DNA from: Nocardioides sp. ChNu-153
GTDB taxonomy: Bacteria > Actinomycetota > Actinomycetes > Propionibacteriales > Nocardioidaceae
Assembly (NCBI RefSeq): GCF_030466625.1
Contig: NZ_JADEVT010000007.1
Location: 1 to 64,000 of the forward strand
Reading direction: 5' to 3'
Length of the DNA: 64,000 bases
The notes below the pieces were generated by a model. That model was given only the letters and a program-made list of their open reading frames with translations, ran no database searches and had not been told where the DNA came from. The number at the start of each line of letters is the position of its first letter. Within the stretch, counting starts at the first letter, position 1. This document shows positions 1-64,000 of the stretch, one piece after another. The position numbers were made by a program, and so were the translations under genes.

Positions 1-2
1 AC

Positions 3-173
3 CGCACCCTCGCCGACGGCTGGGCCTACGCCCGCCACTACCCCTCAACCCAGCAACGCGACGACACCCTCGAGACCTGGCTGCACTTCTACAATCACCA
101 CCGGCCCCACACCGCCATCGGCGGCCACCCACCCATCACCAGGCTGACCAACGTCCCTGGACATCACAGCTAG
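3..173 (+). mobile_element. IS481-type transposase, C-terminal fragment
   Basis: The open frame enters from the left edge and ends with TAG at 171-173, giving 56 visible residues. The visible part contains WLHFYNHHRPHTAIGGHPP, the end of a retroviral-type integrase (DDE) core; in this family the HHRPH.A...G.PP motif lies just after the catalytic glutamate. The first two catalytic residues lie outside the window, so it cannot be said whether the element is intact. Its stop codon lies inside a half copy of the hairpin repeat at 169-189. IS481 is the best fit; a related IS3-group element is possible. Confidence 0.8.
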
Positions 174-189
174 CGGCCCTCGAAACCAC
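169..189 (-). repeat. Hairpin repeat family 1, half copy
   Basis: Half of the family-1 unit: GCTAGCGGCCC followed by TCGAAACCAC. It holds only one arm, so it cannot fold alone. The TAG in its centre is the stop codon of the transposase fragment, so the element and the repeat abut or one inserted into the other. Confidence 0.75.
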
Positions 190-203
190 GAGGGAACCCG
201 GGC

Positions 204-244
204 GTGGTTTCGAGGGGTTGCCGGAGCAACCCACCTCAACCACC
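204..244 (+). repeat. Hairpin repeat family 1, full unit with GGTTGC/GCAACC apical stem
   Basis: Reads GTGGTT, bulge TC, GAGG, apical stem GGTTGC, loop CGGA, GCAACC, bulge CA, CCTC, AACCAC, C. The outer stem and both bulges match the other copies, while the apical stem differs on both arms in a way that keeps pairing. Confidence 0.85.
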
Positions 245-279
245 AAGAGGTCCCGGAGCTCGACGTGGCGCGCTTGTCT

Positions 280-318
280 GGTGGTTGAGGTGGCCGCGCT
301 AGCGGCCCTCGAAACCAC
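280..318 (-). repeat. Hairpin repeat family 1, full unit, inverted, GCCGC/GCGGC apical stem
   Basis: Same structure as the unit at 204-244 but in the opposite orientation and with apical stem GCCGC/GCGGC around TAGC. It ends 22 bases from the stop codon of the DUF222/HNH gene. Confidence 0.85.
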
Positions 319-339
319 GACTCGGGCGAATCGGGCTGC

Positions 340-1590
340 TCAGTTCCGCCGGGTGAACCGCAGTTTGCCGGTGCCGAGGGTCTCGGTGAGGTACGTCGGG
401 TCGTGTGCGACGCGGTGGTGGCGCCAGCAGAGCAGCCGTCCGCGTTCGACGGTGGTGTGTCCGCCGCGTGACCAGGGGTCGTCGTGGTGGGCCTCGCACC
501 AGTGGGGTGGTGCGTCGCAATCTTCGGCGGTGCAGCGCTGGTCGCGCAGGATCATCGCGATGCGCTGGGGCTTGCTGTGGAACCGCGCCGACCGGCCGAG
601 GTCCAGCACCTCGCTCTTCGTACCCAGCACCGCCGGGACGAGATCGGCGCCGCAGGCGAGGCGGCGGGCCTCGCCGGGTGAGATGCGGTGCCCGGTGTCG
701 AGCGACGCCGCGGCGAGACCGCCGGTGAGGGTGTCGACCTGCATGGTGACGACGACGGTGGCGCCGGCGCCGGCTGCGTCGGGGAGGTCGGCGTCGCGCA
801 TCCGCTCGATGAGCTCGACGAACGCTTGGCCGCGCCGCTCCCACGACGGGCGCGGGTCGGCAGGGGCGTCGGCGGCCTCATCACGCAGGTGAGCGCGCCG
901 CGGCGAGGCGATGGCGTCGAGCATCTTGGCGAACATCGCGCCGTGCATCTCCGGCACCGTGAACCGGCCGTGGACGCAACCGTGGCCGTCCTCGCGCATG
1001 GTGAGTCGGATCTTCGCGGCGGCCTCGCGCTCCTCGCGCGCCAGCAGCTCCGCCTCACGCGCCTCCCCGACGGCGGGGGCGACGACGTCGAGGATCCGGC
1101 GGCCCAGCACGCGGAGGGCTTTGGCGTCGTGCTGATGGGCGAACCCGACCAGCGTGCGTTCCGCCTCGGCCCTGATCTCCGCGGTGACGCCTTCGCCCAG
1201 GTCGTCCAGCGCCCGCACCACCACCTCGACCTGACCGGGCGAAACGGCGCCGGAGGTGCCTGCGGCGGCGAGGGCGTCGTACTGCTCCTCGGTGGCGACC
1301 GCGGCACGGACGCGGCGGTGGGCCTCGGCGCGCGGGACGCGGGTGGCGGTCGCGAACCACACCGCCGTCGAGGGCGCACCCGTCTCGTCTTCGACCCGCA
1401 CGTCGGAGGCGTGGGCCAGGAGCCGCGACTGCAACGCTGCGAGGCGGTTCGCGGCCCGCTCGAGCTCGACGATCGCGGCGCCCGTCTCGGCCGGGCCCAG
1501 CGTGAGCAGACCGAGCTCGAAGCCGTCGTCGAGGTCTTCGTGGACGCGTGCGACGACCCCGGCGAGGGGGTGCAGCGCGGTCTCGGTCAT
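340..1590 (-). CDS. DUF222 / HNH endonuclease domain protein (13E12-type)
   Basis: A 416-residue protein. The N-terminal three quarters is the helical, alanine/arginine-rich DUF222 region; the C-terminus carries an HNH nuclease fold with CTAEDCDAPPHWCEAHH, then DPWSRGGHT, then LLCWRHHRVAHD. The paired cysteines and the histidines fit a zinc-supported HNH site, so the catalytic part looks intact. The ATG at 1590 was chosen over a longer frame because TGTGAT lies 6 nt before it and the extra 16 residues do not look like a protein start. Families of this kind occur in many copies in actinobacterial genomes; their role is not established. The gene is bracketed by hairpin-repeat clusters at 169-318 and 1702-1894 and sits beside a transposase end, which suggests a mobile or repeat-associated cassette (inference). 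Confidence 0.9.
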   Translation of the reverse strand: MTETALHPLAGVVARVHEDLDDGFELGLLTLGPAETGAAIVELERAANRLAALQSRLLAHASDVRVEDETGAPSTAVWFATATRVPRAEAHRRVRAAVATEEQYDALAAAGTSGAVSPGQVEVVVRALDDLGEGVTAEIRAEAERTLVGFAHQHDAKALRVLGRRILDVVAPAVGEAREAELLAREEREAAAKIRLTMREDGHGCVHGRFTVPEMHGAMFAKMLDAIASPRRAHLRDEAADAPADPRPSWERRGQAFVELIERMRDADLPDAAGAGATVVVTMQVDTLTGGLAAASLDTGHRISPGEARRLACGADLVPAVLGTKSEVLDLGRSARFHSKPQRIAMILRDQRCTAEDCDAPPHWCEAHHDDPWSRGGHTTVERGRLLCWRHHRVAHDPTYLTETLGTGKLRFTRRN

Positions 1591-1701
1591 GGACCCATCA
1601 CACCAGGAAGCACCGACAGTTCTGGCCGTGCGGCGCACTACTCCACAGGGCGAGTTTTCGCAGGTCAGAGTGGGTTCGCGCTGAGCCGGTCGACCCCGGT
1701 C

Positions 1702-1740
1702 GTGGTTTCGAGGGCCGCTAGCGCGGCCACCTCAACCACC
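1702..1740 (+). repeat. Hairpin repeat family 1, full unit
   Basis: Outer arms GTGGTT-TC-GAGG and CCTC-AACCAC enclose apical stem GCCGC/GCGGC with loop TAGC. This is the reference form of the unit. It lies 111 bases upstream of the DUF222/HNH start. Confidence 0.85.
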
Positions 1741-1748
1741 GGAGCAGC

Positions 1749-1816
1749 GCGGCCTCAACCACCGGGCCCAGCGCGCGGCCACCTCAACCACCGGCGAGGC
1801 GGGGCCACCTCGACCA
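1749..1816 (+). repeat. Hairpin repeat family 1, run of 3' half units
   Basis: Three partial copies in tandem hold only the 3' arm (GCGGCCACCTCAACCACC or close variants) at about 1749-1763, 1773-1792 and 1797-1816. The first lacks the CA bulge and the last has CGACCA for CAACCA. They cannot form the hairpin alone and look like decay or partial duplication of the unit. Confidence 0.7.
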
Positions 1817-1829
1817 TGGGAACAACGGC

Positions 1830-1894
1830 GTGGTTTCGAGGGCCGCTGGGGCGGCCACCTCAACCACCGGCGAGGCGGGGCCACCTCAACCACC
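1830..1894 (+). repeat. Hairpin repeat family 1, full unit (1830-1868) plus half unit (1877-1894)
   Basis: The full unit has apical stem GCCGC/GCGGC with loop TGGG instead of TAGC, so the loop varies while the stem is kept. The half unit after it holds GGGGCCACCTCAACCACC. The whole stretch 1591-1920 between the flanking genes is filled mainly by these repeats. Confidence 0.8.
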
Positions 1895-1920
1895 GGAGGC
1901 GTGCGAGCCGGGGCGGCGTC

Positions 1921-3372
1921 CTACCGGCCCGCGACGCCCGCCTCCCACGCGGCGATGCCGGTCGCGATGGTCTCCTCGGTGCCGCGCGTGCCGCTGGCGA
2001 CCCACGTGCCGGCCTCGCGGTCGACGCGGAGGGGGACCGACGGGGAGCGGCCCTCCGGGTCGACGGCGGTGACGGCGACGAAGAGCGACTCCGCCTGACC
2101 CGGCCACGACCCCACGACGGCGGCGACCGAGCGGACGCCGGTGGTGAGGTCCGGTGCGGCCACCTCCACGAGCACGTCGGCCTCGGTGTCGTACGGCGGC
2201 TCGAGCTCGTCCTCGGGATCGTTCGCCTCGATCTCGATCGTGGTCGTCGCGGGGTCGGCACGCAGCAGGGCGGCGAGGCGCACGAGGTCGGTGCTGCCCG
2301 CCGTACCGAGCTCGACGACGTCCCCGTCCACCTCGACGGTGACGGGCACGCGGGTGGCCACGTCGGGTTCGGCGGCGCGCGCGGCGTCGACGGCGTCGGC
2401 GGCGGTCGCCAGGTCGTCCGCGCCCACCTGCACGACGGCGCCCTCCACCCCGGCGGACACCCCGGGCGCGGCCCCGAGGGCGGCGAGCAGCGCGCGGCGG
2501 TCCTCCTCGGTGGCGTCCTCCCGGTCGGGCGCGGTGCTCGCACCCCCCGACCCCGGACCGCCCGCCTCGTCCCCGCGGTAGGCCAGCACGTTGTCGGCCA
2601 CGACCACCTCGACGTCGACCTCCTCCGCCCCTGGCGCCGCGGCCACTGCTGCCTCCAGGGCGGTCACCGCGTCGAGCCCTCCCGCCCCGACCAGCACGCC
2701 GTCGGCGTCGACGCGGGCGCCGGTGTACCCCGGGGCGCCCGACGCCTCGAGCGCGCGCACCAGCTCTATCCCGGCGACCGGCAGCTCGCCGTCCGCGATG
2801 AGCCGGCTCCGCTCGCCGGTGTCGACGTTGCCGCCGCTGGCGACCAGCCGCGGGGTGGGGAGCGGCTCGACCTGCGTCCAGAGGTCCTCGGCGACGTCCC
2901 ACACGGGGCGGGCGTCGTCGGTCGACAGCTCGATCCCCGCGCCCTCGCCGCCGTGGGCCACCTGGGCGGTCGCCACGCCCGCGGTGTCGCGTGCAGCCAC
3001 GGCCAGGGCCGCGATCCGGCCGTCGGCCGCCTCGTCGCTCTCATCGTCCAGGGCCACCGCCACGGCGGGCTCGTCGGCGTCCTCGTCGGTGTCGAGGCGG
3101 ACGTGCACCTCGTCCACCTCGGTCCCGCGGCCGGCCACCAGCACGGCCTCGAGGTCGTCGGCCGTGATGGCGCCGTCGACCCGCACGTCGATGCGGCAGT
3201 CCGACAGGTCGCAGCTCGAGCCGGCGTACTCCACGCCGTCCAGCTCCTCGAGCGCCGCCACCGCGTCCTCGTCGACCGAGGCGCAGCCCGTGGCGAGGAG
3301 CCCGAGGAGGATGGCGAGGGCGAGGAGCCGCACCGCGCCGCGGCGGGGGGTACGACGGGAGGAGGCGCGCAT
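1921..3372 (-). CDS. Predicted lipoprotein, function unknown
   Basis: A 483-residue protein with a basic N-terminus (MRASSRRTPRRGAVR), a hydrophobic core LLALAILLGLLATG and a cysteine at position 30 or so, matching a lipoprotein signal (LLATGC). The mature part is acidic and repeats a pattern of short alpha/beta units with DVxVxVD strands, but I recognise no family. The start is set by the signal peptide and an AGGAAGGA ribosome site 3-4 nt upstream. It is divergent from purD with a 73-bp gap. It is probably anchored to the outer face of the membrane; nothing else can be said about its job. Confidence 0.75.
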   Translation of the reverse strand: MRASSRRTPRRGAVRLLALAILLGLLATGCASVDEDAVAALEELDGVEYAGSSCDLSDCRIDVRVDGAITADDLEAVLVAGRGTEVDEVHVRLDTDEDADEPAVAVALDDESDEAADGRIAALAVAARDTAGVATAQVAHGGEGAGIELSTDDARPVWDVAEDLWTQVEPLPTPRLVASGGNVDTGERSRLIADGELPVAGIELVRALEASGAPGYTGARVDADGVLVGAGGLDAVTALEAAVAAAPGAEEVDVEVVVADNVLAYRGDEAGGPGSGGASTAPDREDATEEDRRALLAALGAAPGVSAGVEGAVVQVGADDLATAADAVDAARAAEPDVATRVPVTVEVDGDVVELGTAGSTDLVRLAALLRADPATTTIEIEANDPEDELEPPYDTEADVLVEVAAPDLTTGVRSVAAVVGSWPGQAESLFVAVTAVDPEGRSPSVPLRVDREAGTWVASGTRGTEETIATGIAAWEAGVAGR

Positions 3373-3431
3373 GCGTCCTTCCTGCCCGCCCACGGGCCCC
3401 GGCACACCCGTCGCCCGGCCGCCGGTGCCGT

Positions 3432-3437
3432 TAGGAT
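3432..3437 (+). promoter_or_regulatory. -10-like TAGGAT of purD, leaderless
   Basis: TAGGAT lies 8 nt before the GTG start of purD, so transcription would begin at or next to the start codon. No Shine-Dalgarno sequence is present. Confidence 0.5.
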
Positions 3438-3445
3438 CGGCGCCC

Positions 3446-4705
3446 GTGACGACCCCCCTCAAGGTTCTGGTCATCGGCACCGGCGGGCGCGAGCACGCGC
3501 TGGCCCGGGCCCTCTCCCTCGACCCGGGGGTCGCCGAGGTGCACGCCGCGCCGGGCAACCCGGGCATCGCGTCCGTGGCCTCGCTCCACGACGTCGACCC
3601 CCTCGACCCGGCCTCCGTCGCCGCCCTGGCCCAGCGTCTCGCCGTCGACCTCGTCGTCGTCGGGCCCGAGGCGCCGCTCGTCGCCGGCGTGGCCGACGCC
3701 GTCCGCGAGGCCGGCATCGCGTGCTTCGGGCCGTCCGGCGAGGCCGCGCGCCTCGAGGGGTCGAAGGCGTTCGCGAAGGAGGTCATGGCCGCCGCCGAGG
3801 TGCCCACCGCGCAGGCCCGCGTCTGCACGACCCCCGAGGAGGCCGCGGCCGCCCTCGACGAGTTCGGTGCGCCGTACGTCGTGAAGGACGACGGCCTCGC
3901 CGCCGGCAAGGGCGTCGTCGTCACCGAGGACCGCGACGCCGCGCTGGCCCACGCCGCCCAGTGCGAGCGGGTCGTCATCGAGGAGTTCCTCGACGGCCCC
4001 GAGGTCTCGCTCTTCGCCATCACCGACGGCGACCGGGTCTACCCGCTGCAGCCGGCGCAGGACTTCAAGCGCATCCACGACGGCGACGAGGGGCCCAACA
4101 CGGGCGGCATGGGTGCCTACACCCCGCTGGCCTGGGCGCCCGCGGACCTCGTCGACGAGGTGCTGCGCGACGTGCTGCAGCCGACCGTCGACGAGATGGC
4201 CCGGCGGGGCACCCCGTTCTCCGGCCTGCTCTACGCCGGCCTCGCGCTCACCTCGCGCGGCACCCGGGTGGTGGAGTTCAACGCCCGCTTCGGCGACCCC
4301 GAGACGCAGCCGCTGATGGCGCTGCTCGACTCGCCGCTCTCCCCGCTGCTGATGGGTGCGGCCACCGGCACGCTCGCCGACGTCGAGCCGCCGCGCTGGA
4401 AGCCCGGCGCCGCCGTCGCCGTCGTCCTGGCCTCGGGCGGCTACCCCGAGACGTCCTCCTCGGGTGACGTCATCCGCGGTCTCGCCGACGCCGAGGCCGT
4501 CGACGGCGTGCACGTCATCCACGCCGGCACCGCCCGCGACGGCGCCGACGTCGTCACCGCCGGGGGCCGCGTGCTCGCCGTCACCGCGGTCGGCGACTCG
4601 CTCGCCGGGGCCCGCGCGGCGGCGTACGACGGCGTCGGCCGCGTCAGCTTCGACGGCGCCCAGCACCGCACCGACATCGCCGCCCGGGCCGCCGAGCAGG
4701 GCTAG
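3446..4705 (+). CDS. purD: Phosphoribosylamine-glycine ligase
   Basis: Second step of de novo purine synthesis: phosphoribosylamine + glycine + ATP gives GAR. The 419 residues match the usual length. The N-terminal nucleotide-binding-like motif GTGGREHA is at about 11-18, the ATP-grasp loop KDDGLAAGKG at 147-156, PNTGGMGAYTP at about 217-227 and the metal-binding EFNARFGDPE near 285. The GTG at 3446 was chosen because VLVIGTGGREHA must be close to the N-terminus and because TAGGAT sits just upstream. It stands alone, with a convergent CAP-domain gene after it, so it is not in an operon with the other pur genes here. Confidence 0.97.
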   Translation: MTTPLKVLVIGTGGREHALARALSLDPGVAEVHAAPGNPGIASVASLHDVDPLDPASVAALAQRLAVDLVVVGPEAPLVAGVADAVREAGIACFGPSGEAARLEGSKAFAKEVMAAAEVPTAQARVCTTPEEAAAALDEFGAPYVVKDDGLAAGKGVVVTEDRDAALAHAAQCERVVIEEFLDGPEVSLFAITDGDRVYPLQPAQDFKRIHDGDEGPNTGGMGAYTPLAWAPADLVDEVLRDVLQPTVDEMARRGTPFSGLLYAGLALTSRGTRVVEFNARFGDPETQPLMALLDSPLSPLLMGAATGTLADVEPPRWKPGAAVAVVLASGGYPETSSSGDVIRGLADAEAVDGVHVIHAGTARDGADVVTAGGRVLAVTAVGDSLAGARAAAYDGVGRVSFDGAQHRTDIAARAAEQG

Positions 4706-4732
4706 CCCCGACGGCCCCGGCTGCCCCGGGCG

Positions 4733-5755
4733 TCAGTACTTCCCGAAGTTCTGCACGTAGTAGGGCCGACCGTTGGCGTCGGTCGCGACGCCGACGCCGA
4801 TGTGGGTGAAGTCGCCGAGGATGTTGGCCCGGTGGCCGGGGCTGTCCATCCACGCGTCGACGACGCCGGTCACGCCGTAGCCGTACGCGATGTTCTCCGC
4901 GACGCGCGTCCAGCCCGCCGGCATCTGCCGGGCGTAGTCCGGGTTGTGCTCGAACCGGCCGGTGCGCGCCATCTGCGCGGCCCAGCCCTGGGCGACGTCG
5001 TGGGCCCCGGCCAGCTGGCCCAGCGGACGCAGCCCCGCCTCGGCGCGGGCGGCGTTGGTGTCGGCCACGATGCGGTTGCGGGCCTCCGTCAGGTCGTCCG
5101 TCGGCGGGGCCGGGTCCCCGACCGTGACGTTCGCCCACGAGCTGCCCACCCAGGTGCCGCCCACCGTGGCGACGGTGCGGAAGGTGCGCACCCCGACGGT
5201 CGAGCCGGCGGGGCGGGTGAAGCCGTAGTTGCGGTACGACGGCAGCTCGGCCACGTCGGTCCACGCGCCGCTGCGCCGCTCCTGGAGGCGGAACGAGCCG
5301 GCGTCGGGCACGAACGACGAGCGCGCCTCGAAGCCGATGGTCCCGCCGGGGCGCACCTGCGGGGTGGTCGTGGTGAGCGCCGTCGTGCCGCGCGCCACGG
5401 TGAGGGTGGTGTTCCGGCTGAACACCCAGGTGCGCGAGTCCGCCTTCGCCGCGACGCGGAAGGTGCGGGTGCCGACGGTGCTGCCCGCCGGGATGGTGAA
5501 CCCGTAGTTCTGGTACGACGGCAGCTCGGCCGCCGTCACCCAGCTCGAGCCGCGGAGCTCCTGGAGGCGGAAGTTGCCGCGCACCGGCACGAACGACGAG
5601 CGGACCTCGACCTTCGCCTGCTGGCCGACGGCGACGGTGGCGGGGACGAACGCCAGGGTCGTCGTGGGTGCCGCCACCGCGGGGGGTGGGGCGACGAGGA
5701 ACGCCCCGGAGACCAGGGAGAGGGACAGGACGAGGCCGGTCAGGAACTTCCGCAC
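4733..5755 (-). CDS. Exported CAP-domain (SCP/PR1-like) protein with two tandem beta repeats
   Basis: A 340-residue secreted protein. Residues 1-29 form a signal peptide (MRKFLTGLVLSLSL... ending AVAA). Two copies of a module of about 50 residues follow, at about 52-100 and 145-193, each starting RSSFVP and containing FRLQE, AELPSY.NYGFT and PAGSTVG.RTFR. Residues 222-340 form a CAP domain with HDVAQGWA, GRFEHNPDY, AENIAYGYG, SPGHRANIL and YVQNFGKY. Bacterial CAP proteins of the YkwD type are secreted and of unclear biochemical role. GTG start with AGAGGAG upstream. Divergent from purB. Confidence 0.88.
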   Translation of the reverse strand: MRKFLTGLVLSLSLVSGAFLVAPPPAVAAPTTTLAFVPATVAVGQQAKVEVRSSFVPVRGNFRLQELRGSSWVTAAELPSYQNYGFTIPAGSTVGTRTFRVAAKADSRTWVFSRNTTLTVARGTTALTTTTPQVRPGGTIGFEARSSFVPDAGSFRLQERRSGAWTDVAELPSYRNYGFTRPAGSTVGVRTFRTVATVGGTWVGSSWANVTVGDPAPPTDDLTEARNRIVADTNAARAEAGLRPLGQLAGAHDVAQGWAAQMARTGRFEHNPDYARQMPAGWTRVAENIAYGYGVTGVVDAWMDSPGHRANILGDFTHIGVGVATDANGRPYYVQNFGKY

Positions 5756-5896
5756 GGGGGGACTCCTCTGCGCCGAGACGCCGCCGGGGGCGGGTCCCCG
5801 GCGACCTCCGTCCATCCTGACCCCTCCTCCCACGCCCCGCCACCCCCGACCGGGCGAGAGGTGGGGGGCCGGAGGTCCCGTGGGAGGATCGGGCGC

Positions 5897-7324
5897 GTGA
5901 CCCGCGCATCCGTGCCCAACGTCCTCGCCACCCGGTACGCCGCGGCGGACCTCGCCGCGATCTGGTCCCCCGAGCACAAGATCGTGCTGGAGCGGCGCTT
6001 GTGGATCGCGGTCCTGAAGGCGCAGCGCGACCTCGGCATCGAGGTGCCGGACGGCGTCGTCGAGGCCTACGAGGCCGTCGTCGACCAGGTCGACCTGGCC
6101 TCCATCGCGGCCCGGGAGCGCGTGACCCGCCACGACGTGAAGGCCCGCATCGAGGAGTTCTGCGCGCTGGCCGGCCACGAGCACGTGCACAAGGGCATGA
6201 CCTCGCGCGACCTGACCGAGAACGTCGAGCAGCTGCAGGTGCGGCTCTCCCTCGAGCTGGTGCGGGACCGCGCCGTCGCCGCGCTCGCCCGCCTCGCCCG
6301 GCTGGCCACCGAGCACGAGACGACGGTCATGGCCGGTCGCTCCCACAACGTCGCGGCCCAGGCCACCACCCTCGGCAAGCGGTTCGCGACGATCGCCGAC
6401 GAGCTGCTCGTCGCCGTGCGCCGGGTCGAGGAGCTGCTCGCGCGCTACCCGCTGCGCGGCATCAAGGGCCCCGTCGGCACGGCGCAGGACATGCTCGACC
6501 TCCTCGGCGGCGACCCCGCGCTGCTCGCCGAGCTCGAGGACCGCGTCGCCACCCACCTCGGCTTCGAGGACGTGCTCACCAGCGTCGGCCAGGTCTACCC
6601 GCGCTCGCTCGACTTCGAGGTCGTCTCCGCCCTCGTGCAGCTCGTCGCCGCGCCGTCCAACCTGGCCACCACCATCCGTCTCATGGCCGGCATCGAGCTG
6701 GTGACGGAGGGCTTCAAGGAGGGCCAGGTCGGCTCCTCGGCGATGCCGCACAAGATGAACACCCGTTCCTGCGAACGCGTCAACGGCCTCGCGGTCGTGC
6801 TGCGCGGCCACCTCTCGATGGTCGGCGAGCTCGCCGGCGACCAGTGGAACGAGGGCGACGTCTCCTGCTCCGTCGTACGACGCGTGGCCCTGCCCGATGC
6901 CTTCTTCGCCACCGACGGGCTGTTCCAGACGTTCCTCACCGTGCTCGACGAGTTCGGCGCCTTCCCCGCGGTCATCCAGCGCGAGCTCGACCGCTACCTG
7001 CCGTTCCTCGCCACCACGAAGGTCCTCATGAGCGCGGTGCGCAACGGCGTGGGCCGCGAGAGCGCGCACGAGGCCATCAAGGAGCACGCGGTCGGCGTCG
7101 CGCTGGAGATGCGCCAGGGCCTGGCCGTCAACGACCTGTACGAGCGGCTCGCGGCCGACGCCCGCCTCGGGCTGACCCGCGAGCAGATCGACGGCCTGGT
7201 GGCCGACCCGATCGAGTTCACGGGCGCTGCCGTCGCCCAGGTGGCCGAGGTCGTCGCGAAGGTCGAGCGGGTCGTCGAGGCCCACCCCGACGCCGCGGCG
7301 TACGTGCCCGGCGACATCCTCTGA
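5897..7324 (+). CDS. purB: Adenylosuccinate lyase
   Basis: Acts twice in purine synthesis, releasing fumarate from SAICAR and from adenylosuccinate. The 475 residues are typical. The substrate-site motifs HKGMTSRDLTEN (98-109) and RSHNVAAQATTLGKR (148-162) and the fumarase/aspartase signature with the mobile catalytic loop, SSAMPHKMNTRSCERVNG (280-297), are all present. The GTG at 5897 has GAGGAT 7 nt upstream, in line with leaderless starts of other genes here; a second GTG five codons on is possible. The conserved PNVLATRYA begins right after it. Followed by a hairpin at 7345. Confidence 0.97.
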   Translation: MTRASVPNVLATRYAAADLAAIWSPEHKIVLERRLWIAVLKAQRDLGIEVPDGVVEAYEAVVDQVDLASIAARERVTRHDVKARIEEFCALAGHEHVHKGMTSRDLTENVEQLQVRLSLELVRDRAVAALARLARLATEHETTVMAGRSHNVAAQATTLGKRFATIADELLVAVRRVEELLARYPLRGIKGPVGTAQDMLDLLGGDPALLAELEDRVATHLGFEDVLTSVGQVYPRSLDFEVVSALVQLVAAPSNLATTIRLMAGIELVTEGFKEGQVGSSAMPHKMNTRSCERVNGLAVVLRGHLSMVGELAGDQWNEGDVSCSVVRRVALPDAFFATDGLFQTFLTVLDEFGAFPAVIQRELDRYLPFLATTKVLMSAVRNGVGRESAHEAIKEHAVGVALEMRQGLAVNDLYERLAADARLGLTREQIDGLVADPIEFTGAAVAQVAEVVAKVERVVEAHPDAAAYVPGDIL

Positions 7325-7344
7325 CGCCGGCCGAGCCCACCCCG

Positions 7345-7364
7345 GCGGGGGTTGCCACCCCCGC
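7345..7364 (+). terminator. Candidate terminator after purB
   Basis: GCGGGGGT, loop TGCC, ACCCCCGC: an 8-bp perfect stem 20 bases after the purB stop. There is no T-run, as is common in high-GC actinobacteria. Confidence 0.5.
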
Positions 7365-7379
7365 GCGGCCGAGGTTCGA

Positions 7380-7955
7380 ATGGGCGTCATGGACATCTCG
7401 GGATCCACGACCACGACCACCCCTGCCCCCGGACCTGCCCCCGCCCGGCCCGACCGACGCGGCGCCCGCCGTACCGGCCGCCTCGGCGCCCTCCTCGGTA
7501 CGGCGGTGCTCGCCGCCGGCGCGGCCCTCGCCTCCGCCCCGCCGGCCTCGGCCGTCAGCCACGCCGACGCGGCCGCCCAGCTGAGGTCGGCCGGCATCGC
7601 CATCTCCTCGTCCGGCGGGTGCAGCGATCGCAACGTGCCGACCTGCACCTCGCTCGAGGGGGTGCGGCAGACGACGATCGACGGCGCGCGCACGCTGCGC
7701 AGCGCGACGGGCTGCGCCCTGACCGTCACCGGCGGCACGGAGGTCGGGCACGCCGGCGGCACCTACTCGCACTACAACGGCTACAAGCTCGACTTCGCCC
7801 TGACGACGTGCCTCACGTCGTACGTGACGGGCACGTTCACCTACGTGGGCCAGCGCAGCGACGGGGCGGCGCTCTACCGCTCCGGGTCGGGCAACGAGTA
7901 CGCCCGCGAGGGCAGCCACTGGGACGTCACCTACTACAACTGCGGCGGCTGCTGA
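7380..7955 (+). CDS. Small secreted protein, M15-peptidase-like, function unknown
   Basis: A 191-residue protein with a long basic N-region, a hydrophobic stretch LGALLGTAVLAAGAALA and an ASA-like cleavage region near residue 58. The mature part has GGCSDRNVPTCTSLEGV, a TIDGA motif, GCALTVTGGTEVGH and YSHYNGYKLDF. The GGTE.GH...YSH..GYK.D pattern resembles secreted actinobacterial and fungal proteins with a D-Ala-D-Ala carboxypeptidase/M15-like fold, where the H and D residues could bind zinc; that function is inference. Six cysteines in the mature part suggest disulfides. A second ATG three codons in is an equal start candidate. Confidence 0.75.
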   Translation: MGVMDISGSTTTTTPAPGPAPARPDRRGARRTGRLGALLGTAVLAAGAALASAPPASAVSHADAAAQLRSAGIAISSSGGCSDRNVPTCTSLEGVRQTTIDGARTLRSATGCALTVTGGTEVGHAGGTYSHYNGYKLDFALTTCLTSYVTGTFTYVGQRSDGAALYRSGSGNEYAREGSHWDVTYYNCGGC

Positions 7956-7989
7956 GCCGCCACCCGTGCGGGCGCGTGGCGCCGGGGCC

Positions 7990-8310
7990 TCAGCCCTTCG
8001 GCGCCACGTCCAGCACGACCTCGAACTCGAGCAGGTCGGCGCCGGTGGCGACGGGCTTGCGCGGCGCCTCGCCCTCCGGCGTCGCGTGCGCGGCCCGGGC
8101 GTCGCCGTCGCGCCACGCGGCGAACGACTCCTCGTCGGCCCAGTGGGTGACGACGAAGTAGCGGGTCTCGCCCGCGGTGGGCCGCAGCAGCTGGAAGCCG
8201 AGGAAGCCGGGCTGGCCCTCCACCGATCCGGCGCGGGCGGCGAACCGCTCCTCGAGCTGGGCCCCGGCCTGCGGCGGCACGGAGATGGCGTTGATCTTCA
8301 CGACCGACAT
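7990..8310 (-). CDS. Antibiotic biosynthesis monooxygenase (ABM) domain protein
   Basis: A 106-residue single-domain protein with the ABM dimeric alpha/beta-barrel pattern: VKINAISVP at the start, FEERF-type helix ([10 protein letters not shown]), [11 protein letters not shown] and [17 protein letters not shown]. The family includes cofactor-free quinone-forming monooxygenases and heme-degrading enzymes; the substrate cannot be read from sequence. AGCCTA at 8317-8322 (TAGGCT on this strand) lies 6 nt before the ATG. It is divergent from a second, longer ABM protein. Confidence 0.85.
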
Positions 8311-8316
8311 GCCGCG

Positions 8317-8322
8317 AGCCTA
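8317..8322 (-). promoter_or_regulatory. -10-like TAGGCT, leaderless
   Basis: On the minus strand TAGGCT is followed by CGCGGC and then the ATG of the ABM gene at 8310. Confidence 0.5.
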
Positions 8323-8354
8323 CGGCGTGCCCGGCCCTGGGAGCATGGGCGGCC

Positions 8355-8993
8355 ATGAGCGCACCCGCAGCCCCGCAGCCGGTGACGGTCGCCGCGACGC
8401 GGTACGTCGACCCCGCCCGCTCCGCGGAGATGACCGCGTGGATCCGGGCCGGGACGGCGCTGGCGGAGCAGTTCCCGGGCTTCCTCGGCCACGGGTTCGT
8501 GCGGTCCGCGGAGGACGACGAGGCCTGGCACATGCTCTACCGCTTCGCCGACGCCGAGGCGCTCGCGGCCTGGGAGGCCTCCGAGCAGCGGCGCTGGTGG
8601 CTGGGGGCGGCGCAGGGACTGGTGGGGGAGTTCCGGGTGCAGCGCATGACGGGCATCGAGGGCTGGTTCGACCCGCCGGAGCACCACGACGTGGCCTACC
8701 CCGGCCTGCCGCCCGCCCCGCCGCCGCGCTGGAAGCAGGCGGTGTCGATCTTCGTGGTGTTCCTGCCGCTCAGCCTCGTGCTGTCGCTGGCCGGGGCGCG
8801 CTGGCTGCCGGACGTGGCGCCGGCGTGGCGCGTGCTGCTGCAGACGCTGGTCGCGACGCCGCTCATGGTCTACCTCGGCCTGCCGTGGATCACCCGCCGG
8901 CTCGAGTGGTGGCTGCAGGGGCGTCCGGCGCCCTGGTCGCGCCGCGGCCGGGCCGGTGGTCGCCCGGGGCGGGGCACGCCGACGGCGGACTAG
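8355..8993 (+). CDS. ABM-domain protein with C-terminal membrane anchor
   Basis: A 212-residue protein. Residues 1-110 form an ABM-like domain ([31 protein letters not shown]). A proline-rich linker follows ([11 protein letters not shown]), then two membrane helices at about 130-150 ([18 protein letters not shown]) and 160-180 ([19 protein letters not shown]) and a basic tail. Proteins of this layout are common as uncharacterised ABM-membrane fusions. The stop codon TAG at 8991 is also the start of the -10-like hexamer of purC. Confidence 0.82.
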
Positions 8994-8996
8994 GCT
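8991..8996 (+). promoter_or_regulatory. -10-like TAGGCT of purC, overlapping the upstream stop codon
   Basis: TAGGCT lies 8 nt before the GTG of purC. Its first three bases are the stop codon of the ABM-membrane gene. Confidence 0.5.
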
Positions 8997-9004
8997 CGGG
9001 CCTC

Positions 9005-9910
9005 GTGATCGCGAACATCCCGCCGGCCCCGGTCATCGAGGGCGCCACGCACGTCCACTCCGGGAAGGTCCGCGACCTCTACCGCATCGACGCCGGTGAG
9101 CACGCCGGGCGCCTGCTCATGGTCGCGAGCGACCGGATCTCGGCGTACGACTTCGTGCTGTCCTCCACGATCCCCGACAAGGGCGAGATCCTGACGCGGA
9201 TGTCGCTGTGGTGGTTCGACCAGCTCGCCGACCTGGTGCCCCACCACGTGGTCTCCACCGACGTGCCGGCCGCCGTCGCGGGCCGCGCCGTCATCTGCGC
9301 CGACCTGGAGATGTTCCCGGTCGAGTGCGTGGCGCGCGGCTACCTCACGGGCTCGGGGCTCGCCGACTACCGCGCCACCGGCGAGGTCTGCGGCATCGGG
9401 CTGCCCGCCGGGCTCGAGGACGGCTCGCGCCTGCCCGCGCCCATCTTCACGCCCGCGACGAAGGCCGACCTCGGCGACCACGACGAGAACGTGTCGTACG
9501 ACGCGGTGGTGGCCACCGTCGGGGCGCACGACGCCGCCGCGCTGCGCGACCTCACGCTGCGGGTCTACGCCCGCGCGGAGGAGCTGGCGCGCGAGCGCGG
9601 CATCCTGCTCGCCGACACCAAGCTCGAGTTCGGCCGCGCCGCCGGCGAGGGCGAGCGCGGCACGATCGTGCTCGCCGACGAGGTGCTGACGCCGGACTCC
9701 TCGCGCTACTGGCCCGCCGACGACTGGCAGCCGGGCCGCACGCAGCCGTCGTACGACAAGCAGGTCGTGCGCAACTGGCTCACGGGTCCCGAGTCGGGCT
9801 GGGACAAGGCGTCGGGGGAGCAGCCGCCGCCGTTGCCCGCGGAGGTCGTGGCGCTGACGCGCGCGCGGTACGTCGAGGCGTACGAGCGCCTCACCGGCGA
9901 GCGGTTCTGA
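9005..9910 (+). CDS. purC: SAICAR synthetase
   Basis: Joins CAIR and aspartate with ATP to give SAICAR. The 301 residues fit the longer form of the family. Visible motifs are HSGKVRDLY near the N-terminus, [18 protein letters not shown], the substrate segment [11 protein letters not shown], and [12 protein letters not shown] with the metal-binding acidic residues. GTG start set by [21 protein letters not shown] and by the TAGGCT hexamer. The next gene starts one base after its stop. Confidence 0.96.
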
Positions 9911-9911
9911 C

Positions 9912-10370
9912 GTGGCGGGACGCCTCGCGCTGATCGCCGACGTGACCGTGCCGGTGGCGGCCCCCGTCGACGCGGTCCACGCCTACCTCGCCGACCCGGC
10001 GAACCGGCCCGCGTGGCAGTCGAGCCTGCGCCGCGTCGAGGACGTCGAGGCCCTCGGCGACCACCCGGGCGCGGCGGGCAGCAGCTGGCGCGACGTCACC
10101 GCCGTCCCCGGCATCGCGCCGCGGATGCGGGTGGAGGCGAGCGAGCCGCCGTACCGCTGGGTGGAGAGCGGCACGTGGCGCTCCGTGCGCGCCACGCTGG
10201 CGATGACGTACGTCGAGCGGACCGACGGCGGCACGGACGCCCGGGCCGTCGCCCACGTCGAGGTGCCGGGACCGTTCAAGCCCGTCGCGCTGGCCCTGCG
10301 CCTCGTCGCCCCGGCCGCCCTGCGCTCCGACCTGCGACGCGCGGCGAAGGTGCTCGCCCGGGGGCAGTGA
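9912..10370 (+). CDS. SRPBCC / polyketide cyclase-like protein
   Basis: A 152-residue protein of the START/SRPBCC hydrophobic-pocket fold: VTVPVAAPVDAVHAYLADPANRPAWQ at the N-terminus is the typical first strand-helix unit, and the C-terminal helix (LRLVAPAALRSDLRRAAKVL) closes the pocket. Members bind lipids or act as cyclases or hydrolases; no substrate can be assigned. It begins with GTG one base after the purC stop, so it is translationally coupled to purC, although nothing links its function to purines. Confidence 0.82.
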   Translation: MAGRLALIADVTVPVAAPVDAVHAYLADPANRPAWQSSLRRVEDVEALGDHPGAAGSSWRDVTAVPGIAPRMRVEASEPPYRWVESGTWRSVRATLAMTYVERTDGGTDARAVAHVEVPGPFKPVALALRLVAPAALRSDLRRAAKVLARGQ

Positions 10371-10390
10371 CGGCGCTCACTACCTCCCAG

Positions 10391-10396
10391 TAGGTT
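10391..10396 (+). promoter_or_regulatory. -10-like TAGGTT of the acyl-CoA ligase gene, leaderless
   Basis: TAGGTT, then GGGCCGC, then ATG at 10404. Confidence 0.5.
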
Positions 10397-10403
10397 GGGC
10401 CGC

Positions 10404-11963
10404 ATGACGAACCTGTCCTCCCTGCTGGAGGGATCCGCGCAGCGCTACCCGACCCGTGACGCCATCGTGCTCGGCGACACCCGCCTGACCTACGCCCAGG
10501 TCGACGGCGCGGCCAACCAGGTCGCGAACCTGCTGGTCGCGCGGGGCATCGGCCCGGGCGACAAGGTGGCCCTGACCTGCCCGAACCTGCCGTACTTCTC
10601 GATCGTGTACTACGGCATCCTCAAGGCCGGCGCGACCGTGGTGCCGCTCAACGTGCTGCTGAAGTCGCGCGAGATCGCCTACCACCTCGGCGACTCCGGC
10701 GCGAAGGCCTACTTCTGCTTCCAGGGCACCCCCGAGCTGCCGATGGGCACCGAGGGCAAGGCCGGCTTCGACGCCACCGACGCCTGCGAGCACTTCTTCG
10801 TCATCACCGCCGATCCGGCCGCCCCGTCGCCCATCGAGGGCACGGAGACGCTGGGCCAGGGGATGGCCGGCCAGGCGCCGACCTTCGCGTCGCACGCCGC
10901 GGACGACGAGGACACGGCGGTCATCCTCTACACCTCGGGCACCACGGGTCAGCCCAAGGGTGCGGAGCTGCGCCACTCCAACATGCTGTCGAACGCCCTC
11001 ACGGGCGAGCGGCTGTTCGGGGCCGACGCGGAGAACCCCGACACCTACCTCTGCGTGCTGCCGCTCTTCCACTCGTTCGGCCAGACCGTCATCCAGAACG
11101 GCGCGTTCGCGTACGGCGGCACGGTCGTCATGCTGCCCCGCTTCGAGGCCGCCCCGGCGCTGGGCCTGATGCTGAAGGAGCGGGTGACCTTCTTCGGCGG
11201 CGTGCCCACGATGTACTGGGGCCTGCTCGGCGCGCTCGACGAGTCGGTCGACGTCGCGACCATCGCGGCCAACCTCCGCGTGGCGGTGGCGGGCGGGTCG
11301 GCCCTGCCCGTCGAGGTGCACAAGGCGTTCCAGGAGCGCTTCGGCGCGACGATCCTCGAGGGCTACGGGCTGTCGGAGACCTCGCCGGTGGCGTCGTTCT
11401 CCGTCTACGGCCAGGAGCCGCGCGTGGGCTCGATCGGCGTGCCGATCCCCGACGTCGAGATGAAGCTCATCAACGCCGACTGGTCCGACGTCGACCTCGC
11501 CGCGAACCCCGACGCCGTGGGCGAGATCGCCATCAAGGGCCCCAACGTCATGAAGGGCTACCACGGGCGCCCCGACGCGACGGCCGACGCCATCCACGAC
11601 GGTTGGTTCCGCACCGGCGACCTCGCGAAGAAGGACGCCGACGGCTTCTACTACATCGTCGACCGCGCCAAGGACATGATCATCCGCGGCGGCTACAACG
11701 TGTACCCCCGCGAGCTCGAGGAGGTGCTGATGAGCCACCCGGCGGTGTCGCTGGCCGCGGTCATCGGCGTCCCCCACGAGTCCCACGGCGAGGAGATCCG
11801 CGCGTACGTGATCCTCGAGAAGGACGCCTCCGTGACCCCCGAGGAGCTCGTGGCCTGGGGCAAGGAGCAGTTCGCGGCGTACAAGTACCCGCGTCAGGTC
11901 GAGATCGTGAAGGCCCTGCCGATGACGGCGACCGGCAAGATCCTCAAGCGCGAGCTCGGCTGA
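10404..11963 (+). CDS. Acyl-CoA synthetase (AMP-forming, FadD-like)
   Basis: A 519-residue adenylating enzyme that activates a carboxylic acid, probably a medium or long chain fatty acid, to the CoA thioester. Motifs in order: the P-loop-like [13 protein letters not shown] near 180, [13 protein letters not shown] near 320, the [15 protein letters not shown] motif near 400, [18 protein letters not shown] after it, and the catalytic lysine in [10 protein letters not shown] at the end. The ATG at 10404 is preceded by TAGGTT; a TTG nine bases upstream is less likely. Length and order fit FadD/acyl-CoA ligases; chain length is not readable. Confidence 0.93.
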
Positions 11964-11967
11964 GCGC

Positions 11968-12471
11968 TCAGGCGAACGGGCTCGGCAGCGCGCCGGGCAG
12001 CTCCGCGAGGATCTCGCGGGCCTGCCCGGCGTGCTTGTGCTCGACCAGCACCTCGTACTTCGTCGCCACCACGGTGCTGACGGAGCTGAAGTCGCGGCGG
12101 CCGCCGGTCGCGGCGTACCCCAGCACCGCCCAGACGACGCTGAAGGCGACGCCCAGCAGCACCGTCGAGAGCAGGATCGACAGCAGGCCCTCCTCGACGA
12201 AGAACGAGAAGAGCAGGCCGAGGAACAGGCCGAGCCACACGCCCGAGGCGGCGCCGGCGGCGGCCACCTTCGGGTAGGTGCGGCGGCCCGTGATGCGCTC
12301 GACCTGCTTGAGCTCGGTGCCGACGATCATGCAGTTCTGCACCGGGAACTCGCGGTCGGAGAGGAAGTCCACCGCCTTCTGGGCGGCGGCGTAGTCGTCG
12401 TACACCGCCAGCGACTGCGGGAACTCGAGGGACAGCAGGCCGGCGGCGACCGGGGGCACGGGCTGGGACAT
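11968..12471 (-). CDS. General stress protein 17M-like (YflT) domain membrane protein
   Basis: A 167-residue protein. The N-terminal part ([24 protein letters not shown]) is the YflT/GSP17M-like fold. Two hydrophobic segments follow ([16 protein letters not shown] and [20 protein letters not shown]), so it is membrane-bound. The C-terminal [17 protein letters not shown] is typical of the actinobacterial form. Its role is unknown beyond the link of the family to general stress in Bacillus. The ATG at 12471 is favoured over a TTG/GTG-type extension. It converges on the acyl-CoA ligase with 4 bp between stops. Confidence 0.85.
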
Positions 12472-12531
12472 GGCTCCAGTGTGCCCGCCCGGACCCAGTC
12501 GCACCCGGCCCCGACCCGCGGACCGGCGACC

Positions 12532-14469
12532 TCAGGGCAGGGCGCGGAGGGTGTCGGCGACGGTGCGGGCCCAGACGGTGCCGCCCTGCTCGCCGGGGTG
12601 GATGCCGTCGGCGGCGAAGTCGGCGACCCGGGGTACCGCCGCGTCCCAGCGGGCCAGCCCGATCCACGGGTGCGCCTGCGTGAAGGCGTGCAGCGTCGCG
12701 TTGACGCCCGGCATCCAGTCGCGCTCGCCGTGCGCCGTCACCAGCACGAGCCGGCGGCCCTCGCCCATCTCCCGCACCACGCCGACGAGGTCGGCGGTGC
12801 TGATCTCCCCGTTCGTGCCGAGCGCCACGACGAGGTAGGGCCGCAGGCGGCCCGCCTCCCGCAGCGCACGGATGATCGCGGGCGCCTCGGCGAGCTGTCG
12901 TCCCACCGCCGCGTCCACCCCGACGCCGGGCATCTCGGCGAGCAGGCCCGGGGCCGCCGCGAGCGTCACCGAGTCGCCGATCACGACCGTCTGCGCGCCC
13001 ATCTCGGCGGGGGTGGCCCCCGCCAGCGACGGCGGCAGAGGCACGGCGCCGGACGGGTTGCCGCCCGACGTGCCCGCCCCCGCGAGCGCCTCCTGGCCGG
13101 CGCGGACGAGGTCCTCGACCTCGCCCCGCTCGGGGGCGGTGCGCAGGCCGTGGCCCGCCGTGACGACCAGCGCGAGGAGCACCGCGCCCGCCACGCCGCC
13201 GCGCACCCGCAGGTCACGGGCCAGCACGGCCCAGGCCCGCCGGGCGGCCCCGCGGAAGCCGTGCCGCAGCACCGGCCGCTCGACGTACCGCCAGCTCAGC
13301 GTCGCGGCCAGCAGGGTGAGGGCCACGACGAGCGCCGCCCGCACCGACGCCGGGGCGTCGGGGAACGCGCCGCGCAGCAGCACGAGCAGCGGCCAGTGCC
13401 ACAGGTAGACGCCGTAGCTGCGCTCGCCCAGCCACACCACCGGGCGGGTGGCGAGCACCGCGCGCACCGGGCCGCCGCGGCGCACCACGAGGCCGACGAG
13501 CACCAGTGCGGTGAGCGCCGAGACGGCCGCGATCCCGCCCTGGTAGGCGACCGCGTGGTCGTCCGGCAGCCGCACGACCGCGGCGGTGACGCCGAGGGCC
13601 GCGACGACCGGTACGACGGGCGAGGTCACCGCCCGCTGCACGGTCGCCACGCGGGGCGAGGACGGCGTCCCCGTGAGCAGGGGCACCGCGAGCGCGGCGG
13701 CGGCGCCGAGCAGGAGGCCGAAGCCGTGGGTGTCGGTGCCGAAGTAGAGGCGGCTCGGGTCCTCGCCGGGGGTGTGGAGCACCGCCATCGCGCCGGCGCT
13801 CGCGAGCGCCCCGGCCGCGACGACCAGCACGCGGGTGCGGGGCCGGCGCACCACCGGGAGCAGGAGCAGCAGCGCGAGCGGCCACACCAGGTAGAACTGC
13901 TCCTCGACCGCCAGGGACCACAGGTGCTGCAGCAGCGGCGGGTCGGTGTGGTCGAAGTAGGAGAACTCCGCGCGCGCCTGGAACCAGTTGCCGGTGAACG
14001 TCAGCGCGGCGAGCACCTGCTCGCGCAGGCGCCCGCTGACCGACGGCCCCACGAGCGCGGCGCCGGCGGAGACGACGAGCAGCAGGGTGCCGAGGGCGGG
14101 CAGGAGGCGTTGGGTCCGCCGTACCCAGAAGCGGGCCAGCCGCACCCGGCCCTCGACCCGGCGCTGCTGCACCAGCGCGGCCGTGATGACGAAGCCGGAG
14201 ATGACGAAGAAGACGTCGACGCCCAGGTAGCCGCCCGGCACGTGGCCCGGGAGGAGGTGGTAGGCCACGACCGCCGCGACGGCCAGGCCGCGCAGCCCGT
14301 CGATCGCGCGGACGCGGCGGGGGCGGGCGGCGTCGGTCGCGGCGTCGACGGTCGCGGGAGCCCCCGGAGCGCTCCCGGCGTCCGGCCCGGGAGGGGGGTC
14401 GGCCGAGAGGGATCGCGGGGGCACGGCCGGGCGGGCCGGCTGCGGGAGGGTGACGGTGGGAGGCGTCAT
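12532..14469 (-). CDS. Acyltransferase 3 membrane protein fused to SGNH hydrolase domain
   Basis: A 645-residue protein. A proline-rich N-tail of about 50 residues precedes an OafA/YrhL-type acyltransferase-3 domain with about ten helices, starting with [19 protein letters not shown] (the family histidine) and [13 protein letters not shown]. The last 160 residues are an SGNH domain with block [17 protein letters not shown] (block III) and DGIHPGEQG (block V, with the catalytic D and H). Such fusions O-acetylate cell-surface polysaccharides or peptidoglycan, the membrane part passing the acyl group out and the SGNH part transferring it (family knowledge). The target is unknown. It is divergent from purS. 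Confidence 0.92.
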
Positions 14470-14624
14470 GAGCAGCGGTCGGAGCACCTGGATCGGGGGC
14501 GAGGACCCGGCCGAGTCTCGCACAGGGGGAGGGCGGCGCGACCCCCTCCCGGGCGTGTCCCCGCAGGCGCGCGGGCGGGGCTCCACGGGATGGTCCGGTT
14601 GCGGGGGATCGGGCCCGTCCGGCC

Positions 14625-14630
14625 TAGAAT
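14625..14630 (+). promoter_or_regulatory. -10-like TAGAAT upstream of purSQ
   Basis: TAGAAT ends 38 nt before the purS GTG, leaving a short leader with a GAGGAG ribosome site. TTGCGG at 14599 could be a poor -35, but the 20-nt gap is long. Unlike the other pur genes here, purS appears to have a leader. Confidence 0.45.
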
Positions 14631-14668
14631 CGCCCCCGCACCCCATCCCGTGAACCGAGGAGCGCCCC

Positions 14669-14917
14669 GTGGCCCGTGTGGTCGTCGACGTCATGCCCAA
14701 GCCCGAGATCCTCGACCCGCAGGGCAAGGCCGTCGCGGGTGCGCTCCCGCGCCTCGGCTTCACCGGCATCACCGAGGTGCGCCAGGGCAAGCGGTTCGAG
14801 CTCGAGGTCGCCGAGGTGACCGACGCGGTGCTCGCCGACATCGAGAAGGCGGCCGAGACGCTGCTCTCGAACCCCGTGATCGAGAACTACACCGTGCGCG
14901 TGGAGGACCAGGCATGA
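14669..14917 (+). CDS. purS: FGAM synthase subunit PurS
   Basis: The 82-residue small subunit of the three-part FGAM synthetase (PurS-PurQ-PurL). It matches the family along its length: [19 protein letters not shown] at the start, [17 protein letters not shown] in the middle and [12 protein letters not shown] at the end. It forms a dimer that bridges PurQ and PurL. GTG start with GAGGAG 5 nt upstream. Its stop overlaps the purQ start (ATGA), so the two are coupled. Confidence 0.96.
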
Positions 14918-15582
14918 GGATCGGCGTCGTCACCTTCCCCGGCTCGCTGGACGACGTCGACGCCCAGCGCGCCGTGCGCATCGGCGGCAACGAGGCGGTC
15001 GCGCTGTGGCACGGCGACGAGTCCCTGCAGGGCGTCGACGCCGTCGTGCTCCCGGGCGGCTTCTCGTACGGCGACTACCTGCGCTGCGGTGCGATCTCCC
15101 GGTTCTCGCCCGTGATGACGACGATCGTCGAGGCGGCGGAGCGCGGCATGCCCGTGCTCGGCATCTGCAACGGCTTCCAGGTGCTGTGCGAGTCCCACCT
15201 GCTGCCCGGCGCCCTGGTGCGCAACAACCACCAGAAGTTCGTCTGCCGCGACCAGCGCCTCCGCATCGAGAACGCGAGCACCGCCTGGACCTCGGCGTTC
15301 GAGGTCGGCCAGGAGATCACCGTCGTGCTGAAGAACGGCGAGGGCTCCTTCGTCGCCGACGAGGCCACGCTCGACCGCCTCGAGGGCGAGGGCCAGGTCG
15401 TGGCGCGCTACCTCGGCGCCGACCCCAACGGCTCGCAGCGCGCCATCGCCGGCGTCACCAACGCCGCCGGCAACGTCGTGGGCCTCATGCCGCACCCCGA
15501 GCACGCCGTCGAGACCCTGACGGGCCCCGGCACCGACGGGCTGGGGTTCTTCACCTCGCTCGCCGAGCGCGTCTTCGCCTGA
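14914..15582 (+). CDS. purQ: FGAM synthase glutaminase subunit PurQ
   Basis: Class I glutamine amidotransferase, 222 residues, that supplies ammonia to PurL. The nucleophile is C85 in [11 protein letters not shown], and the catalytic pair is in PHPEHAVE (H194, E196). [14 protein letters not shown] is the family oxyanion-side motif. Starts by ATGA overlap with purS. purL is nearly 9 kb downstream, not adjacent. Confidence 0.97.
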
Positions 15583-15592
15583 CCCCCGCCGA

Positions 15593-15664
15593 CACCGATC
15601 GCGGCGATCGGGCCCGCGGACGCCTCCGGCAGGTGTCCTCCGCGCCTGATCGCCGCGATCCGTG
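15593..15664 (+). repeat. Hairpin repeat family 2, upstream copy
   Basis: Left arm CACCGATCGCGGCGATCGGGC (broken here as CACCGATCGCGGC and GATCGGGC) at 15593-15613 and right arm at 15644-15664 are complementary at 19 of 21 positions, with a core of 13 perfect pairs (GATCGCGGCGATC against GATCGCCGCGATC). The core arms are 38 nt apart. It begins 10 bases after the purQ stop and ends 50 bases before the AbiEi/DUF559 gene. Confidence 0.85.
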
Positions 15665-15714
15665 CTTGTGGAGGAGAGGTCGCGCGTCGCCGCTGCGCTG
15701 ACCAGGCTCGCCGT

Positions 15715-16599
15715 GTGACCGACGAACCCCGTCTCGACGCCGTGGAGGCACTGAGCGTGCGCGGCGGTGTCGCGACCCGGGCGGACCTCCTGACCCTCAC
15801 GACCCGGCACCGGTTGCAGGCCGCCGTCGCGGACGGCCGCGTCGTCGAGGTGCGCCGCAGTGTCTACCGCCTGCCCGTGCTCGACCGCGACCGCCGTGAG
15901 GCGGCGCGCCTGCGGGGTGTCCTCTCGCACCTGAGCGCCGCCCGGGACCACGGCTGGGAGGTCCCGCCTGACGAGCGGTGCTGGGTCACGGTCCACCGCG
16001 GCCGCCACGCGCTCGGTCCGGCCGGGGGCGTCGAGCTGTTCTACGCCGACCTGGCCGGCGAGCACGGGCCGGCCACGAGCCCGGTGCGCACGGTGCTCGA
16101 CTGCGGGCGCCGACTCCCCTTCCCCACCGCGCTGGCGGTCGCCGACTCGGCCCTCCGTCACGGGGTGGAACGCGACGCCCTCGACCGCGCGGCCCGCCAG
16201 GTGCGCGGGAAGGGAGGGCCCGCCGTACGCCGGGTGGTCGCCGCCGCCTCGCCGTTGGCGGCCAACCCGTTCGAGTCCGTGCTCCGCGGCATCGCGCTCG
16301 AGGCAGGACTGGACGCCGTGCCCCAGGGCGGGGTGGAGGTGGGCGGACTGGGGCTGACCGGCGGTGACCCCGAGGTCGTGCACCCCGATGTCGTCGATCG
16401 GGAACGCCGCATCGTGCTGGAGGCGGACTCGTGGGAGTTCCACTCCGACAAGGAGGCGTTCCAGCGCGACTGCTGGCGCTACACGGTGCTCGTCGCCCAC
16501 GGGTGGCTGGTGCTGCGGTTCACCTGGTGGCAGGTCATGCTCCACCCGGGCTGGGTCCGTGAGTGCGTACGGCGTGCGGTCGACCGCGCCGCCGCCTGA
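15715..16599 (+). CDS. AbiEi-like wHTH / DUF559 nuclease-like domain protein
   Basis: A 294-residue protein. The N-terminus (ARGGVATRADLL...GRVVEVRRSVYRLP pattern at about 15-60) is the winged-helix domain annotated in AbiEi antitoxin-like proteins. The C-terminus (about 220-275) matches DUF559/VSR-like endonucleases: HPDVVDRERRIVLEADSWEF, then FQRDCWRYTVLVAHGW and LRFTWWQVM. The D...E-A-D spacing fits a PD-(D/E)XK active site. No AbiEii partner gene lies next to it, so a toxin-antitoxin role is not supported. GTG start with CAGGCT 6 nt upstream. A family-2 hairpin lies on each side, both in the same orientation. Confidence 0.82.
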   Translation: MTDEPRLDAVEALSVRGGVATRADLLTLTTRHRLQAAVADGRVVEVRRSVYRLPVLDRDRREAARLRGVLSHLSAARDHGWEVPPDERCWVTVHRGRHALGPAGGVELFYADLAGEHGPATSPVRTVLDCGRRLPFPTALAVADSALRHGVERDALDRAARQVRGKGGPAVRRVVAAASPLAANPFESVLRGIALEAGLDAVPQGGVEVGGLGLTGGDPEVVHPDVVDRERRIVLEADSWEFHSDKEAFQRDCWRYTVLVAHGWLVLRFTWWQVMLHPGWVRECVRRAVDRAAA

Positions 16600-16602
16600 C
16601 CC

Positions 16603-16669
16603 GGATCGCGGCGATCGGTCGCGGGGAAGCCCTGGATCGGCCCTTCACACCGCGATCGCCGCGATCCGT
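16603..16669 (+). repeat. Hairpin repeat family 2, downstream copy
   Basis: GATCGCGGCGATC at 16604-16616 and GATCGCCGCGATC at 16654-16666, 37 nt apart, followed by CGTGC as in the upstream copy. The loop sequence differs completely from the first copy while arms and spacing are kept. It starts 3 bases after the stop of the AbiEi/DUF559 gene. Confidence 0.85.
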
Positions 16670-16696
16670 GCACCTGGCCCACCCACGCCTGGCCCA

Positions 16697-16719
16697 TCTA
16701 CGACACAGCGTCGTAGACT
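16697..16719 (+). promoter_or_regulatory. Palindrome TCTACGAC-N5-GTCGTAGA overlapping the -10 of the DUF3817 gene
   Basis: Perfect 8-bp arms at 16697-16704 and 16710-16717. The -10-like TAGACT at 16714-16719 overlaps the right arm and lies 7 nt before the ATG at 16727. A protein bound here would block initiation, so this is a candidate repressor operator. Confidence 0.55.
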
Positions 16720-16726
16720 CCGGGCC

Positions 16727-17173
16727 ATGTCGCCCCGCCGCCTGTTCCGAGTCGTCGCCGTCGCCGAGGCCTGCACGTGGGCCCTGCTGCTGTTCGGGAT
16801 GTTCCTGAAGTACGTCACGGAGACGACCGAGGCCGTCGTCAGCGTCGGCGGCATGGTGCACGGCGTCGCGTTCATCGCCTACGTCCTCACCACGATCGTC
16901 GTGGCGGTCGACGCGCGCTGGTCGGTCGGGCGCACGCTGCTCGGCCTCGCCGCGGCGATCCCGCCGTTCTTCACCGTCTGGTTCGACCTCGCGATGGAGA
17001 AGCGCCGCGCGCTGCCCGAGCAGTGGCGCCTGCGCGGCGCCGCCCCGGCGGGCCCCGGCGAGAAGCTCGTCGCCTGGCTGGTGCGCAAGCCGCTCCAGGG
17101 CCTCGGTGCCGGCGTCGTCGCGGTGGCCGTCCTCACCGGGGTCGCGCTGCTCGTCGGTCCGCCGGTCGGCTGA
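16727..17173 (+). CDS. DUF3817 membrane protein
   Basis: A 148-residue protein with four hydrophobic segments: AEACTWALLLFGMFLKYV, VHGVAFIAYVLTTIVVAVD, TLLGLAAAIPPFFTVWFDL and a C-terminal VVAVAVLTGVALLVGPPVG. The layout RLFRVVAVAEACTWALLL...VHG.AFIAY matches DUF3817, an actinobacterial integral membrane family of unknown role. It appears leaderless, with TAGACT 7 nt before the ATG inside a palindrome. Confidence 0.85.
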   Translation: MSPRRLFRVVAVAEACTWALLLFGMFLKYVTETTEAVVSVGGMVHGVAFIAYVLTTIVVAVDARWSVGRTLLGLAAAIPPFFTVWFDLAMEKRRALPEQWRLRGAAPAGPGEKLVAWLVRKPLQGLGAGVVAVAVLTGVALLVGPPVG

Positions 17174-17228
17174 CCCGCACAGCCGCGCCTCAGGGCCGCC
17201 TCAGGATCACCCGGCACCCTCGGTGAGC

Positions 17229-17441
17229 ATGACCGACCCCACCACCCCCGACCCGCAGCGTGCCGCCGGGCGGAGGCGTCGCCGTACCGTGCTCGTCACC
17301 TCCCGCTGGGCGGCCTCGGCCGCCGTGCTCGCCGCCGTGGCGACGGGCGTCGTGGGCACGGAGCCGGGCGAGGGGTCCGGCGCCGGTACGGCGGTGGTCC
17401 GGGCCGAGGGCGCCGGCACGGAGGACGGGGCGCAGCCGTGA
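17229..17441 (+). CDS. Small single-helix membrane protein, hypothetical
   Basis: A 70-residue frame starting MTDPTTPDPQRAAGRRRRR, with one hydrophobic segment (SRWAASAAVLAAVATGVVG) and an acidic/glycine-rich tail. The arginine cluster before the helix fits a cytoplasmic N-terminus. No family is recognised and the ribosome site is weak, so it could be a chance frame. Between its stop and the next gene (17442-17602) I see nothing. Confidence 0.4.
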   Translation: MTDPTTPDPQRAAGRRRRRTVLVTSRWAASAAVLAAVATGVVGTEPGEGSGAGTAVVRAEGAGTEDGAQP

Positions 17442-17602
17442 TCCACCGGCGTCGCCCCCGCGCCCGGCGGCCCGCCGCCGTCGCGCCCCGGTGCCCCGCG
17501 CCGCGGCAGCCCGACGCCCGTCGCGTGCGTGAGGTGCGCCGGCCGGCGTGGCACGGCTGCGACCGGCCGTGGCTGCCCGGCGACGGGCGCGGCGGGCGCG
17601 GC

Positions 17603-18565
17603 TCAGCCCGCTGACCCCGCCATCGCCCGCAGCCGCTCCGCGAGCCGGGCGGCCGTCGTGCGCAGCTCCGGCGGCTCCAGCACCTCGAGCGGCGCGTCGA
17701 TCTCGGCGAGCCGCAGCGCCATCCAGTCGAGGTCGTCGGCGCCGGCGACGAGGAGCGACCAGCCGGGCTCGGCGTCGGCCTCGACGCTCGCCGTACCCGG
17801 TCCGACCAGCGTGCGGAGCCGCTCCGGCGGCAGGGCGACGCGGACGCGGGCGCGGTGCCGGTACGGCGCGGTGGTGACCGCCCCCTGCACGTACGCCGCG
17901 GGGTCGGGGTGGGCGGGCCGCGCGCAGCGCCACGTCGTGACGACGAGCGCGGAGAGCCGGTCGACGCGGAAGGTGCGCCAGTCGTCGCGCGCGGTGTCCC
18001 AGGCCAGGAGGTACCACCACCGTCCGGTCGCGACGATCCCCGAGGGCTCGACGTCGCGCTCCGCGCGGCTGCCGTCGGCCCGCTCGTAGGCGAAGCGCAC
18101 CCGCAGGCGGTCCCGCGTGGCGCGGGCCAGCAGCATGAGGTCGCCCCCGTCCACGTCGGTGCCGCCGCGGTCGAGGATGGCCGTGGTCTCGGCGATCGCC
18201 CGGACCTCCGCCCGCAGCCGCGGGGGCAGCACCTGGTCGAGTTTCGCCAGCGTGCGCAGGGTCGCGTCGGCCGCCCCGGTGACGGTGCCGCCGGCGGCGA
18301 GGAGCAGCGACAGCGTCGTCGCGATGGCCTCGTCGGAGTCGAGGAGCAGCGGGGGCAGTGCCGTACCGGCACCCAGCTGGTACCCACCGCCCACCCCCTG
18401 CGAGGCGTTGACCGGGTAGCCGAGCTCGCGCAGCCGCGCGACGTCGCGGCGCACGCAGCGGTCGGTCACGCCCAGCTCGGCGGCCAGCTCGGGTCCCGTC
18501 CAGGTGCGCCGCGCCTGCAGCAGGCCGAGGAGGCGCAGGACGCGGTGGGTCGTGCCGTCGGCCAT
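17603..18565 (-). CDS. HTH / WYL-domain transcriptional regulator
   Basis: A 320-residue regulator. Residues 1-60 form an HTH_11-type winged helix (RVLRLLGLLQARRTWTGPELA.ELGVTDRCVRRDVARLRELGY), and the middle is the WYL domain with RWWYLLAWDTARDDWRTFRVDRL. A C-terminal WCX extension follows. WYL proteins sense ligands, often nucleic acid pieces or nucleotides, and act as repressors or activators. The ATG at 18565 has CAGGAT 6 nt upstream. A direct repeat CCTGCCACGG (18574-18583 and 18610-18619) lies just upstream and may be its own site. Confidence 0.92.
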   Translation of the reverse strand: MADGTTHRVLRLLGLLQARRTWTGPELAAELGVTDRCVRRDVARLRELGYPVNASQGVGGGYQLGAGTALPPLLLDSDEAIATTLSLLLAAGGTVTGAADATLRTLAKLDQVLPPRLRAEVRAIAETTAILDRGGTDVDGGDLMLLARATRDRLRVRFAYERADGSRAERDVEPSGIVATGRWWYLLAWDTARDDWRTFRVDRLSALVVTTWRCARPAHPDPAAYVQGAVTTAPYRHRARVRVALPPERLRTLVGPGTASVEADAEPGWSLLVAGADDLDWMALRLAEIDAPLEVLEPPELRTTAARLAERLRAMAGSAG

Positions 18566-18573
18566 GCGGGGAT

Positions 18574-18619
18574 CCTGCCACGGATAGCGGACCGGAACAG
18601 TCCTGCAGGCCTGCCACGG
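18574..18619. promoter_or_regulatory. Direct repeat CCTGCCACGG x2 upstream of the WYL gene
   Basis: Two identical 10-mers at 18574-18583 and 18610-18619, 36 bp apart start to start (about 3.4 helical turns). The first abuts the CAGGAT hexamer of the WYL gene. An autoregulatory site is possible but only a guess. Confidence 0.3.
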
Positions 18620-18763
18620 TGGGGCCATGGACCCAGAGGAGCGGTACACGCGGTGGGCGGGGGTGCTGCCCCCGTCCGACCCGACGGACGGCCCGGCACC
18701 CGCGCGACGCACGGCCGACTGGCGCCCGCGGCGTCGTCGGTCCCCGAGGACGGGAGGTGCGCC

Positions 18764-19201
18764 GTGGCGCGCACGATCCAGGTGACCTTCGACTGCGGCG
18801 ACCCGGCGGCCCTCAGCGCCTTCTGGTGCGCGGCGGTGGGCTACGAGCGCGACGCCCCGCCGGGCGGGTTCGCCACGTGGGAGGAGGCGCTCGACGCGTG
18901 GCAGGTGCCGGCGGAGCGCCGCAACGACGCCTCGGCCTGCCACGACCCCGACGGGACCGGCCCGCGGTTCTACTTCCAGCGCGTGCCCGAGGGCAAGACC
19001 GCCAAGAACCGGCTGCACCTCGACCTGCGGGCCGCACCCGGCCTCGAGGGCGACGAGCGGATGGCCGCGCTCGAGGCGGAGTGCGAGCGTCTGGTGGCCC
19101 TCGGCGCCACGCGCCGGGAGCGGCACGAGCCGGACCCGCCGACGAGCAACGGGTTCATCGTCATGACCGATCCCGAGGGCAACGAGTTCTGCCTCGACTG
19201 A
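18764..19201 (+). CDS. VOC-family (glyoxalase-like) protein
   Basis: A 145-residue protein of the vicinal oxygen chelate fold. It shows the actinobacterial form: VTFDCGDPAALSAFWCAAVGY at the N-terminus, RFYFQRVPEGKTAKNRLHLDL in the middle (the H of HLDL is a usual metal ligand) and DPEGNEFCLD at the end (E of GNEF likewise). Substrate unknown. GTG start with GGGAGG 6 nt upstream. It converges with the pca genes, 4 bp between stops. Confidence 0.87.
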   Translation: MARTIQVTFDCGDPAALSAFWCAAVGYERDAPPGGFATWEEALDAWQVPAERRNDASACHDPDGTGPRFYFQRVPEGKTAKNRLHLDLRAAPGLEGDERMAALEAECERLVALGATRRERHEPDPPTSNGFIVMTDPEGNEFCLD

Positions 19202-19205
19202 GGCC

Positions 19206-20390
19206 TCAGAGCTCGACGCCGGCGTCGGCCAACGCGTCCTGGGCCACGCGGAACGCGGCCCGGGCCGCGGGGACGCCGCAGTAGACGGCGCTCTGCAGGA
19301 ACACCTCGGCGAGCTCCTCGACGCTGACCCCGCTGCCCAGGGCGGCGTGCACGTGCGCGGGGAGCTCGTCGTGGGCCCCGCTGGCCACGAGCGCCGAGAG
19401 CCCGACCAGCGCGCGGGTACGCCGGTCCAGCCCGGGCCGGCTCCACACCCCGCCCCAGGCGTACTGCGTGACCAGGTCCTCGAAGTCGGCCGTGAAGGGG
19501 GTGGTCGCAGCCTCGAGGCGGTCGGCGTGGACGTCGCCGAGCACCTGGCGCCGCACGGTCGCCCCGACCGCGCGGCGCTGCCACTCGGTGACGACGGGCC
19601 CGCTCAGCAGGGCGTCGCGCAGGAGGTCCGCGACGAGCGCGGGGGCCTCGACGGGCGCGAGGTGGGCGACGTCGTCGAGCACCACGGCGCGGCCGTGCGG
19701 GACGGCCGCCGCGACCGCCTCGACGTCCGCCAGCGGGACGGTCTCGTCGTCCGCGCCCGCGACGGCCAGCAGCGGCGCGGCCACGCCGCCGAGCCGGTCG
19801 CGCAGGTCGTGGGCGGCCAGGGCCCGGCACACCGCGGCGTACCCGTGCGCGTCCGCGCCGCGCAGCGCGGCCAGCAGCGCCCCCGCCCGCTCGGGCTCCC
19901 GCTCGGCGAACCCCGGCGCGAACCAGCGCTTCGCCGCCTCCTCCACCATCGTCTCCGTGCCGAAGGCGCGCACCATGGCGGCGCGCTCCTGCCAGCCGTC
20001 GGGCGTCCCCATCCGTGCCGCCGCGCCCAGCGACGCGACCGACGACACCCGGCCGGGCGCGTCGAGGAGCAGCTGCAGGCCGACCGCGCCGCCGACGCCG
20101 ACGCCGGCGTGCGCGAACGTGCCGTTGCCCTCGCCGCGGGCCACGAGCAGCCGCTCGGCGAGGGCGAGGACGGCCCTCGCGAGCTCGGCGACGGTGAAGG
20201 CGTCGTCCGGCGCCGGGCTCGCGCCGTGGCCGGGCAGGTCCCACGCGACGACGTGGAAGTCGTCGGCGAGCAGCTCGGCGCACGGGCCCCACGCGGTGAC
20301 GGCCGAGGTGCCGAGCGTCGGGCCCAGCAGCAGGACGGGCCCGCGCCCGGGCGCGCCGAGCTCGGTGGCGCCGAGGTGCGGGACGCTCAC
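19206..20390 (-). CDS. pcaL: 3-oxoadipate enol-lactonase / 4-carboxymuconolactone decarboxylase fusion
   Basis: A 394-residue fusion of PcaD and PcaC in the protocatechuate branch of the beta-ketoadipate pathway. Residues 1-260 are an alpha/beta hydrolase (DLPGHGASP, then AGVGVGGAVGLQLL in place of the usual nucleophile elbow GxSxGG, DDETVPL, DDVAHLAPVE). Residues 275-394 are the decarboxylase (GDVHADRLEAATTPFTADFEDLVTQYAWGGVWSR and SAVYCGVPAARAAF). The elbow reads AGVGVGG, so no serine sits at the usual nucleophile place; this is discussed as a finding. GTG start overlapping the pcaB stop. Confidence 0.92.
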   Translation of the reverse strand: MSVPHLGATELGAPGRGPVLLLGPTLGTSAVTAWGPCAELLADDFHVVAWDLPGHGASPAPDDAFTVAELARAVLALAERLLVARGEGNGTFAHAGVGVGGAVGLQLLLDAPGRVSSVASLGAAARMGTPDGWQERAAMVRAFGTETMVEEAAKRWFAPGFAEREPERAGALLAALRGADAHGYAAVCRALAAHDLRDRLGGVAAPLLAVAGADDETVPLADVEAVAAAVPHGRAVVLDDVAHLAPVEAPALVADLLRDALLSGPVVTEWQRRAVGATVRRQVLGDVHADRLEAATTPFTADFEDLVTQYAWGGVWSRPGLDRRTRALVGLSALVASGAHDELPAHVHAALGSGVSVEELAEVFLQSAVYCGVPAARAAFRVAQDALADAGVEL

Positions 20391-21658
20391 GGCTTGATCC
20401 GCTGGTCCACGACGGGGTCGATGATCCCCAGGTACGACGCGGGGTCGCCGCCACCGGTCGCCTCCTCCGGGACGCTGGCGGGCGAGCCGTCGCCGCCCTC
20501 GAGCAGCACCCGGACCGCGTCGCGCTCGCGCAGGACGCCCTCGGCCGCCCGCACGCGCTCGCCCATCGTGACCACGTCGACGCGCAGTCCGGACACGAGC
20601 TCGGACAGGTGGGAGGCCGCGACCACCGTGCGGCGGGCCAGGTCGCGCAGCGTGGCCCACTCGGCGTGCCACGCGCCGTCGGAGCGCTCGTCGTTCGCCA
20701 GGCCGGCCGCCGTGTGCAGCGTCGCGGCCAGCCCGGGGGCGGTGATCGCGGCGCGTCGTACCAGGGTCGCGAGGACGGGCACCTGCTGGTGCGGGGTGGT
20801 CGAGGAGTCGCCGCGGCCCGGGGCCACGGGCTCGGAAACCTCGGCGACCTCGGGGCGGGTCAGGGTCACGACGTCGGCGGCGACGTGGCCCATCGCCGAG
20901 CACGTCGTCGCGAGCGCGTCGCCGACGCGGGTGACCGGGAAGCGGCTCGTGAACCAGGGCGGCGAGGGCTGCAGGCCCAGGGTCGCGGCGGCGTCGGCGG
21001 CGACCTTCGACGCCACGTCGACCGGGTCGCGGACACCCCGGAGCCGGGCCAGCTCGACGGTCGCGGCCAGCGTGCCGGCCGTCCCGCCCACCTGGGCGGG
21101 AAGGATCGAGTGGGCGAACGCGACGGAGGCCCGCGCGTCCTTCACCCCGGCCAGCCAGCCGGCGGCGCGCGCCCCGAAGGTCGTGGGCACGGCGTGCTGC
21201 GTGACGGTTCGGCCCACCATGAGGGTGCCGCGGTGGGCGCCGGCCAGCGCCGTGATCGCCGTGACCTGCACGCCGAGCTCGATCTCGAGGCGCCGCAGCG
21301 TCGTGCCGGCGCAGATCATGAGGGCGGTGTCGACCACGTCCTGGCCCGACAGGCCCTGGTGCAGCCAGTGGGCGGCCTCGTCCCGTCCCGCCACCACCAG
21401 CCGGTTGCGCAGCATCGCGACCAGCGGCACCACCGGGTCGCCGCCGGCCTCGGCCGCGACCACCACCCCGGCCATGTCGTCGGGGGTCAGCCCGTCGAGC
21501 AGGTCGTCGGCGCTCACCACCGCGGCGGCGGGCGCGAGCCCGCGGGCGGCGAGCGCGGCCGACCACGCCGCCTCCATCGCCACCATCCCCTCGAGGAGGG
21601 CAGCGTCGGTGAAGAGGGCACCCGCCCGCTCGTCACCCGGCCAGAAGAGGTCGCTCAC
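20387..21658 (-). CDS. pcaB: 3-carboxy-cis,cis-muconate cycloisomerase
   Basis: A 423-residue member of the fumarase/aspartase superfamily that converts carboxymuconate to its lactone. Seen are SGQDVVDTALMI (active site), VGRTVTQHAVPTTFGARAAGWL and the signature region (GRGDSSTTPHQQVPVLA), which carries S-S and TPHQQ in place of the usual MPHKxNP; this variation is known in PcaB. GTG start. Its stop overlaps the next gene by 4 bp. pcaGH, pcaIJ and pcaF are not in the window. Confidence 0.92.
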   Translation of the reverse strand: MSDLFWPGDERAGALFTDAALLEGMVAMEAAWSAALAARGLAPAAAVVSADDLLDGLTPDDMAGVVVAAEAGGDPVVPLVAMLRNRLVVAGRDEAAHWLHQGLSGQDVVDTALMICAGTTLRRLEIELGVQVTAITALAGAHRGTLMVGRTVTQHAVPTTFGARAAGWLAGVKDARASVAFAHSILPAQVGGTAGTLAATVELARLRGVRDPVDVASKVAADAAATLGLQPSPPWFTSRFPVTRVGDALATTCSAMGHVAADVVTLTRPEVAEVSEPVAPGRGDSSTTPHQQVPVLATLVRRAAITAPGLAATLHTAAGLANDERSDGAWHAEWATLRDLARRTVVAASHLSELVSGLRVDVVTMGERVRAAEGVLRERDAVRVLLEGGDGSPASVPEEATGGGDPASYLGIIDPVVDQRIKP

Positions 21659-21748
21659 CGGGCCAGTCTCCCGGATGGGGGTGGTCCCCGTCGTCGTACG
21701 CCCGGCGAGAGACGCGTGTCGCACCCCCGACACCCGCCCCGTACGACG

Positions 21749-21798
21749 GACGCGGGCCGGCCGCACCCCACGTCGTGGTGGTGCGGCCGGCCCGCGTC
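21749..21798 (-). terminator. Strong terminator hairpin after the glycine/glutamine-rich membrane protein gene
   Basis: Arms at 21749-21767 and 21780-21798 are perfectly complementary over 19 bp (GACGCGGGCCGGCCGCACC on the left). The 12-nt loop itself contains CCAC-N3-GTGG, so the stem continues inward. It lies 16 bases past the stop of the 21815-23890 gene. Confidence 0.75.
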
Positions 21799-21814
21799 GG
21801 GGTCGTGCGGTGCG

Positions 21815-23890
21815 TCAGGGCTGCTGCGGCGGGTCCTGCGGTCGCGAGAACTGCTGCGTGTCGTTGGGCGGGCGGACCATCGTGCGGTCGGTCGCCTCGT
21901 CCTCACCGGGCTGGCCCGGCTGGCCCGGCTGGGGCGCGCCGTACGGGCCGGGCTGGGCGTAGCCACCCTGGCCCGGGGCGGGCTGGGGCGCGCCGTACTG
22001 GTGCTGGCCCGGCTGACCCGGCTGGCCCGGCTGGCCGTAGCCACCCTGGCCGGGGGCGGGCTGGCCGGGCGCGGGCTGGCCGTAGCCCTGCCCGTACCCG
22101 CCCTGCGGCGCGCCGTACTGCTGGCCCGGCTGGGCCTGCGGCGCCCCGTACTGCTGGCCGGGGTGGCCGTGACCGCCCTGGTCGTAGCCGCCCTGGGGCG
22201 CGCCGTACTGCTGGCCCGGCTGGCCGTAGCCCGGCTGGGCGTGCTGGCCGTGCTGCTGGGCGCCGGTGTTCTGCGGCACGATCGAGCCGAGCACGCTGCG
22301 GATGGCGGGCGGCACGGTCAGCGCCACGATCGCCAGCACCGGCAGGCCCAGCCAGGCGCCGGACTGGTAGACGGTGAAGAAGGTCTGCACGAACCCGGTG
22401 AGCTCGACGTCGCCGCGGAAGTCCTCCGGGACGCCGGCGATGGCGTGGGTCAGCTGCGCGGCGATGCCCTGGGGGCTGGCGTCGTCGGAGCCGTTGAGGA
22501 CCGCGATGAAGACGATGCCGAGCACGAAGACGCCGGCGGCCATGCCGAGCACGACGAGGCGGCCCTTGCGGGGGTCGGACAGCATCGTGAGGGCCGGGAT
22601 GAAGGCGAGCGCCGCGGCGATCACGCCGAGCACGAGCGGCACCACGGTGCCGCCGCCGAACGCGTCGTCCTCGATCAGGCCGAGGAGCGTGGCGACGACG
22701 GTGATGGCGATGACGGTGCCCGAGATCAGCAGCGCCAGCTTGGCGGTGCCCACCCAGCCCCAGAAGGGCTCCTGCGGGCGGGTGGCCCGCACGACCGGGC
22801 GCGACACGAGCAGCGCGGCGAGGGCGCCGAGGACGAGGACGCTGGAGCCGGGGAAGAACCACTTCTCGTGGATGGCGCCGAAGATGCCGTCGCCGTCTCC
22901 GGTGAACATCGCGCACACGAGGCCGGTGAAGCCGATCGTGGCGAGCACCAGGCGCGACTCCTCCGAGCGCTTGAGCAGGCCCAGCGTCGGCCACACGAGG
23001 CAGACGAGCGGGATCGCGACCCAGAGCAGGAGGATGACGAAGAAGCCGAGGACGGAGGCGAACAGGTCCGCCTCGTCGATGAGGCCCTTCACGATCCACA
23101 GGAGCGTCGTCAGCACGGCGAGGCCGATGGCGACGAACGCGGTGATTGTCGTGACGCGCCACCACAGGCCGTCCGAGGGCTGCGCGGGCGCGCCGTCGGT
23201 CTCCTGGGCGGCACGGGGGGAGAGGGCGAGCACGGCGCCCGCGACACCCATCGCGATGCCGACGCCGATGCCGCCGTCGGCCGCGTCACCGCCCGAGATG
23301 AGCTCGTTGACCAGCGCCGCGACGACGCTGCCGGCGAACGGCAGGAGGAGGGCCGCCTTCGCCAGGAACACCTGCTGACCGGCGAGCGGCAGGATCCGCG
23401 CCTTGGCGAGGTAGGGGATCGCGAGCGAGAAGATGCCGATGATGACGGAGATCCAGACCCACCAGTGGTCGTGGCCGTCGTCGTCCGCGTCCCACTGCAT
23501 CCACAGCGGCGCGAGGAGCGCGAGGAACGCGCCGGCGTCGCGGACGTAGTCGGAGATCGGCCAGCCCTTCAGCGGGTTGACCTTGGGCACGGCGGGGGTG
23601 GACGGCGCGCCGTAGCCGGGCTGCTGGCCGTAGGGCTGCTGCCCGTACCCGGGCTGGCCGTAGCCCTGCGGGCCCGGCTGGCCGTACGGCGGCTGCTGGC
23701 CGTAGCCGGGCTGCTGCCCGTAGCCGGGGGGCTGCTGGCCGTACCCGCCCGGCTGCCCCTGGGGCTGACCCTGGGGCTGGTTCTGGGGGTAGCCCGGCTG
23801 GCCCTGAGGTGCGCCGTACCCCGGCGCGCCCGGCGGCGGCTGCTGGGGGTACCCACCCTGCTGCGGAGAGGGATCGGACGGGTTCGACAT
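21815..23890 (-). CDS. Large membrane protein with GYGQQPG-type low-complexity tails at both ends
   Basis: A 691-residue protein. Residues 1-105 are a tail built from repeats such as GYGQQPG, GYPQQ and GAPQGQPGY. About twelve hydrophobic segments follow from 125 to 550 (for example [69 protein letters not shown]). Residues 560-691 form a second tail of QYGAPQGGY and GQPGQPGQ repeats that ends DDTQ-type acidic/polar. The core matches an uncharacterised actinobacterial membrane family. Such tails are also seen in actinobacterial membrane proteins that cluster or bind signalling proteins; the role here is unknown. ATG with GAGGAG upstream; TACGTT near 23940 may be the -10. Confidence 0.85.
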
Positions 23891-24134
23891 GCGAGGACTC
23901 CTCGGATCGGACGCGGGCGGCGGCAGCCGTGCGTTCGGCAACGTAGCATTCCGGACCCCCGTCGAAGGCGCGTCGCAAGGCCCCCCGAGCCCTGCCGCGA
24001 CGCCCCCCCACCGAGGACCGGCGACCTCCCTTTCCCAGGTGCGCGCGCGTCTATGCATGGCGGCGCCGCCGACTTGTCCGCCCGTCCGCGTCCGCTGCGG
24101 CGGGACGGCGGCGGGGAGCGGGGAGGCGCGGCGA

Positions 24135-24140
24135 TACGAT
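24135..24140 (+). promoter_or_regulatory. -10-like TACGAT of purL, leaderless
   Basis: TACGAT, then GCCGCCC, then GTG at 24148. An ATG at 24139 overlaps this hexamer, so the GTG is the better start. Confidence 0.55.
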
Positions 24141-24147
24141 GCCGCCC

Positions 24148-26433
24148 GTGACGGACGCTGCCGCCCCCGCCGTGCCCCTGCAGAACCTCGACACGGTCGA
24201 GCGCGCGGCCGGTGACCCCGACCGCGACCAGCCGTGGGCGGACCTCGGCCTCAAGGAGGACGAGTACCACCGCATCCGCGAGATCCTCGGGCGCCGCCCC
24301 ACGTCGAGCGAGCTGGCGATGTACTCCGTCATGTGGAGCGAGCACTGCTCCTACAAGAGCTCGAAGGTGCACCTCAAGCAGTTCTCCGAGATCCCCCAGG
24401 AGACGCGGGCCGGCCGGATGCTCGCGGGCATCGGCGAGAACGCCGGCGTCATCGACATCGGCCAGGGCTACGCGGTGACCTTCAAGGTCGAGTCGCACAA
24501 CCACCCGTCGTACGTCGAGCCCTACCAGGGCGCCGCGACCGGCGTCGGCGGCATCGTCCGCGACATCCTCGCCATGGGCGCGCGCCCCGTCGCCGTGATG
24601 GACCCGCTGCGCTTCGGCCCGCTCGACGCCGAGGACACCCACCGGGTGCTGCCCGGGATCGTGGCCGGCGTCGGCGGCTACGGCAACTGCCTCGGCCTGC
24701 CCAACATCGGTGGCGAGGCCGTCTTCGACGCCACCTACCTCGGCAACCCGCTCGTCAACGCGCTGTGCGTCGGCGTGCTGCGCCACGAGGACCTCCACCT
24801 CGCGAACGCGAGCGGCACGGGCAACAAGGTGCTCCTGTACGGCGCGCGCACCGGCGGCGACGGCATCGGCGGCGTCTCGGTGCTCGCCTCGGAGACGTTC
24901 GACGCCGACGGGCCGGCCAAGCGCCCGAGCGTGCAGGTCGGCGACCCGTTCATGGAGAAGCTGCTCATCGAGTGCACGCTCGAGCTCTTCGCGGCCGGCG
25001 TGGTCGCCGGCATCCAGGACCTCGGTGGGGCGGGCCTGTCGTGCGCGACGTCGGAGCTGGCGAGCGCCGGCGACGGTGGCATGCACGTCGACCTCGACCA
25101 GGTGCTGCTGCGCGACTCCACCCTGGCTCCCGAGGAGATCCTCATGAGCGAGAGCCAGGAGCGGATGATGGCCGTCGTCGAGCCCGACGACGTCGAGGCG
25201 TTCCTCGCCATCTGCGCGAAGTGGGACGTCGAGGCCACGGTCGTCGGCGAGGTCACGGACACCGGCCGGCTGGAGATCGACTGGCACGGCCAGCGCGTCG
25301 TCGACGTGCCCCCGCGCTCGGTCGCGCACGACGGTCCGACGTACGAGCGCCCGTTCGCGCGCCCCGAGTGGCAGGACGGCCTGCAGGCCGACGCCGCCGA
25401 GGCGCTCGAGCGACCGGCGGGCGGCGACGCGCTGCGGGAGACGCTGCTGCGCCTCGTCGCCTCGCCCAACCTGTGCGACAAGTCGTGGATCACCGACCAG
25501 TACGACCGCTACGTGCGCGGCAACACCGTGCTCGCGCAGCCGGCCGACTCCGGCATGGTGCGCGTCGACGAGGAGAGCAACCTCGGCGTCGCGGTCGCCA
25601 CCGACTGCAACGGCCGCTTCGCCAAGCTCGACCCGTACGCCGGGGCGCAGCTCGCGCTGGCCGAGGCCTACCGCAACGTCGCCACCGGCGGCGCCGTGCC
25701 GCTGGCGGTCTCCGACTGCCTCAACTTCGGCTCGCCGGAGGACCCGGCGGTCATGTGGCAGTTCGCCGAGGCGTGCCGCGGCCTGAAGGACGCGTGCCTC
25801 GAGCTGGGCGTGCCCGTCACGGGCGGCAACGTCAGCCTCTACAACCAGACCGGGGAGACGGCCATCCTGCCGACACCGGTGGTCTCGGTGCTGGGCGTGA
25901 TCGAGGACGTCACCCGTCGTACGCCGACCGGCTTCGGCGCCGAGGGCGAGGTGCTCGTGCTGCTCGGCGAGACCCGGGAGGAGCTGTCGGGCTCGGAGTG
26001 GGCGCACGTCGTGCACGGCCACCTCGGCGGCCGGCCCCCGCAGGTCGACCTCGCGGGCGAGAAGCGGCTCGCGGGGCTGCTCGCGGACCTCGTCGGCGTC
26101 GCCGGCTCGGCCCACGACCTCTCCGACGGCGGGCTCGCGCAGGCGCTCGCCGAGTCGAGCTTCCACCGCGGCATCGGCGCGACGGTCGACGTGACGGCGG
26201 TCCACGAGGACCCGTTCGTGGCGCTCTTCGCGGAGTCGACCGGCCGCGTGCTCGTCTCCGTGCCGGCCGACGGCCTCACCGAGCTGCTGGCCCGCGCGAC
26301 GGTGCACGAGGTGCCGGCCGCGGTCGTCGGCCGCACGGGCGGCGACGAGCTCGTCGTCGAGGGCTCCTTCGCGGTGTCCGTCGCCGAGGCCCGCGAGGCC
26401 TGGGCGGCGACCCTGCCGGCCGCGCTGGGCTGA
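24148..26433 (+). CDS. purL: FGAM synthase large subunit
   Basis: The 761-residue small-type PurL that works with PurS and PurQ to make FGAM from FGAR, ATP and glutamine-derived ammonia. Motifs: [16 protein letters not shown] near the N-terminus (active-site His), [51 protein letters not shown], and in the second half [10 protein letters not shown] and [12 protein letters not shown], the usual duplicated half. The GTG at 24148 was chosen over the ATG at 24139, which lies within the TACGAT hexamer. No T-rich terminator is seen after it. Confidence 0.96.
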
Positions 26434-26519
26434 GCCCGGCCGGGGTTTGCCCCCGCCCGGACGATGGGCGGTGTCGTCCGCGTCCGCGGGCGACGTGGTC
26501 GACCACCGAGGAGAAGCCC

Positions 26520-26726
26520 GTGAGCGAGAGCAAGAACCGCCCCGAGGACGACGCCCAGAGCGAGGGCCAGGTGTCCGAGGTGAGCGCCATGGACCCGGCC
26601 GAGGCCGACACGCCGATCATCCCGGACCAGGCGACCGCGGGGTACCCGGAGGCCGAGAGCGGTCACGCGCAGGAGGGCACCGCCGGACCGAACGCGAAGC
26701 CGAACCCGGAGAACGAGCCGAACTGA
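26520..26726 (+). CDS. Small acidic hydrophilic protein, hypothetical
   Basis: A 68-residue, disordered-looking protein (MSESKNRPEDDAQSEGQ... ending KPNPENEPN) rich in E, D, P, N and Q, with no hydrophobic core and no cysteine. GTG start with a strong GAGGAG 6 nt upstream, which is the main reason for calling it. No family is recognised. Confidence 0.6.
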   Translation: MSESKNRPEDDAQSEGQVSEVSAMDPAEADTPIIPDQATAGYPEAESGHAQEGTAGPNAKPNPENEPN

Positions 26727-26773
26727 CCCTCCGGGTCGCCCCGAGCGGGTTCGGCGGGGTCGGCGGCGCGTGC

Positions 26774-26779
26774 TTCGAT
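26774..26779 (+). promoter_or_regulatory. -10-like TTCGAT, leaderless
   Basis: TTCGAT, then GGGCAG, then GTG at 26786. The same TTCGAT-N6-GTG layout is seen at idi (38162). Confidence 0.4.
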
Positions 26780-26785
26780 GGGCAG

Positions 26786-27136
26786 GTGCCCCGTCGTCTC
26801 GTGCCCGCCGACCCCGCCGCCGTCTCCGACGCCCTCGCGCGGTGGCGCTCCGGCGGGGCCGACCGCGCGGACCTGAAGCTGCTGGTCAAGCACTACCTCG
26901 CCCTCCTGCAGGAGCGTGCGCCCGGGGCGTCGGTGGAGGTGCGCGTGCCGCCGTACGCCGCCGTGCAGGTCGTCGAGGGCGTCCGCCACACCCGCGGCAC
27001 GCCGCCGGCCGTCGTCGAGACCGACGCCGACACGTGGCTGCGCCTCGCGACCGGCGAGAGCCCCTGGGGCAGCGAGCCCCGCGTGTCGGTGAGCGGCGAG
27101 CGCACCGACCTGTCGCCGTACCTCCCGCTGCGCTGA
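26786..27136 (+). CDS. Sterol carrier family (bacterial SCP-like) protein
   Basis: A 116-residue protein matching the bacterial SCP-ortholog family: ADPAAVSDALARW at the start, LKLLVKHYLALLQERAPGASVEVRVPPYAAVQ (the VRVPPYAAVQ strand is characteristic), TPPAVVETDADTWLRLA and SGERTDLSPYLPL at the end. The fold would bind a hydrophobic ligand; none is known. Often found near purine genes in actinobacteria (from memory, not checked). Leaderless GTG. Confidence 0.82.
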   Translation: MPRRLVPADPAAVSDALARWRSGGADRADLKLLVKHYLALLQERAPGASVEVRVPPYAAVQVVEGVRHTRGTPPAVVETDADTWLRLATGESPWGSEPRVSVSGERTDLSPYLPLR

Positions 27137-27143
27137 GCCCGCG

Positions 27144-27575
27144 ATGGACCTCGACGACGACCTGGAGGTGACCCGCCGCTGGCGGGTGCCGGCCCGCGAG
27201 CTGGCCGAGCGGTTCTCGCGGGCGTCGGGCCCCGGCGGGCAGGGCGTCAACACCACGGACAGCCGGGTGGAGCTGACGTACGACGTCGCGCGGGCCGCGT
27301 CGCTGCCCGACGACCTGCGTGAACGGGTGCTCGAGCGACTGGCCGGGCGTCTCGTCGGAGGCACCGTCGTCGTGGTCGCGAGCGAGCACCGGGCGCAGCG
27401 CGACAACCGCCGGGCCGCGCGCGAGCGGCTGTTGGCGCTGCTGCGCGAGGCGGCGGCACCCCCATCCGCTCCGCGTCGGGCGACGAAGCCCACCCGGGGG
27501 TCGCAGCGCCGGCGCCTGGCGGCGAAGACGCGACGATCGGAGGCCAAGCGTGGGAGGCAGGGCAGGTGGGACTGA
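27144..27575 (+). CDS. arfB: ArfB/ICT1-like peptidyl-tRNA hydrolase (ribosome rescue)
   Basis: A 143-residue protein with the GGQ loop (SGPGGQGVNTTDSRVEL, GGQ at 31-33) that hydrolyses peptidyl-tRNA, and a basic C-terminal tail (RRATKPTRGSQRRRLAAKTRRS), which in ArfB enters the empty mRNA channel of stalled ribosomes. There is no codon-recognition domain, so it is not a release factor of the RF1/RF2 type. Starts 8 bases after the SCP gene and overlaps the next gene. Confidence 0.9.
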   Translation: MDLDDDLEVTRRWRVPARELAERFSRASGPGGQGVNTTDSRVELTYDVARAASLPDDLRERVLERLAGRLVGGTVVVVASEHRAQRDNRRAARERLLALLREAAAPPSAPRRATKPTRGSQRRRLAAKTRRSEAKRGRQGRWD

Positions 27576-28545
27576 ACGAGCGGCGCGGGTGTCGCGGCGG
27601 GGCGTGCTGGCGGGGTCGCTCGGCACGGTCGGGGCGGCGCTCGGGCTGGCGGGGCTCGCCGGGTGCGCCGACGACGGCCTGCCCGGCGCGGCGGACGAGC
27701 CGCCGCCGGACGACGCGACGCCGATCCCGGGCAGCGACGTGCTGACCCCGCGCCGGGTGGCCTACGGCGACGACCCCGCGCAGTACGCCGACCTCTACCG
27801 CCCCGCGCCCGGCACGACGGTCGACGGCCGGGCCGACGGTCCGGCCTCCAAGGGCGTCGTGGTGGTGATCCACGGCGGGTTCTGGCGGGCCGAGTACGAC
27901 GCGACGCTCGGCGCCCCGCTGGCCCTCGGCCTGGCGGAGGCAGGGTGGACGGCCTGGAACCTGGAGTACCGCCGCGTCGGCTCCGGCGAGGGCGGCGGCG
28001 GTGGGTTCCCGGCGACCCTGGACGACGTGGCCGCCGGGATCGACGCGCTGGCCGACGTCGACGACCTCACCGACGCCGAGCGCGCGACCGTCCTGACGCT
28101 GGGGCACTCCGCGGGTGGCCACCTGGCGGTCTGGGCCGCCGCGCGCGGCCGCTTCGAGCGGTGGGCGCCCGAGCGGGTCGCGGTGACCGGCGCGGTCAGC
28201 CAGGCCGGGGTGCTCGACCTGACCGGCGCCCTCGACGACGCCACCGCCCGTCCGAACGTGCTGGCGCTCATGGGCGGGGACGCCGCGGCGGACCCCGAGT
28301 CCTACGCGCAGGCCGACCCGACCGCGCACCTCCCGCTCGGCGTGCCCGTGCGCTGCGTCCACGGCACGGACGACCGGATCGTGCCGATCACGCAGTCGCT
28401 GCGGTACGTCGAGCGCGCCGTCGCCGCCGGCGACGACGCCACTCTGACCGAGGTCGACGGCGACCACTTCGTCGTCATCGACGCGGCGTCGCCGGCGTGG
28501 TCCGCGACGCTCGACCTGCTGGAGGGCCTGCGCCCCGGTGGTTGA
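27550..28545 (+). CDS. Tat-exported alpha/beta hydrolase lipoprotein
   Basis: A 331-residue protein. The N-terminus has a twin-arginine signal (VSRRGVLAGSLG) and lipobox LAGC with C39. The hydrolase domain has the oxyanion motif HGGFW, the nucleophile elbow GHSAGGH, HGTDDRIVP (Asp) and DGDHF (His), the pattern of BD-FAE / kynurenine-formamidase-like esterases. GTG at 27550 was chosen because GGAGG lies 6 nt upstream and it gives the usual n-region; it overlaps arfB by 26 bp. Its TGA stop (28543-28545) lies inside a hairpin-repeat copy. Confidence 0.85.
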   Translation: MGGRAGGTERAARVSRRGVLAGSLGTVGAALGLAGLAGCADDGLPGAADEPPPDDATPIPGSDVLTPRRVAYGDDPAQYADLYRPAPGTTVDGRADGPASKGVVVVIHGGFWRAEYDATLGAPLALGLAEAGWTAWNLEYRRVGSGEGGGGGFPATLDDVAAGIDALADVDDLTDAERATVLTLGHSAGGHLAVWAAARGRFERWAPERVAVTGAVSQAGVLDLTGALDDATARPNVLALMGGDAAADPESYAQADPTAHLPLGVPVRCVHGTDDRIVPITQSLRYVERAVAAGDDATLTEVDGDHFVVIDAASPAWSATLDLLEGLRPGG

Positions 28546-28584
28546 GGTGGCCGCGCGGCTCATCGGTGGTTGAGGTGGGTGCGC
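28537..28584 (-). repeat. Hairpin repeat family 1, two half units
   Basis: GGTGGTTGAGGTGGCCGCGC at 28537-28556 and GGTGGTTGAGGTGGGTGCGC at 28565-28584. The first carries the stop codon of the hydrolase gene. Only one arm of each is present. Confidence 0.75.
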
Positions 28585-28591
28585 GGCGCCC

Positions 28592-28630
28592 GGTGGTTGA
28601 GGTGGGTGCGCTAGCACCCCTCGAAACCAC
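28592..28630 (-). repeat. Hairpin repeat family 1, full unit with GGTGC/GCACC apical stem
   Basis: GTGGTT/AACCAC and GAGG/CCTC outer pairs are kept; the apical stem is GGTGC/GCACC around GCTA, again compensated on both arms. Orientation opposite to the next unit. Confidence 0.85.
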
Positions 28631-28646
28631 GGGTGGCCCGGGCTGG

Positions 28647-28687
28647 GTGGTTTCGAGGGCTCGCTAGAGCGAGCCACCTCAACCACC
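28647..28687 (+). repeat. Hairpin repeat family 1, full unit with GCTCGC/GCGAGC apical stem
   Basis: Outer arms and TC/CA bulges as elsewhere; apical stem GCTCGC/GCGAGC with loop TAGA. A fourth distinct but paired apical stem. Confidence 0.85.
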
Positions 28688-28729
28688 GGAGCACGGTCGC
28701 GCGGCTCGACCACCAGGGGCCGGGGCGAG

Positions 28730-29092
28730 TCAGTCGCGGCGGGTGCGGTCGAGCAGGCGGGTGACGGCGGGGATCGGGCCGGGGCCGGGCTCGGGCTGCA
28801 CGCCGCGGCGGCCCCACCACACCCAGAACACCAGCGACAGCGTCACCAGCGAGTAGCCGAAGAGGAAGTCCTCGACGGGGGCGTGGCCGATGCGCCAGCC
28901 GAGGATGGCGTCCTCGTCGTACACGAAGACGCCGCGGGAGGTCAGGTACTCGTTCGTCAGCAGCTGGAAGAACAGCACGATGGCGTACGACGCCCAGTAC
29001 GCCCTGCGCGTCAGCAGCCGGGTGCGCAGCACCCACAGGTCCAGCACGACGGTGACGGCGATGCCCAGCAGCGAGGCCTCGGTGTGCGTCAT
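28730..29092 (-). CDS. Lycopene cyclase, second subunit (CrtYd/CrtYf-type)
   Basis: A 120-residue membrane protein with three hydrophobic helices (LLGIAVTVVLDLWVL, WASYAIVLFFQLLTNEYL, FLFGYSLVTLSLVFWVWW) and the motif HAPVEDFLFGY, the PxE(E/D)xxF site of heterodimeric lycopene cyclases. It forms the cyclase with the upstream 113-residue subunit, closing one or both ends of lycopene. The start overlaps the upstream stop (ATGA). Whether the ring formed is beta or epsilon cannot be read. Confidence 0.88.
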   Translation of the reverse strand: MTHTEASLLGIAVTVVLDLWVLRTRLLTRRAYWASYAIVLFFQLLTNEYLTSRGVFVYDEDAILGWRIGHAPVEDFLFGYSLVTLSLVFWVWWGRRGVQPEPGPGPIPAVTRLLDRTRRD

Positions 29093-29430
29093 GCCCGCTC
29101 CTCCCGCTCGTCGCCGATGCGCCAGCCGGGACGCATGCTGCGCACCGCCTCGATGGTGAGCACCGACGCCAGCGGCACCACCAGGAAGAACGCCCACTCC
29201 TCGAGCGGCAGGGGCCCGATCTCCACACCGAGGGTCTGCGCGAGGTCGAACTCCCAGTGCCCGGCGTGCACCGCCGCCACGTCCCAGAGCGCGAACGGCA
29301 CGGCGACGCACAGCAGGGTCAGCGCCAGCCGCACCACCCGCGCGTACACCCGCGTGCGCAGCACCAGCTCCAGTGGCAGGGTGACCACGAGGACGAACAC
29401 GAGCATCGCGGCGTACGTCAGTTGGCCCAT
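29089..29430 (-). CDS. Lycopene cyclase, first subunit (CrtYc/CrtYe-type)
   Basis: A 113-residue membrane protein (YAAMLVFVLVVTLPLELVL, LALTLLCVAVPFALWDV, FFLVVPLASVLTIEAV) with GPLPLEEWAFF, the first of the two cyclase motifs. In fungi and some bacteria both halves are one chain; here they are separate as in other actinobacteria. AACAAT lies 6 nt before the ATG. Divergent from the carotenoid operon that starts at 29476. Confidence 0.88.
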   Translation of the reverse strand: MGQLTYAAMLVFVLVVTLPLELVLRTRVYARVVRLALTLLCVAVPFALWDVAAVHAGHWEFDLAQTLGVEIGPLPLEEWAFFLVVPLASVLTIEAVRSMRPGWRIGDEREERA

Positions 29431-29475
29431 GTCGTCATTGTTGCGGGTGTCGTGGAGGTCGGGAGCAGGGGTGGG

Positions 29476-30330
29476 ATGAGCGTCTGGAGCAGCGGGGTGG
29501 CCGAGGCCCAGGGCCTGCTGCGGGGCACCCGCCGTCTCCTGGAGGGCCGTGACCTGTCGGCCGCCGCGGCGACGCTCACCTACTTCGCCGGCATCGCCGT
29601 CGTGCCGTGGCTGCTGCTCGCGCTGTGGACGTCGTCGTGGACCGCGGGCGCGGGCGCGGCGCAGGACCGCCTGCTGGAGCTCCGCGTGCTGGTGCCGCCC
29701 GACATGGGGGCGCGTCCGTCGTACGACGCCCTCGTCGAGGCAGCCACCCACCTGGGCCTGCTGGGCGCGCTCGTCGTGCTGTTCCCCGCCTCGTTCTACG
29801 GCGAGGGCCTGCGGCGCGCGGCCCTCGAGCTCGCCCCGCACGACGACCGCCTCACCGGCTGGCGGGCGCGCCTCGCGCTCATGCCGTCCCTCCTCGCGCT
29901 GCCGGTGCTGGCCTGGGGGTTCCTGGCAACCGGGGACGCACTGGTGCCGCTGGCGCCCGAGGGTGGCGGAGGAGGCCCGGTGGACCGCGTCGTGCGGATC
30001 GTGGTGGGCTTCGTGGCCGTCTGGCTGGTGCTCGCCGTGCTGCTCGCGTGGGTCTTCGTCGTCGTCATGCCCGAGCGGCCGCTGGCGTGGGTCGCGGTAG
30101 CCGGGGCGCTCGGCACCGGGTCGTTCCTGGCCGGTTTCCTCCACGGCTTCCAGCTCTTCCTCGCGCTGCCCGTCGACGTCGGGATCCCGTTCGGCGGGCT
30201 CGGCGTCGTCGGCGGCGTGGTCGCGGTGGGCCTGTGGCTCTACGTGCTGCACGTGTTCGTGCTGCTCGGCTGGACCGCGACCCGCGCCCTCGACCTGCGC
30301 GTGCGCGGCGGGCGCGAGGCGCTCGCGTGA
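29476..30330 (+). CDS. YihY/UPF0761-family membrane protein
   Basis: A 284-residue integral membrane protein with about six helices. LSAAAATLTYFAGIAVVPWLLLALW near the N-terminus is the family pattern (D..AAALTYY..L..P in many members), and VGIPFGGLGVVGGVVAVGLWLYVLHVFVLLGW ends the core. YihY/BrkB proteins are of unclear function, tied to envelope integrity. It leads a run of genes joined by GTGA overlaps into the carotenoid genes, so it is probably cotranscribed with them. Confidence 0.85.
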   Translation: MSVWSSGVAEAQGLLRGTRRLLEGRDLSAAAATLTYFAGIAVVPWLLLALWTSSWTAGAGAAQDRLLELRVLVPPDMGARPSYDALVEAATHLGLLGALVVLFPASFYGEGLRRAALELAPHDDRLTGWRARLALMPSLLALPVLAWGFLATGDALVPLAPEGGGGGPVDRVVRIVVGFVAVWLVLAVLLAWVFVVVMPERPLAWVAVAGALGTGSFLAGFLHGFQLFLALPVDVGIPFGGLGVVGGVVAVGLWLYVLHVFVLLGWTATRALDLRVRGGREALA

Positions 30331-31037
30331 GCCCCGTCGTCGAGCTGCGCGTGTGGGGCGTCGATGCGGTGCTGCCCGCGCTGGGGCGCATGGCGGTGGG
30401 CCCCCGCGCCGTACGACGCCTGCCCGGCCTGCGGTTCGCGAAGCTCCTCGGCACCGGCTCCGCCCGCACCTTCACCCCGCGCGACGCCGACCCGCGGCAC
30501 TGGGCCCTGCTGACCGTCTGGGAGGACGCGGACGCCGCCGCCGCGGGCGCACGGGCGCGGACGCTGCGGTCGTGGCGCGACGCCAGCCACGAGGAGCTGC
30601 GGGTGACGATGACCCCGCTCGCCTCGCGCGGGCGGTGGTCGGGGGTCGAGCCCTTCGGTGCCGGCCCCTTCGCGACCTCGGACGACGGGCCCGCCACCGT
30701 GGACGCGCCCGGTGCGCCCGTCGCCTCCATCACCCGCGCCCGCCTGCGGCCCACGCGCGCCCCGTCGTTCTGGCGCGCCGTGCCGCCCGTCGTCGCCGAC
30801 CTCACCGGTACCCCCGGCCTGCGGCTGGCGCTCGGCGTGGGCGAGACCCCGATCGGGCTGCAGGGCACCTTCTCGCTGTGGGACTCCACCGAGGCCCTCA
30901 CCCGCTTCGCCCACGGGTCGGCGGCCCACCGCGCCGCGGTCCGCCGTACCGAACCCGCCCGCTGGTACGCCGAGGAGCTCTTCGCCCGGCTCGCCGTGCA
31001 CGATGTCGTGGGCACCTACGACGGGAGGACCCCGTGA
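30327..31037 (+). CDS. CrtA-like (spheroidene monooxygenase family) protein
   Basis: A 236-residue protein. ELRVWGVDAVLPALGRMAVG, FAKLLGTGSARTFTPRDADPRHWALLTVWED and the later TFSLWDSTEALTRFAHGSAAHRAAVRRT resemble CrtA-type carotenoid monooxygenases (FxLW...F.Y....H). CrtA adds keto groups at the end of acyclic carotenoids in purple bacteria; the reaction here is unknown. The GTG overlaps the previous stop and the next gene overlaps it in turn. Confidence 0.75.
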   Translation: MSPVVELRVWGVDAVLPALGRMAVGPRAVRRLPGLRFAKLLGTGSARTFTPRDADPRHWALLTVWEDADAAAAGARARTLRSWRDASHEELRVTMTPLASRGRWSGVEPFGAGPFATSDDGPATVDAPGAPVASITRARLRPTRAPSFWRAVPPVVADLTGTPGLRLALGVGETPIGLQGTFSLWDSTEALTRFAHGSAAHRAAVRRTEPARWYAEELFARLAVHDVVGTYDGRTP

Positions 31038-31870
31038 CGAGCACCTCGCCGACCCCGCAGACCCCGCTGCTGACCCGGGCCGCCTGGGTGCTGGCCGGCG
31101 CGACGGTCCTGGTGCAGATGGCGTTCCCGTTCACCGACGGCGGGACGCTCCTGCTGACCACCGCGAGCGTGCTCCTGCTCGCGTCGGCCTCGCTCACGCA
31201 CGCCGCGGCGACCCGCGGGCCGGGCACGGCGGCCACGCTGCTGGTCGTGGCGGGCGGCGGCGGCCTTATCGCCGAGGCGGTCGGCACGCGCACGGGCTAC
31301 CCGTTCGGGGCCTACGAGTACACGGGCACCCTCGGGCTCGAGGTGCTCGACGTTCCCGCCCTCGTGCCCCTGGCCTGGGTGATGATGGCGTGGCCCGCGC
31401 TCGTCGTGGCCCGCCGCCTCGCCGGGCACCGCGGCCCGGTCGCCACCGCGCTCGTCGGGGCCCTGGCGCTCACCGCGTGGGACGTGTTCCTCGACCCGCA
31501 GATGGTCGACGCGGGCCACTGGGTGTGGGCCGACCCGCACCCGACGCTGCCCGGCGTCACGGGCATCCCGCTCACCAACTTCGCGGGGTGGCTGCTCGTC
31601 TCCCTGCTCATGGTCGCGCTGCTCGACCGACTGGTGCCCGGCCGGCAGGAGGCCCGGGCGCCCCTGCGCGACGACGCCGTGCCGGTCGTGGTCTACCTGT
31701 GGACCTACTCCTCGTCCGTCCTCGCCCACCTCGCCTTCTTCGGCCGGCCCCCGGTCGCGCTCGTCGGCGGGATCGTCATGGGTCTCGTCGCCGTGCCCCT
31801 CGCCGTCGGTGTCGTGCGCGAGCTGCGGGCCGGCCGGCCCGTCGTCGAGCCCCAGGGCCAGCCGTCGTGA
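31034..31870 (+). CDS. cruF: CruF-type carotenoid 1,2-hydratase
   Basis: A 278-residue polytopic membrane protein with about seven helices. GTRTGYPFGAYEYTGTLG, PLAWVMMAWPALVVAR and DVFLDPQMVDAGHWVW are hallmarks of the CruF / bisanhydrobacterioruberin-hydratase family (DUF422), which adds water to the psi end of acyclic or monocyclic carotenoids. GTG start overlapping the CrtA-like gene. The glycosyltransferase after it is the usual partner. Confidence 0.88.
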   Translation: MTSTSPTPQTPLLTRAAWVLAGATVLVQMAFPFTDGGTLLLTTASVLLLASASLTHAAATRGPGTAATLLVVAGGGGLIAEAVGTRTGYPFGAYEYTGTLGLEVLDVPALVPLAWVMMAWPALVVARRLAGHRGPVATALVGALALTAWDVFLDPQMVDAGHWVWADPHPTLPGVTGIPLTNFAGWLLVSLLMVALLDRLVPGRQEARAPLRDDAVPVVVYLWTYSSSVLAHLAFFGRPPVALVGGIVMGLVAVPLAVGVVRELRAGRPVVEPQGQPS

Positions 31871-31883
31871 CGGGACGTACGTC

Positions 31884-33032
31884 GTGACGGGCCCCCGAGC
31901 GGTACGGCGTGCCCGTGCGGGCCGCGTCCTCGTCCGTGTCGGCGCCGGGATCGCAGTGGCCTCGCTCGGCCTCACCCTCGACAACCTCCGCCGCCTGCGC
32001 GCCCCCGACCCGGACGCCACGGTCGCCCCCGATCCGCTCGCCGTGCTGCTGCCCGTGCGCGACGAGGTCGACGCCGTCGCCTCCTGCCTCGTCGCGGTGC
32101 GCGCGGCGGCCGACCGCTGGCCCGGCCCGGTGCGGGTGCTCGTGCTCGACGACGGCTCCACCGACGGCACCCGCGCCGTCCTCGACCGTCTCGCCGCGGG
32201 AGACCCCCGCCTCGAGGTGCTCGCCGGCGAGCCCACCCCGCCCGGCTGGCTGGGCAAGCCGTGGGCCTGCCACCAGCTGGCCCGCGCCGCGGCCGACGCC
32301 GCCGTCCTCGTCTTCGTCGACGCCGACGTGCGCCTCGCGCCGCACGCCCTCGTCGCGACCGTCGCGCTGCTGCGCACGACCGGCCTCGACCTCGTCTGCC
32401 CCTACCCGCGCCAGGAGGTCGGCGGGGTCGGCGAGCGGCTCGTGCAGCCGCTGCTGCAGTGGTCGTGGATGAGCACCCTGCCCCTCGGCCTCGCGGAGAC
32501 GTCGCCGCGCCCCTCCCTGGCGGCCGCCAACGGCCAGCTCCTCGCCGTCGACACCGGCGCCTACGCCCGGTCCGGCGGCCACGGCGCGGTGCGCGGCGAC
32601 GTGCTCGAGGACATCGGCCTCCTGCGCGCCGTCAAGCGCGCCGGGGGTCGCGGCGTCGTCGCCGAGGGCAGCGCGGTCGCCACCTGCCGGATGTACGACG
32701 GGTGGCCCGCCGTGCGCGCCGGCTACCGCAAGTCGCTGTGGGCGGCGTTCGGCTCGCCCGCCGGGGCGGGGGCCGTCACGGCCCTGTTCGCCCTCGCCTA
32801 CGTCGTGCCGCCGGTGGCGGCGCTGCGCGGCTCGCGCGCGGGCCTCGTCGGGTACGCCGCGGGCGTCGCCTCCCGGGCGCTCGTCGCGCGTCGTACCGGC
32901 GGGAGGGTCGCGGACGCCCTCGCGCACCCGGCCTCCGTCGTCGCGTTCGGCGCCCTCACCGCCGACTCGGTCGTCGGCCGCCGGCGCGGCCTGCTGCGGT
33001 GGAAGGGCCGCCCCGTGGAGGTGCCGGCGTGA
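31884..33032 (+). CDS. GT2 glycosyltransferase (CruG-like), carotenoid locus
   Basis: A 382-residue GT-A glycosyltransferase with an N-terminal helix (AGIAVASLGLTL), DDGSTDGTRAVL (first nucleotide-sugar motif), GKPWACHQLA, the metal DxD-like FVDADVRLAPHAL and GDVLEDIGLLRA (ED-type catalytic Asp). At least one C-terminal hydrophobic segment (AGAVTALFALAYVVPPVAA). Its place after cruF fits sugar addition to a hydroxyl made by CruF (inference). GTG start; 13 nt after the cruF stop. Confidence 0.85.
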   Translation: MTGPRAVRRARAGRVLVRVGAGIAVASLGLTLDNLRRLRAPDPDATVAPDPLAVLLPVRDEVDAVASCLVAVRAAADRWPGPVRVLVLDDGSTDGTRAVLDRLAAGDPRLEVLAGEPTPPGWLGKPWACHQLARAAADAAVLVFVDADVRLAPHALVATVALLRTTGLDLVCPYPRQEVGGVGERLVQPLLQWSWMSTLPLGLAETSPRPSLAAANGQLLAVDTGAYARSGGHGAVRGDVLEDIGLLRAVKRAGGRGVVAEGSAVATCRMYDGWPAVRAGYRKSLWAAFGSPAGAGAVTALFALAYVVPPVAALRGSRAGLVGYAAGVASRALVARRTGGRVADALAHPASVVAFGALTADSVVGRRRGLLRWKGRPVEVPA

Positions 33033-34549
33033 CCGGCGCGGGGACGGGCCCGAGCAGCCGCGTCGTCGTGGTCGGCGCCGGTGTGGGCGGGCTCGCCGCG
33101 GCCGTCCGGCTGCAGGCGCTCGGCCACCGGGTGACCGTGCTCGAGCAGGCGCCCGCGGTCGGCGGCAAGCTCGGCGTGCTCGAGGCCGACGGGTTCGTCT
33201 TCGACACCGGCCCGTCGCTGCTGACCATGCCGCACGTGCTGGAGGAGCTGTTCGCCGCCACGGGGGCGCCGCTGCGCGACGTGCTGCCGCTCGAGCGGCT
33301 CGACGTGGCGTGCCGCTACACGTTCCCCGACGGCACGGTGCTCGACCTGCCCGGCGACGTCGCCGCGGTGCCGGACGCGCTCGACGCGGCCCTGGGGCCC
33401 GGGCGCGGCGCCCAGTGGTCGGCCTTCCTCGACCGCGCCCGCCGGATCTGGGACGTCACCCACGAGCCGTTCCTCGAGTCGCCGATCGGGGTCGGGGACA
33501 TGGTGCGACTCTCGCGCCGGCTCTCCCACGTCACCACGGTGGCGCCGTGGGCGTCGCTGCGCGGGCTGGGGCGTCGCTACCTGCACGACCCGCGGCTGGT
33601 GGTGCTGCTCGACCGGTACGCGACGTACACCGGCTCCGACCCGCGCCGCGCGCCGGCCGCGCTCGCCTCGGTGCCGTGGGCGGAGCAGGCGTGGGGCTCG
33701 TGGTACGTCCCCGGCGGTCTCGGGCGCATCGCCACGGCCCTCGTCGAGCGCCTCGTCGCGCTCGGCGGTGAGGTCGAGACGGGCGCCGAGGTCGTGGAGG
33801 TGACGACGGGCGCGGGCGGTCGCGCGGACGGCGTCGTGCTCGCCGACGGCACCCGCCGTCCGGCCGACGTCGTGGTCGCGAACGCGGACGCCCGCCAGGT
33901 CTACGAGCGCCTCGTGCGCGGCGCGACGGCGCGGCGCGCCGCGACCCGGGTACGGCGCACCACCCCGTCGCTGTCCGGCCTCGCGCTGCTCCTCGGCGTG
34001 GAGGACCCGCCCGCCGGCACCCCGCACCACCAGGTCTTCTTCACCGAGGACTACGACGCCGAGTTCGACGCCGTCTTCGGCCGGCGCGGGCGCCCGCGGC
34101 CCGTCGACCGGCCGACCGTCTACGTGGCCGCGCCCGACGACCCGACCGTCGTGCCGGAGCCCGGCACCAGCGCCTGGTTCGTGCTCGTCAACGCCCCGCC
34201 GCACGACCCGGGGCGCGGCAACGACTGGGACGCGCCGGGGCTCGCCGACGCCCGGGCGGACGCGGTGCTCGACCTGCTCGCCGAGCGGGGGACCGACGTA
34301 CGACGGACGCTGCGGCACCGCACGGTGCTGAGCCCCGCCGACCTCGAGCGCCGCACGCTCACGCCCGGGGGCTCCATCTACGGCACGTCGTCGAACGGCG
34401 CGCGCGCCGCGTTCCTGCGCCCGGCGAACGCCTCGCCGGTGCCGGGGCTGTTCCTCGTCGGGGGCTCGTCGCACCCGGGCGGCGGGCTTCCGCTCGTCGT
34501 GCTCTCGGCCCGGATCGTGGCCGGGCTCGTGGGTCCGCCGCGACGCTGA
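33029..34549 (+). CDS. CrtI-family carotenoid desaturase/oxygenase (second copy)
   Basis: A 506-residue FAD enzyme with the N-terminal Rossmann motif VVVVGAGVGGLAAAVRL, GGKLGVLEADGFVFDTGPSLL and the C-terminal GLFLVGGSSHPGGGLPLV. Compared with the CrtI downstream it has the HPGGGLP ending of CrtD/CrtO/CrtN-like members, so it more likely desaturates or oxidises an already hydroxylated end than makes lycopene. The exact reaction is not decided by sequence. GTG start overlapping the GT gene. Confidence 0.85.
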   Translation: MTGAGTGPSSRVVVVGAGVGGLAAAVRLQALGHRVTVLEQAPAVGGKLGVLEADGFVFDTGPSLLTMPHVLEELFAATGAPLRDVLPLERLDVACRYTFPDGTVLDLPGDVAAVPDALDAALGPGRGAQWSAFLDRARRIWDVTHEPFLESPIGVGDMVRLSRRLSHVTTVAPWASLRGLGRRYLHDPRLVVLLDRYATYTGSDPRRAPAALASVPWAEQAWGSWYVPGGLGRIATALVERLVALGGEVETGAEVVEVTTGAGGRADGVVLADGTRRPADVVVANADARQVYERLVRGATARRAATRVRRTTPSLSGLALLLGVEDPPAGTPHHQVFFTEDYDAEFDAVFGRRGRPRPVDRPTVYVAAPDDPTVVPEPGTSAWFVLVNAPPHDPGRGNDWDAPGLADARADAVLDLLAERGTDVRRTLRHRTVLSPADLERRTLTPGGSIYGTSSNGARAAFLRPANASPVPGLFLVGGSSHPGGGLPLVVLSARIVAGLVGPPRR

Positions 34550-34555
34550 GCCGCG

Positions 34556-35269
34556 TCACCTCAGCGCGGAGCGCGCGGCGCGCAGCACGTGGGCGGTGCC
34601 GACGAGCGCCAGGCCCAGCCCGGCGACCGCGCCGGTCGTCGCCAGCACCGCACCGTCGACGTCCGGCAGCACGTCGACGCCCGCCGCCCGCGCCGCCCAC
34701 GCGGCGGCGCACGAGGCGGCGGTGAACGCGGCGACGAGCACCCGTGAGGGCCGCTCCCAGACGGTGACCGCCCCCGGCCCGGTCATGCCCGCGGCCTGGG
34801 CCCCCGCCCGCGCGTACTCGAGCAGGAGCGTCAGGCCCGCCACCGCGGCGACGAGCCACCACGGCGCGCCGAGCACCCCCAGGCTCGCGAGCAGCAGCAG
34901 GTCGGCGCACCGGTCGGCGACCGCGTCGAGCACGCGGCCCCACGCGGAGTCGGTGCCGGTCTGCGCGGCCAGCGCCCCGTCGACGCCGTCGAGCACGGCC
35001 GCCCCGACCAGGGGGACCACCGCGACGAGCGGCCACGCGGCGCCGAGGGCGGCCAGCGCGGGCACCGTCGCGGTCAGCAGCACCCCGGCCAGCGTCACGA
35101 CGTCGGGGTGCACGCCGCGGCGGGCCAGCGGGCGCGCGCAGGCGTGGGTCAGGCGCACCCACCGCGAGACCCACCACGAGCCGCGCGGGTCGAGACCCCC
35201 GTGCAGGCGTGACCAGTGGGCGTAGGCCTCGTCGGCGCGGTCACCACCCGACCCGCTGGTCGTGCCCAT
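34556..35269 (-). CDS. CDP-alcohol phosphatidyltransferase family protein with altered motif
   Basis: A 237-residue membrane protein with about five or six helices. The CDP-OH-P motif DxxDGxxAR...GxxxDxxxD is present as D94, D97, G98, A101, then A102 in place of the Arg, G111, D115 and D119. The four acidic residues that bind two metals are all kept, so catalysis is possible; the Arg that helps bind CDP is missing. It lies between two CrtI-type genes of the carotenoid locus, which hints at a lipid or carotenoid substrate, but that is only context. Confidence 0.85.
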   Translation of the reverse strand: MGTTSGSGGDRADEAYAHWSRLHGGLDPRGSWWVSRWVRLTHACARPLARRGVHPDVVTLAGVLLTATVPALAALGAAWPLVAVVPLVGAAVLDGVDGALAAQTGTDSAWGRVLDAVADRCADLLLLASLGVLGAPWWLVAAVAGLTLLLEYARAGAQAAGMTGPGAVTVWERPSRVLVAAFTAASCAAAWAARAAGVDVLPDVDGAVLATTGAVAGLGLALVGTAHVLRAARSALR

Positions 35270-35282
35270 CGGTCAGCGGGCC

Positions 35283-36920
35283 TCAGACCCGGTCGTCGAC
35301 ACGGGGCGCGGGCGCATGCTCGGGCGCCGGTCCGGGCTCGGGCGAGCGCCCGACGGAGCGGTCGCCGCGCAGGCGCTTGAGCACCAGCTCGGCGCTGATG
35401 ACGCACATCGGCAGACCGATGCCCGGCACCGTGCTGTGGCCGGCGTAGTAGAGCCCCTCCACCTTGCGCGAGCGGTTGCCCGCCCGGAAGAACGCGCTCT
35501 GGCGCAGCGTGTGGGCGGGGCCCAGCGCGCCGCCGGACCACGCGTTGACGTCGGCGACGAAGTCCGCCGGGCCGACGGTGCGCCGCACGACGACCCGCTC
35601 GGCGAGGTCGGGCACGCCCGCCCACTCCGCGACCAGGGCGATCGCCCGGTCCGCGGTCGCCTCGATCTCCGGGTCGCCCGCCCCGTCGAGGCCGCCACGC
35701 CCGAGCCCCGGGTCCGGCGGCACGGGCACGAGGACGAACACGTTCTCGTGCCCCTCGGGCGCCACCGCGTCGTCGGTCGCCGACGGCTTGCAGACGTAGA
35801 TCGAGGCCGGCGTCGGCACCCGCGTCGGCTGCTCGAAGATCGCGTCGAAGTTGCTCTTCCAGTCCTCGGTGAAGAACAGGGAGTGGTGGGCGAGCTCGGG
35901 CAGCTCGCCGCGCACGCCGAGGTAGACGAGCACCGCGCCCGGCCCCGAGACCGCCTTGTCCCAGAACGCCTGCGGGAACGTCTGCAGGTCGCGCGGCAGC
36001 AGCGTGGTCTCGACGTGGTGCAGGTCGGTCGCGCTGACGACCACGTCGGCGGGCAGCACGTGCTCCTCGCCGTCGGCGTCGCGCAGCCGCACCCCGGTCA
36101 CCTCGGCCCGGCGTCGGTCGAGGGGTGAGCCGGTACGCCGGGGCGCGGTCAGCACCTGCGTCACGGTCGCCCCCGTGCGCAGGCGCGCGCCGCGCTCGCG
36201 GGCGAGCCGGGCGAGCACCTCGACGAACCGGGTGAACCCGCCGTCGGGGTAGCGCACGCCGTCGGCCAGGTCGAGCCAGCTCATGAGGTGGTACATCGCG
36301 GGGGTGCGCTCGGGCGACGAGCCGAGGAACACGGCGGGGTAGCCGAGCACCTGCTGCAGCCGGCGGTCGGAGAACCGGGAGGCGACGTGGCTCTGCAGGC
36401 TGCGCGTCAGCAGCCCGGCGAGTCGCGGACCGTGGGCGAGCACGGCAGGTGCGGCGTACGCGCCCGGGGTGTCGAAGCTCGTGTAGAGGAACCGCTCCAC
36501 GGCCATCTCGTAGGTCTCGCGGGCCGTGGCGAGGTACGCCGCCAGCTCGTCGCCGGCGCCCTCCTCGATGCCCTCGAAGATCGCGCGGTTCCGCTCCTCG
36601 TCGGCGGCGACGTCGACGCTGGCGGTCTCGCCCTCGAAGAAGACGCGGTAGCCCGGGTCGAGGCGCACGAGGTCGAGCTGCTCCTCGGTCGTGGTGCCCA
36701 GCAGGCGGAAGAAGTGGTCGAACACCTCGGGCATGAGCCACCAGGAGGGGCCGGTGTCGAAGCGGAAGCCGTCGGCCTCCCACGAGCCGGCGCGGCCGCC
36801 GAGCTCGGCGTTCTTCTCCACGAGCTCGACGTCGTGGCCGTCGGCGGCCAGCAGCGCGGCGGTCGCGAGACCGGCGACGCCGCCGCCCACGACGACGACG
36901 CGGCGGGGGGCGGCGCTCAC
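35283..36920 (-). CDS. crtI: Phytoene desaturase
   Basis: A 545-residue FAD-dependent desaturase. VVVVGGGVAGLATAALLA at the N-terminus, GGRAGSWEADGFRFDTGPSWW, and the C-terminal YYAGHSTVPGIGLPMCVIS are typical of CrtI. GTG start overlapping the crtB stop by 4 bp, so translation is coupled. The last 25 residues are proline-rich and not part of the fold. Makes lycopene or a related compound from phytoene; number of steps not readable. Confidence 0.93.
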   Translation of the reverse strand: MSAAPRRVVVVGGGVAGLATAALLAADGHDVELVEKNAELGGRAGSWEADGFRFDTGPSWWLMPEVFDHFFRLLGTTTEEQLDLVRLDPGYRVFFEGETASVDVAADEERNRAIFEGIEEGAGDELAAYLATARETYEMAVERFLYTSFDTPGAYAAPAVLAHGPRLAGLLTRSLQSHVASRFSDRRLQQVLGYPAVFLGSSPERTPAMYHLMSWLDLADGVRYPDGGFTRFVEVLARLARERGARLRTGATVTQVLTAPRRTGSPLDRRRAEVTGVRLRDADGEEHVLPADVVVSATDLHHVETTLLPRDLQTFPQAFWDKAVSGPGAVLVYLGVRGELPELAHHSLFFTEDWKSNFDAIFEQPTRVPTPASIYVCKPSATDDAVAPEGHENVFVLVPVPPDPGLGRGGLDGAGDPEIEATADRAIALVAEWAGVPDLAERVVVRRTVGPADFVADVNAWSGGALGPAHTLRQSAFFRAGNRSRKVEGLYYAGHSTVPGIGLPMCVISAELVLKRLRGDRSVGRSPEPGPAPEHAPAPRVDDRV

Positions 36921-37843
36921 GAGGCGACGGCGGGGGTCACGGGCGTGCGGGGGCGCCCGGCGCGCACCACGGCGGCCGCGGCGAGCCGGGCCTTCACGGG
37001 CGCGGGGACGCGCACGCGCTGGTGGCGCAGCGCCGCGGCGGGGGTGCGACGCAGGCGGGCCGACAGCTCGGCGAACAGGTCGTGGGCGGTGCACACCGCG
37101 ACGCGGCTGCTGCGGGGCAGGGCCGGCACGACGGCCGCGGCGGCGGCCAGGTCGGCGTCGATGTCGTCGAGCCACCGGTCGCGGTCGGCGTCGGTCGGGC
37201 GGTCGGGGTCGAGACCCACGAGGTAGCGCCGGCCGAGGTCGTCGTTGTCCTCGCCCAGGTCGCGCAGGAAGTTGATCTTCTGGAAGGCCGCGCCGAGCCG
37301 CTGCGCGCCGGGGGCGAGGTCGTCGTACCGGGCCAGGCGGTGCGGGTCCTCGGCCAGGAAGGCCCGCAGGCACATGAGGCCCACGACCTCGGCGGAGCCG
37401 TGGACGTAGACGGCCAGGCTGGCCTCGTCGTGCTCGGTGCGGTCGAGGTCGGTGCGCATCGAGGCGAAGAACGGGGTGGTCAGCGACGCGTCGATGCCGC
37501 AGCGGCGCGCGGAGCGGGCGAACGCGTGGACCACGAGGTTGCTGCTCGCGCCCGAGGCGAGCGCGGTGTGCAGCTCCTCCTCGAGGGTGTCGAGGGCGGC
37601 GCGCTGCTGGTCGGCGTCCTGGTCCGGGCGGGGGGCGTCGACGATCTCGTCGGCCACGCGCACGAGGGCGTAGACGTTGCGGACGTCGCTGCGCACCGGC
37701 TCGGCGAGCAGGCGGGACGCCAGGCCGAAGGAGGAGGAGTAGGAGGAGATGACGAGCGACGCGCTCGCGTCGGCCACCTCGTCGTACTGCAGGTGGGGAC
37801 GGGGCACCGTCCCCCGCCGCGGTCCCTGCAACCAGGCGCTCAT
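36917..37843 (-). CDS. crtB: Phytoene synthase
   Basis: A 308-residue trans-isoprenyl synthase that condenses two GGPP. The two metal-binding motifs are DEIVDAPRPDQD and FLRDLGEDNDDLGRRYLVG (with QKIN before it). Start codon ATG with AGAGGAGAG upstream. crtE (GGPP synthase) is not in this window. Confidence 0.95.
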   Translation of the reverse strand: MSAWLQGPRRGTVPRPHLQYDEVADASASLVISSYSSSFGLASRLLAEPVRSDVRNVYALVRVADEIVDAPRPDQDADQQRAALDTLEEELHTALASGASSNLVVHAFARSARRCGIDASLTTPFFASMRTDLDRTEHDEASLAVYVHGSAEVVGLMCLRAFLAEDPHRLARYDDLAPGAQRLGAAFQKINFLRDLGEDNDDLGRRYLVGLDPDRPTDADRDRWLDDIDADLAAAAAVVPALPRSSRVAVCTAHDLFAELSARLRRTPAAALRHQRVRVPAPVKARLAAAAVVRAGRPRTPVTPAVAS

Positions 37844-38173
37844 CGCTCTCCTCTCGTCCTCACCGTGGCGCGGACGCGGCCGGGTGGCGGGTCACCTGCC
37901 CCGACCACCGGTCCGGTGCGCCCGCCCTGGCAGTCTGCGGGACGGGTGGTAGCGGGAGGGGTGCGAGGCGCCGGCTGCGGCGTCGTCCGGCGATCAGGCA
38001 GCCGTGGGCGAGACGGACGGCGAAGCGCCCGGCCGACAGCACGGGCAGGGCCGCCGCGGCTCCCGCGACGAGGCGGGGGCTGGGGCGCGGGGACGGTTCC
38101 ACGATGGCCGGTACCCCCGCGTCCTCGCCCGCATGCGACGGACCGGGCTGGGTGCGCCTGGTTCGATGGCGGG
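37844..38173. other. Intergenic region between crtB and idi, no gene called
   Basis: 330 bases between two divergent starts. It holds the crtB ribosome site and, at the right end, the TTCGAT hexamer of idi. An 80-codon frame on the minus strand (37860-38102) contains a short hydrophobic stretch (LVAGAAAALPVLSAG) but has no ribosome site and no family, so it is not called. No repeat or clear operator seen. Confidence 0.5.
38162..38167 (+). promoter_or_regulatory. -10-like TTCGAT of idi, leaderless
   Basis: TTCGAT, then GGCGGG, then GTG at 38174. Confidence 0.4.
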
Positions 38174-38776
38174 GTGCCTGCGCCCGTCCCTGCGCCCGTC
38201 CCTGCGCCCGTCCCCGCGTCGTCCACCTCCGCCGCCGATCCGGCCGAGGAGGACCTCGTCGTCCTCGTCGACGACGACGGCACGCCCCGCGGCACGGCGC
38301 CCCGCGTCGGTGTGCACGGGCCGGACACGCCGCTGCACCTGGCCTTCTCCTGCCACCTGATCGACCGCGACGGCCGCCTGCTGATGACGCGGCGGGCGCT
38401 GGTCAAGCGCACGTGGCCGGGCGTGTGGACGAACTCCTACTGCGGCCACCCGCGGCCGGGCGAGGAGATGACCGAGGCGGTGCGCCGCTACGGGCGGCGC
38501 GAGCTCGGCGTCGACGTGCACGACGTGCGCAGCCTGCTGCCCGACTTCCGCTACCGCGCCGTCGACGCGAGCGGCGTCGTGGAGAACGAGATCTGTCCCG
38601 TCTTCGTCGCGCGCACCGACGACGTGCTGCGCCCCGACCCGGACGAGGTGGCCGAGCACGCGTGGGCCCGCGTCGAGGACGTGTGGGCGACCGTCGAGCG
38701 CACGCCGTGGGCGCTCAGCCCCTGGTTCGTCGAGCAGGTCGCGGCGCTGGGCGCCGACCCCGCGGCGTACCGCTGA
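38174..38776 (+). CDS. idi: Isopentenyl-diphosphate delta-isomerase, type I
   Basis: A 200-residue NUDIX-type isomerase that interconverts IPP and DMAPP and feeds carotenoid synthesis. LAFSCHLIDRDGRLLMTRRAL, TWPGVWTNSYCGHPRPGE (with the catalytic Cys and a metal His) and VENEICPVFVA (metal Glu) fit the family. The N-terminus carries a short APVP repeat (PAPVPAPVPAPVP), not part of the fold. GTG chosen because TTCGAT lies 6 nt upstream. Ends against the response regulator gene in convergent orientation. Confidence 0.93.
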   Translation: MPAPVPAPVPAPVPASSTSAADPAEEDLVVLVDDDGTPRGTAPRVGVHGPDTPLHLAFSCHLIDRDGRLLMTRRALVKRTWPGVWTNSYCGHPRPGEEMTEAVRRYGRRELGVDVHDVRSLLPDFRYRAVDASGVVENEICPVFVARTDDVLRPDPDEVAEHAWARVEDVWATVERTPWALSPWFVEQVAALGADPAAYR

Positions 38777-38782
38777 ACCTGC

Positions 38783-39445
38783 TCAGCGCAGGAACGCCAG
38801 CACGGCCTTGACCCGCCGGTGCTGGCCGTCGTCGGCGTGCAGGTCGAGCTTGGCGAAGATCCGTTGCGTGTGCTTCTCCACCCCGCCCTCGCTGACGCCC
38901 AGGCGCTCGGCGACCGCGGCGTTCGAGAGGCCCTCGGCCATCGCCGCGAGCACCTCCCGCTCGCGCGGGGTGAGCGCCGCGAGCGGGTCGCGGCGCCGGC
39001 GCATCAGCTGGCCGACGACGAGCGGGTCGAGCACGGTGCCGCCGGCGGCGACGGTGCGCAGCGCGTCGAGGAACGAGCCGAGCTCGCTCACCCGGTCCTT
39101 GAGCAGGTAGCCCACGCCGCCCTCGCCGGCGGCCAGCAGCTCGTCGGCGTAGGACACCTCGACGTACTGGCTGAGCACGAGGATCCGAGCGTCCGGACGC
39201 TGCCGGCGCACCTCGACCGCGGCCCGCAGCCCCTCGTCGGTGTGGGACGGGGGCATGCGGACGTCGACGAGGGCGAGGTCGGGGGAGTGCGCGAGCACGG
39301 CGGCGACGAGGCCCGGGCCGTCGCCCGCGGTCGCGACCACGGTGTGGCCCGCGTCGGCGAGGATCAGCTGCAGTCCCTCGCGCAGCAGCACGGAGTCGTC
39401 GGCGACGACGACCCGCAGGCCGCCGCGCCCGGTCGGGTCACCCAC
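38783..39445 (-). CDS. NarL/FixJ-type response regulator
   Basis: A 220-residue regulator: receiver domain with the phosphoacceptor D61 (LALVDVRMPP), a switch Thr/Ser region and LLKD, then a LuxR-type HTH (LTPREREVLAAMAEGLSNAAVAERLGVSEGGVEKHTQRIF). Overlaps the kinase gene by 8 bp, so it is the partner of that kinase. Confidence 0.93.
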   Translation of the reverse strand: MGDPTGRGGLRVVVADDSVLLREGLQLILADAGHTVVATAGDGPGLVAAVLAHSPDLALVDVRMPPSHTDEGLRAAVEVRRQRPDARILVLSQYVEVSYADELLAAGEGGVGYLLKDRVSELGSFLDALRTVAAGGTVLDPLVVGQLMRRRRDPLAALTPREREVLAAMAEGLSNAAVAERLGVSEGGVEKHTQRIFAKLDLHADDGQHRRVKAVLAFLR

Positions 39446-40811
39446 GCAGCGGCACCTCCACCCGCAGGATCGTCGGGCCGCCCGCGGGCGAGTCCAGCAC
39501 CAGGGTGCCGCCGAGGCCCCGCACGCGCTGCTCGAGCCCGGCCAGGCAGGAGCCCTTGCCGAGGTGCGCGCCGCCGACGCCGTCGTCCGCGACCTGCACC
39601 CGGACGGCCTCGCCGTCGGCGGTCGGCACCGTGAGCACGTCGACGGCGACCACGCCGGCGCCGCTGTGCTTCGCGACGTTCGTCATCTGCTCGGCCACCA
39701 CGAAGTAGACGGCGGTCTCGACGTGCGGCGGCAGGCCGTGGGCCAGCGCGGGCTCGACGACGAGGTCGACGTGCTCCTCGGCGCGGGCGACGAGCTCCTC
39801 CAGCGCGGGGCCGAGGCCCCGGTCCATGAGCAGCGGCGGCGCGATGCCCCGGGAGAGGGCCCGCAGCTCGTCGATCGCGTCTCGCGCCTGCTGGTACGCC
39901 GCGTCGAGGGCGTCGCGGGCCCGCTCCGGGTCCTGGTCGAGCTGGTGGCGCGCGCGGCCGAGGTCCATGGCGAGGCGCACGAGCCGCTGCTGGGGGCCGT
40001 CGTGGATGTCGCGCTCGAGGCGGCGCAGGGAGCGCGCCTCGGCGTCGCGGGCGGCGTCGCGCCCGCCGGTCGCGCGGCGTACCTCGGCCTGGAGGCTGGC
40101 GCGGCTCGACAGCAGCACCTCGGCGAGCCCGGCGTGGGCGGCCACGGCGATGCGCACGACCCACGGCAGCAGCAGCAGGGCGACGACGCCCAGCACGGTG
40201 GTGAGCACGATCTCGGGCCCGCGGCCCGCACCCATCCCCAGCAGCTCGGCGAGCGTGTCGCCCTCGGTGTCGGGGAGCCAGCGCTGCCAGAACCCGTAGG
40301 TCAGCCCGCCGATCGTGGCGGCCCACCAGCCGACCGTGACGGCGGCGAGCGCCACGGCGGTGACCGACGAGACCAGCGCCCACGTCACGTCGAGCCACGA
40401 CTGCGGGTCGCGGAGCACGGTCAGCACCCGCCGCAGCCACCCGGCGTCCTCCCGCGCCCGGGCGTAGGTCGGGGAGGGGGCCCGGCGACTGAGCGCCGTG
40501 CGCATCCGCACCCGCTCGACGTGGGCGAGCCCCCGGGCCAGCAGCACGGCGCCGGCCAGGACGGGCAGCCCGACGACGAGCCACGACAGGGAGACGCCGA
40601 CGACGACGCCGGCCAGCACGAGCGTGAACGTGACGACCGCGAGCGGCAGGGCGGACACGGCGTACCCGGTCTCGGCGGCCAGCCGGGCGGCCAGGCCGCG
40701 GCGGGGCTCAGCCGCGCCACCCGCCGGACCCATCGGCCCCGCGGGTGCCGACGCCCCGGGGAGGGCGGCGTCGGGCGGTACGGCGAGGGGCACGTCGAGA
40801 GTCTGGGTCAT
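39438..40811 (-). CDS. Sensor histidine kinase (HisKA_3 / NarX-like)
   Basis: A 457-residue kinase. A proline-rich N-tail of about 40 residues is followed by about four to six membrane helices up to 225 (a DUF4118-free sensor typical of this group), the dimerisation helix with H270 (LERDIHDGPQQRL), then the HATPase domain (VVAEQMTNVAKHSGAG for the N box, VQVADDGVGG). ATG with TAGCGT 7 nt upstream, so leaderless. The signal is unknown. Confidence 0.92.
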   Translation of the reverse strand: MTQTLDVPLAVPPDAALPGASAPAGPMGPAGGAAEPRRGLAARLAAETGYAVSALPLAVVTFTLVLAGVVVGVSLSWLVVGLPVLAGAVLLARGLAHVERVRMRTALSRRAPSPTYARAREDAGWLRRVLTVLRDPQSWLDVTWALVSSVTAVALAAVTVGWWAATIGGLTYGFWQRWLPDTEGDTLAELLGMGAGRGPEIVLTTVLGVVALLLLPWVVRIAVAAHAGLAEVLLSSRASLQAEVRRATGGRDAARDAEARSLRRLERDIHDGPQQRLVRLAMDLGRARHQLDQDPERARDALDAAYQQARDAIDELRALSRGIAPPLLMDRGLGPALEELVARAEEHVDLVVEPALAHGLPPHVETAVYFVVAEQMTNVAKHSGAGVVAVDVLTVPTADGEAVRVQVADDGVGGAHLGKGSCLAGLEQRVRGLGGTLVLDSPAGGPTILRVEVPLRG

Positions 40812-40818
40812 GACGACG

Positions 40819-40824
40819 ACGCTA
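40819..40824 (-). promoter_or_regulatory. -10-like TAGCGT of the kinase-regulator operon, leaderless
   Basis: On the minus strand TAGCGT, then CGTCGTC, then ATG at 40811. Confidence 0.5.
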
Positions 40825-40866
40825 GGGAAACGCCGTCCCGCCCGGCAGCCGGTGAGCCGGACGGTC

Positions 40867-40890
40867 CGGTGTCGGGCCAGCCCGACACCG
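40867..40890. promoter_or_regulatory. Perfect 24-bp palindrome between the kinase and M20 peptidase genes, candidate operator
   Basis: CGGTGTCGGGC, centre CA, then its exact complement GCCCGACACCG: 11-bp arms with a 2-nt centre. It lies 14 nt upstream of the -10-like TAGGGT of the peptidase gene, on top of the expected -35, and 42 nt from the -10 of the kinase gene. Confidence 0.65.
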
Positions 40891-40904
40891 CGTGCGCCCC
40901 TGGC

Positions 40905-40910
40905 TAGGGT
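40905..40910 (+). promoter_or_regulatory. -10-like TAGGGT of the M20 peptidase gene, leaderless
   Basis: TAGGGT, then CGGACGC, then ATG at 40918. Confidence 0.5.
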
Positions 40911-40917
40911 CGGACGC

Positions 40918-42285
40918 ATGGCTGACCTCACCACCGACGACCTCCGCGGCCGGGTGGCCGCCGTGCTGCCCGGCGTGCGCCGTGACCTCGAGGCGCTGGT
41001 GCGCATCGAGTCGGTGAGCGCCGACCCGGCCCGGGCGGGCGAGGTACGGCGCAGCGCCGAGGCCGTGGCCGCGCTCCTGGAGGCCGAGGGTCTCGACACC
41101 CGCATCGTCAGCGCCGAGGGCGGGGCCCCCGCCGTCATCGCGACCCGCCCCGCGCCCGCGGGCGCGCCCACGGTGCTGCTCTACGCCCACCACGACGTGC
41201 AGCCCGAGGGCGACCACGCCGACTGGGCGACGCCGCCCTTCGAGGCCACCGAGGCCGACTCGCCCGGTGGCCGGCGCCTCTTCGGTCGCGGCGCGGCCGA
41301 CGACAAGGCCGGCGTCGTGGCCCACCTCGGCGCCCTGCGTGCGCTCGGCGACGACCTGGGCGTCGGCGTGACGGTGTTCGTCGAGGGCGAGGAGGAGGTC
41401 GGCTCCGACACGCTCCCGGCCCTGCTCGCCGAGCACGCCGAGACGCTGCGGGCCGACGTCATCGTCATCGCCGACTCGACCAACTGGGACATCGGCGTGC
41501 CCGCCCTCACCACGAGCCTGCGCGGGCTCGTGCGCGTCGACGTCGAGGTGCGCACGCTGACGCACGCGGTGCACTCCGGCATGTGGGGCGGCCTCGTCCC
41601 CGACGCGATCACGACGCTGGCGCGCCTGCTCGCCACCCTCCACGACGACGCCGGCGACGTGGCCGTCGCCGGCCTGCACGCCGGCCCGGCCGCCGACGTC
41701 GACTACCCCGAGGAGCGGCTGCGCGCCGAGTCGGGAGTCGCCGACGGCGTCGCGTTCGTCGGCACCGGGTCCGCGGTCGAGCGGCTGTGGACCAAGCCGT
41801 CCCTCAGCGTCACCGGCCTCGACGCCCCGAAGGTCGACGGCGCCTCGAACACCCTCGTCCCGGCCGCCCGCGCGAAGCTCTCGATGCGCATCGCCCCCGG
41901 CGACACGGCCGAGAGCGCGCTGGCCGCCCTGCGCGCCCACCTCGAGGCGCACGTGCCGTGGGGCGCGCAGCTCTCCGTCACCGTCGTCGACACCGGCGAG
42001 GCGACGCAGATCGACGCGACCGGGCCGGTGTACGACGTCGCCCGCGCCGCGTTCGCCGAGGCGTGGGACGGCACGGTGCCCGTCGACATGGGGGTCGGCG
42101 GCTCGATCCCGTTCATCGCGGAGTTCCTCGAGGCGTTCCCCGACGCCACCGTCCTCGTCACCGGCGTCGAGGACCCCGACACCCGCGCCCACGGACCGAA
42201 CGAGGGCCTGCACCTCGCGGAGTTCGAGCGGGTGCTGCTCGCCGAGACGCTCCTGCTGGCCCGCCTGGCCGAGCGGGGGGCCTGA
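40918..42285 (+). CDS. M20-family metallo-dipeptidase
   Basis: A 455-residue peptidase with both parts of the M20 fold. Metal and catalytic residues: LLYAHHDVQPEGD (H and D), RGAADDKAG (bridging Asp), VEGEEEVGS (catalytic Glu and metal Glu) and AHGPNEGLHLAEF (last His). The lid domain lies at about 200-315 (HSGMWGGLVPDAI). Cleaves dipeptides or related amides in the cytoplasm; substrate not known. Starts 28 bp from the palindrome, with TAGGGT between. Confidence 0.92.
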   Translation: MADLTTDDLRGRVAAVLPGVRRDLEALVRIESVSADPARAGEVRRSAEAVAALLEAEGLDTRIVSAEGGAPAVIATRPAPAGAPTVLLYAHHDVQPEGDHADWATPPFEATEADSPGGRRLFGRGAADDKAGVVAHLGALRALGDDLGVGVTVFVEGEEEVGSDTLPALLAEHAETLRADVIVIADSTNWDIGVPALTTSLRGLVRVDVEVRTLTHAVHSGMWGGLVPDAITTLARLLATLHDDAGDVAVAGLHAGPAADVDYPEERLRAESGVADGVAFVGTGSAVERLWTKPSLSVTGLDAPKVDGASNTLVPAARAKLSMRIAPGDTAESALAALRAHLEAHVPWGAQLSVTVVDTGEATQIDATGPVYDVARAAFAEAWDGTVPVDMGVGGSIPFIAEFLEAFPDATVLVTGVEDPDTRAHGPNEGLHLAEFERVLLAETLLLARLAERGA

Positions 42286-42319
42286 GGGCGGGTCGGGGGC
42301 CGGCCGGCGGGAGCCGCTC

Positions 42320-43510
42320 GTGCGCGCGACGACCGCGACGTTCCTCGAGCGTCACCGCGCTCAGCGGGTCGGCGTGCTCGCCGAGGCCCTGCTCGCCGTC
42401 ATCCGGGCCGAGAACGCGGGGTACGCCGACGTGCCCGTCCTCGCCGACGACGACCTGCGGCGCTCCTGCCTCGACAACGTCGCCCGCGTGCTCGAGCTGC
42501 TGGAGGCCGAGCTCGACCCGGCGCGCGCCGGGGGCCCCGACCGGTACGACGCGGCCCGCGCCACCGGGCACCGGCGCGCCGAGCAGGGCCTGCCGCTCGA
42601 CGACGTGCTGCGCTCGTTCCGCATGGGCGGGCGGCTGATCTGGGAGGACCTCCTCGACCACGCCGGCGACACCCTCGACGCCCACGACGTGCGGGAGATC
42701 GGCACGTCGCTGTGGGCGGTCGTGGACCGCACGTCGGCGGCTGTCGCGGCGGCGTACCACGAGACCGAGGCCGGGGCGCTGCGCGCGCACGAGCAGCGCC
42801 GTACCGCCCTGTGGGAGGACCTGCTCGCCGGGCGCGGCACCGACCCCGTGTTCGCCGCCGAGGCGGGTCGCCTGCTCGACCTCCACCCGGGCGCCCCGTG
42901 CGTCGTCGTGGTCGCCCACGGCGACACCCCGTCGGCCGCGGCGCGCAGCGCGGAGGCGAACCTGCGGGCGGCGGGCTACCGCTCGAGCTGGGTACGGCGC
43001 GCCGTCGGCCTCGTGGGCCTCGTCGAGGCCGGCTCGCTCGTCGCCCCCGACCTCTCGGCGGGCCTGCGCGCGCTGGTGGGCGGCCCGGTGGGCACCTCGG
43101 GGGTGGCCGTCGGGTTCGCCCAGGTGGAGGAGGCCTTCCGCCACGCGCTGGCGGCGCAGCGCATCGCCGCCAGCCGCGGCGTGCCGACGGTGGCGTTCGA
43201 CGACGCCCTGCCCGACGCGCTCGTGCTGGCCTCGCCCGACATCGCCGCCCGCCTGGTGGAGCACTGGCTCGGCCCGCTGCTCGACCTGCCCGGGGACGAG
43301 GGCCGGGCGCTGGTGGAGACGCTCGAGGCGTGGGTGCGCCTCGGCGGGTCGACGACCGCCACCGCGCAGGCGCTGCCGTGCCACCGCAACACGGTGCTCA
43401 ACCGGCTGCGCCGCGTCCGGCAGGTCACGGGCGGCCGGGTGGGCGCGGCGACGCCCCCGGTCGAGCTGTCGCTCGCGCTCGCGGCGTACCGGCTCGGGGG
43501 CGCGGGCTGA
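42320..43510 (+). CDS. PucR/CdaR-type helix-turn-helix regulator
   Basis: A 396-residue regulator: an N-terminal helical domain (RsbR-like, ATFLERHRAQRVGVLAEALLAVIRAE), a GGDEF-like middle part and a C-terminal PucR HTH (ETLEAWVRLGGSTTATAQALPCHRNTVLNRLRRV). Ligand unknown. GTG start with GGGAG upstream, 34 nt after the M20 peptidase stop, so the two may be cotranscribed. Confidence 0.85.
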   Translation: MRATTATFLERHRAQRVGVLAEALLAVIRAENAGYADVPVLADDDLRRSCLDNVARVLELLEAELDPARAGGPDRYDAARATGHRRAEQGLPLDDVLRSFRMGGRLIWEDLLDHAGDTLDAHDVREIGTSLWAVVDRTSAAVAAAYHETEAGALRAHEQRRTALWEDLLAGRGTDPVFAAEAGRLLDLHPGAPCVVVVAHGDTPSAAARSAEANLRAAGYRSSWVRRAVGLVGLVEAGSLVAPDLSAGLRALVGGPVGTSGVAVGFAQVEEAFRHALAAQRIAASRGVPTVAFDDALPDALVLASPDIAARLVEHWLGPLLDLPGDEGRALVETLEAWVRLGGSTTATAQALPCHRNTVLNRLRRVRQVTGGRVGAATPPVELSLALAAYRLGGAG

Positions 43511-43518
43511 GGCGTCGC

Positions 43519-43534
43519 TGAGCATCCGTGCTCA
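43519..43534 (+). terminator. Small hairpin after the PucR-type gene
   Basis: TGAGCA, loop TCCG, TGCTCA, 8 bases after the stop. Weak terminator or operator; no T-run. Confidence 0.3.
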
Positions 43535-43570
43535 TGGCCGACGGGGCGGTCGAGGAGGACCGTTCGACCC

Positions 43571-44035
43571 GTGACCTCGGCCCGGACGCCCCCTTCCTCG
43601 GATCGCGCGGCGCGGGTCCTCCTCCTCGCCCGGGCCCGGTTGCTGGGGCGCTGGCTCGTCGTCTCGGCCGGTGTGGACGCGCTGGCCCTCGCGTGGGGCC
43701 TGCAGATGTACCTGTTCCCAGGACCGCACGCGGTGGTGGGCAACGTCCTCGCCGGGATGTTCCTCGCGGCAGCGGGCCTGGTGTGGGGGGTGCTCCACCT
43801 GGCGCTCGCCGGCTGGGTGGCGTGGGGGCGTGGTCACCTGCGCAGCGGCGGCACCCACCGACTCCTGGTGGCGGGGGCCTGGGCGAGCGTTCTCGTCGCA
43901 GGAGGATCGACGGTCGTCCTCCTCCCGTTGGCCCTCTCGCCCGACATAGAGGTGCTCCTGGTGGCGGCACCGGCACTCCTGTCCTGTATCGCCGTACTCA
44001 GGACCGGCCTGGTCGTGGGGGGCGGCCCTCGCTGA
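43571..44035 (+). CDS. Four-helix membrane protein, hypothetical
   Basis: A 154-residue protein with hydrophobic segments at about 26-48, 57-83, 97-119 and 126-147 (LLGRWLVVSAGVDALALAWGL, VLAGMFLAAAGLVWGVLHLAL, LLVAGAWASVLVAGGSTVVLL, VLLVAAPALLSCIAVLRTGLV). No family recognised. GTG start is uncertain. Base use is slightly less GC-rich at the 3' end than its neighbours. Confidence 0.6.
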   Translation: MTSARTPPSSDRAARVLLLARARLLGRWLVVSAGVDALALAWGLQMYLFPGPHAVVGNVLAGMFLAAAGLVWGVLHLALAGWVAWGRGHLRSGGTHRLLVAGAWASVLVAGGSTVVLLPLALSPDIEVLLVAAPALLSCIAVLRTGLVVGGGPR

Positions 44036-44192
44036 GGCCGCTCTCCGGGGAGTGCCGGTGTGCAGACTGCCCAGTGATCGGCGTCACATCGTGGGCGCGC
44101 CCGGGTTGGGACCGACCGCTCGGGATGCGAGCGTTGGCGGCGGGAGGGAGTGACCGCACCGGCCTCGGCCGGCTGACACTCCGGAGGACGCA

Positions 44193-46562
44193 GTGGCTCG
44201 ACCGACGACCGACCAGACGCACGACGCAGCAGGGGAGGCAGCAGGGGAGGGGACCAGCGCCGGGGGTGACGGCGTGCGCCGCCGGACGTTCCTGGGCTTC
44301 GTGCTCAGCGGCTCGACGCTGGTGGCCGCGGCTCCGCTCGGTGTGGGCGCCGCCCCGGCGAGCGCCGACGGCATCCCCACGGTGCCGCAGCCACCGGAGA
44401 TCCTCGACCTCAACGACTTCCTCACCCTCGCGGGCGCGTCGACGAGCAACCTGATCTCCATCACGATCAACGCCGACGGCACGGCCTCGTTCGCCCTGCC
44501 CCGTGCCGAGGTCGGCCAGGGCATCACGACGTCGACGGCGATGATCATCGCCGAGGAGCTCGACCTGCCCGTCGACAAGGTCGAGGTCACCCTCGCCCCC
44601 GCGCGCCCCGAGCTGCTGCTCAACCAGCTCACGGGCGGCTCCAACACGACGATCTCGACGTACACCCCCATCCGGGTCGCCGCCGCCGTCGCCCGGCGCG
44701 CGCTCCTGGAGGCGGCGTCGGTGCAGCTCGGGGACGCCGTCGACCAGCTGGTGGTGAAGCTGGGCGGCGTCATCGAGGCCCCCGACGGGCGCCGGGTCAC
44801 GTACGGCGAGCTGGCCGGCCCGGCTGCCGCTGCCCAGAGCCGCGGCGTGGAGGTCGAGCTCGCCGAGCGCACCTCCCACCCCGTGATCGGCCGCCCGCAG
44901 AACCGCATCGACGCCCTCGATGCCGTCACGGGCCGCAAGCAGTTCACCACCGACCTGCAGGTGCCGGACGCGCTGCCGACCATGGTCTGCCGCGCCCCGA
45001 ATCTCAACGGCCGCGCCCTGCGGGTGCACAACGTGGCCGAGGTGGAGCGGATGCCGGGCGTCACCCACGTCGCGCTCATGGACTTCGGCGTCGCCGTGCG
45101 CGCCCGCACGTTCGGGCAGTGCATCGACGCCGTGCGCGCGGTGCGCGCGGACTGGGACCCGGGCACCGTCACGGGCGAGTCCGACGAGACCGTCCTCGCC
45201 CGCCTGCAGCGCGACCAGCTGCCCCTGCCGTCGCTGCCCAGCCTGCCGCTGCTGCGCACCGTCAACGCCGACGTCACGTTCTACTTCCGCAGCAACTCGG
45301 CGATGGACACCAACTCGGCCATCGCCGACGTGCGGGCCGACGAGGCCGAGATCTGGTCGGGACTGAAGTCCCCGGTCATCGCCCAGGAGCAGATCGCCGC
45401 CGCCATCGGCCTGCCGGTGTCCAAGGTGCGGGTCAACGTCACGCAGAGCGGCGGGTCGTTCGGCCGCCGCCTGTTCTTCGACGGCGCCATGGAGGCCGCG
45501 CTCATCAGCAAGGCGATGGGCGTGCCCGTGAAGCTGATGTGGCACCGCGCCGACGACGCGCGCGCCGGGCGCACCCACCCCATGTGCACCTCGAAGATCC
45601 GCGCCGCCCACGTGGGCGGCCAGGTCGTCGCCTTCCAGCAGTCGCACGCCAGCGTCGAGACGGACTTCCGCCACGGCCTGGGCGAGGCCATCACGGGCTT
45701 CGCCGCCGACCTGCCGGCGGGCCTGGGCAACCTGGGCTTCGCCGAGACCGTCTTCACCTTGACCCAGGAGATGCCCTACAACTTCGGCGCGGTTCTGCAG
45801 ACGCTCACCGAGTCCGACGGCCGGTTCAACACCGGCAGCATGCGCAACATCTACTCGCCCGACGTGCGCGCCGCCTCCGAGCTCGTCGTCGACCGGCTGG
45901 CGGCCGACATGCGCCGCGACCCCTACCAGTTCCGCCGGGCCTTCTCCCGCAACGCCCGCGTGACCGCCGTGCTCGACCGGGTCGCGCAGGCCGGGCGCTG
46001 GGGGCGGGCGATGGAGCCGGGCACCGCCCAGGGCATCGCCATCCACAAGGAGTACAAGGGCGCGTCGGCCTGCCTCGTCGAGATCGACTGCCGCCCGGCC
46101 ACCGTGGGCCGCCAGGTCCGCGACGCGGTCACCGGCCCCCGCGTCACCAAGGTGGTCTTCGCCATCGACGTCGGCCTGGCGATCAACCCGCGCGGCCTCG
46201 AGGCGCAGATGCAGGGCGGCATCAACGACGGCATCGCCCTCGCCCTGACCTCCAGCCTCCACCTGCGTGATGGCCACTTCCTCGAGGCCAGCTGGGACAA
46301 CTACTTCTACACGCGGCAGTGGAACACCCCGCCCGAGGTCGAGGTGCACGTCATGCCGTCGAACAGCCCGCAGCCGGGCGGCGCGGGCGAGGCCGGGGTC
46401 GCGGCCACGTTCGCCGCCGTCGCCTGCGCCTACGCTCGGGCCACGGGCACGATGCCGACCCACTTCCCGGTCAACCACCTCGACGACCTGGCCTTCGAGC
46501 CCAAGTCGTTCGAGCCGCCGGTCCCGGCCTCGCCGACCAACGGCCTGCGCCTCACCTACTGA
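44193..46562 (+). CDS. Molybdopterin-dependent hydroxylase large subunit (isoquinoline 1-oxidoreductase beta type)
   Basis: A 789-residue molybdenum enzyme of the xanthine oxidase superfamily. A Tat signal is at the N-terminus (GVRRRTFLGF, R29-R31), so the folded enzyme is exported. The core shows RAEVGQGITTS, GGSNTTIS, QSGGSFGRRLFFDGAMEAAL (Mo-cofactor loop) and the catalytic Glu in GGAGEAGVAATFAAV. The family oxidises aldehydes or N-heterocycles with the 2Fe-2S subunit encoded next. Substrate not readable. GTG start with GGAGGACGCA before it. The 2Fe-2S gene follows 85 bp later. Confidence 0.92.
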   Translation: MARPTTDQTHDAAGEAAGEGTSAGGDGVRRRTFLGFVLSGSTLVAAAPLGVGAAPASADGIPTVPQPPEILDLNDFLTLAGASTSNLISITINADGTASFALPRAEVGQGITTSTAMIIAEELDLPVDKVEVTLAPARPELLLNQLTGGSNTTISTYTPIRVAAAVARRALLEAASVQLGDAVDQLVVKLGGVIEAPDGRRVTYGELAGPAAAAQSRGVEVELAERTSHPVIGRPQNRIDALDAVTGRKQFTTDLQVPDALPTMVCRAPNLNGRALRVHNVAEVERMPGVTHVALMDFGVAVRARTFGQCIDAVRAVRADWDPGTVTGESDETVLARLQRDQLPLPSLPSLPLLRTVNADVTFYFRSNSAMDTNSAIADVRADEAEIWSGLKSPVIAQEQIAAAIGLPVSKVRVNVTQSGGSFGRRLFFDGAMEAALISKAMGVPVKLMWHRADDARAGRTHPMCTSKIRAAHVGGQVVAFQQSHASVETDFRHGLGEAITGFAADLPAGLGNLGFAETVFTLTQEMPYNFGAVLQTLTESDGRFNTGSMRNIYSPDVRAASELVVDRLAADMRRDPYQFRRAFSRNARVTAVLDRVAQAGRWGRAMEPGTAQGIAIHKEYKGASACLVEIDCRPATVGRQVRDAVTGPRVTKVVFAIDVGLAINPRGLEAQMQGGINDGIALALTSSLHLRDGHFLEASWDNYFYTRQWNTPPEVEVHVMPSNSPQPGGAGEAGVAATFAAVACAYARATGTMPTHFPVNHLDDLAFEPKSFEPPVPASPTNGLRLTY

Positions 46563-46647
46563 CCCGCCCGTCGCCCCGACGTACCCGACCCACGCACCCG
46601 CCCGTCTGCCCGCCCGCCCCACCGGCACTGCCCCCGAGGAGCCTCCC

Positions 46648-47124
46648 GTGCCCCGTCAGACCTTCCGCCTCAACGGCGAGACCGTCAGCGTCGACGTCGA
46701 GGACGACGTCCGCCTCCTGTGGGTCCTGCGCGACCTGCTGGGCGTCGTCGGCCCCAAGTACGGCTGCGGCATCAACGTCTGCAAGGCGTGCACGTCGCAC
46801 GTCAACGGCCGCGCCTTCAACCCGTGCGCCGTCCCCGTCGGCGACCTCGGGCCCGACGACGAGGTCACCACCATCGAGGGCCTGCCCGCCACCGTCGGCG
46901 CGGAGCTCCACCCCATGCAGGAGGCGTGGCTGGAGCGCGACGTCGCCCAGTGCGGCTACTGCCAGCCCGGGCAGATCATGGCCGCGGTCGCGCTGGTGAG
47001 GAAGGTGCAGCGCGAGGGACGGGCCATCAGCGACGCGGACCTCGACGGCATCCGCAACATCTGCCGCTGCGGGACCTACACCCGCATCCGCGAGGCCGTC
47101 CGGGCGGGCGAGCGCCGGATGTGA
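46648..47124 (+). CDS. 2Fe-2S subunit of the molybdenum hydroxylase (isoquinoline 1-oxidoreductase alpha type)
   Basis: A 158-residue protein with two 2Fe-2S sites: plant-type KYGCGINVCKACTSHVNG plus NPC in the N-terminal part, and CGYCQPGQ with NICRCGTYTRIREA in the C-terminal helical part. It passes electrons from the large subunit. No Tat signal of its own, so it would be carried out with the large subunit. GTG start with GAGGAG upstream. Confidence 0.93.
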   Translation: MPRQTFRLNGETVSVDVEDDVRLLWVLRDLLGVVGPKYGCGINVCKACTSHVNGRAFNPCAVPVGDLGPDDEVTTIEGLPATVGAELHPMQEAWLERDVAQCGYCQPGQIMAAVALVRKVQREGRAISDADLDGIRNICRCGTYTRIREAVRAGERRM

Positions 47125-47133
47125 CCCGTCCGG

Positions 47134-47173
47134 GTACGGCGCGACGTCGCCCGGCGGGCGGGGCGCGCCGTAC
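47134..47173 (+). promoter_or_regulatory. Inverted repeat GTACGGCGCG / CGCGCCGTAC ahead of purF
   Basis: Perfect 10-bp arms at 47134-47143 and 47164-47173, 20 nt apart, just after the stop of the 2Fe-2S gene. The right arm runs into the -10-like TACCAT (47171-47176), which ends 6 nt before the purF GTG. It may end the upstream transcript, regulate purF, or be chance given how common GTACGGCG is here. Confidence 0.4.
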
Positions 47174-47182
47174 CATGGCCGG

Positions 47183-48784
47183 GTGGCCAACTCCGTGAGC
47201 ACACGCAAGGGCGGTGACGGTCGACTGACCGCCGCACTCGACCCCCAGGACCAGGGCCCGCAGGACGCCTGCGGCGTCTTCGGGGTGTGGGCGCCGGGCG
47301 AGGACGTGGCGAAGCTGACCTACTACGGCCTCTACGCGCTGCAGCACCGCGGCCAGGAGTCGGCGGGCATCGCGGTGAGCAACGGGCGCCAGATCCTCGT
47401 CTACAAGGACATGGGGCTCGTCTCGCAGGTCTTCGACGAGTCGACGCTGGACGCGCTGCAGGGCCACGTCGCGATCGGCCACTCGCGCTACTCCACCACC
47501 GGCGCGAGCACGTGGCACAACGCGCAGCCGACCTTCCACCCGACGGCGCACGGCTCGATCGCGCTGGCCCACAACGGCAACCTGATCAACACCGCCGAGC
47601 TGGCCGAGATGGTCCGCGACCGCAGCGTCCTCGACGGCGAGCTCGACCTCAAGGTCCACCGCCCCGAGCAGAACTCGACGAACGACACGAGCGTCGTCAC
47701 CGCCCTGCTCGCCGACCACCCCGACACCACCGTCGAGGAGCGCGCGGTCGAGCTGCTGCCCCAGGTGCGCGGTGCCTTCTCGTTCGTGTGGATGACCGAG
47801 GACACGCTGTACGCCGCGCGCGACCCCCAGGGCATCCGCCCGCTGGTGCTCGGCCGCCTCGAGCGCGGCTGGGTCGTCGCGTCGGAGACCGCGGCGCTCG
47901 ACATCGTCGGCGCGTCCTTCATCCGCGAGATCGAGCCGGGCGAGCTCGTCGCCGTCGACGCCGACGGCCTGCGCAGCCGCACCTTCGCGGAGCCCGCGCC
48001 GAAGCACTGCCTCTTCGAGTTCGTCTACCTCGCCCGCCCCGACACGGTGATGACGGGCAAGCGGATGCACAGCGTGCGCGTCGAGATCGGCCGCCGCCTC
48101 GCGAAGACGTTCCCCGTCGACGCCGACCTCGTCATCCCCGTCCCCGAGTCCGGCACCCCCGCCGCGATCGGGTACGCCGAGGCGTCCGGCATCCCGTACG
48201 GCACCGGTCTGGTCAAGAACTCCTACGTCGGGCGCACCTTCATCCAGCCGTCGCAGACGATCCGCCAGCTCGGCATCCGCCTGAAGCTGAACCCGCTGCG
48301 CGACGTCATCGAGGGCAAGAAGCTCGTCGTCGTCGACGACTCGATCGTGCGCGGCAACACGCAGCGCGCGCTCGTACGCATGCTCCGCGAGGCGGGCGCC
48401 CGCGAGGTGCACGTGCGGATCTCCTCGCCGCCGGTGAAGTGGCCCTGCTTCTACGGAATCGACTTCGCGACCCGCGCCGAGCTCATCGGCAACGGCCTGA
48501 CCGTCGACGAGATCTGCCGCTCGATCGACGCGGACTCGCTCGGCTACATCGACCTGGACGACCTCATCGACGCCACGGCGGTGCCGAAGGACGACCTGTG
48601 CCGGGCCTGCTTCGACGGGGTCTACCCCATCGACCTGCCCGACTCCACCCACCTGGGCAAGGACGTCCTGGAGATCCAGCGCTCCGCGCCGAGCTCGCCG
48701 CCGGTCGCGACGACGACCGACGTCGACGGCCTCGCCGCCTCCCTCGCCGGGGGCGGCGCCGCCGACGCGCTGCGCCGGCCCTGA
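47183..48784 (+). CDS. purF: Amidophosphoribosyltransferase
   Basis: First step of de novo purine synthesis: PRPP + glutamine gives phosphoribosylamine. 533 residues. The nucleophile is C30 (DACGVFGV), so a 29-residue propeptide must be removed, as in the Bacillus-type enzyme. Iron-sulphur ligands are present in KHCLFEFVY, WPCFYGIDF and DLCRACFDG. PRPP site: VVVDDSIVRGNTQRALV. The C-tail (PSSPPVATTTDVDGLAAS) is extra. TACCAT lies 6 nt before the GTG. Followed 72 bp later by purM. Confidence 0.97.
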   Translation: MANSVSTRKGGDGRLTAALDPQDQGPQDACGVFGVWAPGEDVAKLTYYGLYALQHRGQESAGIAVSNGRQILVYKDMGLVSQVFDESTLDALQGHVAIGHSRYSTTGASTWHNAQPTFHPTAHGSIALAHNGNLINTAELAEMVRDRSVLDGELDLKVHRPEQNSTNDTSVVTALLADHPDTTVEERAVELLPQVRGAFSFVWMTEDTLYAARDPQGIRPLVLGRLERGWVVASETAALDIVGASFIREIEPGELVAVDADGLRSRTFAEPAPKHCLFEFVYLARPDTVMTGKRMHSVRVEIGRRLAKTFPVDADLVIPVPESGTPAAIGYAEASGIPYGTGLVKNSYVGRTFIQPSQTIRQLGIRLKLNPLRDVIEGKKLVVVDDSIVRGNTQRALVRMLREAGAREVHVRISSPPVKWPCFYGIDFATRAELIGNGLTVDEICRSIDADSLGYIDLDDLIDATAVPKDDLCRACFDGVYPIDLPDSTHLGKDVLEIQRSAPSSPPVATTTDVDGLAASLAGGGAADALRRP

Positions 48785-48856
48785 CCGTCGTACCCGGCGC
48801 CCGACCCACTCCCGCACCACCTGCACTCCCGCACCCGGCCCCCAGGAGCAGCTGAC

Positions 48857-49933
48857 GTGACCGACCCCGCCGAGAACGCGTACGCCGCCGCCGGCGTCTC
48901 CATCGAGGCGGCCGACCGCGCCATCGACCTCATGAAGGGCTGGGTGGAGAAGTCCCGGCGGCCCGAGATCATCGGGGGGCTCGGCGGCTTCGCCGGGCTG
49001 TTCGACGCGAGCGCGCTCAAGGCCTACGACCGCCCCGTGCTGGCCACGTCGACCGACGGGGTGGGCACCAAGGTGGCCATCGCCCAGGCGATGGACAAGC
49101 ACGACACCATCGGCTTCGACCTCGTCGGCATGGTCGTCGACGACCTCGTCGTCTGCGGCGCCGAGCCGCTGTTCATGACCGACTACATCGCCACCGGCCG
49201 CGTCGTGCCGGAGCGCATCGCGGCGATCGTCAAGGGCATCGCCGAGGCGTGCGTCGAGGCCGGCTGCTCGCTGGTCGGCGGGGAGATCGCGGAGCACCCG
49301 GGCCTGCTGGGCCCCGACGACTACGACGTCGCGGGCGCCACCACCGGCGTCGTCGAGGCGGAGCAGATGCTCGGGCCCGGCCGCGTGCGCCCCGGTGACG
49401 TCGTCATCGCGATGGCCTCGAGCGGGCTGCACTCCAACGGCTACTCCCTCGTGCGCCACGTGCTCCTCGCCGGCGCCGGGTGGGAGCTCGACCGCCAGGT
49501 CGAGGAGCTGGGCGGCACGCTCGGCGCCGAGCTGCTGACGCCGACGAGGATCTACACCAAGCCCGCCCTCGCGCTGGCCCGCGGCACCGCGACCCACGCC
49601 ATGGCCCACGTGACCGGCGGCGGCCTCGCGGCGAACCTCGAGCGGGTCATGCCGGCCGAGCTGACCGCGACCATCGACCGCGGCACCTGGACCCCGCAGC
49701 CCGTCTTCGACCTGGTGCGCCGCGTGGGCGACCTGCCCCAGGCCGACGTCGAGGCGACGCTCAACTGCGGCGTCGGGATGGTGGCGCTCACCGACCCCGG
49801 CTCGGTCGACACCGCCCTGCGACTGCTCGCCGAGCACGGCGTGGAGGCCTGGGTGGCCGGCGAGGTCCGCGCCCTGGCCGACGGCGACGTCGGCGGCTCG
49901 GTGAACCTCACGGGCCAGCACGCGGGCTGGTGA
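48857..49933 (+). CDS. purM: AIR synthetase
   Basis: Phosphoribosylformylglycinamidine cyclo-ligase, 358 residues, ATP-driven ring closure to AIR. YAAAGVSIEAADRAIDLMK at the start, STDGVGTKVAIA, VDDLVVCGAEPLFMTDYIA, GGEIAEHPG and SSGLHSNGYSLVR are all family motifs. GTG start with AGGAGCAGC before it, in line after purF, so purF-purM are likely one transcript. A strong hairpin follows. Confidence 0.97.
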   Translation: MTDPAENAYAAAGVSIEAADRAIDLMKGWVEKSRRPEIIGGLGGFAGLFDASALKAYDRPVLATSTDGVGTKVAIAQAMDKHDTIGFDLVGMVVDDLVVCGAEPLFMTDYIATGRVVPERIAAIVKGIAEACVEAGCSLVGGEIAEHPGLLGPDDYDVAGATTGVVEAEQMLGPGRVRPGDVVIAMASSGLHSNGYSLVRHVLLAGAGWELDRQVEELGGTLGAELLTPTRIYTKPALALARGTATHAMAHVTGGGLAANLERVMPAELTATIDRGTWTPQPVFDLVRRVGDLPQADVEATLNCGVGMVALTDPGSVDTALRLLAEHGVEAWVAGEVRALADGDVGGSVNLTGQHAGW

Positions 49934-49960
49934 GGTCCGCCCCGCGAGGGGCCGACGGAC

Positions 49961-50002
49961 GACGAGGCGCCCGCCCCCCGAGGGGGACGGGCGCCTCGTG
50001 TC
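49961..50002. terminator. Bidirectional terminator between purM and ponA2
   Basis: GACGAGGCGCCCG pairs with CGGGCGCCTCGTGTC, with an inner CCCCC/GGGGG stem. It lies between two convergent stop codons (purM 49933, ponA2 50025), so it can serve both. Confidence 0.7.
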
Positions 50003-50024
50003 GTCGTACGGGCGTCAGCCGGGG

Positions 50025-52202
50025 TCAGTCGTCGTCCCCGCTGATGCGGGTGGTGGCGCGACCGCCGAGACCGACGGAGCCCTGGGGGTCCGGCGGGCCG
50101 ACGGCCTCGCGCAGGGCCGAGGCGCTGTACGGCGTGAAGTCGTCGCCGGGCAGCTCGTCGCGGATCCCGCGCATCGCGTCGCCCCAGATGGGGGCGACGA
50201 ACCGGGAGGCCGAGACGTTGCCGAACCGGCGCCCGCCGACGCGCTGACCCTCGAGCGAGATCGGGGTGCCGACCTCGTTGGCGCCGGCGATCATCGCCAC
50301 CGTCGCCAGGTTGGGCGTGTAGCCCGCGAACCAGACCGAGCGTGCGTTCTGCGTGGTGCCGGTCTTGCCCGCGTCGTCGATGCCCAGGCTCTGCGCGGCG
50401 GCGAAGCCGCCCGGGGCCAGCACGCCCGACAGGATCTCGTTGACGGCGTCCGCGACCTCGGGCGTGAGCACCTGGTCGCAGGTCGGGTCGTAGGTCTTGA
50501 CGACGTTGCCGCCCGAGTCGGAGATCTGCACGACCGGCAGGGCGTCGCAGTGGACGCCGCGGCCGGCGAAGGTCGCGTAGGCCTCGGCCATCTCGACGGG
50601 GCTGACGTCCGCGACGCCGAGCACGAAGGACGGCACCCGCTCGGCCAGGCGGCCCGGCTGCTCCTCGCCCGTGGGGTTGTCGAGCTCGACGCCCATGGCG
50701 CGGGCGAGCTCGAACGGCTGGCACAGGCCCGTGCGCTGCGTGAGCTGGGCGTAGAACGTGTTGACCGAGAGCCGGGTCCCGGTCGTCATCGTCATGTAGC
50801 CCGAGTCGGTGGAGTTCGACGGCTCCCACGCGGTCGAACCGCCGTAGGGCTCGCCGTCGCAGTCGCGGAACGTGGACTCGCGGACGGCGATCTGCTCGGG
50901 GGAGCTGATGCCCCACGAGACCGGGATGCCCTGCTCGAGCGCGGCCGCGAGCACGAAGGTCTTGAACGTGGAGCCGGCCTGGAAGCCGTTGGAGTCGCCG
51001 AGCCGCTCGGGCACCGTGTAGTTGAGGTAGGTCTGGCCCGCCTCCATGTTCGTGCCCATGGGGCGCGACTGCGCCAGGCCCCGGACGTAGCCCGTGCCCG
51101 GCTCCACCATGGCGAGCCCGCCGATGGCGTTGTCGGTCGGGTCGACCGCGTCGGCGACCGCCTCGTCGGCGGAGGCCTGGTAGGTCTGGATGAGCGGCGT
51201 CCGGATCGTCAGGCCGCCCTCGTAGAGCAGCGAGCGGCGCGCGTCCTCGCTCTCGCCCAGGGACGGGTCGGCCAGCAGGTAGCGCAGCACGTAGTCGCAG
51301 TAGAACGGGGCGACCGACGACACGCAGCCGTTGGACGGCGCGCGGACGTTGAGGCCCAGGTCGGTGGAGCGGGCCGCCTGCTGGTCCTCGTCGGTCACGA
51401 CGTTCAGCTGGGCCATGCGGTCGATGACCACGTTGCGCCGCTGCAGCGCGCGGTCGGGGTTGACCGTCGGGTCGAGGCCGACGGGGTTCTGCACGAGGCC
51501 GGCGAGCAGGGCGGCCTGGGGCAGCGTCAGGTCCGCCGCACTCGTGCCGAAGTAGGTGCGGGCCGCGGACTGGATGCCGTAGGCGCCGTTGCCGAAGTAG
51601 GCGAGGTTGAGGTACCGCTCCAGGATCCAGTCCTTGGAGTAGGTGTTCTCGATCGCGATGGCGTAGCGCAGCTCCTGGATCTTGCGGCTGAACGTCTCCT
51701 CCGTCGCCTCGGCGCGGGCCTGCTCGTCGTCGCCGGCCTGCTGCACCAGTGTCAGCTTCACCATCTGCTGGGTGATCGAGGAGCCACCCTGCACGACGCC
51801 GCTGTTGGCCTGGTTGACGATGAGCGCGCGCAGGGTGCCCTGCAGGTCCAGCGCCCCGTGCTCGTAGAACCGGTAGTCCTCGATCGACACGATGGCCTGG
51901 CGCATGAACGGGCTGACCTGGGTCAGCGGCACGTTGACGCGGTTCTCGTCGAAGATCGTCGCGATCACGTTGTCGTTCGCGTCGAGGATCCGGCTGCGCT
52001 GCGGCAGGGCCTGCGTCTCGAGCTCGGCCGGCAGCTCCTTGACGCTCTCGGAGACGTTGCGGGCCGAGATGCCGGCCATGCCCGCGAAGGGCAGGGCGAG
52101 GCCGGAGACGACGACGCCCAGCACGACGGAGGCCGCGAGCATCACCAGGAGGTGCTTCACGACGCGTCCCGCCGTGAGACGCTCGGGTGCGGAGGGGGAC
52201 AT
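50025..52202 (-). CDS. ponA2: Bifunctional penicillin-binding protein (PonA2-like class A PBP)
   Basis: A 725-residue class A PBP. One N-terminal membrane helix (LLVMLAASVVLGVVVSGLAL), a glycosyltransferase domain with SIEDYRFYEHGALD (catalytic Glu) and GGSSITQQMVK, then a transpeptidase with GSTFKTF (Ser-x-x-Lys), SNS-type region near SVNTFYAQL and KTGTTQN. Place next to whiB and the ArsA-like pair matches mycobacterial ponA2. No PASTA domain is seen after the transpeptidase (it ends TRISGDDD). ATG at 52202 chosen over an upstream TTG; TACCCT lies 8 nt before it. Confidence 0.93.
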   Translation of the reverse strand: MSPSAPERLTAGRVVKHLLVMLAASVVLGVVVSGLALPFAGMAGISARNVSESVKELPAELETQALPQRSRILDANDNVIATIFDENRVNVPLTQVSPFMRQAIVSIEDYRFYEHGALDLQGTLRALIVNQANSGVVQGGSSITQQMVKLTLVQQAGDDEQARAEATEETFSRKIQELRYAIAIENTYSKDWILERYLNLAYFGNGAYGIQSAARTYFGTSAADLTLPQAALLAGLVQNPVGLDPTVNPDRALQRRNVVIDRMAQLNVVTDEDQQAARSTDLGLNVRAPSNGCVSSVAPFYCDYVLRYLLADPSLGESEDARRSLLYEGGLTIRTPLIQTYQASADEAVADAVDPTDNAIGGLAMVEPGTGYVRGLAQSRPMGTNMEAGQTYLNYTVPERLGDSNGFQAGSTFKTFVLAAALEQGIPVSWGISSPEQIAVRESTFRDCDGEPYGGSTAWEPSNSTDSGYMTMTTGTRLSVNTFYAQLTQRTGLCQPFELARAMGVELDNPTGEEQPGRLAERVPSFVLGVADVSPVEMAEAYATFAGRGVHCDALPVVQISDSGGNVVKTYDPTCDQVLTPEVADAVNEILSGVLAPGGFAAAQSLGIDDAGKTGTTQNARSVWFAGYTPNLATVAMIAGANEVGTPISLEGQRVGGRRFGNVSASRFVAPIWGDAMRGIRDELPGDDFTPYSASALREAVGPPDPQGSVGLGGRATTRISGDDD

Positions 52203-52210
52203 GGTCCCCA

Positions 52211-52216
52211 AGGGTA
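52211..52216 (-). promoter_or_regulatory. -10-like TACCCT of ponA2, leaderless
   Basis: On the minus strand TACCCT, then TGGGGACC, then ATG at 52202. Confidence 0.45.
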
Positions 52217-52457
52217 CGGGACCGCCCCGGGGTCGGGGCCTTTCCCGACCCGTCCCGCACGCCGGCCCCGCGCCCCGTCCCGGTCCCGGTCACGGGACCA
52301 CCCGGGACCAACGGCCTAGTCCCTTCCGACTACCACGGTTGACGCAAATGGGTCTGCCGCGGACCTTGCGACTTCTTTACCTTGGTCCCGTTGGGTTGGA
52401 GAGCCGGGTGCGGGGCGTGGGGCCGTGCACCGGGCGTGAACGGGGTGGGGACGTCAC
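52217..52457 (+). promoter_or_regulatory. Divergent upstream region of whiB
   Basis: About 240 bases with no gene. 52320-52395 is clearly less GC-rich than its surroundings and holds TTGACG at 52339-52344, a good -35; 17 nt on is GACCTT, a poor -10, and TACCTT follows at 52378. A leader of at least 75 nt before the whiB ATG would result. Regulation of whiB from here is likely but the exact site is not certain. Confidence 0.4.
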
Positions 52458-52739
52458 ATGTGGGTCGAGGAGTGGACGACGAAGGCCGTGTGCCGACAGG
52501 CGCAGCCGGACGAGCTCTTCGTGCGGGGGGCCGAGCAGAACCGCGTCAAGCAGCTGTGCCAGGGCTGCCCCGTGCGCACCGAGTGCCTCGCGGAGGCGCT
52601 CGACAACCAGATCGAGTGGGGGGTGTGGGGCGGCATGACCGAGCGTGAGCGCCGCGCCCTGCTGCGTCGTCGCCCGGCCGCGTCGTGGCGCGACGTGCTG
52701 GAGTCGGCGCGCAACGAGCACACCACCGCCGCGGTCTGA
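52458..52739 (+). CDS. WhiB-family iron-sulphur transcriptional regulator
   Basis: A 93-residue WhiB-like protein with the four Fe-S cysteines at C12, C34, C37 and C43 (C-x21-C-x2-C-x5-C), GVWGG at 55-59 and a basic tail (TERERRALLRRRPA). Such proteins carry a redox- or NO-sensitive 4Fe-4S cluster and bind sigma factor or DNA. By position between ponA2 and the ArsA-like pair it is the counterpart of mycobacterial whiB4. Confidence 0.95.
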   Translation: MWVEEWTTKAVCRQAQPDELFVRGAEQNRVKQLCQGCPVRTECLAEALDNQIEWGVWGGMTERERRALLRRRPAASWRDVLESARNEHTTAAV

Positions 52740-52763
52740 GCGTCCCGGGCCTCGCCGTCCCGC

Positions 52764-54008
52764 TCAGCCGGGGGCGAGCAGCTCGCCGACGCGCCGCAGG
52801 CCGTCCAGGTCGTGCACGTCGCTGGCCAGTGCGGGCACGACCGCCGTCGGCACCTCCGGGTGCGTGGCCGCGAACCGGGCCCGCAGCGCCGCCTCGCGCT
52901 CCGTGATGCGGACGTGGTCGGCGTGCAGCCGCAGCAGGCCCTCGGTCAGCTCGGGGTCGTGCAACCCGGCGTCGTCGCGGCGGCGCTCCAGGCGCTGCGC
53001 AGCCGCCAGCGCCTCCTCGGCGCTGAGCTCCACCGGTGGGTGCGGGTGCGCCCGGTTGACGACGAGCCCGGCGAGCGGCATGCGGTCGTCGGCCAGCCGC
53101 TCGACGAAGTACGCCGCCTCGCGCAGCGCGTCCCGCTCCGGCGCGGCGACGACGACGAACGCCGTACGGGAGTCCTGCAGCAGCGAGTAGGTCTGCTGCG
53201 CGCGCTGCTGGAAGCCGCCGAAGACGGTGTCGAACGCGGCGACGAACGTCTGCAGGTCGGTGAGGACCTGGGCGCCGAGCACCTTGGTCAGCGCGTTGGT
53301 GATGAGCCCGAAGCCCATGCTCATCACGCGGGCCGGACCCTTGGCAGGTGCCAGCAGCAGCTTGATGAACCGCCCGTCGAGGAAGCTGGAGAGCCGCTCC
53401 GGGGCGTCGAGGAAGTCGAGCGCCGAACGCGAGGGCGGGGTGTCGACGACGATGAGGTCGTAGGTGCCGTCCGCCTCCGCCTGCCGGTGGATCTGGCCCA
53501 GCTTCTCCATGGCCATGTACTCCTGCGTGCCCGCGAACGAGCTCGACAGGGCGACGTAGAACGGGTTCTCCAGGATGGCCCGCGCCTTCTCCGGGCTGGC
53601 CTGGCTCTCGACGACCTCGTCGAAGGTCGACTTCATGTCGAGCATCATCGCGTCGAGGCTGCCGCCCGCCGAGGTGTCGAGACCGGTGACGGGGCGGGGG
53701 GTGTTGTCGAGCTCCTCGATGCCCATCGACTGCGCGAGGCGGCGGGCCGGGTCGATCGTCAGCACGACCACCTTCCGGCCGCGCTCGGCGGCGCGCATCG
53801 CCAGCGCCGCCGCCGTCGTCGTCTTGCCCACGCCTCCGGAGCCGCAGCACACGACGATCCCGGTGCCCCGGTCGTCGAGGAGCGCGTCGAGGTCGAGGTA
53901 CGGCGCGGGGCCCTCGGTGCCGGCCAGCGGGCCCACGCGGTGGCTGCTGCGACGGTGGGTCGCCGACCGCGCGGCCGCGCTGCCGGGGTCGGTGCTGCTG
54001 ACCGTCAT
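52764..54008 (-). CDS. ArsA/Get3-family ATPase, first of pair (Rv3680 type)
   Basis: A 414-residue ATPase of the ArsA/Get3 family. The deviant Walker A reads CCGSGGVGKTTTAAALA, with Ser where the family signature Lys usually stands; Switch motifs TIDPARRLA and VVDTPPSRSALDFLD are present. N-terminal about 45 residues are disordered. By order (ponA2, whiB, this, next ATPase) it matches Rv3680 of M. tuberculosis. Its ATPase pair with the next gene probably acts as a heteromer (inference). Confidence 0.9.
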   Translation of the reverse strand: MTVSSTDPGSAAARSATHRRSSHRVGPLAGTEGPAPYLDLDALLDDRGTGIVVCCGSGGVGKTTTAAALAMRAAERGRKVVVLTIDPARRLAQSMGIEELDNTPRPVTGLDTSAGGSLDAMMLDMKSTFDEVVESQASPEKARAILENPFYVALSSSFAGTQEYMAMEKLGQIHRQAEADGTYDLIVVDTPPSRSALDFLDAPERLSSFLDGRFIKLLLAPAKGPARVMSMGFGLITNALTKVLGAQVLTDLQTFVAAFDTVFGGFQQRAQQTYSLLQDSRTAFVVVAAPERDALREAAYFVERLADDRMPLAGLVVNRAHPHPPVELSAEEALAAAQRLERRRDDAGLHDPELTEGLLRLHADHVRITEREAALRARFAATHPEVPTAVVPALASDVHDLDGLRRVGELLAPG

Positions 54009-54030
54009 GCGTCCTCCCTCGTCACGTGCC

Positions 54031-55095
54031 TCATGCCATGCCCTGGCGCCGCAGGTGGGCGGCGAGCTCGTAGAGACCGCCGAGGTCGACGCCGCCGGCG
54101 AGGCGGGGCAGCTCGTAGGTGGGCACGTCGTACCCGGCCACGAGGGCCCGCTGCGAGTCCTCCAGCGCCCGGCGCTCGGCGTGGTCGCGGCCCTGGGCCA
54201 GCAGGTGCTCGGCCAGGGCGCCCAGGTCGTCGGGGGAGCCCTCGAGGCCGGCGGCGGCCAGGTCGCCCGCGAGCGCGGCGGGGTCGGCGGTGCCCGCGAT
54301 GACCTGGGCGAGGTCCTCGGCGTCGAGCTCGTCCGGGCGGGTCAGGTTGACGACGACGCCGCCCACGGGCAGGCCGGTGCGGCGCAGGTCGGCGATGCCG
54401 TCGGCCGTCTCCTGCACGGGCATCTCCTCGAGCACCGTCACGAAGTGCACCGCGGTGCGCGAGGAGCGGAACAGCGTCATCATCAGGTCGGCCTGCGACT
54501 TGATGGGACCCACCTTGGCCAGGCCGGCGAGCTCGTCGGAGACGTTGAGGAACTGGGTGATGCGGCCCGTCGGCGGGGCGTCGAGGACGACCGCGTCGTA
54601 CTGGCGGGCGCCCTTGCCGCGGCGCCCCGGCTTCGCCGCCTCGAAGACCTTGCCGGTGAGGAGCACGTCCCGCACGCCCGGAGCGATCGTGGTCGCGAAC
54701 TCGATGACGCCGAACTTGTCGAGGGCGCGGCCGGCGCGACCGAGGCGGTAGTACATCGCCAGGTAGTCGAGCAGCGCCGACTCGGCGTCGATGTGGAGGG
54801 CGTGCACCGTGCCCGCCGGGCCCCGGGGCGAGCCGTCCGGGGCGGTGGCACCGGGCGTGGCCGGCAGCCCCTTCGCGATCTGGCGCTCCTCGTAGGGCAG
54901 CGGGTCGACGTCGAACATCCGGGCGATGCCCTGGCGGCCCTCGACCTCGCAGAGCAGGACGCTGCGACCGGTGGAGGCCAGCGCGAGCGCGAGCGCCGCG
55001 GCGACCGTGGACTTGCCCGTGCCGCCCTTGCCCGTGACCACGTGGAGCTGCACGTCGCGCCAGTGGGTGGCGTCGGGGACCGTGGCGGGGGGCAC
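54031..55095 (-). CDS. ArsA/Get3-family ATPase, second of pair (Rv3679 type)
   Basis: A 354-residue ATPase with an intact deviant Walker A TGKGGTGKSTVAAALALA (signature Lys kept), CEVEGRQGIARMFD and VVLDAPPTGRITQFLN. It keeps the signature lysine that its partner has lost. Matches Rv3679 by position. Stops 22 bases before the partner start in the same direction, so they are cotranscribed. Confidence 0.9.
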   Translation of the reverse strand: MPPATVPDATHWRDVQLHVVTGKGGTGKSTVAAALALALASTGRSVLLCEVEGRQGIARMFDVDPLPYEERQIAKGLPATPGATAPDGSPRGPAGTVHALHIDAESALLDYLAMYYRLGRAGRALDKFGVIEFATTIAPGVRDVLLTGKVFEAAKPGRRGKGARQYDAVVLDAPPTGRITQFLNVSDELAGLAKVGPIKSQADLMMTLFRSSRTAVHFVTVLEEMPVQETADGIADLRRTGLPVGGVVVNLTRPDELDAEDLAQVIAGTADPAALAGDLAAAGLEGSPDDLGALAEHLLAQGRDHAERRALEDSQRALVAGYDVPTYELPRLAGGVDLGGLYELAAHLRRQGMA

Positions 55096-55149
55096 CTCGC
55101 GATCCTAGCCACGGGGCGGGTGGCGGGTCCGGCGTGTGAGGATCGAGCC

Positions 55150-55455
55150 ATGTCGACCTCGATCTACGCCGTCACCTACGCCTACTCCGACGACGTCACG
55201 CTGCGCGACGAGCACCGCGCCGCCCACCGGGAGTACCTCGCGGGCCTCGCCGACGAGGGCCGCATGGTCGTCTCCGGCCCGTGGGGCGCGGACGAGGCCC
55301 CCGGCGCCCTGCTGCTCTTCCGCGGCGGCTCCGCCGACGAGGTGCGCGCGATGACCGCCGAGGACCCCTTCGTCACGATCGGCGTCGTCGTCGAGCAGAC
55401 CGTCCGTGCCTGGGAGCCCGTGCTCGGCCCCGGCAAGGACGCCTTCGCCGGCTGA
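55150..55455 (+). CDS. YCII-related domain protein
   Basis: A 101-residue protein of the YciI fold (ferredoxin-like): YAVTYAYSDDVTLRDEHRAAHREYLAGLADEGRMVVSGPW and LLLFRGGSADEVRAMTAEDPFVTIGVV. The conserved His (HRAAHREYL) and Asp (EDPF) are kept. Function of YCII proteins is mostly unknown. GAGGAT is 6 nt before the ATG. Outside the conserved crp-ponA2 block. Confidence 0.85.
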   Translation: MSTSIYAVTYAYSDDVTLRDEHRAAHREYLAGLADEGRMVVSGPWGADEAPGALLLFRGGSADEVRAMTAEDPFVTIGVVVEQTVRAWEPVLGPGKDAFAG

Positions 55456-55474
55456 GCCTCCGCCCACGGGACGC

Positions 55475-55537
55475 CGTAGTCCCTGACGAAACCGTCGCGA
55501 CACGCCGGTCGGGACGTCGGGAACGTCAGGGACTACG
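55475..55537. repeat. Inverted repeat CGTAGTCCCTGACG, long-loop hairpin
   Basis: Perfect 14-bp arms at 55475-55488 and 55524-55537, 35 nt apart. It stands between two convergent genes (YCII and FtsX-type). Size and loop are like family 2 but the sequence is unrelated. It may be a terminator, though the loop is long, or a third repeat family; only one copy is in the window. Confidence 0.7.
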
Positions 55538-55584
55538 TCGGGCCCCGCCCCGGGTGGGGTACGGCGAGACGCGGGGCCCGCGCC

Positions 55585-58142
55585 TCAGTCCGCCGTCAGC
55601 CCCGCCGCGGGGCTGATGCGTGCGGCCCGGCGGGCGGGCAGTACGCAGGCGACGAGCCCGGCCAGGGCGGCGACGGCGACGACGGCCGCGAGCTGGCCCC
55701 AGGGCAGCACGAGCGCGGCGTCGCCGATGGCCGGCTGCACCATGACGCGCACGCCGATCACCGCGAAGAACACCCCGACGGCCGTGCCGAGCAGCGTCGC
55801 CACCACCGAGAGCAGCACCCCCTCCGCGGCGAGCGTGCGCCGCAGCTGCCGGCGCGTCAGGCCGAGCGCCCGCAGCAGCGCGTTCTCCCGGGCCCGCTCC
55901 AGCACCGACAGGCCGAGCGTGCTGCCGATGCCGACGAGCGCGATGAGCACGCCGATGCCCAGCAGGCCCACGACCGCCATCACCACGACGTCGAGCTGGG
56001 TGTCGACCCAGTCCCGCTGCTGCACGAGCGGGGTGACGCCGGCCCCGCTGCCGCTGGCGGCGGCCTCCAGGTCGGCGACGAGGTCGTCGACGTCGGCGCC
56101 GTCGTCGGCGCGCAACCACACGGCGTACGGCTCCGTGTCGTCCCCGACCAGCGCCTGGAGCGTCGCCGGAGAGACGAGGGCCGCCGAGCCCCACCCGCTG
56201 TCGACCAGCCGCGGCGTGAGCGTGCGGGTGCCGGCGGCCGTCGTCACCTCGACCCGCTCGGGCACGCCCGCGGTGCCGACGACGTCGTAGGGCACCGCGA
56301 TCTCGTCGTCCGCCGGGGCGGCGATGGTGCGGTCCCCGCGGACGACCTCGTCGAGGGACCCGTCGGCGTCCTCGGCGGCGGCCGGTGCCGCGAGCGGGAG
56401 GGTGTCGCTGGACCAGACCTCCTCCGGGGGCAGGCCGCCGGTGTCGGTGCCCGCGGCGGGGGCGACCGCGGCGAGGCCGCCGGGCACGACGAGCGCCGCG
56501 TCGACGCCGCGCACCTCGGCGAGCCGGTCCGCGAGGTCGGCGTCGAGCGGGCCGGCGTCGGCGGCGACCGTGACGTCGACCGGGAACTGCTGGTCCAGCT
56601 CGACCGCCGTCGCCGACCGGGCACTCGCCATCCCCGTCAGCACGGCGGTGGTGAGCGTGACCCCGATGAGCAGGGAGGCGGTGGTGGCCGCCGTACGACG
56701 GGGGTTGCGCACCGCGTTGTCGCCCGCGATGCGGGCGGCGGGGCCGGTACGCCGGACCGCGAGCCCCACGAGCCGCAGCAGCGCCGGCACGACGACGGGC
56801 CCGAGCAGCACGACGCCGGCGAAGAACGCGGTGCCGCCGGCGACCATGACGAGCAGGTTCGCCGTGGCGACCGCCAGGGCGAGTCCCACGCCGCCCGCGA
56901 CGAGCACGAGCCCGCCGAGCGCGATCCGGGCCCGGCCCGCGGTCGTGCGCACCGACGGCGCGGCCTCGGGGCGCAGGGCCGCCAGCGGGCTCACCCGCGT
57001 CGCGGTGCGGGTGGGCAGCCACGCGGCGACCACCGTGGTGACGACGCCGCCGAGGAACGCCGCGCCCCACCACAGGGGCGAGGGCCGGACAGCGCCCAGC
57101 GGGAAGTCGACGCTCGCCCGCAGCAGCGCGACGCCGCCGTACCCCAGGGCCGCGCCCAGCGCGAGGCCGGTCAGCGAGGCCAGGAGACCGACCACGAGGG
57201 CCTCGAGGCGGATCGCCCGGCGCACCTGCCGGCGGGTGGCGCCGACGCAGCGCAGCAGCGCGAGGTCGCGCAGGCGCTGGGCGAAGAGGATGGAGAAGGT
57301 GTTGGCGATGACCATCACCGACACGACCGCCGCGATGGCGGCGAAGAGCAGCACGAGCATCGCCATGACGTCGACCTGCTGGTTGGCCTGCTGCAGCCGG
57401 TCGTCCGCGACCTCGGCCGGGGTGAACGTCTCGAGCAGGCCGGTGGTCTCGACGTCGGCGTCGACGCTGCCCGACCCGTCGTCGCCCAGCGCCGCGATCG
57501 CGTCGGCGGCCGCGTCGACGTCGCCACCGGGGGCGACGGCGTACGTGACCGTCTCGGCCCACCAGCCCTCGAGGGTGCGCATCGTCGCGAACGGCACCCA
57601 CAGGGCGCTGGAGGCCAGGCGGGTGCCGTCGGCGAGACCGACCACGGTGAGGGTGGTCGCGCCCTCCCCGCTGCCGACGACGAGCTCGTCGCCGACGGCG
57701 ACGTCGCGGGCCCGGGCCTGCGAGGCGCTGACGACGGCCTCGTCGGGCGCCTCGGCACCGCGGCCCTCGACGACGTCCTGCCAGACCAGGGACGGGTCGT
57801 CGGCCCAGGTGCCGATCTCGGCGTCGGTGGCGACGGTCGAGCCGTCGGCGCGCTCGACCGTCAGCCAGGTCTGGGCCAGCGGCACGGCGGCGTCGCCCCG
57901 CTCCTCGGCCAGGTCGACGACGGCCTCGACGCCGGTGTTGTTCGGCCACCCGTCCAGCCCGCCACCGGTGACGACGAGGTCGCCCTTCTCGTAGGGCTTG
58001 CCGACCTCGCCGGTCAGCCCGCCGCGGGCCGAGGAGGCGAGGGCGTCGGTGACGACCACGAACGCGACCGCGATCGCCACGGCGAGGACGGCGGCGACGT
58101 AGCGGCGGGTGTGGGTGCGCAGCGACGCGAGCAGCACCGTCC

Positions 58143-58146
<4 letters not shown>
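55585..58146 (-). CDS. FtsX-type ABC transporter permease (MacB-like, two FtsX domains)
   Basis: An 853-residue permease with an N-terminal helix, a large extracytoplasmic domain (about 45-250), a first FtsX helix triplet (VMAMLVLLFAAIAAVVSVMVIANTFSILFAQRLRDLALLRCVGATRR), more helices, a second extracytoplasmic domain (about 520-710) and a C-terminal FtsX triplet ending LVACVLPARRAARISPAAGL. Partner of the adjacent ATPase (overlap 4 bp). Likely exports a lipid, peptide or antibiotic, or acts as a mechanotransmitter; substrate unknown. Confidence 0.92.
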
Positions 58147-58949
<803 letters not shown>

Positions 58950-58956
58950 GACCAGG

Positions 58957-58962
58957 ACGCTA
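58957..58962 (-). promoter_or_regulatory. -10-like TAGCGT of the ABC operon, leaderless
   Basis: On the minus strand TAGCGT, then CCTGGTC, then ATG at 58949. Identical hexamer and spacing to that of the kinase gene at 40811. Confidence 0.5.
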
Positions 58963-59102
58963 GGTACGGCGGGGCCCCCGGGTCGTCCGGCGACCGGTGG
59001 ATCCTGCGGCGGGCGGGGCTGCCGCCGTACGCCGGGGGGTGGACGCCCCCGTGGCCGGCCGTCCCCCCCCGGGGGATGACGGCCCCGGTCCGGGCGCGGC
59101 GC

Positions 59103-59828
59103 TCAGCCCGCGGAGACGACGCCGGTCTCGTAGGCGAGGACGACGAGCTGCACGCGGTCGCGGGAGCCGGTCTTGGCCAGCAGGCGGCTGACGTGGGTCT
59201 TCACGGTGGCCTCGCCGACGAAGAGCGCGGTCGCGATCTCGCCGTTGGACAGGCCGCGGCCCACGAGCTCCAGCACCTCGGCCTCGCGGTCGGTGAGGTT
59301 CGCGAGCCTCGGGTCGGGTACGGCGTCCCCCGCCGCGGGCGGGCCCGCCGCCGTCGCACCCGGGCCGGCCCCGTCGGGCAGCGTCGCGGCGAAGTGGTCG
59401 AGCAGCCGGCGGGTCGTCGACGGCGCGACGACGGCGTCGCCGGCGTGCACCCGCCGGACGGCCTCGAGCAGCTCGGGCGGGGTCGCGTCCTTGAGGAGGA
59501 ACGCCGAGGCACCGGCCTTGAGGGCGGCGAAGGCGTACTCGTCGAGGTCGAACGTGGTGAGCACGATGACGCGCGGGACCGGTCGTCCGGCGGCGGCCTC
59601 GGCGGCCAGCCGGCGGGTGGCGTCGACGCCGTCCATCCGGGGCATCCGCACGTCCATGAGCACGACGTCGGCGGTGACGGCGCCCAGGCGGCGCAGCGCC
59701 TCCTCACCGTCGCCGGCCTCGCCGACGACGGTCAGGTCGTCCTGGCTCTCCACCAGCATGCGGAAGCCGGCCCGCACCATCTGCTGGTCGTCGACGAGGA
59801 AGACGCGGATCGGCTCGGTGACGCTCAC
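59103..59828 (-). CDS. NarL/FixJ-type response regulator, second
   Basis: A 241-residue regulator: receiver with phosphoacceptor D59 (VVLMDVRMPRMDG), KDATPPELLEAV (switch Lys), a linker rich in A, P and G and a LuxR-type HTH (LTDREAEVLELVGRGLSNGEIATALFVGEATVKTHVSRLL). GTG start overlapping the kinase stop by 4 bp. Its partner kinase is broken by a nonsense codon, so this regulator may be inactive, constitutive or driven by another kinase. Confidence 0.92.
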   Translation of the reverse strand: MSVTEPIRVFLVDDQQMVRAGFRMLVESQDDLTVVGEAGDGEEALRRLGAVTADVVLMDVRMPRMDGVDATRRLAAEAAAGRPVPRVIVLTTFDLDEYAFAALKAGASAFLLKDATPPELLEAVRRVHAGDAVVAPSTTRRLLDHFAATLPDGAGPGATAAGPPAAGDAVPDPRLANLTDREAEVLELVGRGLSNGEIATALFVGEATVKTHVSRLLAKTGSRDRVQLVVLAYETGVVSAG

Positions 59829-61000
59829 ACGGGGATCCTCGCACCGACCTCGAACCCGCCGCCGGGCCGCGGGCCGGCGGTGACGCTGCCACCGGCCGCG
59901 CGCACCCGCTCGCGCATCCCCACGAGTCCGAGGCCGCCCGACGGGGCGTCGCGGCCCGGGGTCGCAGCGGCACCGCGTCCGTCGTCGGTGACCCGCACGA
60001 CGACCTCCCCCGGTGCCTCGGCGACGACGACCTCCACGGTGTCCACGGGGCCGGCGTGCCGCCGTACGTTCGTGAGGGCCTCCTGCACGACGCGGTAGAC
60101 GACGAGGGCCGTCCCGTCGGGCACGGCGGGGGCCGGGTCGGGAAGGCTCGCGATGATCGGCAGGCCGTCGGCGGCGGCCTGGTCGAGGAGGTGGGGCAGG
60201 TCCGCCAGGCCGGGCTACGGGGCGGTGCCCGTGCGGTCGGAGCGGAGCAGGCCGAGCAGGCGGCGCATCTCGGTGAGGGCCTCGCGCCCCGTGCCGGCGA
60301 TCGTCTCGAGCGTGCGGGTGGCGACGTCGGGGTCCTTGGCGGCGGCGTAGCGCGCCCCGTCCGCCTGCACCACGATCACCGACAGGCCGTGGGCGACGAC
60401 GTCGTGCATCTCCCGGGCGATGCGGGCGCGCTCGTCGGAGGCGGCGAGCTCGGCGCGCTGCTCGGCGTCGCGGGCGAGGTGCTGGGTGTGGGCGAGGAGG
60501 GCGTCGACGTACGCCGCCCGCGTGCGCCCCAGCGTGCCGAGCGCCCAGGCGGCGAGCACGATGAGCCCGATCGTGACGGCGTAGCTGCGGGCGGCCACGA
60601 GCCCGTCGCCGTACGCCATCGTCCAGTCGAGCGCCGCGACCACGGCGGCCACGAGCCCCGTGGCGAGCGCGGCGTAGCCCGCCCGGGCGGAGGAGAACCG
60701 CGCCACGGAGTAGACCGCGACCGGGAACGCGAGCTGGCTGGGCAGGGGATCGCCGAGGAGCGGCACCTGCAGCGCGCTCGCCGCGACGACCGCCGCGAAG
60801 GTCGCCACCGGGTGGTGGCGGCGCCACAGCAGCGGCAGGGTCTGCGCCGCGCCGAGCCCCAGGGCGACGACGGAGGAGAGGCTGACGCCGCCCACGAACG
60901 CCAGGAACCCGATGCCCCCGACCACCGCCAGGTCGAGGAGCGCGGCCCCCCGCGGGCCCAGCCGTCGGGGCTGCCGCGGCAGCACGGCGACGGTCGTCAT
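59825..61000 (-). pseudogene. Sensor histidine kinase interrupted by an in-frame TAG
   Basis: One open frame of 391 codons from the ATG at 61000 to 59828, cut by TAG at 60215-60217 (codon 262). Before it: four to six helices, the dimerisation helix with H199 (ARIAREMHDVVAHGLSVI). After it, in the same frame: PGLADLPHLLDQA and the HATPase domain (VVYRVVQEALTNVRRHAG, VTDDGRG, GGLGLVGMRERV). Homologues usually have PQPGL with Gln (CAG) at the stop position, so one C-to-T change would explain it. The N-part alone lacks the ATP-binding domain. A GTG at 60124 could restart the ATPase part. Sequencing error is possible. Confidence 0.85.
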
Positions 61001-61008
61001 GACCGGTG

Positions 61009-61014
61009 AGCGTA
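61009..61014 (-). promoter_or_regulatory. -10-like TACGCT of the interrupted kinase gene, leaderless
   Basis: On the minus strand TACGCT, then CACCGGTC, then ATG at 61000. Confidence 0.4.
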
Positions 61015-61124
61015 CGGCGCGCCGTACCCGCCCCGCGTCCGCCTGCGGGTGGATCCGACGCCGCTCCCGCCCCGGCCCGCCGTCGAGCCGGGCGTCGCAC
61101 GGGTCGGGCGGCGAGCGCGCCGAG

Positions 61125-61130
61125 TAGGGT
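61125..61130 (+). promoter_or_regulatory. -10-like TAGGGT of the DUF4177-ridA operon, leaderless
   Basis: TAGGGT, then GCCCCGC, then ATG at 61138. Same hexamer and spacing as at 40905. Confidence 0.5.
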
Positions 61131-61137
61131 GCCCCGC

Positions 61138-61293
61138 ATGACGAAGTGGGAGTACCAGGTGGCGCCGATTCCGCTCCACAACGAGGCACTGATGCTGAAC
61201 AACTTCGGCCAGGACGGCTGGGAGCTGGTGGCCATCCACACCAACGCCCAGGGCGGCCTCGTCGCCTTCCTCAAGCGTCCCGGCCAGGGCTGA
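61138..61293 (+). CDS. DUF4177 small protein (Rv3678A-like)
   Basis: A 51-residue protein: KWEYQVAPIPLHNEALMLNNFGQDGWELVAIHT. WEY.....G..GWELV is the DUF4177 core. Function unknown. It begins a run of tightly spaced + strand genes (ridA, NUDIX, MBL), and its position next to ridA matches the mycobacterial arrangement. Confidence 0.88.
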   Translation: MTKWEYQVAPIPLHNEALMLNNFGQDGWELVAIHTNAQGGLVAFLKRPGQG

Positions 61294-61296
61294 GCA

Positions 61297-61755
61297 GTGG
61301 CGCACCCCGAGGAGCGCCTGGCCGAGCTCGGCCTGACGGTGCCCGAGGTCGCCAAGCCGGTCGCGGCGTACGTGCCGGCGGTCCGCTCGGGCATCCACGT
61401 CATGACGTCCGGCCAGCTGCCCATGCGCGGCGGCGAGCTGATGGCGACCGGCAAGGTCGGGGGAGCGGTGAGCCCCGAGGACGCCGTGGCCTGCGCGCAG
61501 CAGTGCGCGCTCAACGCCCTCGCCGCCGTCAAGGCCGAGATCGGTGACCTGGCCCTGGTCAAGCGCGTGGTCAAGGTGGTCGCGTTCGTGTCCTCGACCC
61601 CCGACTTCACGGGGCAGCCGCAGGTCGCGAACGGGGCCTCCGAGCTGCTGGGCCGGGTCTTCGGCGAGGCCGGGGTGCACGCGCGCTCCGCGGTCGGCGT
61701 GCCGGTGCTGCCGCTCGACGCGCCCGTCGAGGTCGAGATCGTCGTCGAGGTCTGA
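61297..61755 (+). CDS. RidA/YjgF-family protein (Rv3678c-like)
   Basis: A 152-residue RidA-like protein, whose family removes reactive imine/enamine intermediates. VRSGIHVMTSGQLPMRGGELMATGKVGGAVSPEDAVACAQQCALNALAAVK and FTGQPQVANGASELLGRVFGEAG are typical of the longer YjgF form; the classical catalytic Arg appears to be absent in the usual place, which occurs in several RidA subgroups. GTG start 3 nt after the previous stop. Confidence 0.88.
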   Translation: MAHPEERLAELGLTVPEVAKPVAAYVPAVRSGIHVMTSGQLPMRGGELMATGKVGGAVSPEDAVACAQQCALNALAAVKAEIGDLALVKRVVKVVAFVSSTPDFTGQPQVANGASELLGRVFGEAGVHARSAVGVPVLPLDAPVEVEIVVEV

Positions 61756-61757
61756 GC

Positions 61758-62645
61758 GTGCGGATCCCGCTGCCGCCGGTGCCCGTGCCCGACGAGGTCG
61801 TCGCGCTGGCGGGGGAGTACGCCGCGGGGCGGCGCACGCCCGCGGAGCCCCGTGACGCCGCGACGGTCGTGCTCGTGCGCGACGGCGCCGGTGACCCCGG
61901 CGGTCCCGAGCTCTACCTGCTGCGGCGGCACACGTCGATGGCGTTCGCGGCCGGCATGGCGGTGTTCCCCGGCGGCGGGGTCGACCCGCGCGACTTCGAC
62001 GCCGACCTGGGTGACGGCGGCTGGGCCGGGCCGTCGCCCGCGGCCTGGGCCGAGCGTCTCGGCGTCGACGAGGAGCGGGCGGCGGCGCTGGTCTGCGCCG
62101 CGGTGCGCGAGACGTTCGAGGAGTCCGGCGTGCTGCTCGCCGGCGCCTCCGCCGACGAGGTCGTCGCCGACACGACGGGGGCGGACTGGGAGGCCGACCG
62201 GGTCGCCCTGGAGACCCACGAGCTCGCCTTCACCGACTTCCTCGCCCGCCGCGGCCTGGTGCTGCGCACCGACCTGCTCGGTGTCTGGGACGCCTGGGTG
62301 ACGCCCCGCTTCGAGCCGAAGCGCTACCGCACGTGGTTCTTCGCCGCCGCCCTGCCCGCGGGCCAGCGCACCCGCGACGTCTCGACGGAGTCGTCCTCGG
62401 TGGAGTGGGTGCCCGCGGCCGACGCCGTGGTCGCCGCCGAGACCGGGGGCACGGCGATGATGCCCCCGACGTACCTCACGTGCCTCGACGTGGCCCAGCA
62501 GCCGAGCGCCGCGGCCGTCCTCGCCGAGGCGGGTCGGCGCACCGTGGAGATGTTCGAGCCCGACGTCGAGCGGCTGCCGGACGGCGGCTGGACGATGTCG
62601 ATGCCCGACCGGATGCGTCCCGTCCTCGCGGCGCACCGCGGCTGA
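61758..62645 (+). CDS. NUDIX hydrolase
   Basis: A 295-residue NUDIX-type hydrolase. AFAAGMAVFPGGGVDPRDFD and AAVRETFEESGVLLAG give the NUDIX box with an insertion between its two parts, a form common in actinobacterial NUDT19-like members. Substrate unknown (a nucleotide or CoA derivative is likely for this subgroup). GTG start 2 nt after ridA; the next gene starts 1 nt after it, so this is one operon. Confidence 0.88.
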   Translation: MRIPLPPVPVPDEVVALAGEYAAGRRTPAEPRDAATVVLVRDGAGDPGGPELYLLRRHTSMAFAAGMAVFPGGGVDPRDFDADLGDGGWAGPSPAAWAERLGVDEERAAALVCAAVRETFEESGVLLAGASADEVVADTTGADWEADRVALETHELAFTDFLARRGLVLRTDLLGVWDAWVTPRFEPKRYRTWFFAAALPAGQRTRDVSTESSSVEWVPAADAVVAAETGGTAMMPPTYLTCLDVAQQPSAAAVLAEAGRRTVEMFEPDVERLPDGGWTMSMPDRMRPVLAAHRG

Positions 62646-62646
62646 G

Positions 62647-63468
62647 GTGGGGCGGGTGGCGGCAGGCGTGGAGGCGTGGCACGGCGGCACCTTCGGCGAG
62701 CGGGGCCGGTGCGTCCTGGCCCCCAACGCCGGGACGATGACCCTCGACGGCACCAACACGTGGGTGCTGCGCGAGCCGGGCGCCGCCCGCGCCGTGGTGG
62801 TCGACCCCGGGCCGCCCGACGAGGCCCACCTCGACGCGGTGCTGGAGGCCGCCGAAGGCCGGGTCGGCGCGGTGCTGCTCACCCACCACCACCTCGACCA
62901 CTCCGAGGCCGCGAGGGCGTTCGCGGAGCGGGCCGGCTGCGGCGTGCGGGCGCTGGACCCGGCGTACCGGCTGGGGTCCGAGGGCCTCGGCGACGGCGAC
63001 GTCGTCGAGGTCGACGGGCTGGAGGTGCACGTCGTCGCGACGCCGGGGCACACGGCCGACTCGCTGTCGTTCGTGCTGCCCGCCGAGCGGGCGGTGCTGA
63101 CCGGCGACACGGTGCTCGGCCGCGGCACGACCGTGGTGGCCCACCCCGACGGGCAGCTGGGCGCCTACCTCGACTCCCTCGACCGGCTGCACGCGCTGGC
63201 CGAGCGGGAGGAGGCGCGCGTCGTGTGGCCCGGGCACGGCCCGGTGATCGACGACGCGCTGGCCGCGCTCGACTCCTACATCGCCCACCGGCGCTCCCGG
63301 CTCGAGCAGGTCGAGACGGCCGTGGCCGGCCTGCGGGAGGTGGAGCAGCTCGACGCGGAGACCCTGCCGCGCCGGGTGGTCGAGGTCGTCTACGCCGACG
63401 TCGACCCCGTGCTCTGGGGCGCCGCGGAGCTCAGCGTGCGGGCCCAGCTGGCGTACCTCGGGCTCTGA
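62647..63468 (+). CDS. MBL-fold metallo-hydrolase (Rv3677c-like)
   Basis: A 273-residue metallo-beta-lactamase fold enzyme: LLTHHHLDHSEAA (HxHxDH), ATPGHTADSL (His), LTGDTVLGRG (Asp) and VWPGHGPVIDD (last His). A C-terminal helical domain follows. GTG start; a second GTG three codons later is possible. Matches Rv3677c by position next to ridA and crp. Confidence 0.92.
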   Translation: MGRVAAGVEAWHGGTFGERGRCVLAPNAGTMTLDGTNTWVLREPGAARAVVVDPGPPDEAHLDAVLEAAEGRVGAVLLTHHHLDHSEAARAFAERAGCGVRALDPAYRLGSEGLGDGDVVEVDGLEVHVVATPGHTADSLSFVLPAERAVLTGDTVLGRGTTVVAHPDGQLGAYLDSLDRLHALAEREEARVVWPGHGPVIDDALAALDSYIAHRRSRLEQVETAVAGLREVEQLDAETLPRRVVEVVYADVDPVLWGAAELSVRAQLAYLGL

Positions 63469-63477
63469 GGAGCTTCC

Positions 63478-63493
63478 CCCCACCGAGGTGGGG
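63478..63493. terminator. Bidirectional terminator between the MBL gene and crp
   Basis: CCCCAC, loop CGAG, GTGGGG, between the stops of two convergent genes. Confidence 0.6.
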
Positions 63494-63508
63494 AGACCGC
63501 AGTTGCGC

Positions 63509-64000
63509 TCAGCGCGCGCGGCGCGAGAGCCGCTCGATGTCCATGATGACGACGGAGCGGGGCTCCAGGCGCAGCCAGCCGCGCGAGGTGAAGTCGGCGA
63601 GCGCCTTGTTGACCGTCTCGCGCGAGGCGCCGACGAGCTGCGCCAGCTCCTCCTGCGTGAGGTCGTGGTGCACGTGCACGCCGTCGTCGGCGGTGCGGCC
63701 GAAGCGGTCGGCGAGGTCGATGAGCGCCTTGGCGACGCGACCGGGCACGTCGGAGAACACGAGGTCCGCCACGACGTCGTTCGCCTTGCGCAGGCGTGCG
63801 GCGAGCTGGGCGAGGAGGCCGCGGGCGACGCTCGGACGTCCTTCGATCCAGCCCTGCAGGTCGTCGTGGGAGAGCGACGCGAAGGTCGACTCCGTCACCG
63901 CGGTGACGGTCGCCGAGCGCGGGCCCGGGTCGAAGAGCGACAGCTCGCCGAACATCTGGCCGGGGCCGAGGATGGCCAGCAGGTTCTCGCGACCGTCCGC
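63509..64000 (-). CDS. crp: Crp/Fnr-family regulator, partial (N-terminus outside the window)
   Basis: 163 visible residues; the frame runs off the right edge. It shows the end of the cNMP-binding domain ([29 protein letters not shown], the phosphate-binding cassette) and the winged helix [30 protein letters not shown]. By place next to the MBL and RidA genes it is the counterpart of Rv3676 (Crp) of M. tuberculosis, which binds cAMP. The missing N-terminus is about 60 residues by comparison with the family. Confidence 0.92.

Follow-up and report, generated by a model that had tools for sequence, protein, structure and literature searches.

Mirror-image hairpin repeats around HNH and GIY-YIG nuclease genes in Nocardioides and other bacteria

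Described systems and the present locus

REP/RAYT systems (REPtrons, BIMEs and REPINs) place an enzyme gene between inverted palindromic repeats, which are also scattered through intergenic DNA, where inverted doublets and tandem arrays of them are common; their stems carry compensatory changes and the pairing of gene with repeat varies by species, as far as the accessible portions of PMC2817692, PMC3116915 and PMC3733652 describe the REPtron and REPIN layouts. IS elements that target REP sequences are described in the available part of PMC1525189. The multi-copy DUF222/HNH genes of Mycobacterium tuberculosis, called REP13E12 or 13E12, are treated as a repeat in the accessible portion of PMC10589994. 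Free-standing homing endonuclease genes, of the HNH and GIY-YIG superfamilies, stand alone between host genes and have empty sites in relatives.

How does the present locus compare with these? A preliminary description had noticed hairpin clusters around a DUF222/HNH gene of Nocardioides sp. ChNu-153 and likened them to RAYT systems. The likeness takes in all the REP/RAYT features listed above from those partial accounts, and it stands for the mirror-image brackets, the REPIN-like doublets and the empty sites. It fails at the enzyme: here the genes encode HNH or GIY-YIG nucleases, no Y1/HUH transposase was found in the genome, the enzyme gene is multi-copy (21 HNH genes) with a large share of the hairpins adjoining it, and a search of the own-genome hairpins for a GTAG-type head found none. 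Homing endonuclease genes share the superfamilies, the stand-alone setting and the empty sites; what sets the present genes apart is that a dispersed hairpin family flanks them and that a single genome has many of them, at unrelated places, and neither intron nor intein was seen at them. Likened by description alone, REP13E12 has in common with this genome a multi-copy DUF222/HNH gene (12 PF02720 matches here) and differs, as portrayed in the accessible text, in the mirror-image hairpin clusters found here. REP-targeting IS elements, as far as that source describes them, have a parallel in IS ends that fall in the CTAG loop of the hairpin at several sites, which would explain the interrupted copies, not the brackets. 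Among the papers listed by a search of the open-access literature, with few subscription journals or preprints, none connects REP-like repeats with DUF222/HNH or GIY-YIG genes.

Hairpins and HNH genes in Nocardioides sp. ChNu-153

The window analysed here is the first 64,000 nt of contig 27 of the 3.75 Mb genome, which lies in 29 contigs. At 340-1590 on the minus strand it carries a gene for a DUF222/HNH protein of 416 residues, one of 11 copies in the genome that we call family A. Among Pfam models DUF222 alone was matched (E 1.6e-33); the Pfam HNH match was sub-threshold (E 0.12). A C-terminal Cys/His HNH-type motif is visible, and most of the C, H and R positions within it do not vary in an alignment of the 11 paralogues. 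The protein folded alone gave an uninformative model (mean pLDDT 41).

Hairpins occupy 170-318 on the 3' side of this gene and 1702-1893 on its 5' side. Those on the 3' side are a full hairpin of 38 nt at 281-318 (+), whose a arm points away from the gene, a full 40-nt variant at 204-243 (-) with the inner stem GGGTTGC/GCAACCC, and the b half of a truncated hairpin at 170-190 (-; arm match at 173-189), which was reduced to half a copy by an IS end that meets it at the CTAG loop. The 5' side begins with a full hairpin at 1702-1739 (-), the mirror image of 281-318 (inverted repeat I1, 58 nt, 91%), and continues with two half copies at 1753-1791 (-; near 1753 and 1782), each an a arm with part of the inner stem, a full hairpin at 1830-1867 (-) found by both arm and 39-mer matches, and an outermost half copy at 1884-1893 (-), an arm match. 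The bracketing clusters that had been described from the sequence are real, with four full hairpins and a number of half copies in all, and the copies do occur in both orientations (281-318 on the plus strand; 204-243, 1702-1739 and 1830-1867 on the minus). They also exceed chance, since the a-arm 16-mer with up to three mismatches has 17 matches in the window against 1.3 expected, a number reached in none of 100 shuffles. A gene-free array lies at 28538-28686 and consists of two half copies, a full hairpin (+), a spacer and a full hairpin (-). It unites two blocks that each of the four close relatives compared has at widely separated places, and so sits at a rearrangement (synteny) breakpoint.

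Each full unit is an interrupted palindrome, a...rc(b), in which a is GTGGTTGAGG and b is GTGGTTTCGAGG; units of this genome start GTGGTTGAGG and end CCTCGAAACCAC. The inner stem covaries: over 22 distinct 38-nt forms, 98% of inner pairs are paired, against 26% and 39% when the alignment is slid by one. Predicted RNA folds of the two commonest forms are strong (-21.6 and -23.5 kcal/mol), and an Rfam search gave no match. The hairpin loop seems to be the target of the IS, an end of which falls exactly at the CTAG loop at several contig ends (window 1-170, the end of L067, the starts of L077 and L078 and the end of L066). The element at window 1-170 had no Pfam match, and we take it from its visible C-terminus to be IS481-like.

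Throughout the genome the 39-mer with up to three mismatches has 80 matches (reversed control, 0), and 113 hairpins have exact arms. Of these, 62 lie within 500 bp of 21 close HNH genes, where 0.63 would be expected, and in 54 of the 62 the a arm points outward. The enrichment of copies near DUF222/HNH genes, which the preliminary description had proposed as a check, is strongly positive both here and in the related genome G058 (28/41). The 21 genes comprise the 11 close family-A copies, which together with one weak match to a family-B gene make up the 12 PF02720 matches, and ten copies of a second HNH family, family B, of ~505-520 residues, the others being 83-87% identical to the first. Mirror-image brackets enclose 16 of the 21 genes if both sides must have exact arms and 19 if one arm mismatch is allowed (10/10 family-B and 9/11 family-A copies). 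Their form is [a+ a+ (a+ b-)n] GENE [(b+ a-)n a- a-]. Most a arms point outward, and most of the tandem half copies stand on the outside of the bracket. The two family-A exceptions are C1:507252, with hairpins on one side only, and C1:598097, which has none and is a sequence outlier, 76% identical to the window copy against 85-90% for the others. A distant family-B relative (33% identity) at C1:305592 likewise has no hairpin nearby. Other HNH matches are weak as well (Pfam E 0.0086 at L044 and 0.00018 at L054; PHROG HNH E 0.0043 and 0.0011). Inverted brackets of 1.3-1.9 kb were seen to contain no kind of gene other than nuclease genes, and the other hairpin clusters examined lack genes, with one exception in which the hairpins lie beside a GIY-YIG gene; many of these arrays are inverted doublets whose two hairpins are ~13-20 nt apart.

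An a-arm-like decamer (up to one mismatch) also occurs inside family-B genes, ~290 nt before the stop in nine of ten copies (for example, L044:6068), and may be a coding coincidence. A viral origin was rejected, as no relatives were found in viral contigs; plasmids gave no match and defence models none.

Two elements could be compared with their sites in relatives. The site of the family-A element L071 measures ~52-86 bp in all four close relatives against ~2.5 kb here, with flanks 84-86% identical; its neighbours we take, from their protein sequences, to be metX and rplU, and the insert also holds, beyond the hairpins, a gene for a small membrane protein. At the family-B element L044 the site is 37 and 66 bp in G121 and G214 against ~2.2 kb here, while in G058 it is filled by 0.8 kb of unrelated DNA and in G106 by a 15.7 kb segment. 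The empty sites suggested as a test were thus found in close relatives at both loci, in four of four at L071 and cleanly in two of four at L044, and neither hairpin nor gene is present in the relatives at these sites. Mirror-image ends are present. At the ~15% divergence of these relatives the boundaries of the empty sites are blurred, not legible to the base, and no target duplication is readable. The copies are not recent: median dS between them is ~0.5, which means that no recent burst was caught. Their reading frames are intact and conserved, and median dN/dS values of 0.18 (family A) and 0.21 (family B) place the proteins under constraint.

Nuclease partners in other genomes

Is bracketing by hairpins a property of DUF222 genes? 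DUF222 is present in 58 of 59 same-genus genomes. In a de novo test for inverted flanks, the best DUF222 copy of each of 29 relatives scored above the null maximum in no case (0/29), and the proposal that all DUF222 genes carry hairpins was dropped. The strict motif was found at 0/29 best DUF222 loci and 2/29 best family-B loci, and was then relaxed, with controls, to GGTYGAG...TCGARACC, in a count from which L098 and five short family-B loci were left out. Exact-arm hairpins accompany the best DUF222 copy in 2 of 28 species; for family B they lie within 500 bp of 13 of the 24 best-per-genome loci across the genus, with 28 of 32 hairpins outward. The link to DUF222/HNH genes holds in ChNu-153 and in G058, but it is not specific to DUF222, as all ten family-B copies are bracketed, the best DUF222 copies of other species mostly lack hairpins and three close relatives have dispersed HNH genes without the hairpin. 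Hairpin bracketing is not a property of DUF222 as such.

The arrangement differs among close relatives. In G058, 28 of 41 hairpins have a family-A or family-B gene within 600 bp, and every one of the 28 lies on the 5' side of it and points outward; their inner stem differs from that of ChNu-153, and an inverted 3' copy occurs at seven of ten family-B genes (scores 28-43 against a null maximum of 18). G106, G121 and G214 contain many dispersed family-B genes without the ChNu-153 hairpin, and these genes have their own short conserved ends. Upstream of some family-B genes (L218, L219 and L222 in G121; L182 and L183 in G106) lies another hairpin, about GCGTCGAGTTTGG...CCAAGCTCGACGC, with tandem half copies outward, the ChNu-153 plan in another sequence; some family-B genes of the three genomes carry neither hairpin. 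Upstream of two inserted family-B genes of G214 (L224 and L226), CRISPR-like repeats adjoin the gene, and these look to us like type I-E repeats.

The stand-alone GIY-YIG nuclease is the partner found consistently, both within the genus and in other phyla. Hairpin-rich G040 showed no family-A or family-B gene at the six stretches examined; there a GIY-YIG gene of ~95 residues (Pfam E 7.8e-19) is bracketed by two groups of hairpins, one of nine and one of six. In ten genomes, mostly picked for hairpin abundance, the strict motif flanked 9 of 14 stand-alone GIY-YIG genes against 0 of 16 of the uvrC/dnaQ type, a label judged from open-frame length and score. When the genus sample and the ten genomes were taken together, 34 loci, part of the stand-alone genes found there, were scored: exact-arm hairpins lay within 500 bp of 28, hairpins with one mismatch near 33, and 19 were bracketed, whereas the uvrC/dnaQ-type controls gave 0/16 and 1/16. 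Two further loci, neither with hairpins, were left out (L282, at a contig edge, and L278, a weak match). Presence of a stand-alone GIY-YIG gene showed no clear link to exact hairpins among the genomes listed (~17/27 hairpin-positive and ~16/32 hairpin-negative), in a comparison whose exact pattern misses GGTCGAG variants, and in hairpin-rich G020 and G041 no hairpin-flanked GIY-YIG gene was found.

A protein scan of public genomes, from which the best 80 of 563 GIY-YIG relatives were kept, extends this pattern; the nearest relatives of the genus's GIY-YIG proteins in it belong mostly to Nocardioides. With pair-compensated arms sought within 400 bp, hairpins flanked 25/33 loci of Nocardioides/Marmoricola (control windows, 14/124), 16/23 of other Actinomycetota (2/85), 11/11 of Chloroflexota (3/39), 7/9 of Bacteroidota (0/32) and 3/4 other loci (0/14). 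An arm-free test for mirrored flanks on the same best 80, four edge loci aside, placed 63 of 76 loci above the control 95% point. Distances between GIY-YIG proteins and between hairpins are weakly correlated over 28 loci (Mantel r 0.27, a value that none of 2000 permutations reached), a statistic that ignores phylogeny. The GIY-YIG gene of ChNu-153 itself (L066:4351-4617, C8) has hairpins on one side only; it retains the catalytic domain, but where it meets an IS3-type element its own C-terminal end has been replaced.

Possible routes of spread

Layout and recurrence suggest a self-spreading repeat system that is served by nucleases and not by known transposases. The best reading, to which we give about even odds, is a system of the REP/REPIN kind that has a homing-type nuclease for its enzyme, GIY-YIG in general and HNH locally. 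The replicating unit of such a system would be the inverted hairpin pair, with the gene between its halves encoding the serving nuclease: the DUF222/HNH protein in the window, in one of ~19 such units in the genome, and the ~95-residue GIY-YIG protein in most other lineages. The nuclease would recognise the conserved outer arms, GGTYGAG...TCGARACC, probably as a folded strand, and would nick or cut the DNA there; repair or strand transfer might then place copies of the hairpins, sometimes together with the nuclease gene between them, at a new intergenic position. In this lineage HNH proteins may have taken over the repeats, and the local GIY-YIG gene is the one cut short beside the IS3-type element.

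Could the HNH genes be guests of the hairpins and not their drivers? The main rival explanation has the hairpins spread by another agent, either a GIY-YIG nuclease acting in trans or one unseen, and regards the HNH genes as independent selfish genes that insert in or beside the arrays. Insertion between the halves of a gene-free doublet would yield exactly the observed bracket; the one family-A copy without hairpins is an outlier in sequence; and G106, G121 and G214 have dispersed family-B genes that lack this hairpin and have their own conserved short ends. We nevertheless hold this explanation to be unlikely, as many species have hairpins beside their family-B and GIY-YIG genes, mostly in the same outward orientation, relatives lack hairpin and gene alike at the two sites compared, and the GIY-YIG gene that might act here is damaged.

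Considerably less probable is that the hairpins act as terminators, as insulators or to stabilise mRNA, and gather round tolerant genes, the nuclease link being a product of selection for insulation or an artefact of recombination. Such roles would suit their intergenic position and strong predicted RNA folds; they agree poorly with inverted brackets that in this genome were seen to enclose nuclease genes only, with half copies that stand in tandem, most of them toward the outside, and with the lack of exact hairpins at the GIY-YIG genes of uvrC/dnaQ type in the same genomes. The hairpin loops do receive IS insertions, and the two arrays might be imagined as the ends of a composite transposon, used by an IS transposase and carrying anything between them, a very improbable arrangement given that nuclease genes alone were seen inside the brackets and that those examined held no transposase gene. 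Least probable of all is an ordinary REP/RAYT system with its Y1 (HUH) transposase in trans, which would match the REPtron and REPIN layouts as partially available in the sources cited above, as PF01797 has 0 matches in this genome and was matched in 5 of 14 control genomes, and the hairpins lack the GTAG head.

The reading in which nucleases serve the hairpins may, more tentatively, be widened to a family of selfish repeats that crosses phyla: YGAG...TCGAR hairpins would be spread by tiny stand-alone GIY-YIG nucleases and not by a tyrosine transposase, and in Nocardioides-like actinobacteria two HNH families, one of them DUF222, would have been recruited as alternative drivers, giving ~20 bracketed units per genome. 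If true, a partnership of nuclease and hairpin would offer a testable role for both, would add to the types of enzyme known to spread bacterial repeats, and would account for the small GIY-YIG genes that lie inside similar hairpins in several phyla.

Follow-up and report, generated by a model that had tools for sequence, protein, structure and literature searches.

The 64,000 nt stretch of Nocardioides sp. ChNu-153 DNA that was analysed (the window) contains, between purQ and a DUF3817 gene, a gene for a 294 amino acid protein with a palindrome on either side of it. The locus therefore raises the question of whether the gene and the palindromes form a single unit and, if so, of what kind. The features of the locus are listed below.

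15583–16703 (approximate ends), no strand: inserted segment, between the purQ stop codon and the DUF3817 promoter palindrome CTACGACAC..GTCGTAG.
15593–15664, no strand: upstream palindrome, arms at 15597–15609 and 15648–15660, spacer of 38 nt; the same arms occur downstream, and three gene-free palindromes elsewhere in the genome also have a spacer of 38 nt.
15667–15675, plus strand: TGTGGAGGA, a copy of the (C)CTGTGGANRA motif shared across the family, located exactly 48 nt upstream of the start codon.
15703–15708, plus strand: CAGGCT, a −10-like hexamer at a distance of 7 nt from the start codon; candidate promoter element.
15715–16599, plus strand: gene for the 294 amino acid protein, described by Pfam, PADLOC, AlphaFold2, fold matches and residue conservation.
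16602–16668, no strand: downstream palindrome, arms at 16604–16616 and 16654–16666, spacer of 37 nt; missing at the empty site even though DUF3817 is present there.

The two palindromes had identical arms (GATCGCGGCGATC/GATCGCCGCGATC) and spacers that were unrelated in sequence, which agreed with the initial annotation of two hairpins with common arms, a spacing of 38 and 37 nt and unrelated loops; no such pair was expected by chance (0 in 100 dinucleotide shuffles). The upstream copy showed an imperfect outward extension of its arms (CAC/GTG). When folded as single strands, both palindromes scored better than 200 of 200 shuffles, with z values of −5.7 and −3.7 (plus strand). The end of the upstream copy was 54 nt from the GTG start codon and the stop codon was 4 nt from the start of the downstream copy. 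The annotation had also described the copies as being in the same orientation; both are present, but orientation has little meaning for a near-symmetric palindrome.

An AlphaFold2 model of the 294 amino acid protein (mean pLDDT 94) and a fold search revealed a wHTH at residues 4–54, an AbiEi C-terminal fold at residues 54–179 and a Vsr/EDxHD nuclease at residues 184–294. NCBIfam gave the protein no name, Pfam gave a weak match to MTES_1575/DUF559 and the AbiEi profiles of PADLOC matched residues 12–170. The nuclease half matched the folds of I-Bth0305I (PDB 3r3p, Z 12.9) and Vsr (1cw0, Z 10.7), and the AbiEi half (54–179) matched 6y8q (Z 10.6); TnsA was also among the fold matches, weakly (Z 7.1). 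As E187, D225, E236, H243, D252 and R255 were kept in at least 101 of the 102 non-redundant relatives of the query gene that made up the family survey, the nuclease appears to be under selection for retained activity. Relatives (E ≤ 1e-10) were patchily spread, being found in 133 of 197 Nocardioides genomes, usually with one to four copies of the gene per genome, and extended to Janibacter and Phycicoccus. Plasmids and IMG/VR viral contigs yielded no relative, and there was one match in a phage-collection contig. The query genome (G000) itself encoded a second family gene (L004, C6:16606–17788), which had direct repeats of approximately 70 nt on both sides and an extra copy upstream; a related copy was located on contig C25.

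The orthologous place in other Nocardioides genomes was located via PurQ. In most of the 29 genomes inspected purQ was beside DUF3817, and in G149, G163 and G106 (PurQ 89–90% identical) the DUF3817 promoter region followed purQ at 0–25 nt, with both the gene and the palindromes absent from the gap. These were empty sites of the kind that the initial annotation had suggested looking for, with purQ directly followed by the DUF3817 gene. Because purQ and DUF3817 adjoin in the closest available Nocardioides genomes, the upstream palindrome, the gene and the downstream palindrome are by this comparison one insertion of approximately 1.1 kb, which we judge to be recent. The closest relatives of the query protein were not encoded by these three sister genomes, which suggests horizontal movement of the gene. 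That the downstream palindrome is DUF3817's own operator was ruled out, as the sister genomes have DUF3817 without this palindrome. Insertion into a pre-existing gene-free palindrome was likewise unsupported, since none was present at the two empty sites examined. The empty gap of G163 (L124) contained GGATCGGCGATC; its similarity to one arm of the query palindromes may reflect a scar, a target or a coincidence.

Insertion was also apparent at other loci. At one (L056), ten genomes had two neighbouring genes a few nucleotides apart, where G142 had a palindrome, the gene and a palindrome. A comparison of G132 with G107 showed one intergenic site, with neighbours that were approximately 90% identical, to be occupied by two different cassettes whose proteins were 47% identical. 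Their palindromes were unrelated and each cassette had its own pair, that of G107 consisting of two nearly identical copies. No consistent target-site duplication was found, the flanks outside L167 being too diverged. At L167 (G107), GGTCAG was present on both sides of the cassette as a possible 6-bp target duplication, which was seen only at this locus.

Among the 102 relatives, the best upstream inverted repeat scored ≥12 in 38%, compared with 2.6% of shuffles and none of the in-gene or distant windows. A direct repeat shared between the upstream and downstream sides (score ≥14) was present in 37%, compared with 0.2% of shuffles, 0/30 for purQ, 1/25 for DUF3817 and 1.1% of random intervals. 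One or other signal was found in 51 of the 102 relatives, and the palindrome pair was undetectable in about half of those surveyed. A clear upstream palindrome was present at 35 genes, 22 of which had a complete downstream copy with matching arms and a spacer length within 2 nt (for example 55/55, 43/43, 65/65 and 34/34 nt), and the left arm of the downstream copy was often inside the gene end. In G180 (L121, C188:19654–21371) two identical DUF559 genes were arranged tail to tail, 62 nt apart by match coordinates and each with the same palindrome; this could reflect a genuine inverted duplication or an error of assembly.

The arm sequences were, as far as these alignments go, private to each gene and changed with the protein. 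Arm similarity tracked protein similarity (Mantel p 0.002), and at 65–80% protein identity approximately 13–15 of 20 arm positions matched, with the spacer centres and outer flanks near background. Pairs with 74–76% identical proteins had common arms and different neighbours, and at L067 the gene was reversed relative to L065 and L069 with the same neighbours. Since arms were shared without shared neighbours, and given this reversal, the arms can be taken to travel with the gene. Arm similarity was predicted no better by the helix-turn-helix than by the other domains, and the co-variation therefore did not point to the binding domain in particular. In G132 each arm contained two CGACCAC blocks, 11 nt apart and with an unpaired gap between them. 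Compensatory changes in this palindrome family were few (three pairs in two copies) and therefore did not decide between recognition of a hairpin and of double-stranded DNA. These findings, namely the empty sites, the layout with own arms in relatives and the movement of arms with the gene into different neighbourhoods, support the earlier proposal of a nuclease-palindrome cassette.

One part of that proposal had to be revised, as the layout stood but the palindromes were not confined to the gene; gene-free (solo) copies were dispersed as in REP/RAYT systems. The genome search suggested for the arm pair returned, with exact arms, two palindromes in the whole 3.75 Mb genome, both at this gene, but with one to two mismatches allowed it returned three further palindromes, all with a spacer of 38 nt and none beside a DUF559 gene. 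A reading of the palindrome as unique to the gene was therefore overturned once mismatches at fixed spacing were allowed. A degenerate pattern gave five matches in the query genome, none in 186 other Nocardioides genomes including gene-free sisters, and none when read backwards. Additionally, five single GATCGCSGCGATC arms elsewhere in G000 lay in apparent coding frames without a partner arm. The G000 solos (L217, L218, L219 700–1420; C1, C3, C14) were in CCACCTCAACCACC repeat arrays beside DUF222 genes, and two of the three had near-identical surroundings that formed a mosaic of both palindrome families; on account of this position and similarity, they may have moved as passengers.

Larger solo families were found elsewhere. 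G132 contained approximately 20 solos of its own gene's palindrome, in which the arms were conserved, the spacer length was near-constant and the spacer sequence was unrelated. These were absent from the matching intergenic regions of G107 and G104 and were mostly beside gene 3′-ends (17/20 by a rough coding test). G104 contained five solos, all with a spacer of exactly 40 nt, G195 contained three, and several other genomes contained one to four candidates by BLAST, which misses diverged solos; in many genomes solo numbers were low. Two positions in G077 (C1:819865 and C3:72928) had L060-type arms, although the DUF559 gene detected in that genome has other arms, and are possible orphan palindromes. 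The orthologous gaps L244 and L246 (G104) and L202 and L198 (G132) contained different palindromes, for example AAACTGCCCGATCGAC..GTCGATCGGGCAGTTT.

The window contains a second nuclease-type gene with its own palindromes at both ends, as the initial annotation had noted. This DUF222/HNH gene (340–1590, minus strand; DUF222 confirmed by Pfam) was flanked by GTGGTTTCGAGG..CCACCTCAACCACC palindromes at 177–319 and 1703–1894, and CCTGTGGA preceded its start by approximately 58 nt, as is also seen in the DUF559 family. More CCACCTCAACCACC palindrome copies were present at 28537–28714, apparently away from nuclease genes, with 4/10 of the arm matches in the window. DUF222-HNH (REP13E12-type) genes thus share with the DUF559/AbiEi gene a nuclease, palindromes at both ends, dispersed copies and CCTGTGGA upstream, whereas the protein is unrelated and the palindromes are different. 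The DUF222/HNH gene is possibly a second nuclease-palindrome system.

The upstream region also contained a conserved promoter-like block. TGTGGA was present within 110 nt upstream of the gene in 94 of 103 relatives, with a modal distance of 48 nt before the start codon; TGTGGANRA is probably similar to actinobacterial DnaA boxes read as the reverse complement. In the aligned block, A (74%) and T (76%) predominated at the conserved positions of a −10-like element (AnnCT) 7 nt before the start, and the closeness of this element to the start suggests that the family genes have a leaderless transcript. As the upstream palindrome abuts the block, it may have a regulatory role besides mobility. The main rival explanation, which we consider unlikely, takes this further: the protein would be an autoregulator of the AbiEi type carrying a nuclease tail, with the palindromes as private operators and the solos as the remaining sites of a small regulon. 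There is a precedent in AbiEi, whose own promoter contains the 23-bp inverted repeats that it binds (PMC7319586), and both the position of the upstream palindrome against the block and the G132 CGACCAC blocks, whose 11 nt separation and unpaired gap suit a protein on double-stranded DNA, are consistent with this model. However, the palindromes are upstream of the promoter and not on it, their spacers are approximately 30–79 bp instead of 3 or 13, and the complete downstream copy after or overlapping the gene end in 22/35 genes has no obvious operator role. The lineage specificity of the solos and their position, mostly beside gene 3′-ends in the rough coding test (17/20), also argue against it.

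A classical insertion sequence, in which the outer arms are terminal inverted repeats, the inner arms subterminal repeats, the nuclease a TnsA-like transposase and the solos MITEs, is improbable. The outermost arms do form inverted repeats of 13–25 bp like the ends of an insertion sequence, there are empty sites and TnsA was a fold match, if a weak one (Z 7.1), but the protein contains no recombinase domain of the DDE, tyrosine or serine type, no target duplication recurred consistently and the gene usually has only one to four copies per genome. Furthermore, the solos keep the arms and a near-constant spacer length and not the spacer sequence, unlike the deletion derivatives of one transposon. 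Rather less probable still is a defence gene, in which case an AbiEi-nuclease fusion would counter phages or incoming DNA and the palindromes would be self marks or hot spots of cassette exchange between strains. Vsr nucleases of the MTES_1575 type are known from predicted conflict proteins (PMC3710099), which together with the PADLOC AbiEi match (residues 12–170) and the patchy presence (133/197 genomes) would fit defence, but there is no partner toxin beside the gene, whose neighbours are purQ and DUF3817, relatives were absent from plasmids and IMG/VR viral contigs, with a single match in the phage collection, and the dispersed solos are left unexplained. Short palindromes are common in a GC-rich genome, yet the signal was missing from the shuffles and from the real-sequence controls (in-gene and distant windows, purQ, DUF3817 and random intervals) and the pattern read backwards gave no matches, which rules out chance or GC-rich low complexity for practical purposes.

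We consider it probable that the locus is a REPtron-like selfish unit, consisting of a Vsr/EDxHD-type nuclease gene between two private palindromes together with scattered gene-free palindromes; the insertion, the layout, the co-variation, the solo families and the conserved active site are what is observed of it. RAYT-REP systems are recognized by private palindromes spread through the genome, by a gene that lies between copies of that palindrome, and by co-variation and co-occurrence (PMC2817692). Like the RAYT (TnpA-REP) REPtron (PMC2817692, PMC3733652, PMC8266576), the cassette has a gene flanked by two cognate palindromes that co-vary with the protein, and extragenic palindromes dispersed in the same genome and tied to the presence of the gene, with G077 as a possible exception. 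It is not a RAYT, because the enzyme is different: wHTH, AbiEi and Vsr/EDxHD nuclease account for its whole length and there is no Y1 HUH transposase. The palindromes also differ, having arms of 13–25 nt and a fixed spacer of approximately 30–79 nt, whereas a REP is one short hairpin with a GTAG tag; no GTAG/GTGG tag was found at a fixed position in the cassette arms. Copy numbers of the palindromes are lower and the hosts are Actinobacteria. The cassette seems to be selfish DNA of a kind not described before, similar to REP/RAYT and built on an unrelated enzyme.

Each part of the enzyme has its own known counterparts. The EDxHD homing endonuclease I-Bth0305I, a dimeric enzyme with a target of nearly 60 bp (PMC3943268), shares the catalytic fold (PDB 3r3p, Z 12.9) and the E-D-x-H-D pattern (E187, D225, H243 and D252 in ≥101/102 relatives), but the gene described here is not in an intron or intein, and the palindromes, if they are the target, are intact on both sides and not split by the gene. 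AbiEi antitoxins (PDB 6y8q; Rv2827c, 1zel; PMC7319586) share the wHTH with the AbiEi C-terminal fold (Z 10.6) and inverted repeats of approximately 20 bp next to the promoter. They differ from the cassette, in which a nuclease is fused and the repeats are far apart and at both gene ends, and the adjacent AbiEii nucleotidyltransferase toxin of the AbiE type IV toxin-antitoxin system is absent, the neighbours being purQ and DUF3817. Vsr mismatch endonuclease (1cw0) and MTES_1575/DUF559 domains share the nuclease fold and active-site residues; unlike Vsr, the cassette gene is without an adjacent DNA methyltransferase and has private palindromes.

For the REPtron-like unit, the most likely mechanism is that a dimer binds both arms and cuts the spacer and that repair spreads palindrome and gene, because AbiEi binds 23-bp inverted repeats and the EDxHD dimer targets nearly 60 bp. 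The wHTH/AbiEi halves of two protein molecules would each contact one of the inverted arms, much as AbiEi contacts its repeats, and the nuclease domains would extend into the spacer, which is constant in length but not in sequence, to cleave or nick it, as in the I-Bth0305I dimer. Through repair or copying, further intergenic sites would then gain palindromes, and now and then the gene with a palindrome on each side, in keeping with the lineage-specific insertions seen. We infer arm binding, cleavage and movement by the 294 amino acid protein from these parallels. The upstream palindrome may also allow the protein to control its own promoter. Several points speak against the REPtron-like reading. 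With its targets intact on either side of the gene, an active nuclease would cleave its own locus unless kept in check. The same is true of the roughly half of relatives in which a palindrome pair was undetectable, the lack of a consistent target-site duplication, the sister empty sites free of solos, the low solo numbers in many genomes and the possible passenger origin of the G000 solos.

Bacterial genomes commonly contain repetitive extragenic palindromes, and to our knowledge the RAYT transposase is their only known maker. Some palindrome families are without a known partner, as is stated for the CGTC repeats (PMC3733652). We found no such nuclease-palindrome system in a literature search that had most subscription journals outside its scope. 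It is quite possible, if somewhat short of an even chance, that Actinobacteria have an independently evolved class of REPtron, in which a homing-type (Vsr/EDxHD) nuclease and not an HUH transposase maintains and spreads private palindromes by spacer cutting and repair, with DUF222-HNH as a further independent case. Were private palindromes linked to a second, unrelated enzyme, such dual systems would have evolved more than once and, if the same is true of DUF222-HNH, a nuclease with a private palindrome would be a general kind of selfish element. The arm-protein pairs would represent many natural specificities for a possible long-target nuclease, and the annotated but unexplained DUF559/AbiEi genes, present in two thirds of the Nocardioides genomes searched, would gain a testable role.
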